Positions 1 through 64,000 of a stretch of DNA of 64,000 nucleotides are shown here, one piece after another. The position numbers and the translations under genes were made by a program. The first letter of the stretch is position 1, and every line of letters begins with the position of its first letter. Below the pieces are notes generated by a model. The model searched no databases and was not told where the DNA came from. It worked only from the letters and a program-made list of their open reading frames with translations. This DNA comes from Oryzias latipes (taxonomy: Eukaryota > Chordata > Actinopteri > Beloniformes > Adrianichthyidae), in assembly GCF_002234675.1 (NCBI RefSeq), contig NC_019867.2:18756184-18820183 (forward strand), given 5' to 3'.

Positions 1-350
1 AAATATCCCACCATAGGTTAAACCTGCAAAGTAGAATTATATATGTTTTAAGGCTATAAATTCCCTCTCTATTAATGCTATACACTTTCCTTAGACAGAA
101 ATAAACACTTTCCCACTTTTGTCTTGTTTAAGCTCTCAAAGATCAAAGCTTCGCAGAAGAATGAGTCAATTTCTATTGAATGAAAACAAAGATCTGACGG
201 CGATCCAAGATTTATGTGGATAGATATACGTATCTGTACAGGAGACACAACATGGAGGAGATTGAATAAAAAGGATAACAGCCAATCAGGATGCAGAACA
301 CAGTGCAATGTTAAAACAAATTATGTAAAATTGCACTGAAAAGAAATCTA
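1..350. repeat. Interspersed repeat, copy A (rictor intron 12, cut by window edge)
   Basis: This stretch aligns by eye over about 350 bases with 3,060-3,430: shared blocks include CCATAGGT, AAGTAG, TTTTAGGCT, the CTTGTTTAA(G/A)CTCTC block and GGTGCAGAACACA-like sequence. It resembles a common fish repeat that begins with a GGGGTTACGTTCTAAAA-type motif. Its class is not clear to me. The start lies outside the window. Confidence 0.6.
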
Positions 351-453
351 TGAAACAGCGAGACCGTGAAAGGTGAACCGCGACATAGCGAGGGAGCACT
401 GTCATCACATTTTTCAACACATTTGTTGAGGGTACATGAGATGTTGTCCTCAC

Positions 454-12299
<11,846 letters not shown>

Positions 12300-14222
12300 G
12301 TTTCCAGGAACATACACAACACCGGAAACTTCGCGGAATGTCGCGAGAACACGGACATCAAACGCAAATCGCTGCGGTGCAAATCACAGATCTGGGATCA
12401 GGCGAATCCCAGTTAATCCCTTAACCTCCAACGGCAATGAAAAAATAATCTGACCTGGCGACTGAACGACAGAAATAAACAGTTTAGTTAGCAGCAGTAT
12501 TCGAGTTTTAATTGCAAATGTAATATTTATTTATTAATATTTTTCAGCATGACCAATTTGCTAAATTTGTTTTTATAAAAACAAATCTTAGTTTTTTTGT
12601 TTGAGTTTGTGTCATGGTTCATGTTTTCATGTATGATTGGGATTTAGTGACAGGAATAATTTGTGCAAAATGTTTTGTAATATGGTTTAAACGTATGTTT
12701 TTATCCTAACTTTAGGGAAATATTTAAGTTGAAAACAAAAAATAATATGTTCTAACTTGATTTAAGGCAAGTTGTGTTATGTTAAAGTTATTGTTACAAA
12801 TAGGAAATATTCAAAGAATAAATAACAATAATAAGTACAACACAAGTAGTGCACATAATGGACCTGCTTAGAGGATTTGGACATCACTGCAGCTCCTTTT
12901 TCTGCACACATATCAGCAAAAACATAATTCTTTCATCTTCTCAGAGACTATTTTTGTTCAAACCCAAAGGGATTTTTGTTGCATTAGCCTGCTTAAATGA
13001 TTTTGCAATTACAGAAAGACCTTGACCTACTTTTTCATTCCAACCTCATGAGTCTTGATCATGAGTCTTGATGTCTGTCGCTGTATAGTTTATGACAGCT
13101 GGTCCCACAGAGCTTGTTACTTGAGTTCATAGAAGTGTACTCTAAACGATGAACAATACATGAATTATTTTTAGCTTCTCTCTTGAGTAAAAAACGTGTT
13201 TGTTTTTACTAACGTTGTGATACCAAAGACTTCTTTCATGCAAAAAATTCAAGACGTGTAAATTACAGAATAACTGGTTCATTAAAAAACAGAGGTACCA
13301 AAAGTAAAAGACGAATGTTTCAACATTTTCAGTTGTTATATTATCATTTTTTTTTAAAAGCTGCAAGAAAACTCAGGTTGCTATGACCACATTAACCACT
13401 AGATGGCGCTAATGCTTTACGAACACAAACCAAGACAGAAAAAAGATGGCCACTTAACCGGATAATGATAAATCATGTTATAAAATGGTTACGGTAGAAC
13501 AGGGGTGGGTTTATATAAGTTCGCTTCCTTCCACTCCCTTTCAAGCAATATTTATTTATATGATTAATTATCCAAAGTTTGATTAGTTGTGGTACGAATC
13601 TATAACTGATGATTGTATTGTTTTTATGTATTATTCCTATTTGATTGCTTGAAATGAACCATTTCAATTCAATTCAACTTTGGAAATGTGTTGAAAAATC
13701 ACTAATCCTTCCTCTTGAATGTTTATCACAAAACCTATTTATATTATGTTCACAGATATGTCTTCATTTCACTTCCAACTTTTATAAATGTCACCCGCGT
13801 AAAAGCGCAAAATAATCCATCAAATGCTTTAATAGGTGGTTTCTTTCACCTCTCACTTAAACCTCATTTTGAAGAACTTTTTTGCAGTTTCACTAGTCTG
13901 TTTTTCCCTTACTGCAAGTTTTCAAGTTATTTCAAGTCACTTCCTGTTTTTGTCTCTCCTTGTACAAAATGCATTGGGGTAAAACATCTGTAATTATGGA
14001 TTCAATGATGTTTCCTAAAACATTGTTAGACAAACACTAACCTATTATATCTACATTATCTATTGCTCTAGTGTTTCTTTGGAGTCTTCCTGGCAATACC
14101 CATTTCCCAAAATGACCATTAATGTATCTAAGAATCCAAATGTGCATTTTAATTATCCATTATCTGAGTTAAGAATTGTGCCTAAAAGAGCAGAACCAAG
14201 AATTTCCGTTTTTCCACAATCT
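12300..14222. other. Intergenic region between C5orf34 and rictor (rictor promoter side)
   Basis: About 1.9 kb between two minus-strand genes. The GC-richer first 150 bases next to the rictor start are the likely rictor promoter and 5' UTR. The rest is AT-rich, without exons, clear repeats or RNA genes that I can support. Confidence 0.6.
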
Positions 14223-14228
14223 TTTATT
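14223..14228 (-). terminator. Polyadenylation signal for the C5orf34 homolog
   Basis: AATAAA on the minus strand, about 60 bases after the C5orf34 stop codon. Position and orientation fit, but no transcript end was observed. Confidence 0.55.
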
Positions 14229-14289
14229 TTTGAAAACACAATAAACTATACATTCATTCAAAAGTTTAAATTGACTTTTATAGCTGTAA

Positions 14290-17200
14290 TCACACATCAG
14301 TCATTTCTCCTTGGATTGATCCCTTGTATGTCCGTGTTGTAGCAGACATAAGAGCATCGATGTCTCGAATGGCTTTAGAGGTATTTTCAAGAGCTTCAGC
14401 AATGCAGTCGTCATTCACAGGCTCACAGGTGACCTCAGCAAAAGCGTCTTTGAACACTGCACACTCGTCCTCCCTTTTTGGCACACGGCTGTTTTCCAGC
14501 AGGACTGGATGCAATATGTTAAAGAGTTATCATCTGTTTATGTATATACACACACAATACTGAGTTGGAACATTTTGGAACTCATTTTAAAAGAACACGC
14601 TGAAAGATACAATTGAATCGCGTTATCTTCTCCAGTTCTGCAGCAACAATACATGACCTGAAAGAGAACAGAAAAGTAAGATACCCATATAAAGTAAGAT
14701 GATGAGGAAATACTTCCCTTACCGATTATCTGCTCCATGTGTCACATTCATCTGTTGCTCAACAGTCACAGAGCTGCATGGATTTTTTTCTAATGTTCCA
14801 GATTCATAACTTTTTTTGCTCTGCAAATAAAAGCATGCATCACACTGTTACCCAAATAGAAGTTTACTTTATGGGTAAACACTGGACCAGTTGAGGTACC
14901 AGTACCTCTTGAAGGCAGCTGGGAGAGGCAGGGAATTTCAGTAACTGCTTGGCCTGGTTATAAATAGCAAGGATCCTGTAAAGAAGCAAAAAAAAAGTTG
15001 GGAGTGTGTTAAAGATCTGAAAAATGTTGAAGACTTTAAACGTGTTGAACGTCTGCTAGAGATCTCACCTATTTGCACGATTCACAACAGAGCACACGGA
15101 GTACATCTGTCCGTGTACATCAGGTGGAAGACTGTTTAAGTGGTAAGTGAGCTTTTTTGCCTGCAGGAAATCAAACGATTGAATGAAAATTGAACAAGCT
15201 GGTAAAAAAAAAAAACAGCCTTTAAAATATGTTGTATAAAATATGTTTATGATGCAAGCTGACCTGCTTCGACTGAAGATCAAATTTGTGATGGGTAAAA
15301 TAAGAATTGCTGATGCCAGTAGAACGAATGACTGATCCATCTCCAGGGCAAATCTCAATGCCTGTTCCACTCAGTATCCTAATAACAAGCAACATTTATT
15401 GCAGAACTGGACATGTCATGTCAGTGCAGCACTAAATAAAAGTTTATTTTTCTCACCTCATGCACTCAGCATCAAATTCTACCAAAAAAAACAAGATATA
15501 TGTGCAACTGATGACCTGCTGAAATGCTTCAAAACCCACTCCGATCATCTTTTGTTTTATTGTAAAAGCATTCCCAGTGGTCTTTTAATTATGATTATGC
15601 CCTTTTTAGACCATTTTTTTTTCAATTTGTCATTTTCTAGGATTTAGTTTCTGCAGAACGGCAGTAGTTCATTAAAATGTTTTTACCGCTGAGTTGTAGG
15701 CAGGACCCCTGGCACAGAGTATGGTAAGCCTTCTCCCATTTCCCATCATCTCTCTATTTACACTCTCTCCAACTGGCTTACAGCCTCTCACAACCCTAAC
15801 CTGATCTTAGTGCTATAACAAAAAGGCTGCGCAATATTGGAGCTATCCAGCCGTACAGTTTTGAGCCACATGCCAGCTCAGACGAGGAAAATGAAGACGC
15901 ACATGGATCTAGTTGTCTTAAAGTGGATGCATCAGAATGGAGTTTGTGGCCTTTGCAGGTTCTACGTTACATGTCCAAGCTTTTCCAGTGCATTTTTTCA
16001 TCTGTTCCTGATTCACAATGATTTGTACAAAGAAATACTCAGATTTGCAATTTTAAACTCAAATGCTCTTTTTTTATATGTCCTTCATCATGAGGAAAAT
16101 GCTGCAAAAAATGGGATTTTCATCAGAGTGAGTCCTTAAAACAAACCCTGAAAAGAAGCATAACTACCTGTAAATAATTCCTTGACACCACACTATTTTC
16201 ACAAGGTCTGTTGGAATGTCTGATACCTTTCCTCTGACCAATGGATCCTTCACCTTCCACCTAAAACATGGACATAAGAGCTGAGACATGAACCATTACT
16301 ATGAGGGAATTGAGCCAATTTATCAACCAAACCTGTGCCAATGAGGCAGTGGACATGTGAGAGACAGTGCCTGAGGGAGTTGGGAAATTCTTTCCTCACA
16401 AGGCATATCGGATGTTTCCCTGTTGGTCCCTGTAGAAATGCTCGAGTCTGACGCCTCTACGTCTTCAGAAAAATGAGACATCCAGTGATGGCGGACCAAA
16501 GACAAAGGGTAGGCCCATGTGGGAGAGAAAGCACTGCAAGAGTGATGCTGGACAACTGTGGCGGATTGAAACATCTGTATCGGTTTGGAGGAGAGAACAC
16601 AGTAATCACACTTTACAGCCTGAGATAGATAAAAGCAAATGTTTAAGAAAAAGCATTACCTTCTCTGGAGCAGGAGTGACTTTTCCAGTCTTATCCGACT
16701 TTGCGCTCACTCTACTCTGACTCAGCATTTTAGTGCAATCCTCTACACTGTTAAAGATCAGACTGCAGGCTTGTGTCTGACTGTCTGTGCCGTCCAAACA
16801 CTGCAAACCGGGACGCTGACTTTCATCCCGACTCAAGCTGCATGTGAACTCCACCGAGAACGTTTCACCTGAGGGTGACAATATCAACGCGGCTCGGTCC
16901 TCCTCCGACTTAATCCCAATCTCACCCCCAGGTCTGTCCTCAGCCTGAAAGGATGACCTCTCAGGCCACTGAACACACTGTTCCACAAAGAAAAACCCCT
17001 ACAAAGGATATGTAAAAGGGTTAGATATACACTAACATAAAAGGAGATAATAGTAGGAGGACATATAGCAATGATAACCTTCTTTTTGTCAGCAGAGATG
17101 AGTTCTTCTGGCAGATACGGTCGACTTGCATAGTTATTTCTAAATTCTAAGGCAGCAACAACCAGCTCCTGTGTAAACAAACGACAAACGTTAAGTAGTC

Positions 17201-17781
17201 CTGATTTTAAAACAATATTCCACTGAAAACAAGCTATTACATGAAAATGTTCTTTTTTTTTAATAATCAGGAGGAATTCAAAAAGGCACTAACAAAGAAA
17301 TCCAAAAGTATGGTCCAAATATTGCAGAACAATAAAATTATATAAAATATAGGGCTTACAAGAACATTTAATCTTTTAAAGGAAATGCATTTTTTTTCTA
17401 TTCTATGTTTAATAAGATAATAAAATAATTTAAACCTCAGGACTGTTAAATTTTGATGTGCCAGTTTTACAGTATTTGTAGTGTTTTCTTGATTCATCGT
17501 CATGTTGATAAAGTTTGGGGAGGGAAAAAAAACAAGTAGTTTAAAAGAAACAGAGTGAAAGAAACCCGGAAGTGCACCTTGTATGCACTGACAGTGAACC
17601 TGGTCCTCTGTCGTACTCTCTCTGTGGGCTGTGGAGGATGTCCGCGAGGGTCTGCGGGTTTCTCCAGCAAAAATTCACTTCCGCACGAGGACAGCTGCAA
17701 CCGCGTTCCGTCTCTGTAACGAACATCCACTGACTCGTCTTCATACATTATGATTAAACTCACTCCGGCGTCGGTATCCAT
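14290..17781 (-). CDS. C5orf34: C5orf34 homolog (uncharacterised conserved vertebrate protein)
   Basis: Eleven exons, all GT-AG: 17781-17578, 17168-17079, 16998-16660, 16574-16333, 16260-16168, 15378-15264, 15160-15069, 14975-14906, 14820-14723, 14657-14611, 14504-14290. They total 1,605 bases, 534 aa plus stop, with consistent phases. Conserved segments match human C5orf34: [20 protein letters not shown] with [64 protein letters not shown] and [11 protein letters not shown]. The family has no firmly established function that I know of. The start at 17781 is the first ATG that gives the conserved N-terminus; an in-frame GTG lies 21 bases upstream. The middle (exon 3) is poorly conserved. Exon 2 has a weak donor (AAG|GTTATC) before an 80-base intron. 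The product is somewhat shorter than the human protein (about 640 aa). Confidence 0.93.
15520..16142. repeat. Inverted-repeat-ended interspersed element, copy 1 (C5orf34 intron 5)
   Basis: A segment of about 620 bases starting CTTCAAAACCCACTCCGATC and ending with the complement-like CATCAGAGTGAGTCCTTAAA. It shares long blocks with 43,950-44,440, for example TTATGATTATGC, TTTCTAGGA(T/C)(T/A)TAGTTTCTGCAG, GAGTTGTAGG and AAAGAAATACTCAGA. The inverted ends and lack of coding sequence suggest a non-autonomous DNA element whose family I cannot name. Confidence 0.6.
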
Positions 17782-18149
17782 CCCTTCGACTGGGTCATTC
17801 ACACATCACGCTGTTACCACTTTTGTAAACAACGTCACGAGAGCTTGTTCGCGCGCTCAACTAGCGTTCCCGGATGCTCCTTCGTCGACCTGGATTTCTT
17901 AAAAAAAAAAAAAAAGGAAGAGCTCATGTGACATCCATATTTATTGTAAAAATCAAGAACTAGTTTAAAATGTTAAACTGTCTTAATGACATTTATCGGG
18001 TTTTCACCAATTCTATATCCAATTTACTTTTAACAATCAATTAAAAAACGAAACCAAAAAACAATACAACAGGTGAGAGAAAACATTATACATACTGTGC
18101 AAACTACACATCTACAAACAGCATCACAGTTCAGAGGTTTCAATGATCT

Positions 18150-18330
18150 TTTGAACATTTTTTTTTATTTCAAACTCAAATTGAAAAATAAACACAAGAG
18201 TTAAAAATAGACAAAACAAAACAAATGAGCTTGAAAAGAAGTGGGTGGAAGAACAATCCTGTGTGGTCCCACCCCTTTCCCCGACACCTTATGCTGGGCA
18301 TATTTCTATTTACAGTTTTTCTCTCTCATA
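18150..18330. repeat. Interspersed repeat flanking the LINE remnant, left copy
   Basis: A segment with TTTATTTCAAACTCAAATTG, TGAGCTTGAAAAGAAGTGGG and TGGTCCCACCCCTTTCCCCG. It matches 19,730-19,910 in the same order and orientation. This looks like a widespread fish repeat; I cannot assign it further. Confidence 0.5.
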
Positions 18331-18829
18331 AAATTCAAATTACTTTCAGTATGACACCTTTGCAAAACAGACATTTGCTTATTTGTTGTTATTGATAATT
18401 TCTAGCCTTGTAATGTCCATCAGTGACATCTTGTATGTTGTTTTGAATACAAGTAAACTTTTACTTTGTTTTAAACATTCATTCATCCCGTTCGATAAAT
18501 CCACAGCACAAATTGATAAGCACATTTTCTTTTTTGTAGTGCGATTGCACTGCTTTTCAAAGTTCAGCTGTTATCTTAAATCGTAATCCCCATCTCTGTC
18601 CTTGCACATTTGTTGTATGTTTACTGGAAGGAAGTTGTTTCTGGCTTTAAAGATAATGAGTTTCACTAGTTACCATCATTTCAATAAACCAGACTTTAAA
18701 AAAAGTGTATTCATATGTGTCCCAAATCTGTGTATCATTCATTCATTTGCTTTTCAAATAAAAATAAAAAAAATGAGAAAACGATTCGTTTTTCCTTTTT
18801 CTATATGACCACTGTTGAGGGTCATATGA

Positions 18830-19600
18830 GACAACCATCACAGAAACCGATGAACTGGTTTACACTTCAGCAGCAGTGGTCCTTGAGATGCTTGGTTATC
18901 CTGATATTACAGGACAGCACTGAAGCACTCATCCTGATAGCTCAGGAACAAGCCCTGAGCACCAGAGCGATAGAGGCTCAGATCTACCACACCAGACAAG
19001 ACCCAAGGTGTAGGCTGTGCAAAGAGGCGCCTGAAACAATCCAGCACTTAACTGCAAGGTGTAAGATGCTGGCAGGGAAAGCATTCATGGAGCGCCACAC
19101 CCAAGTGGCTGGAATAATATACAGAAACATGTGTGCAGAATATGGAACTGAAAAGCCCAAAGCCAAAATGGGAAACACTTCAGAAGGTGGTAGAGAATGA
19201 GGGAGCAAAGACCCTGTGAGACTTCCAGATCCAGACTGACAGGATGGTAATGGCAAACCAACCAGACATTGTAGTGGTGGATAAAGAACAGAGGAAAGCC
19301 GTTGTGGTGGATGTGGCAGTGCCAAGCGATGGGAACATAGGGAAGAAGGAACATGAGAAACTGGAGAAATACCAGGGACTCAGAGAAGAACAGGAGAAAG
19401 CATGGAAAGTGAAGGTGACAGTGGTGGCTGTGGTAATTGGAGCTCTCGGGGCAGAAACCCCCAAGCTGGAGGAGTGGCTACAGCAGGTCGATGGAAAGAC
19501 CTAAGACCTCTTAGTTCAGAAAATGACAGTGCTAGGAACAGCTAAAATACTGTGCAGGACCCCTCAAGCCTGCCCTGGCCCCTGGTGGACCCGAGCTTGG
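18830..19600 (+). mobile_element. 3' end of a non-LTR retrotransposon with a restriction-like endonuclease (R2/R4/NeSL group)
   Basis: Two frames carry the C-terminal end of a LINE polyprotein. Near 18,900-19,200 it reads ALSTRAIEAQIYHTRQDPRC followed by RLCKEAPETIQHLTARCKML, a CCHC-type zinc motif (C-x2-C, H, C). From about 19,244 it reads RMVMANQPDIVVVDKEQRKA, VVVDVAVPSDGNIGKKEHEK and ALGAETPKLEEWLQQ, the PD-(D/E)xK-like endonuclease tail typical of these fish elements. The reverse transcriptase part is missing, as expected for a 5'-truncated insertion, and one frame change separates the two pieces. Dong/Rex6-like is possible, but I cannot separate subfamilies. Confidence 0.8.
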
Positions 19601-19729
19601 GTGAGAAACCACCCACACAAAAGCCTGAATTGTTATTAATGTTAAAGCATGTTTTAAAATAAGTATTTCCATGGATAAATTATGACATTTGTGATTTTGA
19701 AGTGAGCGTTTTTAACCGTGGGTTGTATT

Positions 19730-19910
19730 GGAGTTTATTTTTTATTTTTATTTCAAACACAAGATGACAATGAACGCAATAGTTAATAATAGACGGATTA
19801 AAAAAAACAACTAATGTGCTTGAAAAGGAGTGAACTAGAAGAAAAATCTTGTATTGTCCCATCCCTTTTTACAACACCTTACGTTATGCATGTGTTTAAG
19901 ATATATGGTT
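19730..19910. repeat. Interspersed repeat flanking the LINE remnant, right copy
   Basis: Matches the left copy at 18,150-18,330: TTTATTTCAAACACAAGATG, TGTGCTTGAAAAGGAGTGAA and TTGTCCCATCCC. Same orientation, diverged. Confidence 0.5.
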
Positions 19911-20239
19911 CATAATTTCTCTATGAATGTCATATTAAATTTATTAAAGTATGTCATTGATATTACATTTTCTTGGACAACGCTTTTTTGTGAGAAGAAA
20001 ATACTGTATAAACGTGTTCTACGAATGAAGTTAGACTGGACTGGACTTTTTTTTAAGTTTGTAAAAAATCAACAGTAGATGGCGCCAATCTTCTCTTGGC
20101 AGTAACTCGACATTTAAACCAACGAGGAAGAAGAAGGACTATAATTTAAATGGTATGATTATAGTTTTTTTGAGCAGGACCAGGTTTTATGAGGAGAATT
20201 CAGGGGTGGTTTTTTTGTTTTCTTTTTTTTTGTTAGGTA

Positions 20240-20335
20240 GTCCCCACTCTGACCCACACTCCAACACAGTAGGTGGCGGTAATGCACCTTCACGTTGGTG
20301 CCTCCCGCCGTTAAAGCCACAAGAAGAAGAAGAAG
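20240..20335. repeat. Short dispersed repeat with GTAGGTGGCGGTAATGCACC core
   Basis: The ACACAGTAGGTGGCGGTAAT core followed by a GAAGAAGAAG tail recurs in vertebrate genomes next to genes. It lies about 150 bases upstream of the first rnf34 coding exon. Class unknown to me. Confidence 0.4.
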
Positions 20336-20481
20336 GAGGAGCACTTTAACAATACTACGATTGGCTCGTATCTCTCCTCACGAACTAAGCCGCTTACATC
20401 ACTGAATCCATCGACTTTAAATGGCTGTATGATGATTACGCCGCTACTTTTCTCTTTCTCAGTCGCGACACTGGAGCTGCA

Positions 20482-23400
20482 ATGAAGGTTTGACATTCTC
20501 ATCCAAACCATCATAATTCAGTCATAGCTCTGTGGAGATGATCGCTAGCACTGCAGTGCAGGAACTGTCTATGTTAGCTAGTAGAAGAGTCGTAGCCTTC
20601 TTCGTGTTGTTGTGCCGGAGAGCTGATGCTCTGTCATATCTTCATTGTCAAAAATATTTAGACGACACTGCGATTGTATTGATAGCGACATTTAATTATG
20701 ATTATGTGGCACAGGTCATTTATTTGAAAACCTTTTGTTAGTCAGTGTTTACCCGGCGGTACATATTGTTCCTGCTTTTAATTGTTTTTGATTGTTTATA
20801 TTATTGGAGTGCTTCAAGGTTAGTCTAAAATCTTCAATTGTCTCTATAAAAACAAAGGAAATCTGCGTCGTAACCATCATGAGTCACAAACTTCCATTGC
20901 AAGTAAATAGTTGGTTTTCTCCTCAGGCAGGGGCCTCGTCCGTGTGGGCTTCATGCTGTGGTATCTTGAATGAAGTCATGGGAACCGGGGCCGTCAGAGG
21001 TCAGCAGCCAGGGTTTGGCGCTGGTGCGGGGCCATTCAGGTTTGCCCCCAGTGCTGGCTACTCAACGTACCCTCCCACGAGCTCAGGAAGCCCCACGCTG
21101 GTATGCAAGGCCTGTGGTCAGGCCTTCACAGTCTTCAGGAGGAAGGTAGGCTTTTCAAGGAGAATGCATCCTTTCCATCTCATATGCTGATGTGAGCACA
21201 AATGACAAGTATTTGCTTTACGCTAGGGCTGCACGATATGAGGAAAACTCAGCAAAACAACCAAAAACATCATTTCAATTTCACTGCAATGGTTCAATTC
21301 AAATAAGAGTCAACAGAACTGAAATGGGACTCCAAATGACCCTAGTGATGATGAACATAAGAGAAAAAAATGGATCTGTTTCTGTTAATCTGTTTGTGTA
21401 CACTGTGTTGATCACATCAGCCCACTCTGTTGAATTGCAATGATTTTATTTGTTTTGCTTTTACTTGTTCTTTATTTTGTTAGGCACTACAGGCGGAAAC
21501 ATTTGCTATAACTCGGCATAATACATCTTTTAATGTTTTTCATGGGATCAAAATATCCACAGTTGCATTAAAAGTTGACAGTTATTCTATCTTTATACAT
21601 GTGGATTAAACATGAAGCATTTGGTCTTTGCAGATCTATAATCACCATGGGACAACTGACATGGCTTGTTTTAGCAATATTTCAGACCAAATGTCGAAAA
21701 TAAAACCAAAAGTCCCATGTGTCTTACTTGCACAAAAACTGCACAAACAAATCCTGATTATTGATTTATGTAAGTAATTTTTTTTTTATGATCAGCCTTC
21801 TGATATCATAAAAAAACACTAGGCTTGATTACTGATGTGATCTGATTTTTGGAAACCTAAATAAATCGGACCTCCCCTCAATTTTAGTCAGTCCTCTAAA
21901 TTTATAAATGTAATATATTTTGGTAAAAGAAAAATATGTTTACCTTTCAACATCCAGTTCAGTTAATATTCCTGTCAGTCTGAAAGCAAGTCAAAAAACG
22001 AACACGTCTTAATGGTCAATAGCATGAAATTATAAATGAATTATGGAAAATGTATACTGTGACATAAATAAACCCGGAGTTTAAAAACGTTGAATGATTT
22101 ATTTTTTGCCTTTGTAAAAATAAAATGACAATATCTAAACCAAAACTATTTAGCATTCCTCTGCCATGCAGGTGAACAGGAATCTCTGATTGCTCCTCTT
22201 TCTTCTGCAGCATGTTTGCTGCGACTGCAGGAAGAGCTTCTGCTTTCTGTGCTGCGTGCTGCAGGAGAACCTGCGCATCTGTGCCACTTGCCATTTACTA
22301 AAGGCTACCGCCTTTCAACGTCCACGCCTCATGCGCCTGCGTGTGAAGGACCTGCGTCAGTACCTACAGCTGCGAAACATTCCCACTGATACCTGCAGGG
22401 AGAAGGAAGACCTAGTGGACTTGGTGCTTCGTCACCAAGGCATCGAGGAAGAGGAGGAGGACGACCCTGACGCAGCCAGCCTTCGCTCGCGTAGCCTGTA
22501 CACCGCAGCCCCCTCCACCACACAGTCTGCCTCCGAACTGTCAGCCTTTGCTGCCTCTCAGGAGGAACCTCTCAGCAGAAGCGACAGCTCTGACACCAAC
22601 CAGGTAAGGGTCAACCTTAATGACAAAAACTATCTGAAGAGAAGAAGAAAAACGGTGTCACTAGTAGTTTTGACAGCTGTTGCTGCTTCTTCTTAACACA
22701 AGTTGGACCTGTTATGCCATCTTGCAGCAGTTTCCTTTAGGGGTCGTCCATAATTTTCATTGTTTTCACGTTCCCCCAAACCCTACCCCGAGAAGAGAGG
22801 GTTAGAACTCTGCAGAACCTTTTTAATTTTTTTACGATTGTCAGCACTGAATTTGAATCGAGCAGACTTTGAGTTTTGTCAAGACCTTTTATCGTTGGTC
22901 AAAATACAATAGGTGAGGAAAAATAAACCCTAAATCGTGGACATCTTTACACATCACAAGGGTACGCACAAGTTCACTAAAGTCTCACTGTGATGGAGAA
23001 GCTGTCACTGGTGCAGGAGAGCACCTTACCAATTCTATTCTATTCTGACTGTCTGCATGGATTAGGCTGTCCCCGCAGCACTGCAGTGCATACGCAAACA
23101 AACATGCGTGCACAGGATTGACTGTCACCGTAAAACGCTGTCAAACATGCAACCATGCTTGTTGGCCATTCCACCTTGTGCTTCACAAAGTTTGTAGTGA
23201 TTGCCAAAGGTGCACACTTGGTAAAGCACATGTTACTAATGCAGTAAGATCCTGTAGATTAACCATTGTCCGATCACCACACATACACTTGAAACCAGAT
23301 AACAGGAAATGATGTCGACACAAACTCTCATGTCAAAATTGTTTCTTAGTAGAAACGAGTTTTATTTACTAAATGCTCCTGTTGCTGATTTTAAATAATA

Positions 23401-25423
23401 ATAGAAAATAATAGTCTAATTATTTTAAGTTTTAGTTTAAAAGGACTGTTCATAAAGGGACAAGTGAGTCTTTTGGGTCAGCCTTGTATGTTTATCAGTA
23501 GGTAACAGCTGAATTTAGGAGTATTTCTTTTTGTTTTTCTTTTTTCTTTCTTTAGCCACTGAAGCGAGGCAACGCTTTAGACCTTTTAATGTATTTTTTT
23601 TGTTTTTTTGGATATTTCTAAAACACATTTACTAGAGTCTCGGTTCGGTTGTCAGCTTGGTGTGTTTCTATATTTGTCTAAAGCAAAGAAAGTCTTTAAA
23701 GTAGGGGAGTAAAAGTTAGGGTCATGAGATGAACCATGTTGAAAACTTTCTCTGGAACGAAAAGCCATCTAGTGTTTTTTTTTTTTAAATGATAATGAAT
23801 GGATGACCTGTGACACAGCACAGCAAGGGTTGCAAACCCACAACAATCTGTGCGAATTAGGCTTTAAACTCCAACTGACTGTAGAAAGGAGGCTTATGTG
23901 TGCGATGTCAGGATCCACTATAAATACTTGTACCTGGGCTACTTATAGAGCCCTAAGCTTTTCTATGAAGGGAAGGTACAGCGTATTGTTTCTAATGTCG
24001 AAGTGAGCCACCTGAAGAGTATCTAATGATCTGGTGCCTCCTGTGCCCACCTTAATGTTTGTCGTTACCTGTTGTTATGCAGGACATGGGGGATGCCACA
24101 TCAGTCTCCCTCCTTAACTTGGATCCAAATGAACACACTCCTGAGGTGATTTATGTCCTTTGTACCACCACCATCATCATCATCATCGTCATCATAAGCA
24201 AAGTGATGGCAGTCCATCTGTTTGTCCTCCTTGCATGTCTACCTCATCCTATTCAGTGTCATGGGGGATTGTTATGCAGTTTTTAAAGCGATATTTATCC
24301 TTTCAGACAAAAAAAACAAGAACAGAAATGAGAAATTTTTGTTTTTATCATTAGAAAGTTTTTGTGGACTTTAAGTATTTGGCAGTGTTGAGTGTCTTTA
24401 TTTTATATATAAATATATATATTTTTTAGGGGAGTCCTCAGATGCGCCGTCGTGCCAGAGCGTCCCTCTCAGACATCTCCAGTCTGAGAGACATCGAGGG
24501 TCTGTCTGTCAGGCAGCTCAAAGAGATCCTGGCCAGAAACTTTGTCAACTATTCAGGGTGCTGCGAGAAGTGGGAGCTGGTGGAACGCGTCAGCAGACTG
24601 TACAGAGAGACAGAGGAAAACAGGAAATCATGTACGGATTTGAGTTTTTGTTTATTAGTTTACAGATTCTTAATCCATTCTTTACACTTTTTGTATGTAA
24701 AATGATTGAGTTGCTAATATAATTTCCCCTATTAAGTTTCTTTAGTGAGTTTAATTAACTCTTTTTGTTACAGTGGAAAATGTGAGCAGTACAGTAACCT
24801 CAGGTAAGATGTCACTCATGTTTGCTCTAGTCCTGTCCTCTCCGGATAAAACGCTACACACTAATACAGCCTCTTCTTCCTTTTCCTTATTAATTATGAT
24901 GATCGTGATAATAATAATAACAGTAGCATAAGTGGCTCAAAAGAAGAGCTACATTTATGTCATGTTTGCTTTGCTTCTCCCACACTAAAGTGATGGCCTT
25001 TCCGCCTCCTATCTGCAACGGTGCCATTGGAGGTAAGGCTTACAGCGCCGTGGATGCCCCCCCCCTCTACCCCCTATTTTTGTAAATGCAGAGTCACATC
25101 CTTACTCCATATGTAATAATTGTGGAGTCTTCATCAGTCATTCATTCATCTCTTGTCAGTACGTAGTCCTGATGACTGAGTGCTGCTGTGACAGCTTTTT
25201 CGGATCATCTAATTCACTTGGGTCCATTCATGAAGAGACTCATCTGTACGCTCTGAGATCACACTCCTCCTAGTGATGTGCACTAATCCTGCAAACGGGA
25301 TTATATTTCCTCCCCAGTGATTATGATTGATGTTGTCATGGAAACGTCCAGATGCATTGACTTTTTGAAAGAGATGGTGGGCATGACATCATGCACTGCA
25401 TCAGATTCTGTAGTCTGTGGATG

Positions 25424-25458
<35 letters not shown>

Positions 25459-25716
25459 AGCCATGTCTCATATCAGGTTCTTCAGAAGTCTTCTCACCTC
25501 TGCTGTCTTCTTACTTCCTGTCTTGCAGACGGGGAAATCTGTCCGCTCACGATTCGCGACGACAATCTCTGCAGGATCTGCATGGATGCCACGATCGACT
25601 GCGTTCTCCTGGAATGCGGCCACATGGTCACTTGTACAAAGTGCGGCAAAAGGATGAACGAATGCCCCATCTGCAGGCAGTACGTAGTGAGGGCCGTGCA
25701 TGTCTTTAAGTCCTAA
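20482..25716 (+). CDS. rnf34: rnf34, RING-finger E3 ubiquitin ligase (CARP-1 type)
   Basis: Exons: 20482-20487, 20927-21145, 22211-22603, 24083-24145, 24430-24631, 24774-24803, 24991-25032, 25529-25716, all GT-AG, giving 380 aa. Order: [20 protein letters not shown] start; FYVE-like zinc finger ([30 protein letters not shown]); a SAP-like helix pair ([17 protein letters not shown]); a second one ([20 protein letters not shown]); and a C-terminal RING, C333-x2-C336, C348-x-H350, C354-x2-C357, C364-x2-C367, ending AVHVFKS. The start and the [10 protein letters not shown] segment identify RNF34 rather than its paralog RFFL. In the family it ubiquitinates caspases, p53-pathway and other proteins. 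The 30- and 42-base exons are probably optional: skipping both gives 356 aa and recreates KSYGE as in human RNF34. It converges on kdm2b. Confidence 0.95.
24774..25032 (+). other. rnf34: Two phase-symmetric microexons of rnf34 (probable cassette exons)
   Basis: Exon 24774-24803 (30 bases) and exon 24991-25032 (42 bases) are both phase 1-1 with good AG and GTAAG sites. They add 24 residues including [10 protein letters not shown] and [12 protein letters not shown] just before the RING finger. Either or both can be skipped without changing frame. Joining the preceding exon (ending in T) to the last exon (starting ACGGGGAA) makes KSYGE, as in human RNF34. Confidence 0.7.
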
Positions 25717-26369
25717 CACACAGCTGCAGCATCCGTCTCCGAGAGGGATGGTACCGTAACCTAATGATACAGCTCATGAACTCTGAATCACAAGAAAAAA
25801 ATGATTTTACTGGATGTTTGTACTTCTCAAAGTCTTATAGTTTGCACACTAAAATGTATATATTATTTTTTTTACAAGAATTCTTTTCAGAACAGGACTG
25901 TAACTTCAGATCGACTCGCTGTCTTACCTAAATGTTTGGCCTCGTCAGATTTCACAAAGCAAAGAGTGAGTGACGCGCATGACCTGCAATCGTTTTCACT
26001 GAAAATCATAATTAGTTGTTAATACTGTGTTTGCTAGGTATAGCTTTGGTCCACTCACTGTACAGCTGATGCACGTGAGCTAGCCGAGGGGCAGCAGACT
26101 CGTACTAAATCTCAAAACAGGAGAGCAAACAAGGTGCCAAACTAAAAAGGGGATACTCCTTTTTCTTTTCAGCTATGCAGGGGAGGGGGGTGATACAAGT
26201 CTCTACTTCGAACACAAACATTTTTTTTTTAGGCTTTGTGTTTAATGCACCAACACTTGCAACCAATTACATGCTATGAGAAGTTATCGAGCAAAGGTGT
26301 ACAGAATTTTCCAACAGGCTGAAGTTCATTTAAAACAGCTCATTAGAAATAACAAATTCTGTTACGTTT

Positions 26370-27240
26370 GCTCTCTTTGTTCCTGCATTTGACGCTGTTG
26401 ACCTCAGCCTCCTCCTGACACCACTGCTTCATCAGGAAGGCAAGGCCTTCACAGGTCTGTGCTGCAGTGGTTTAAAGAATAGTCCGATAATACGACCAAC
26501 TCTGTTATGATTGGCAACATTTCTTCTTCTTCTTCCTGACGTTTGGTGTCCCACAAGCATCCACCTTGGTCCCTCTACTTTTTACATTTTTTAATTGGAT
26601 TCTTTTCATAGCATAGTTTCTCATTTTATTTGCATGCAGATGATGTATAAATCTATCTGCCTGTCATGGCAGACTCTATAGGTACACCTTCAGATGTTGG
26701 GATGAGATGAAACTGGCTGCCTATTTTTAAAACCAAACTGAATGTATTGTGTTTGGCCCTCTCCAGCCTGCCTTATAGTGTTGGGCCTCATCTTGACGTA
26801 CCGTTTGCTCACTCAGCCAGTCTGTGAACATTTCAATGTGGCTTTCAGTAGAAGTTTAACCACTTGGTTAATCATTAATGCTTTAAGTTTTTTTCCCAAT
26901 TTTCAAAAGGGAAGTCCCTTTTTGAGTCACGATGACCTCCAAAAGCCATTCATGCTTTTTGTTGTTCCCAAATGGACTATCGTAACCGTCTTTATGTGAC
27001 TGACACAAATGCAAACTGTACTCTTGTAACGTACTCCCTACACTGGCTCCCAGTGTGTTTTCAGACTTATTTTTACTTACTTGTTTCAATCGTTTTTTAG
27101 TGGTAAACTCATGGTTGAGGTCTAAGCATTGTGGGTGAATATTTCTCTCATTTTCCACCCATCAAAGTGTGCACTGCCACTGATCTGCCTCTTGTTTAGG
27201 ATCCAATGAAAAACCTTTTATGTCAAACTGGTTTGGGGCA
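26370..27240 (+). mobile_element. Decayed L2-like LINE reverse transcriptase fragment
   Basis: Translated pieces recall L2/CR1 reverse transcriptase in order: AFDAVDLSLLLTPLL (family AFDTVDHSILL), a GVPQ-like ASTLVPLLF (GVPQGSILGPLLF), and HADDVQIYL (YADDTQIYL). Near 27,020 comes LVTYSLHWLPV (family SLHWLPV). Many stops and frame changes make it an old fossil. It lies downstream of the rnf34 stop and may fall inside its 3' UTR. Confidence 0.75.
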
Positions 27241-28880
27241 TGATGGAACGTGATCACGTTTTGGACCATTTTTAATCAAAATTCATCATTTAGGCTTGAT
27301 GCATTGTTATTTAGATTTACCATTCCGATATATTCTTTTATTTAATGCATAAAACATTGAAATAATTCTAAAAAATACCTGTCCATTGTAGCAATATTTT
27401 TTACCCTCTGATGCCATCTCCGGTCCATGTGAGCACTTGTATAGAGACGACAAATACAAAGAGGTGCTATCTTATTTAACCATCTTCCATGTTTTTTAGC
27501 TGAACTGGGAATGTGGAACTGAATGTCTAGCTTTGTTTACTATCGGTAATGAAATGAAGTGTGTAAAGCTAAGAGTTTATGTAGGAACCATGTATTGAAC
27601 TATTTAAAGGTGTACCCGATAGCTGTGGTAGAGTGAGTATATAGAGAGAAATCAGTATGTATATTTGCATATATTGATCTATATCAGATGTGTGTAATTA
27701 TATATAAATATGTCGCTGAAGCTGGATTATTTTTTACAAAGTTATACTAATTTTCTATTTGAAATGTGTTTCATCAGATTTTTGTTTTTCAGCAGATTAT
27801 TCATCTTGAATCAGAGCATTACAAGACGCTTTTGGAAATTAAAGGATTTTTGTCCTAAATACCTCCACTAACAACAGTACTCGTATTTTATTCATTTCCC
27901 CCTAAAATCCACCTTATTGGTAATGAAGCTTATGTGGAACAAAAAACACTGCAACTTTCACATCACACATCCACACAACCATTCAGAGTAGTGTAGCAGT
28001 TTGCACTTTTCTTTCTTCATTATTGTGTTCAAAGTTTGGTCTTTGTATTTGGGAATGCTGAACTTTTTATTTTGTTAATTAAAGACTTTTTAAAAGCTTG
28101 TGTTATTTATGTGTGCAGAACATTTTTATGATCTCATTTTTGCTGCAAACTGAGAATTTGGAACAGTTTCTACTTTTTAACCTGACATACTTTGTTTTAC
28201 TGGGACTTTTTTTCCCTGTTTTCTATTCTTTTAATGACAAGTGCATAATTACAAAACATTAAGATATAGGAAGAAATTGGGAAACAGCCATGGCTAAAAC
28301 CCTTTTAAATATCTTATTTACATTAAGATGACTAATCTTCAGCCTGACTTTAACCTTCTGATTGACATGTTTAGTAATTTTATATTTTGAACAAAAGTGT
28401 AAATAAGTCACAATTATAGCTTTTCCACAAATACAAAAGTCCTCAAATGTATTTCTCTAGAAAAGTTTGGTTGGTGTAACACTAAGCTCAGATATTAATT
28501 CAAAACCCCTGGAAAGGTTTTCCTGGCTTTGAAATTCTCCATCTGGATCAGGACCACACATTAAAATGAAACTGTCTCTAAAGATTGACATGTCATTTAA
28601 TGAAGTGTGTCTTTGCATTTCTTCATTGCTGAAGTTTCAGTTGTCCTATTTTTTCATACGTAGCAAATAACTATTGGTTTGAAGAAATTTTTACAGAGTT
28701 AACTTAAGATTATATATAAAAATAAATAAAAAAGTAAAAAAGAAATGTGATGGCAATTGTATTGAAGCCTGATTGTACTAAAAAATGTCAGCCTATAATA
28801 GGATCTAAAATTATTTAGACACAAAGTGGCTATTACACAATGATGAGTTACAAGCAAAAGCCAAAGAGACTCCGTTAGGA
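27241..28880. other. Interval between convergent rnf34 and kdm2b (3' UTRs and spacer)
   Basis: AT-rich, no exons. Possible plus-strand poly(A) signals for rnf34 are ATTAAA near 27,838 and 28,078. On the minus strand ATTAAA near 28,894-28,899 could end kdm2b, implying a 3' UTR of about 0.9 kb. None can be confirmed from sequence alone. I see no repeats or RNA genes here that I can name. Confidence 0.4.
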
Positions 28881-29817
28881 TACAAATGAAAATCTTTTAA
28901 TGCATTTCAGCACTTAATTTTAAGATTTACAAATATAAACAATATCACATTCACCTGAGGCAATAGAGGACAGCACAACACCCAAAATACAACAGGCAAT
29001 GTATGAAGCAAGGGTTTGAATTTACAGGAATATTCACAAAGGTCATAATAAGATGCCACCATAGAAAACCAGACGCGTGGGCCTCGAGGTTTGTTCTGTC
29101 AACTTCCTTTGACTGACTTGTGGGAGTCAAATCCCACCGACTGCATACTGCCACAGGCTCAGAGCTGATAAATTAGATGCATTACTTTAACTCGTGTAAG
29201 ACGGCTTCGTCAAAGTCACAGAATAAATACAAACTGTAATAAAAAAAATAAATTAATGTTGAAATATTGAAGAAAAACCCCTAATAAACAGAACACTCAA
29301 CATTAAAAAGTATAAATGTAAAACATGAGGGTGTAACAGAATTTTACAGTTCGTTTACTATTTTATAATCACTGAAATACATTCCAAAAAAAGCAAAGTT
29401 GATGACCATTTAGTCACTTCACATGCAGTATTTAATATGATATGGAAATGAGCTGTCAAATGTTGATATTGGCACACTGATATGTGACGGCAAGAAGGAT
29501 TCTCTGTTTTTCTATGCCAAACAGGCTCTGTGGTACTTACATGCCTGGAACACTAAACTTATGAAATGCTGCTTTTACAAAAATACAAATTTCAAAATTT
29601 GAAAAGGATAAAAATAACTCAGTTACTTACAACCACATCTTTAGAAAAGCACAGCCTTAACAGAAATACATGCATGCTTTTTCCTTTTTATCAGTTGAGT
29701 GAGAACCCCAGCTTTCTTTCCCTCGTTTCATCTAAGACAGTGATTCAGAGACTTATCACAGGACCGGTTGTTCCATTAAGTGCAAAGACAGACTGAACGC
29801 GTTTGTCCTGGTAGGAG

Positions 29818-39050
<9,233 letters not shown>

Positions 39051-40865
39051 GACTCTCCTCTCTCATCGCTTGTGAACAGCAAACGAAACTAACATGGCTG
39101 AACAAACCACCAGATCAGCCCGTTCCCCCTCCTTCACGTCATTACGAACGTGCCATCTTCACGGACCATGGGAAAAATCAGTGCTGTGTTATCTAATCAA
39201 CCTCTGCTATTCCCTTTATTTAAACCAGGCAACTGAGAAAGATCCTCATGAAATCTGTAATTACATTTATGATTTTACGTGTAAAAACAAACATATGAGC
39301 TAAGGAAATCCATATTTTACCGGGTAAAATCGTTAAGTTAAAATGGTACGACAGAGCCAACAAATGCTGTCCTGCTGTACAACGTGAATGCAGCATCACT
39401 GTTGCAGGAAGTTAAGATAGGCAGGTAGGACATGACAGTTCACTCAGACACGTCGAGTCACGGTGCCACTTTCCTTATCTATTTTATTTTTTTTATTTTT
39501 AAAGGGAGTGGTGGCGGTAGTATTACTGAACATTCATCGTGCAAACTGTCCACTACTTTTCGAAATAAAGGATATTTTGCAAGCATTGATTTAGTGTAGT
39601 AATTCACAATAAAAGCATGTCTAGTACTAGTGTAGTGGGCATGCTAAAAAAGCACACCTAATGTGGCTATTGTTATTTCTTCTCCTGCTGCCATAACCAT
39701 TTTGATTTGTTTTTTGCCTTGCCTTTGCCTAGTTTTTTTTTTCTGTATGTGCATTCATAACGTTTGTTTGTATGTGAGCATAAAAAAAGCGACACACACA
39801 GGGATTATTACTATCATTGTTGTTTTGTTTTATATGTTTGTTTAATGTTTTTAATTGTTTCTTTATTGCAAAACTGAATGTGAAATTCTGTAAATTGAAA
39901 TATGTGCAATAAGGTTTATTGGGGAAAAAACATTTTGATGTATTTATTTTCCAATTATCTCGGAAAAAAGCATATTATTCTTCAGGCATAGAAAATGATC
40001 ATTAATGAGTCAAATATCAGAATGAATACGCAAATGTGGTCAGTTCCACTCAAAATTAAATTTAGCACTGACCTATTCAGATAATAAACAAAACATTTTA
40101 TATATGAGACACTTTCATTTAAAATACACTTTTTTCATGAAGAAATGAAAAGGTTTTTTTCTATTTAAAATAATAAAAATTAGGCCCATGTTTCCTTGTC
40201 TGAGGAACAGCGGTGACATTTATAACAGTCTCCTGTTTTATCTGTGCATGCTGAGTGCATCAGCTGCAGGATCCTTCTTTAAAGATGTACTCTGTCAACA
40301 GTCTTTCAAAACTCAAATTATACGGAAAAGAACCTAGTCAGCACCATACTTGAAATACTTTCACTTATATTGTTTCAAGTTTGCATGCTTGAGATGCTAG
40401 AAGTCTTTCATGTGTTTAAAAAAATAATTTTACTGTGGAGTAAATACATTTACTGAATGATACAATATCGTGAAAATCCATGTAAAATGCAAATTAAGCC
40501 CGATTAAATTTAAATTGAGATTGTTTTCATATAAATTAGACATTCAACTGTGTCTGTGTTTAAAAGATTATGAAGGAACATTTCCACTTTTACTTTTGTA
40601 CAATCAGTGGCACGCAGAGGGAAGGGGCGAGTCCATCGGACGCATTGGATTGTGGGTATCTTGAGTTTCCTTACTGTCAGCTGTTGCGCCAAAGTTTTGA
40701 CATAACTTCCTAACTTTCTCCGAGCAGGTTCATGTCATAGTATTTATCTTAAAAAGTACGCAGTTTTTTGTGCTGGCGTTTAATCCGTCGTCAGTGTAAA
40801 AAACAAAAGTTTTTCGGCTTTCAGGAAAATAGTTCGACGTTTTCTTCACTGCAAAAACTTTCGTT
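39051..40865. other. Head-to-head spacer between kdm2b and orai1
   Basis: About 1.8 kb separates the two divergent start codons. The ends should contain the two promoters and 5' UTRs. The kdm2b side shows a GC-richer 100 bases (39,060-39,180). The middle is AT-rich with no open frame resembling a JmjC exon on either strand, and no repeat I can name. Confidence 0.6.
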
Positions 40866-43413
40866 ATGAGTAGCGAGCACTCTCTCCAGGCTCTGTCGTG
40901 GAGAAAGTTGTATCTGAGTCGAGCTAAATTAAAAGCCACCAGTCGAACCTCAGCACTCCTGTCGGGTTTCGCAATGGTAAGTTTGTTTGTCTTCGAGATG
41001 CGCGCAGTTGGTTTACGGGTTTCTCAAGAGTGGCGGCGTTCACGCCTTTATTTAGGCCCCGTTACTGCTCAGTCAGTGAGCGGCAGTCGCAGCATCCGTT
41101 CATTCAGGGTCAAAACAATGCTGCAGTTTGAATGACGCAATGAGAAACGCACATGAAAAAGCACACAGCAGCAACTAATTTAAAACAATTTTTTAGTCAG
41201 CAGCAACTAATTTAAAACATTTTTTTAGTTTAACTGTAAAAAAAAAAGCGTTATGATCTAAATTGATGAACATACTGTTGGAAAATTAGCCTTAAAATGA
41301 CAGCTTACAATTTACAAAGCAACATTAAATCAATTGGCAACAAAAAATAGTACACTCAAAGTTTAATTTATTGAGTATGCTTGAGTTTAGGCATAAGTAT
41401 GGCAAGTATGCTATAAACCATGTTTTGGGTAGTCTGTGTATGTGAAGTACTAACTAAATACTTTTTCAATACTAAATTTACTAATACTAAATGGGAAGAA
41501 TTTAAGTTTACATTTTAGAGATAGTATGTAAAAAGGAAAGTTAAAGTGTACTGCCTCACTTTAACTGCTCTTTATTTATTGTATTATTAATAATAATCCC
41601 ATCGTTTATTTTTATGCTTGGACACTAAAAATTATTATTAATAAAGTCGGTCTAGTATTAATAGTATGACTATTTTCAAGTAGTCATAGCATTAATATGA
41701 CTATTTATTATAAAACCTTAAGAGGTGGATCAAAAATATCTACAAACCTCCACACCTTGCATTTAGGCTGGGGGTCTGCAACATTTTATGCTAAAATAGC
41801 CCTTTTTTCTAGTTGCTTACTTTCAAAAACCCAGCCTGAGCTGCAAAGTCTCACTTCACGGTTTGGAAAAAATACACTTTTTTTTTGTGGCCATGAAGCC
41901 TTTCAATTGTCAAATTTTTAATTATTTCATCATTTAAATATTTAAAATAATTGAAATATAACAATGTTATTTTTTCTGTTTGTATAACAATTTATTTATT
42001 GGTTTTGTTTAGGCAGCAGCACATACTAGTTCCTATACTAGTTCCTTTCAAAATAAAATACATCCTGTGTCAATAACTACCGTAACTTATTTTTTCCTAA
42101 GCATCTCCATTTTTCTTTAAAGCCAAAGAGTCACAATTGAGTAATAAAAGAGGCTTTGGAGCCTAAGGTTGCAGATTCCTGATTAAAGACAAAAATAGTT
42201 TAGATGAGAATTTGATTAACTCATTTTGTGTTTTATTTTTGTATTTTAATTACAGATCTTTAGGAGAAGCACATTTTTTGTTTTTATTGATGCAGAGCTT
42301 TTCTCCCTTAAACTATACATAATCTGCATCTTTAACCCCAACAATTTAACATTTTTCCCCTTGCATTGCCCAAACAGCTACTTTTCATCTTGAAATATGT
42401 GAGATTTGTGATTATTTCAGCAACAGACAACATTTTATGATTTTTTTTTTTTTTGCCATCTGCCATGTTATTTTTTACATTACTGAAAGAGTCCATGTCA
42501 GCGCTTTGACTTGGTGTCACACACAGATAAGATCCATGAGTGACCGCAAAAGCAAGGAAACTCCTTTTAAATCCTCTTCTAGTCTTGAGGGGGGTTAAAA
42601 TCTAGATTTTTCAGTATCAACGGGTTAATCAAGATTGTCTAATGAACACAGGAGGCCAACTCCACTGGGGAATAAGACAAAAGAAAACGTATTTGCATAA
42701 TTCTTGAGATGGCAGCCTTAAAAGCAGGACATCTGTGTAAGCATTTCTATTAAAATAGCTTTTCCTGACTTCAAACATCAGTTTGGTAAAACAAAAAAAA
42801 ATTATTATGTATTTGTAGAAAAAAAATTGCAACTACAGCAAATATTCTGTGTGTTATTGTTTCCCAGGTTGCCATGGTGGAAGTACAGCTTGAGGCGGAC
42901 CACGTGTACCCACCGGGGCTTCTGATAGCCTTCAGTGCGTGCACCACAGTGTTGGTTGCAGTGCATCTCTTTGCCCTCATGATCAGCACCTGCATCCTCC
43001 CGAATCTGGAGGCGGTCAGTAACGTGCACAACCTCAACTCTGTCAATGAGTCTCCACATGAGCGTATGCACCATCACATTGAACTAGCCTGGGCTTTTTC
43101 CACTGTGATCGGCACATTCCTGTTCCTGACAGAGGTGACGCTCTTGTGCTGGGTGAAGTTTTTGCCACTCAAGAACAACAAGGAGGTAAATAATGGCACC
43201 ATCACTTCCGGCGAAGCGGCGGCCATCGCTTCCACCTGTATCATGGTGCCATTTGGCTTGGTCTTCATTGTCTTTGCTGTCCACTTCTACCGTACGCTGG
43301 TTAGCCATAAAACGGACAGGCAGATCCGAGAGTTGGAGCAGGTCATCAACCTGCACAACCAATTGGACCACACGGCTGAGAACGAGGAGCTAAAGCCCGT
43401 CCATTTCCCCTGA
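40866..43413 (+). CDS. orai1: orai1, store-operated calcium channel pore subunit, short N-terminus
   Basis: Two exons, 40866-40976 and 42868-43413, give 218 aa. The product starts [20 protein letters not shown], the ETON/TM1 helix of Orai channels, and carries the pore glutamate in AMVEVQLE (human E106). Then come TM2 ([18 protein letters not shown]), TM3 with [10 protein letters not shown] (human E190), an NNGT glycosylation site in the second outer loop, TM4 ([20 protein letters not shown]), and a C-terminal helix that binds STIM1. Loop residues and the second glycosylation site favour Orai1 over Orai2/3. The start aligns with human M64, the start of ORAI1-beta. An in-frame TAG at 40830-40832 with no other ATG between shows this exon cannot supply a longer N-terminus. 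The proline/arginine-rich 63 residues of mammalian ORAI1-alpha are absent. The single intron is 1.9 kb. Confidence 0.95.
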
Positions 43414-43780
43414 TTTCAGAGGCTGAGTGTGGAAAAAACAACAACAAAACAAAACAAAACATGGACACTCAGCAGGTACCTTCCATGATAAATTTGTTTG
43501 TGTTTGTCAAATTTGCACAGATGGCTTTTCAGTTGAGTTGTGTTCTACATGCTGCATGTTCACCAGACTTGTCTTATCTTTGAAGGTGGAATGTATTTTT
43601 TTCTCATAGCTTTTGTTGCCAATATTTAAAAATTATCTTCCAAAAATGCTGAGATGTTTATATAAAAGCAGTACTTCACCTTTTTAAAATAAATGAGCCA
43701 AATTTCTTTACTGTGTAGAAATAAATTGTCTTGATTTATTTATAAACGATAGGATCTAAAATGAATATATAATAGTAACA

Positions 43781-43830
43781 ATAAATAATAATCCATTTTA
43801 TTTAAAGCGCCTTACAAGAAACCCAAGGAC
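43781..43830. repeat. Short TTTATTTAAAGCGCCTTACA repeat
   Basis: An AATAATAAT run followed by TTTTATTTAAAGCGCCTTAC. A related unit (TTTTATTTAGAATGCGCTTT) occurs at 52,045-52,120. This is a common dispersed motif in animal genomes. Confidence 0.45.
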
Positions 43831-43949
43831 ACGAATGACACTCAGTCATTTGTGGTATGTTATTATTATTATTTGTTGGCCGAAGCTTTACTATATCTCA
43901 CTTTTGTGTTGAATAAATATGGTTGCAAAATATTGCCCAAATGCTTTAA

Positions 43950-44440
43950 AATCCCACTTCAATAATCTTTTGATCTACTTTGAACCTGGTCTTTTGCTTA
44001 TGATTATGCAGTTTATCAGCAAAATCCGAAAACCTGTGTCATTTTTCTAGGACATAGTTTCTGCAGGGTGGCAGGAGTTCATTAGAAATTACCATCTGAG
44101 TTGTAGGGACTGGTGGCACAGAAGTAAGCCAGCGCTTATTTCCCATGATCTCTTTGTTTACACACTCTCCCACATTTTACAGCCCCCTCACGACCCCAAG
44201 TTAACTTTAGCGATGCATCGTAATGGAGCGGAGCAGGGAGCTCGTGGCTATTGTAGATTTGACGTCACAACTACAAGCTTTTTCAAATGGCATTTTTTCG
44301 TCTGCTCCTGACTCACCATGATTTGAATAAAGAAATACTCAGAAACACAGTTTTACTCTTAATTTTCTTTATAAATGAGAAAAATGCAAATGCAAACACC
44401 AAAAACATCAAATTCATTGGAGTGGGTCTTTCAAGCCACA
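43950..44440. repeat. Inverted-repeat-ended interspersed element, copy 2
   Basis: Starts CTTTAAAATCCCACTTCAAT and ends ATTGGAGTGGGTCTTTCAAG, whose complement matches the start. Shares ordered blocks with copy 1 at 15,520-16,142. About 490 bases, no coding sequence. Confidence 0.6.
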
Positions 44441-46129
44441 TTTCTGGAAAAAAAGCTTTTCCATAATGTACTGAACCTTGGTGCTGTTCATTGTCACAGT
44501 AAATTTACTAAGATTATTTGGCATTGTTATTGATTTACACTTTGTTTTTTGGTCTTACTTTCTAATAAGCACCAAAAAACTGTTACAATAAACAAAACAG
44601 TAGACTTGAATAACCTGTATTTTCAATGGGCACATTAAGAAGAGGTGTTCAATCAATAATGCATGAATGTGATGCAAATTTTTCCAAAGAAGGAAACAAA
44701 TTTGTTAAAGGAATTTTTAGCAATTATAAGCGAACAGTTATTTCTCTTTCGTTCAGAAAACTAATGTTTTGTTTTATTCTTCAATGCTTTTCCAATTACA
44801 ATTTTTACCAGAAACTCTCCAATTCTTGCACATGTCGAGTGTTTTACTAGTTCTTCCAAAAAATGACAGAATCAAAGGTAATGTTTAAAAATCTGCAGTT
44901 TTTTGCACCCAGTTTTAGCTTACAAGCTTGAGCAAGTTTTCACATTGGCTTCTTTTTTTTTTTTTTGAAGTTTAGAGTACATATGTGTATTTTTTACACC
45001 TGGTGGCTCATGACTTAATGGTTCTACTTGGACATGATCATTGTCTTTATTTTCTTTACTGTAAAAGTGGAACATTTAAATGTGAGCATATTATTCAAAT
45101 ATTAATATGTTTTTTCACAAGTAAAGTTTATTTTCATATATTTAGGTATTTGATGCTACTGTGAATCAATTGTTACACTGTTACATTGCCTGTAAACTGT
45201 AATACACAAAAAGCATTTATTTTAATTTGAGATATGGTAAGACATTCGTCTTGCAGACCTGAATAATAAAATTCTCTTGAAATTATTTTTAAAACATGTA
45301 TATGATGCAAAAAATAAAAAATGGTCTACTGTACAAACTGTATATTAAAATAGTAGGCTGGGAACATTTTAATCTAAAAAAAAAAACATTTTACATTTCT
45401 ATAAAACAGAGAACACAACTGAAGATGTGGCGTTTTGGTTTAATTTGTGCTATATTTATTTAATCGAGTGTATTTGATGGATTATTTTGAAGTTTGAGAT
45501 GACTTTTTATTAAACGTTTTACTGTTTTGATCTTGGCAGCTCTGGTTTTTGACTCAACAGGAAATTTCTGTTTTCAGTTTGAGGTTTAAGATTTTTTTGT
45601 GTCTGCGTTGAGCGAAATGCAAGAAAAAAACACTTCAGCAGTGGCAATAAAAAGAAAACCACACAGGAAATTCCTGGATATGTTTCATGTTTGTGTGAAA
45701 CGTAAACTGTTAGTCATCTGCATAAACTTTAGCAAGGCATCCAATTTCCCTCGGTCTTTGACTCTCCTTGCTCTTTTGCCAGCAGTGGTATTTACTTGAT
45801 CCCTCCAAATAGAACAGAATTTAGTATAATGAACTGTTCTTGTTCAGGGTTTCTTTTACTCGTTTGCTCCTATTCAGCTACTAACTGCACTAAGAATGTT
45901 GAGAAGCCATAACTGCAACACAATAGGCAATAGGCTACCAATTGTTCTACAATTAGTGCAAATAGAAATGTTTATTTTACTGTATTTTATAAAGAGTTTT
46001 ATTTATTAGCAGACACAAGAAAAATACAAAAATGAATTTGGTGGTAAGTCTTTGTGTGGCCAAAATGGGTGGGATAAACATATGTAAAGTACAAAACCAT
46101 CTAACATTTCATCTTCAGAACCCACGGAA

Positions 46130-46250
46130 CCCTTTTGGGATTGCAGGGCTGCTGGAGCCAACCTAACTACTGTTGGGTGAAGGTGGGATACACCCTGAAC
46201 AGGTCACTAGTACAGGGTCACCCATGCAGGATGAATTAGAGCCACTAGTT
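46130..46250 (-). repeat. SINE/RTE-type repeat fragment
   Basis: Contains GCTGGAGCCAACCTAACTAC and GAAGGTGGGATACACCCTGA, the inverted form of the fish repeat tail ending CAGGGTGTACCCCGCCTTC. Short and diverged. Confidence 0.5.
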
Positions 46251-46300
46251 AATCTATGAGGCATGTCTTTAGTGCCTTTAGTGAAAGGCAGAGCATGAGG

Positions 46301-46523
46301 CAGGGGTGGGCAATTCCAGGCCTCGAGGGCCGGTGTGTCTGCATGATTTCCAGATACTCTTGCCCTACTCATGGCTGATTACCTGGTTCAGGTGTGTCCA
46401 GCCAATAATCTTGCCCTACTCATGGCTGATTACCTGGTTCAGGTGTGTCCAGCCAATCAGAACATGCCAGAGCAGGGTATGCTGGAAAACATGCAGGACT
46501 GCGGCCCTCAATGCCCACCTCTG
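46301..46523. mobile_element. hAT-type MITE with an internal 51-bp duplication
   Basis: Ends are CAGGGGTGGGCAATTCCAGG and, inverted, CAGAGGTGGGCATTGAGGGC, the signature of a common fish non-autonomous hAT family. ATGAGG occurs just outside both ends, consistent with a worn target duplication. Inside, about 50 bases beginning TCTTGCCCTACTCATGGCTG are repeated in tandem (46,358-46,408 and 46,409-46,459) with almost no differences. Confidence 0.75.
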
Positions 46524-46689
46524 GATGAGGTGCAATCTCATGTCTGGAGCATCTCCAGTCTGTCCACAAATTTTTTTAAAAATAGTTACAATTTCTGATT
46601 ATAACTGGATTTTTTTGCACAACTTATGGGATTTTTTTTTTACTTATTTGTTTCTATTGTTTGAAAACTGACGTCTCTGACAATTTTAA

Positions 46690-47040
46690 TGATGAGAACA
46701 TACCGATCCTACATCCAGTTTCTAAACCCATTTTGGAGACACATGGATGCTGGAGCCTATCCCAGTTACTGTTTGGTGAAGGCCAGTCCATCACTGGACC
46801 ACACAGAGACATACAACCACACGCACTAACAATCATGCCTATAGGTATGGTATAGGGACAGTTTCAGATTTATCGGTTAACCAACAAAGCATGTTTTTGG
46901 TATGTGGGACGAAGCTGGAAAAAACCCACATGTATGTGGCGAACATACATACTCCACACAGAAAAGTCCCAGCTGGGGATTAAACCATGACCGTTTTTTT
47001 CAGCGAGGTGAAAGTGCTAACCACTACACCTCAGGCAGCA
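46690..47040 (-). repeat. tRNA-type SINE / RTE-like repeat, reverse orientation
   Basis: Read on the minus strand it starts GCTGCCTGAGGTGTAGTGGT with TTAGCACTTTCACC (A-box region), runs through CCCAGCTGGGACTTTTCTGT and GTGGGTTTTTTCCAGCTTCG, and ends near AACTGGGATAGGCTCCAGCA. These blocks match the abundant fish repeat seen again at 62,240-62,500. Confidence 0.7.
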
Positions 47041-47460
47041 CTAATATAAATAGCTATGTTTTTGTACATTGTGTTTATACCCACCTAGGATATATTTCAA
47101 TTATTTAAAGCACAACAACAGGCCATTAGGTGTCAGGTCTAAACACTCTCCAATCAAAAACTCTCACAGAAATGTTGGTTCTTAAGTTTTACCATATGTT
47201 ATAATTTAAACGTGTAATGCAATTTTTTTTTTACAGCTGTCTGTTTTTAATCGGTTACAAACAAAAATATGTTTTGTTTCCGTAAACAGATCCGAATGCC
47301 ACTGCCAGCCTAACTATCACCTTTGCTGAGATTTCTGATGTTCCTCCGCAGTTTGAACGATCTACTTTTTGTCTCTGCCTGGTGGCGGATGGATCCGTTA
47401 TCCAACCTGAGCAACGAAACGTAAAACATAATAACATCGTAAAACTCCAGCATTGCAACG

Positions 47461-47492
47461 ATGTTGTCGCTTCAAAGATTATTTCGGTCCAG
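47461..47492 (+). other. setd1b 5' UTR: probable 5' exon end carrying a short uORF
   Basis: A good donor (CAG|GTAAGACC) at 47,493 and an acceptor before 47,703 define a 5' UTR intron. An ATG at 47461 in the upstream exon reads 12 codons and stops at 47,709, just after the splice. How far this exon extends to the left is unknown. Confidence 0.5.
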
Positions 47493-47712
47493 GTAAGACC
47501 CGTTAGAAGTTTTCATGTAGAAGTAAGAGAGATTTAGTGTAGAAACTACGTTTTAATGTAACCAGCTGTGAGGTGAGGACACAGGTGATGCTCTCCATCA
47601 CCTGTTCGGGTGTGTTAACCGATCACGGAGGACTATCTTCTGCTAGCTTCAGGCTACATTTAGCGCACTACAAAATTGAGCGTTATTTATTTGCAATTCC
47701 AGGTTTTAATAA

Positions 47713-47718
47713 ATGTAA
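47713..47718 (+). promoter_or_regulatory. Start-stop uORF overlapping the setd1b start codon
   Basis: The sequence AAATGTAATGG contains ATG-TAA (47713-47718), whose last base is the first base of the main ATG (47718-47720). A scanning ribosome meets a start codon followed at once by a stop before the real start. Such elements can lower or tune initiation. Confidence 0.6.
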
Positions 47719-50700
47719 TGGAAAGCAGTAAACAGAATGCAGAGAAAGACAGGCCTCCGCAGCACTGGAAAAGTTGCAAGCTGATGATTGATCCCGCACT
47801 TACTAAAGGATTATACAAGGTGTACCGCTTTGACGGACAGTTTTTCAACATTCCCGTGAGTATTTCATTATTTTTCTGTCTTTTTTCCTTTTCTTATAGT
47901 TTATGTACTTCCCGAAATGTGATAATAACTTAATTAAAAATAACTTTTATTATAACATTGCTGTAACTTCTTCCCAGGTGGAGGATATAGGATTATTTCC
48001 CATCAGCACCGTCAAAGATCCCCGCGTGTGCCGCTTGTGGAGCAAAAACATTAAGCCTGACCTTTCGGTTGCGAAGTTTAAGGTAATATATATTGGGATT
48101 TTAACTGTTTTTAGAATTTAATTACAAATAACAACAGTATATACCATTGTTTCCCCCCAGATTGATGAATGGTACGTTGGAGCAGTTCCTCCCAGGGAAG
48201 TAACTCTTTCCAGACTTAATGACAACGTGAATGCGACGTTTTTGCGTCATATTTGCGAGAAATATGGGAATGTGGAAGACGTGGAAATATTTTACCATCC
48301 AAATACCAAGAAACATTTAGGGGTTGCAAGAGTGGAGTTTGACACAGTGAAGGCAGCAAAAGAGGCCGTGAAGCACCTTCATCAAACGTCTGTGATGGGA
48401 AATATTATTCATGTGGAGATTGATCCTAAAGGTACAAAAGGTTGGGTTTTAACTGAAGAAATATGTGTATTATCAAAACGCTTGATTCATATTAATGTGG
48501 AATTTGCCAGGTGAAAATAGATCAGGATATCTTCAGCTTCTTCTTAGCGGCTTGTACGCTCCCAGGACATTACCGGTGAATAGCAGTGAACAGGCTCTGC
48601 AAAGCTTAGTCAAACGCTTGTTGGTAAGCATTTAAAGCCAATTATGATGTCTTTGAACTTGTATTTTCTCATTTGAACAAAAAAAAGATGTTTTGATTAT
48701 ACTTGGTTTCTTCTTCTTTTTTTCCAGGACAGCACATCTGCTCAGCAACAGGGGGCGTTCTCCAGTCCAGCCAGCATCGCAACACCCCTCTCTCTGGATA
48801 CAGCATACTTCAGTATTTGTCAGGACACACCTTGTAGCTTTGGGTACACACCACAATCTCAGGGAACCCCTCGCACTCCCTGCTTGACAGCGACTCCTTT
48901 ATCCCAGGATTCCTGCTACTCTAGTCTTCAAGCGACTCCGGTCCTCCAGGGGGAGCCTTCCACTTACAGTGTTCACAAAGTTTTGAGACATGAGCTTTCC
49001 CTTCGTAAACCTGTGAGGAACCACAAAAGGTCCAGACAGGGTTTACATTTTACCTCGAAACTTTGGCAGCCACATCCTCCAGACTCACTGTTGACAGAAA
49101 AACAAAGAAACGTCCACCAGCCTGGACCCTGGAGTAGGACTACACAATTGTCCACCCATGAAGAGTCTTCCTATACTGTTGCTTCCCCATTACAGGGGTC
49201 TGGAGGCACGCCTGACTCTTTCAGCATCCTAACCATTAATGTGTCAGCTGAGCAGCAAAATCTCCAACCACAAGCAGAGAGTTTGGACTCTCGTATTGAA
49301 AGTTTGTTGACTAATAGTGAGATCCCATCTGGCTTTCATATAAAGACTTTAGAACCCTCTGAAAATTCCCGGGACAGCCCAGCTTCATCTTGTTCCGCTC
49401 CTACAGAGGCTTTTTCAGCCTATGAACTTTTTGCCCTTTCCCCCCATGGACCTTTCAGAAGCAGCCCACAGCATTCCTGCAAGGATTTGGTGGATGTCAG
49501 TCCAACATCACTTAGTGAAAGTGATAATGAGCAGTTTTTACTTGAAGAAACCTCCCAACGTCCATCTGAAATGACTCCTTGTCAGAGAAGTGCTTACAGA
49601 GATGGTGACAAAGCTGTAGAAACATCTCACTTGTTATGCTCAAAGGTAATTTCACTAGATTAAATTTCACTTCCAACTTCCAGAAAACAATGTGTTGTTT
49701 CCTTTGTCAAATTAGTAACAGATTATATTAATATTTTTCTTTCTCAGAAGCATCTTACTGCAAACCAGGATAGGAGGCATCCAAATAAAGAACAGCCTGA
49801 AGCTGCAGCAGAGACCTCCAGTTCTTCCTTAAGTGGCTCGACTCCCAACATCATCCCTGAAGGTCCTTCTCTGGTCAGATCTTCAGGTCCTCCCCAAACT
49901 CCTTTCTTTAATCCCCTGCTTCCACCTCCATCTTCTCTTCCACCAATTCCACCTCGCCTTCCAGACGGCACAATTCCCATCCCACCACCAAACTGGATTC
50001 CTTTTCAGGGTGTCTCAATTCCACCACCTCCCTCTATCCCTCCCCCACCAGCTTTTCTTCTGCCTCCTCCACCTGTAATGCTGCCACCTCCCATACCGCC
50101 CCCTGTACACATGGGCCATTTACCCACACAACCTGCAGCCTCGTCAGATCAGGGGAGTCTTAAAACCCTCAGGAGTGCGCCTTTCTCGCTCATTCGCCCA
50201 CCGTGGCCCGCTCCACCCTTTCCCAGGATGAATCCTTTTGTGCCACCACCCAGTTATCTTCCTGCTCATGAAAATCCTCATAAAGTCATAGTTGAAAAAG
50301 TTTTGGACGCCCTCATGGATGAGCTGAGATCGATCATTAGGAAGGACATTGCACGTAGAATGATTGAAGGAGTTGCTTTCAAGGCTTTTGAGGACTGGTG
50401 GAAAAGTCAGGAGGAGAAATTAAAGGTTAGTGTATCTCCTCTCAAGATGTGCTCAACTGAAACACTTTTTTCTTTCTTTCTTTGTTGAAAATACCCTTTT
50501 AAAGCTTGTCAAATCACTCTATTACTCAGATTCAAGTTCATCCTATTCAAAAGGGAACATGCTTGAAAAACAGAAACAATCCTCTGAATCGCATTACCGA
50601 TCGGGGCAAAAAAACACCACTACCATCCTTTAAGGTACAGTGATTCGCTCAGTGTCTGTTAAATATACACATTTTAAACTGCTGATTGCATTGTTATGAA

Positions 50701-53700
50701 CACAACTTTACCTTTGTGCAGGTAAAAAGGAAACGATCAGAGGAGAGACAACATTTTTCTGAAACTTCGAGTGAGATTTTTTTGTTTTTATACTTATTAA
50801 AAAAAGTAATTTTCCTGTTTTTGTAAGTTTTGCAACCTTGTTATTGTTTGTAATAGATTCCAATGTGGAACCGAATGATCAAGTAGGATCAGCATCTCCG
50901 AAAGCCAAGCGCAGACACGCAAGACCTCTGGACCTTGATAGCAGTGATGGGGATACTGATGGTGATGACGACAAAAAAGAAGAAAGAGTTGAAGATGACA
51001 CTCCAGTTTTGAACCCAGTTGAGGCTGTTGTTCCACTTTCTGATGAGCCTCAGAATTTGGGAAACACCTCAAAGGTAAATTAAAAAGAACCTGTTTTATA
51101 AACAGTAATGTTGTATTTTGTATGATTTTGTCTTGTGCTATCATGCAATTAATTATTGTGTGCGATTAATTAATCATATCACATAATCACCTGTAAATAA
51201 TTAATCAAAATAATCTATTTTTAATCAAACATAAAAAATGCTGTGAAAAGACTCATTTTGAGGTATTTTCATTTAAATCCGTAACATTGTGGGACAGTAA
51301 AAGATCAAAGCATAACTAAAACATTGACTTTATGAAGTTTTTTCATAAAGTCAACCTTTACTTTTACACTACCAAGGAGGATTTTTTTAAGGCAATCCAA
51401 ATATCGACAATAAACTTCTTATTAATACCATATCCCATAAAACATTTGTGGACATACCTTATGTCACAGTTAAACACAACTACAAGAAAAGACATGAGTG
51501 ATTTTATAGTTTCCTTTAACCTGTTTGGTGAATTTGATAATTTTGAAGAGTCTGATGCAGCAGAAGATAAAAGAGAGGAGAGAAAATAAGATGGAGGTGA
51601 TGAAACACAGGAGGGAACACTGGAGGAATTGAACTACTTTGATTTTGGACTTTGTTTCTTTGAAACAAACTTTTGCTTCATCATCTGGACAAAAACAAGC
51701 GAAAAATTATCCATTGTTTAACTTGTTATAACGTTCAGCATAAATACCACTTTCCACAGAGTTTTTGTTTAAGTTTAGTTTAGTTTAGTTTAGTTTATTT
51801 TTCCACAATGTGTCAAAAGCAACAAATCCCCTCACAGTACAGAATGTGGTAAAAAGGGACATCCCCTCTCTTAAGAGAGGTAAGAGTGAGAGTAGAGCGA
51901 GTTAAGTGTGGACGCTGTTACCATGACAACGCTTCGCACTGCGTATCAAATAGTCTGCTTTTGTGAAAAAAGGATTTAAACTCAAAAATGTAACAAGATT
52001 AAAGTATTAATAATTGATTTAACATTTATTTGTTCGTAAGTGACCATGGTAATAATAATAATAGATTTTATTTAGAATGCGCTTTACATTTTAGATAAAA
52101 TCTCAAAGCGCTAGAGATTATAAACACGTGTCGATTTTCAGAAATCAATAGACTTCATGGTAGATGAAATCAGGCCTCTGTGTTGTAATTTACCGGGAAT
52201 TATCCCTTACACAATAGATAATAATTACAGATAGAAAATTTGATTTATGTGTTAAAAAAATTGCTAATTTGTCTGCTATTAATTAACGCGACAATTTGAC
52301 ACCCTTCATTTTGTCAATGCTTTGATTAGAAGGACAGTCATGCAGATGGGGATTCTGATAGTTATCAACACCATGAAGAAACCGCCGCAGAAGAACGGAG
52401 AAACCTCACTGATGTTACGTTTCAAACAGCTGACAAAGAACATCACTTATACAAAGGTTTGTTTAAAGGTCACTCTGTTTCTATACCAAACACCACTGAT
52501 TATTGATTTATTCAATTTAAATTTTTAAAATGTGTTCTTTAATCAGTTACAGAAACAGAAACTGTCTCAGAGAGCAGCTCTTCAGAGGAGAGTGAGTATT
52601 GCTCTGACTCCAGATTGTTCTCATCTCAAAGCACTGAGGATTCCCCCTCTGACCGGAGCACCACAAGTGGAAGAATCAAGGAGGATGAGAGTGAAGAGTG
52701 CATTGTGATATCATCAGACGAAGACTCAGATGAGACCGAGCCTCCAGTGACCCCTTCAAACCCTTTAACTCCAGGCTCTCAGATGGATCTTGACCTGCAG
52801 AACTGGTTAGATATGTGCGAGCAAACCGACGAGAACCATGCATCCTGTCAGCAAGACTTCTACTCTTTGGATCCTGTGATGGTGCTTCAATCCAATGAAA
52901 CACAGAGCTTGTGCCACATGTCGCCCATGGGACTTGCAGGTAAATTTCCAGGATGTTATTTTTCACTAGATCAGGTTAGTTTGAGCCATGAGGAAAATAC
53001 ATTCTATGAAGACTTCCTGGTAATTCCTTAAATTTAGATTTACAAATTGTTCAAAATTGCACAAAACATGAAATAATATTTTTCACTTGTTGTGATTTCA
53101 AATTACTTTGTAAATAAATGAATGGTATTCCTTAGCATTCATTTATATTTAATAATGATATCTTTGTAGAAGAAGAGCCTGGACCTGATGTGGACATGAG
53201 GAGTCCTGACTGGACAGACGAGTTTGAACCAAGGATAGACCAACTGAGGCCTCCAACTCCCACTGGCTGCTTAGTAGACGGTGACATTCTGATCAAAAAC
53301 AAAACAACTCCGATTGTGGAAGAAGCTGAGCTGCCTCCAACACCAGGCAGGGGGGTCCTGGCTGAGCTGGAAATAGCAGAATCAGATGAAATCAATGAAG
53401 TCCTCTTTTTGTCCTCAGCAAACTGCGAGCTTGCAGCAGCGCAGGTTGATTCCCCGTTGGCTTCATGCGATGCGTATGAAGAAATGCCTGAAACTCCTGG
53501 GGAGGAAGAGGACAGTGAAAGGATAGCTTACAACTCAGAGAGAGCGCCAGCAACACCTGGCAGAGGAGTGGCAGAAGACACAACTATGGAGACATCAGAT
53601 GTCCTACCACTCTCATGTAACCCTTACATAACACCTCCCAAAACACCTGGAAGAGACATTGTTTTACCCCTAAGAGCCCATGAGAGGCAAACACAAGCCA

Positions 53701-55419
53701 AGGTTGCCTCGTCACCCTCACCGCATCCTAACCTTTTAAGAATATCTCCCACTGCAATGTCATCTCCATGCAGCCTCGCAGAAGCTTCGTCTGACACCGA
53801 TGACTGGACTAGAGCCAAACCCCTGCAGGGACTTGAAAACATGCCCGGTGTTCAGAATGAGGAGCCATCTTCAGGAAAACACAAACAGTGGAAGAAGCTG
53901 AAAAGGAAAAAGCGGAACCAGCAAAAACAGCTCGGGCGAAGCTTCTTCTCAAACGCTGGGCTTCAACGGTGGCGTTCGCTTTATGAAGAATGGAAAATTT
54001 TTCACAGCTTTTGGAAGCACGGTTTGGATGAAGAAGATGCAAGGTATCTCAAGGTTTCTTATGAAAAGTTGTGGGAGGAAGGGAAATGTGCAGAGTGGCT
54101 CAGGAACACCACGTGGATTTCTCATCCTCATATCCTTTTCTACTAAAGTTTACAGCAAGTTAAAACTAACTATTTTTGTAATCATCAAATCATAAGCATT
54201 TGCAAGTTTAAAAAAAAAAGATTTCTTTAATGTGTACATTTTAGGTTTTGACAAAGATTTTATTTAACTGTTCATTTTAATTGAAGTCCTACGGTTAAAA
54301 GTCAAGTCTTTATGTTAAGAGCAACTCTGTGTGTTGGTCCTGTGCTTATCTTTCTTAACCGCTGTTCACTGACTAAGGTCCATTTAGAGAGGAGCAAAGA
54401 GCATCAGTGTTCGTTCCACAGAACCGGTTCTGCTCGCAGTGAAGGGTTCTACAAAATCAGCAGGAAGGAGAAGATGAAGAACCTGTCCAACTCCAGGCTG
54501 AGCACAAACCCTCCCTTTACAGACGCTCAGGTATTCAGGAGGAAAGGGGAAAATGTGCTGATAGGATTGAGTTGGTTTTGTTCACTCACAACCTCTTCAG
54601 CAGGGAGCGCGTGTTCCAGCCCAGCTTCCCTCCTCACTGAGATCTGGCTCAGACTTTAGGTCTGAACAGCGCCGCCTGCTGTCCTCCTTCAGCTGCGATA
54701 GTGACCTGGTCCGGTTCAACCAGCTAAAAGTGAGCAAAGCGTTTCTGAAGATATTTGCACTCCACTGTTTAAAGACCTAAAATCTGATTTTTTGTAGCTT
54801 TAAGCCTGAAATGTATTATTTCTGATAAAACGAAAGATCTGGTAAATGTTTAAATGGTAAAATCCTCTATTTATTTTTAAATGTTACTTGGTATTTCAAA
54901 AAAGATACAGATTTTAATGAAGATCCCGGTACATAATTTCAAAATGGTTTATTAATTGGAAAATGGTTTATTAACATTTTTTGTCTTAAACTGGCTGTTG
55001 TTTCTGTGAACTATGTATCACTGTGACTTAAATCTCCTCAGTACCGAAAAAAGAGAATTCGGTTTAGCAGGAGCCACATCCACGAGTGGGGCCTGTTTGC
55101 TATGGAGCCCATAGCAGCCGACGAAATGGTGATCGAGTATGTAGGGGAAACCATCCGACAGGTAAAAAGCTGATGTGAAGCCGTCCAAAGAGATAAATAT
55201 ATTTAATGTCATCCCTAAGACCTTTTCTTTTTAGCCTTATATTTTATTTGGTTCGGGTCTCACCAGGTCATCGCTGACAGGAGGGAGCAGAGATATGAGG
55301 AGGAGGGCATCGGAGGCAGCTATTTGTTTCGGATTGACCAGGATACCATTATAGATGCCACTAAATGTGGGAACTTAGCGAGGTTTATCAACCACAGCTG
55401 TAATGTGAGTATACAGTGT

Positions 55420-55450
<31 letters not shown>

Positions 55451-56668
55451 CAGCTTTTGTAAGAAACTACTTCAAATCTTTATACAGTAATTTATTGATA
55501 TGCATTATATTGCAATAATAAAAATGATAAAGTATCTGAAAGCTGTTAGTTATACTTGTGCACTTGTTGCTTTGGTAAAACCATGATGGAAGGCAACTTG
55601 TCATCTGGCTATTTGTCAAATTTACTCGCTGCAGTTGTGTGTTTATTACTATGGAATATAAGGCCCACCATCAAAATAAAAAAAGAGAATAAAATAAAAT
55701 AAAAAAAAGACCAGGATAAAGTAGTTAAATTATGAGAGAAAAAAATCAACATTTTATGTGAATAAAATCTTAGAATTATTTGTAAAAAAGTCAATATTTT
55801 ACAACAATTAAGTTATAATTTCATAATTTATAAATTGAGAATTTACAAGATTAAACTCATAAATTAAAAATGGCAAAAGGCTGTTGACTAAAAAATATAA
55901 ACAACAAAATAAGAACCAATATTGTGTTTAGAATAAAAAACATAGAACAAATTGTGAGCAGTTACTTCATCATTGGCTTCACAAATAAGGAAATGCTTTT
56001 TACCTACACTTTGTAAGCATAAGGACATTGAAAAGTATTTGCAGGAAACTGGGCCTCTTCAGATGAAGATTCTTGACCCACAATGGGCGCACCGTTTACA
56101 TTTCCAACAGTACAGTTGCAGAGGTTCAAATGCATTATAGCATATGGATTTCTATGATAATTAAAGCCATAAATGGCTGCATTGATAGATTAAGTCGGAA
56201 CGTAATGTGGATGGAGGCTCACACAAGCAACATTATTTTCGAAAGACCATGGCCTTTTCCTAATAGAATGAGGACTTTTTCTCATAATAAGTTTATTCTT
56301 GTAAATTTTTTACTTTTTTCTCATATTTTATAACTTAATTTTCATATATATCTTTCATTGTGGTTCTAATACTCTGTTGTATTTTATTCATCTGACTCAA
56401 GCAACTTCTGACTCATTTAAAGTTGCTAATGCAAACCAGTGCATGTCTGGACATAACATTTGTGGATCTTCCTGGATGTGTTTTTGTCTTACAGCCTAAC
56501 TGCTACGCAAAGGTCATATCTGTGGAATCTCAGAAGAAGATTGTGATTTACTCCCGTCAGCCAATAAGCATCAATGAGGAGATTACGTACAACTACAAGT
56601 TCCCCATTGAGGACACAAAAATACCATGTTTGTGTGGAGCAGAAAACTGCAGAGGATCTTTGAACTAA
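47718..56668 (+). CDS. setd1b: setd1b, SET1-type histone H3 lysine 4 methyltransferase
   Basis: Seventeen exons: 47718-47855, 47978-48082, 48161-48431, 48511-48623, 48728-49645, 49748-50425, 50530-50634, 50722-50770, 50857-51074, 52330-52456, 52547-52939, 53170-54129, 54370-54530, 54604-54729, 55042-55161, 55267-55404, 56495-56668, giving 1,597 aa (human about 1,966). Order: conserved start ([20 protein letters not shown]); RRM about 98-168; LDSRIESLL motif; a proline-rich stretch in exon 6; acidic and serine-rich middle; N-SET with WDR5-binding WIN motif GSARSEGFY (R1381) and [14 protein letters not shown] ([22 protein letters not shown]); post-SET C1585, C1587, C1592, ending RGSLN. It methylates H3K4 in a COMPASS complex with CFP1, WDR5, ASH2L and RBBP5. 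All introns are GT-AG except 54130-54369, which reads as AT-AC. The exon 7 acceptor was chosen by frame. SETD1B rather than SETD1A follows from the exon 13-14 sequence and the genomic context. Confidence 0.93.
51075..52329. other. setd1b intron 9
   Basis: AT-rich, with a TTTAG run (51,770-51,800) and a short AGCGC-type dispersed repeat (52,045-52,120). No coding sequence fits SET1 in this stretch. Confidence 0.6.
54130..54369 (+). other. Probable U12-type AT-AC intron in setd1b
   Basis: The 5' end is ATATCCTTTT, a full match to the minor-spliceosome donor consensus. Near the 3' end TTTCTTAAC (54351-54359) matches the U12 branch-point consensus TTCCTTAAC at 8 of 9 positions. The branch A lies 12 bases before exon position 54370, and the intron ends in AC. 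Joining 54129 to 54370 keeps the frame and gives [16 protein letters not shown], in register with human SETD1B. No GT donor exists before the in-frame stop that follows exon 12. Confidence 0.85.
55405..56494. other. setd1b intron 16 with simple repeats
   Basis: Begins with a GT run passing into a G run (55,421-55,450). Then A-rich AAAATAAAAT sequence (55,675-55,710) and AT-rich filler. I see no transposon I can name and no exon. Confidence 0.6.
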
Positions 56669-56720
56669 TCTGTGATTAAATGACTTTTGAAGCACAACAG
56701 AGGCAAAAAGTGACTTACAG

Positions 56721-56726
56721 TAATAA
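56721..56726 (+). terminator. Polyadenylation signal for setd1b
   Basis: AATAAA about 55 bases after the stop codon; a second AATAAA follows near 56,806. Either fits a very short 3' UTR. Confidence 0.45.
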
Positions 56727-57143
56727 ACTCTTGATTCAGGAAAATAAGCTTCCACTCTGCCTATCAATTATAATGTGTTGATCAGGTTAGTTTTGAAGTA
56801 ATGCCAATAAAAACCTTGTAGAAAATCACCTGTATGTTAGGAAACAGCACAGTTATTATCAGATGTGGTTAAGTGAAGAACAGGCAGCACTTTTGAAGTT
56901 TTTATTTCATCTGAAGGGAATGTCCAAAGGAAAAATGTACTGTTTTCATTCATGAGAGCTTTAGCAGTGATTTGCTTACGTTAAGCTTACAGTAATGTTT
57001 TGATACGACAAGTTCAAGAGTTAAAAGTCGTTTTTTCAGTGATGACATGATGTTAAGAAAGTTAAAGATAGGTAATAAAATCCTTCCTACAATGCCAGCT
57101 CTTGTAATGTTGATTCTGAGCACAGAAACATGTCAGTCTAAGC

Positions 57144-57526
57144 CAGGGATGGGCAAACTTTAAAACTCGTGGGCCACAAAGGGTTCTAAAAGGGCCAGAC
57201 CAGGAGCATATGTATGGCGTGTTTTGGTAATCCACCTCATAAGAGGAAGAAATAACATGGAATCTAGATTAAATAACATTTTTTAATTTTGATTGAAAAT
57301 TAATACAACAGAGCATTCTGGACTTTTTGCTTAAGAATGTGTGTGTCTTTTCCTCTCATTTTAATGCCAATCACACTAATGGGCTGATGCCTGTCAGGGA
57401 AAAACGCAAACATTCATGTGGTATTGGAATATTCAGAAAAATGTCTGTCTGGCTCGGAAAATGTACAAGAACGTCCCAAAAAAAAAAATCCTCCAACACC
57501 TCAGCCGTAGTTTGTCCACCCCTGGT
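57144..57526. mobile_element. hAT-type MITE between convergent setd1b and hpd
   Basis: Ends are CAGGGATGGGCAAACTTTAA and, inverted, CAGGGGTGGACAAACTACGG. GTCTAAGC lies immediately left (57136-57143) and again at 57527-57534, an 8-bp target duplication. No coding sequence. It may be transcribed in the 3' UTR of hpd. Confidence 0.78.
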
Positions 57527-57604
57527 GTCTAAGCTATCCTGGTCCTTTTTTTGGTGAAATATTGTTGAGTTTTCATCATTGAAAGGTGAGAATCTTGAAT
57601 GAAT

Positions 57605-60817
<3,213 letters not shown>

Positions 60818-63221
60818 CTTGGTAGCGGCGGTCTGACCTGACTGTCAGGAAGAAAACTTGAGTCAACACTTAGGTTTAAAAGCAGAGCAAGAAATTTAAA
60901 GATCCACTCCCACCAATGAGGAGCTGGCATTGGTGGAGGAGACGGGATCGATGCTGAGAGCACGTTTGCTGTTACACAACAGTTTCTTGGAAAATATTTT
61001 TAGTTGCCACTAATGTGGCTAAACAACAAGGATACACAAACATTTTATTTTTGTTTTTAAATTCACCTTAAGAGTAAGGAAGCTTACAGTTGTGGTTAAA
61101 CCCTGTCCCTATAAAAAATGATATAGTTTTACAACCTTTTGTTAGGTTTACATCAACAACAATAGTAACACAATAATTGTAGAGTTTTTTTCATTGATTC
61201 AAATTATATGTTTTTTCCTTTAAAAATGAATTGACAGTGTGCATATGTTTGGAGTTACAGCCTCATTTTTCTAGAAATGTTTAAGACCCATGTGTTAGTA
61301 TTTAGTGGCAAGAGGAGGCTCACTCAAGCCGGCCTCTCATTGGCTCACTGGTGTTTGGCTGAGAGAACCCTCACGTGTCTGGAAATGCCTCAATCTCCTC
61401 ATATCGGGTTCCTATGATGGGATTCAAAAATCACCACAGTTATCACTGCTTTATCACATCTCAAGTTAGGGGTTTTAAATCAACAGGTGAATGTGTGTGC
61501 TGCCTGAGTGAAACTGTGCTGAACTAGGTCATGCAACTGAATATTTCAATAGATATTAGAGTAGTTTGTTACTAAAGTAACTAACATTGTTTCTCTTTGA
61601 GCCACTTTTCTTTGTGTTTTCCCTGCAAATGTCACATTTGTTTACGAGGGAAATGGACTAAAAAGAACCACCCCAACACCAGCCACTATTCTCCATCTTC
61701 ACAATAATGATCTTTATCCTCTTATTTTTTTGACTAACTTGTTAAAAAATATACATGGTCATTATAGAAGATGCAGATTAGTTATTTATTGAAATAACAG
61801 ACATATTGCAAAAATCCATAGTTTGAGTTATCTGCAAAACAGTGCGATAAGAAAATGATATAAATAAAAAACAGTAGAGGTTGTTTGATACAAAAATGAA
61901 TGAATTTATTGATCCAGAGTGTATTTTTATGAACAATAAAACCCTAATTTAATGCATGTTTGTCATTCAAAGACTAAAAAGTTGCAGCTTTTCATGCAAT
62001 GTCCTTGGTTTATGTTAAACAACTTGATATTTTTCATGTAAAACACGAATATTCAAGAATTACTATTGAAATCTATAGAAAAATCACTGCCAAATGAGAA
62101 ACAGAAACACACATCTGTAAATTATAAATGCATTTATTTTTTACACTATTAGAAAACACAGATTTCAAAGTACAAATACAAAGTTGTTTAATGTCATGGT
62201 TTTTCACTGTTCCGTCATTTTACCTGATTTAGCAAACACAGAAAAAAAGTTGGCTGAGCTGTGGTGTAGTGATTAGCCCTCTTGCTCGTGTGCCATTTGC
62301 ATGTGTGGGTTTTTGTCTGTGAAGGTTCTGGCTTTCTCCCACATGCTTCATTGTTTTTTTTTTGTTTAACATAATATGTTTCTCTGCAGCTGATGGACTG
62401 GGAACCTGTCCAGGGTGTACCCCGCCTTCATCTGACAGTAGCTGGGCAGGCTCCAGTATCCCCACAACCCGTCACAGGTCCCAAAGGGCTTAGAAAGTAA
62501 AATAATGGAAAGAAAGAAAAGGCAAGAAGATAGAATAACATTTATTGTGAGTCAAAAACTGCAATTCCGAAAGGCAAAAATCCCCACACAAACTTTTTAA
62601 ACTTGAATTATCTTAAAAAGTCTACTTCTCAGTTCAGATTAGAGTCCTTTGCCTCTAAAATGCTGCTCCCCAATCAGATGAATACATTTTCAGCTTACTA
62701 GACGTAAAAAAAATTGTCTCTTTCTTGTAAGCATCATTCTTTCTTGTAAACGTCTCAGTGTTGCATTTCTGGTTCTTGTTGCTCCTATTCGCCTACACTG
62801 TTCAAACTAAAATCAACAAATAAACTTTTTTGACTTGTTAAGACATAAGGCATTTGATCTTATGCTGCACAGAAGCTCCACAGTTCCTTGAACTCAGAAT
62901 GATGCAAGTCACAAACCTGCAATTAGTGGTAACATCAAATAATAAAACACAAAAACAAACCTTCAACTGGTGTTTCCCATCATGCACTGAAACTGAAGTT
63001 AACAAAAAAGGCTTCAACTGGATTTGTTAAGTTTATTCTCGTCTCTGCTCATCAGCTAATTTTGGTAATGATGCCAAATGAACTTAAATTGTATAGAAGT
63101 TGGAGCAATTATGAGCTGAAATGTAACATTGATTCCATCAAGAAAAAAATAGTTGAAAATAAAATCTTGTTCATATGTTTCAGTTTTATTTTTACAACAT
63201 TTTGCATAAAACTCTGACCGC
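60818..63221. other. hpd upstream region and repeats
   Basis: The first 100-200 bases should hold the hpd promoter and 5' UTR. A fragment resembling the CCACTCC inverted-repeat end occurs near 60,900. 61,000-62,230 is AT-rich and unrecognised; 62,240-62,510 is a SINE-type repeat; 62,520-63,220 is AT-rich without features I can support. Confidence 0.5.
62240..62510 (+). repeat. tRNA-type SINE / RTE-like repeat
   Basis: Contains GCTGTGGTGTAGTGATTAGC near the head and CTGTCCAGGGTGTACCCCGC with CAGGCTCCAGTATCCCC near the tail. These are diagnostic blocks of a very common fish retroposon, here in forward orientation, with an A-rich tail (GAAAGAAAGAAAA). Confidence 0.75.
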
Positions 63222-63379
63222 TTAATCCTTCACAGCTCTGAGTTCTGGGAACATCTTACTAATCACCAGTGAGAATTCGGCGCTCTGCCCCTTTGAGTGC
63301 TCCCACTGCGGCTCTCCCCGAAGAGCTTTGTTTTTCAAGTTATTACCAAGTGGCTTGCCGTTGTCACTGGAAGCAGCTT
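63222..63379 (-). CDS. Possible last exon of an unidentified minus-strand gene
   Basis: After a CTGTCTGCAG acceptor, one frame (two bases, then GCT) stays open for 52 codons to a TAA: AASSDNGKPLGNNLKNKALR, then GEPQWEHSKGQSAEFSLVIS, then KMFPELRAVKD. The composition looks protein-like and the stop is followed by AT-rich sequence. I do not recognise the family. A phase-1 upstream exon is required. The nearest candidate (63,797-63,850) would join to a stop in that frame, so either another exon exists or the call is wrong. Confidence 0.35.
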
Positions 63380-63796
63380 CTGCAGACAGAAGGTGTGACA
63401 CAATAGAACTACATCATCTAAAAACAACTATAGGTATGACATAACTTGCCTCAAAAGGTGAAAGCCTGTTAAAGGTTTGCATAGAAATCATAAGCTGTGC
63501 AGTTCATATGCTGAAGCTCTCATCATCTCTGGGTTGTTTAATGTTTTGAGTGGTGGTGGACCCTAAAGCAAAAACTGTCTAGACTACAGAGACATGAGTG
63601 TGTGAGCAGGGAATTTGACTTATTTCTAAATGCACTTCAAGTGAACAATATTTTAAAAAAAAACTATGTATATGATGGAAATGAATATGTGAGACTTGCT
63701 TGTTTTGCAATCACCAAGTAAATTTTTTTAATGTTATGACGATCCGCACTAGGTTGTAGGTTTAAATCCCCTGAGTTCTAGCTCCCAGGGTACTCA

Positions 63797-64000
63797 CATG
63801 GGTGCCAGCACTCCTCATGTGAGTGTAGCTCAGTTTGAGGGACCAGGGCAGCTGAAGACAAAGAGCAAACATGAGCTCCTTTCAAACAAGTCCAGAAATA
63901 TTGGTGAATGGAGAACAACAGCTCAGCTCTGCTGAAGAAGAAGGGTGCACGGCCCCCGTCAGTACGCACGATGAAGCCCTGGAGGGCAGCAGTGCAACAG
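63797..64000 (-). other. Possible exon sequence of an unidentified gene at the right edge
   Basis: On the minus strand, TTGTCTTCAG precedes 54 bases encoding LPWSLKLSYTHMRSAGTH up to a strong donor CAT|GTGAGT at 63,796. Further right a second open stretch reads GFIVRTDGGRAPFFF. Both could be exons of one gene entering from the right. The frames cannot be settled inside the window and I recognise neither. Confidence 0.25.

Follow-up and report, generated by a model that had tools for sequence, protein, structure and literature searches.

The window, that is, the whole 64,000-nt stretch of Oryzias latipes DNA that was analysed, carries on its forward strand a gene of the SETD1 type for which an exon model was made by hand, splice by splice. 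The model has 17 exons and 16 introns and encodes 1598 codons followed by a single terminal stop, the reading frame after splicing running to ..CRGSLN with the stop at 56666-56668. Fifteen of the 16 introns have GT-AG ends and the remaining one, intron 12, has AT-AC ends. The gene and the exons that matter most for this intron are the following.

47718..56668, + strand: setd1b gene (coding sequence, stop included), hand-built exon model with RRM, N-SET and SET domains
53170..54129, + strand: exon 12, with the first part of N-SET at its end (..TTWISHP plus base 1 of the following codon)
54370..54530, + strand: exon 13, further N-SET, with the GSARSEGFY stretch
55042..56668, + strand: exons 15-17, catalytic SET domain and C terminus

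When pieces of the protein were scored separately against Pfam, RRM_1 was matched with 44.8 bits, N-SET with 50.9 bits and SET with 96.1 bits, so that an N-terminal RRM, an N-SET and a C-terminal SET domain are all present, as in the SETD1 (Set1/COMPASS) methyltransferases. Comparison of the C terminus with solved structures gave as the four best matches chains of H3 lysine-4 specific methyltransferases, which we take to be those of yeast Set1, and the GSARSEGFY stretch of exon 13 is presumably the Win motif. An ORAI gene (174.6 bits) is found upstream at 42790-43413, and ORAI1 likewise adjoins human SETD1B. The three domains together with the neighbouring ORAI gene fit an identification of the window gene as setd1b.

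The features of intron 12 are listed below, including the stop codon that would be met if the intron were retained.

54130..54369, + strand: intron 12, AT-AC, U12-type, 240 nt, phase 1; same codon and phase in the C12 (L009) and C8 (L012) genes described below
54130..54137, + strand: U12-type 5' splice site ATATCCTT, 8 of 8 positions
54144..54146, + strand: in-frame TAA met on retention, 15 bases into the intron
54351..54359, + strand: branch site TTTCTTAAC, branch A taken as 54358; 8 of 9 positions to TTCCTTRAY
54368..54369, + strand: AC 3' splice site, 11 nt past the branch A

The intron begins ATATCCTTTTCT and finishes TTTCTTAACCGCTGTTCAC, and the exon resumes at 54370. All eight positions of the U12 donor are matched at its 5' end, as against 3-5 of 8 in the other 15 introns, and from 47718 to 56666 the gene strand holds no other [AG]TATCCTT. 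A branch-site match does not by itself identify a U12-type intron, because an 8/9 match also occurs in two of the 15 GT-AG introns of setd1b, 4 and 18 nt from the intron end. U12-type AT-AC introns are defined, in the available text of PMC2831892, by ATATCCTT at +1 to +8, a TCCTTAAC branch site and an AC end; intron 12 shows the donor, the branch site, a short distance from branch to acceptor and the AC end, and its removal keeps the frame and the protein. The AT-AC share of minor introns is 22% for zebrafish and 12% for both pufferfish examined, against 0-0.03% of the major introns in these three fish, according to the available part of PMC7367187 (Table 2). Phase 1 of intron 12 also agrees with the tendency of minor introns to avoid phase 0 that is described in the accessible portions of PMC7367187 and PMC10639083.

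Joining base 54129 to base 54370 divides a codon between its first and second bases (C/TG) and leaves the frame intact. The N-SET profile then forms one continuous match from position 9 to position 172, scoring 50.9 bits when spliced compared with 15.0 bits when the intron is retained and 20.3 bits when exon 13 is skipped; the retained-intron product has HILFY as its C-terminal residues. Four AC ends pair with the donor and an 8/9 branch site under loose spacing, defined as 1-16 nt from branch A to intron end, and these lie at 54237, 54359, 54369 and 54373. Only the one at 54369 leads into an open frame, the other three being rejected because they break it. The original prediction of an AT-AC intron with full U12 signals at 54130-54369 is thus borne out by the donor (8/8), the branch site (8/9) and the AC end; the predicted length of 240 is exact, and the frame, as predicted, is kept through the C/TG codon and stays open to the terminal stop. 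The branch site had been placed 12 bases before the AC, which is close, the distance from the branch A to the last intron base being 11 nt. The further claim that the catalytic part lies beyond this intron also stands, since translation gets as far as Win stretch and SET domain only when the intron is removed, and retention leads to the TAA listed above.

When the genome to which the window belongs (734 Mb, 25 contigs) was searched with the SET domain, 31 matches came back, and the count of three full-length SETD1 genes used here is based on that search. The SETD1-type genes are the window gene on C9, one gene on C12 and one on C8, the remainder being more distant SET genes. The C12 gene is matched at its N terminus and RRM, in a middle part (window residues 690-743), in N-SET and in SET, all within about 11 kb, and the same four parts are matched in the C8 gene, which by resemblance is presumably SETD1A-like. 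The C12 gene, too, has an ORAI gene (L018), at a distance of about 19 kb, so that ORAI is upstream of SETD1 in both the window and C12; it was the sole match near the C12 gene among the neighbours tried. No ORAI gene was found in the fetched C8 stretches, and the gene that follows window setd1b, presumably HPD, was sought with two pieces, neither of which matched the fetched stretches. Because ORAI is next to both, the C9 and C12 genes look like two setd1b copies derived from the teleost genome duplication. The SETD1 genes of zebrafish are given as setd1a, setd1ba and setd1bb in the available text of PMC2200798. By N-SET similarity the window copy is not paired with C12, the identities being 73/148 for window and C12, 60/136 for window and C8, and 83/138 for C12 and C8, a pattern that we read as the window copy evolving fast in N-SET. 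Relatives were also sought in viral contigs and in bacterial and archaeal genomes with six peptide patterns, and none were found there.

Some further observations concern the copies themselves. The region 53170-54729 of the window belongs to a divergent copy, with an N-SET Pfam score about half of those of the C12 and C8 genes. In the last SET exon (56495-56668) the window copy reads EEITYNYKF, whereas the C12 and C8 SETD1 genes read TYDYKF, as do L010, a copy on C8, and three SET genes of the genome that are more distant (L002, L004 and L005); the activity of the window copy might be lowered by this substitution of N for D. Two additional loci on C8, L010 and L011 (at 4.00 and 4.02 Mb), are 99.94% identical over 7.1 kb and carry the SET-exon end of the C8 gene, with about 98% identity to L012 over 1.4 kb. 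Neither an N-SET match nor a gene-strand [AG]TATCCTT was found in L010 and L011, which appear to be either partial copies that arose recently in tandem or a duplication made by the assembly.

An AT-AC intron occupies the same codon and phase in all three full-length SETD1 genes found in the genome, with the same ATATCCTTT donor in each. The C12 intron is 128 nt long, with donor ATATCCTTTCTG, branch site ATCTTTGAC (7/9), the AC 11 nt on and the end ATCTTTGACTTCTCTGCAC; its exon finishes ..DTLWVNHP-C and the frame goes on P-TNIPVVKKKRR. The C8 intron is 116 nt long, with donor ATATCCTTTCAG, branch site GACCTTGAC (7/9, with other 7/9 branch-like sites nearby), the AC 15 nt on and the end GACCTTGACTTTTTGAGCTTCAC; there the exon finishes ..DTHWVHHT-G and the frame goes on V-TNLPNPRRKKK. 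The intron thus falls after base 1 of the codon following HP in the window and C12 proteins and HT in the C8 protein, and this codon is aligned across the three. N-SET scores for the spliced and retained forms are 94.3 and 34.4 bits for C12 and 101.2 and 37.8 bits for C8. Each gene has one [AG]TATCCTT on its strand, in every case at the shared junction, over 8.9 kb in the window, 17.0 kb in C12 and 27.5 kb in C8. The stop met on retention lies 15 nt into the intron in the window gene, 36 nt into it in the C8 gene and 16 nt beyond it in the C12 gene, and in all three it comes ahead of both Win stretch and SET domain. Local alignments of the intron interiors, when compared with shuffles, are within one standard deviation for two of the three pairs and about 2.6 above for window and C8, an excess that we read as shared AT-richness. 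Since the interiors show little similarity, the splice signals have been kept while most of the intron turned over.

Simulation gives a measure of how often such motifs would arise by chance. Motif pairs of like quality with loose spacing are expected 0.55 times per 64-kb strand (60 simulations), and for this reason the motif pair alone was dropped as proof. Restricted to the required exon end, simulation gives the donor low odds of 6e-4 and the branch site plus AC odds of 1e-2, ahead of the frame requirement, and a chance origin of the signals is untenable because two paralogs have this donor at the identical codon. The + strand of the window also holds a second ATATCCTT at 59606 and a perfect TTCCTTGAC at 16178; these other U12-motif matches (16078/16178 and 59606) lie without coding context among ORFs of at least 125 codons and were set aside.

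Taken together, it is nearly certain in our judgement that 54130-54369 is an old AT-AC minor (U12) intron of setd1b, one that most likely predates the separation of SETD1A and SETD1B and that the minor spliceosome would remove. The minor spliceosome acts through U11/U12 and then U4atac/U6atac/U5. At this locus U11/U12 would recognise ATATCCTT and TTTCTTAAC, after which base 54129 would be joined to base 54370. That intron 12 is in fact spliced in this way we infer from its sequence, and on the same footing the SETD1 enzyme, and with it H3K4 methylation, would depend on minor splicing. Retention would give a protein with neither Win stretch nor SET domain, or the mRNA may be lost through nonsense-mediated decay. 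Because codon, phase and donor are the same in all three full-length SETD1 genes, the intron most likely predates the SETD1A/SETD1B duplication. The split between SETD1A and SETD1B dates to the early vertebrate duplications, and the simplest history would be a single intron in the common ancestor of the two before those duplications, a history that hinges on the C8 gene being setd1a. The same AT-AC intron is predicted in the SETD1 genes of human and other vertebrates, and U12 catalogues may list the human ones.

A gene finder restricted to GT-AG introns would misread the SETD1 proteins or cut them ahead of the catalytic domain, here in three genes. If the dependence on minor splicing holds in RNA, a loss of minor splicing would hit three SETD1 paralogs at once, so that no copy would cover for another, and it would become easy to test for a contribution of chromatin changes to minor-spliceosome disease. 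It could further be supposed that the intron is a regulated switch, through which low activity of the minor spliceosome would lower SETD1 protein and H3K4 methylation alongside the other minor-intron genes. With the intron retained, each of the three SETD1 products would end ahead of the catalytic domain, and minor introns have been proposed as switches governed by unstable U6atac (available text of PMC3728624). On the other hand, for much of the evolution of minor introns neutral processes are the account favoured by a large survey (PMC10639083, in its available part), two zebrafish minor-spliceosome papers (rnpc3, zrsr2) carry no 'setd' in their main text, and 'setd1' has 0 occurrences in the 11 papers of one literature listing. 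A switch of this kind appears unlikely to us, and a regulatory role for intron 12 is speculation. The wider proposal, that every vertebrate SETD1 (SETD1A and both fish SETD1B) has kept an AT-AC intron in N-SET since before the duplication and that this intron gates bulk H3K4 trimethylation, which would fall with minor-spliceosome failure, is a tentative one and somewhat improbable. No paper tying SETD1A or SETD1B to minor introns was found among the matches listed, a scope outside which fall database gene lists and most subscription papers; in the accessible text of papers that have SETD1A or SETD1B beside minor-intron terms the co-occurrence is incidental, and the available portions of PMC6865273 and PMC6717393 hold nothing on SETD1.

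The minor intron has also to be weighed against ordinary splicing of the same exon, by a GT-AG pair such as donor 54071 or 54113 with acceptor 54287 or 54320, with the AT-AC signals being there by chance. From 53900 to 54530 the frame would be kept by 221 GT/GC-AG pairs. Seven of these 221 were scored on Pfam N-SET beside the AT-AC join and gave 36.8-49.8 bits versus 52.4 bits for the latter. The closest, 54071 to 54287 (49.8 bits) and 54113 to 54320 (49.2 bits), trail the AT-AC join by 2.6 and 3.2 bits, so that two of the seven come within 4 bits of it; the N-SET score alone would not settle these two joins, and it is the paralogs that do so. Both joins add intron-derived residues and lose exon residues, their donors are weak (2.67 for 54071 and 2.23 for 54113, on a simple matrix), and both paralogs have the AT-AC donor at this very codon. 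We therefore consider a GT-AG join very improbable. The original prediction went slightly too far in stating that the exon has no usable GT donor, since the GT at 54044 (AAG/GTATCT) scores 4.94 on the same simple matrix compared with 4.51 for the gene's own donor at 54531; its use does remove N-SET residues, and the three joins scored from it reach 36.8-37.5 bits versus the same 52.4. Removal of an AT-AC intron by the major spliceosome, which does occur in some sodium-channel introns with AT and AC ends, is more improbable still, because those known cases have G at +5 (PMC2831892, in its available text) whereas +5 is C here and in both paralogs, and because the whole ATATCCTT is retained along with a U12-like branch site in the window and the paralogs.

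The reading of intron 12 as a minor intron places it among the U12-type AT-AC introns, which it resembles in its ATATCCTT donor, in a TTCCTTRAY-like branch site near the AC, in being single among many GT-AG introns and in its phase 1. We see no difference in anatomy, and it is the host gene family that is the point. It shares the AT and AC ends of the sodium-channel introns, and differs from them in its complete U12 donor. Deeply conserved AT-AC minor introns, among them those of PHB2, STX6 and KCMF1, found in both fly and human, have likewise kept position and subtype across old divergences according to the available text of PMC2831892; the 19 fly U12 introns tabulated in that text include none of SETD1 or Set1, and the age of the SETD1 intron is traced only to the SETD1A/SETD1B duplication. 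Intron 12 of setd1b is thus an ordinary member of the known U12-type AT-AC class, and what is worth keeping is its presence in all three SETD1 paralogs.
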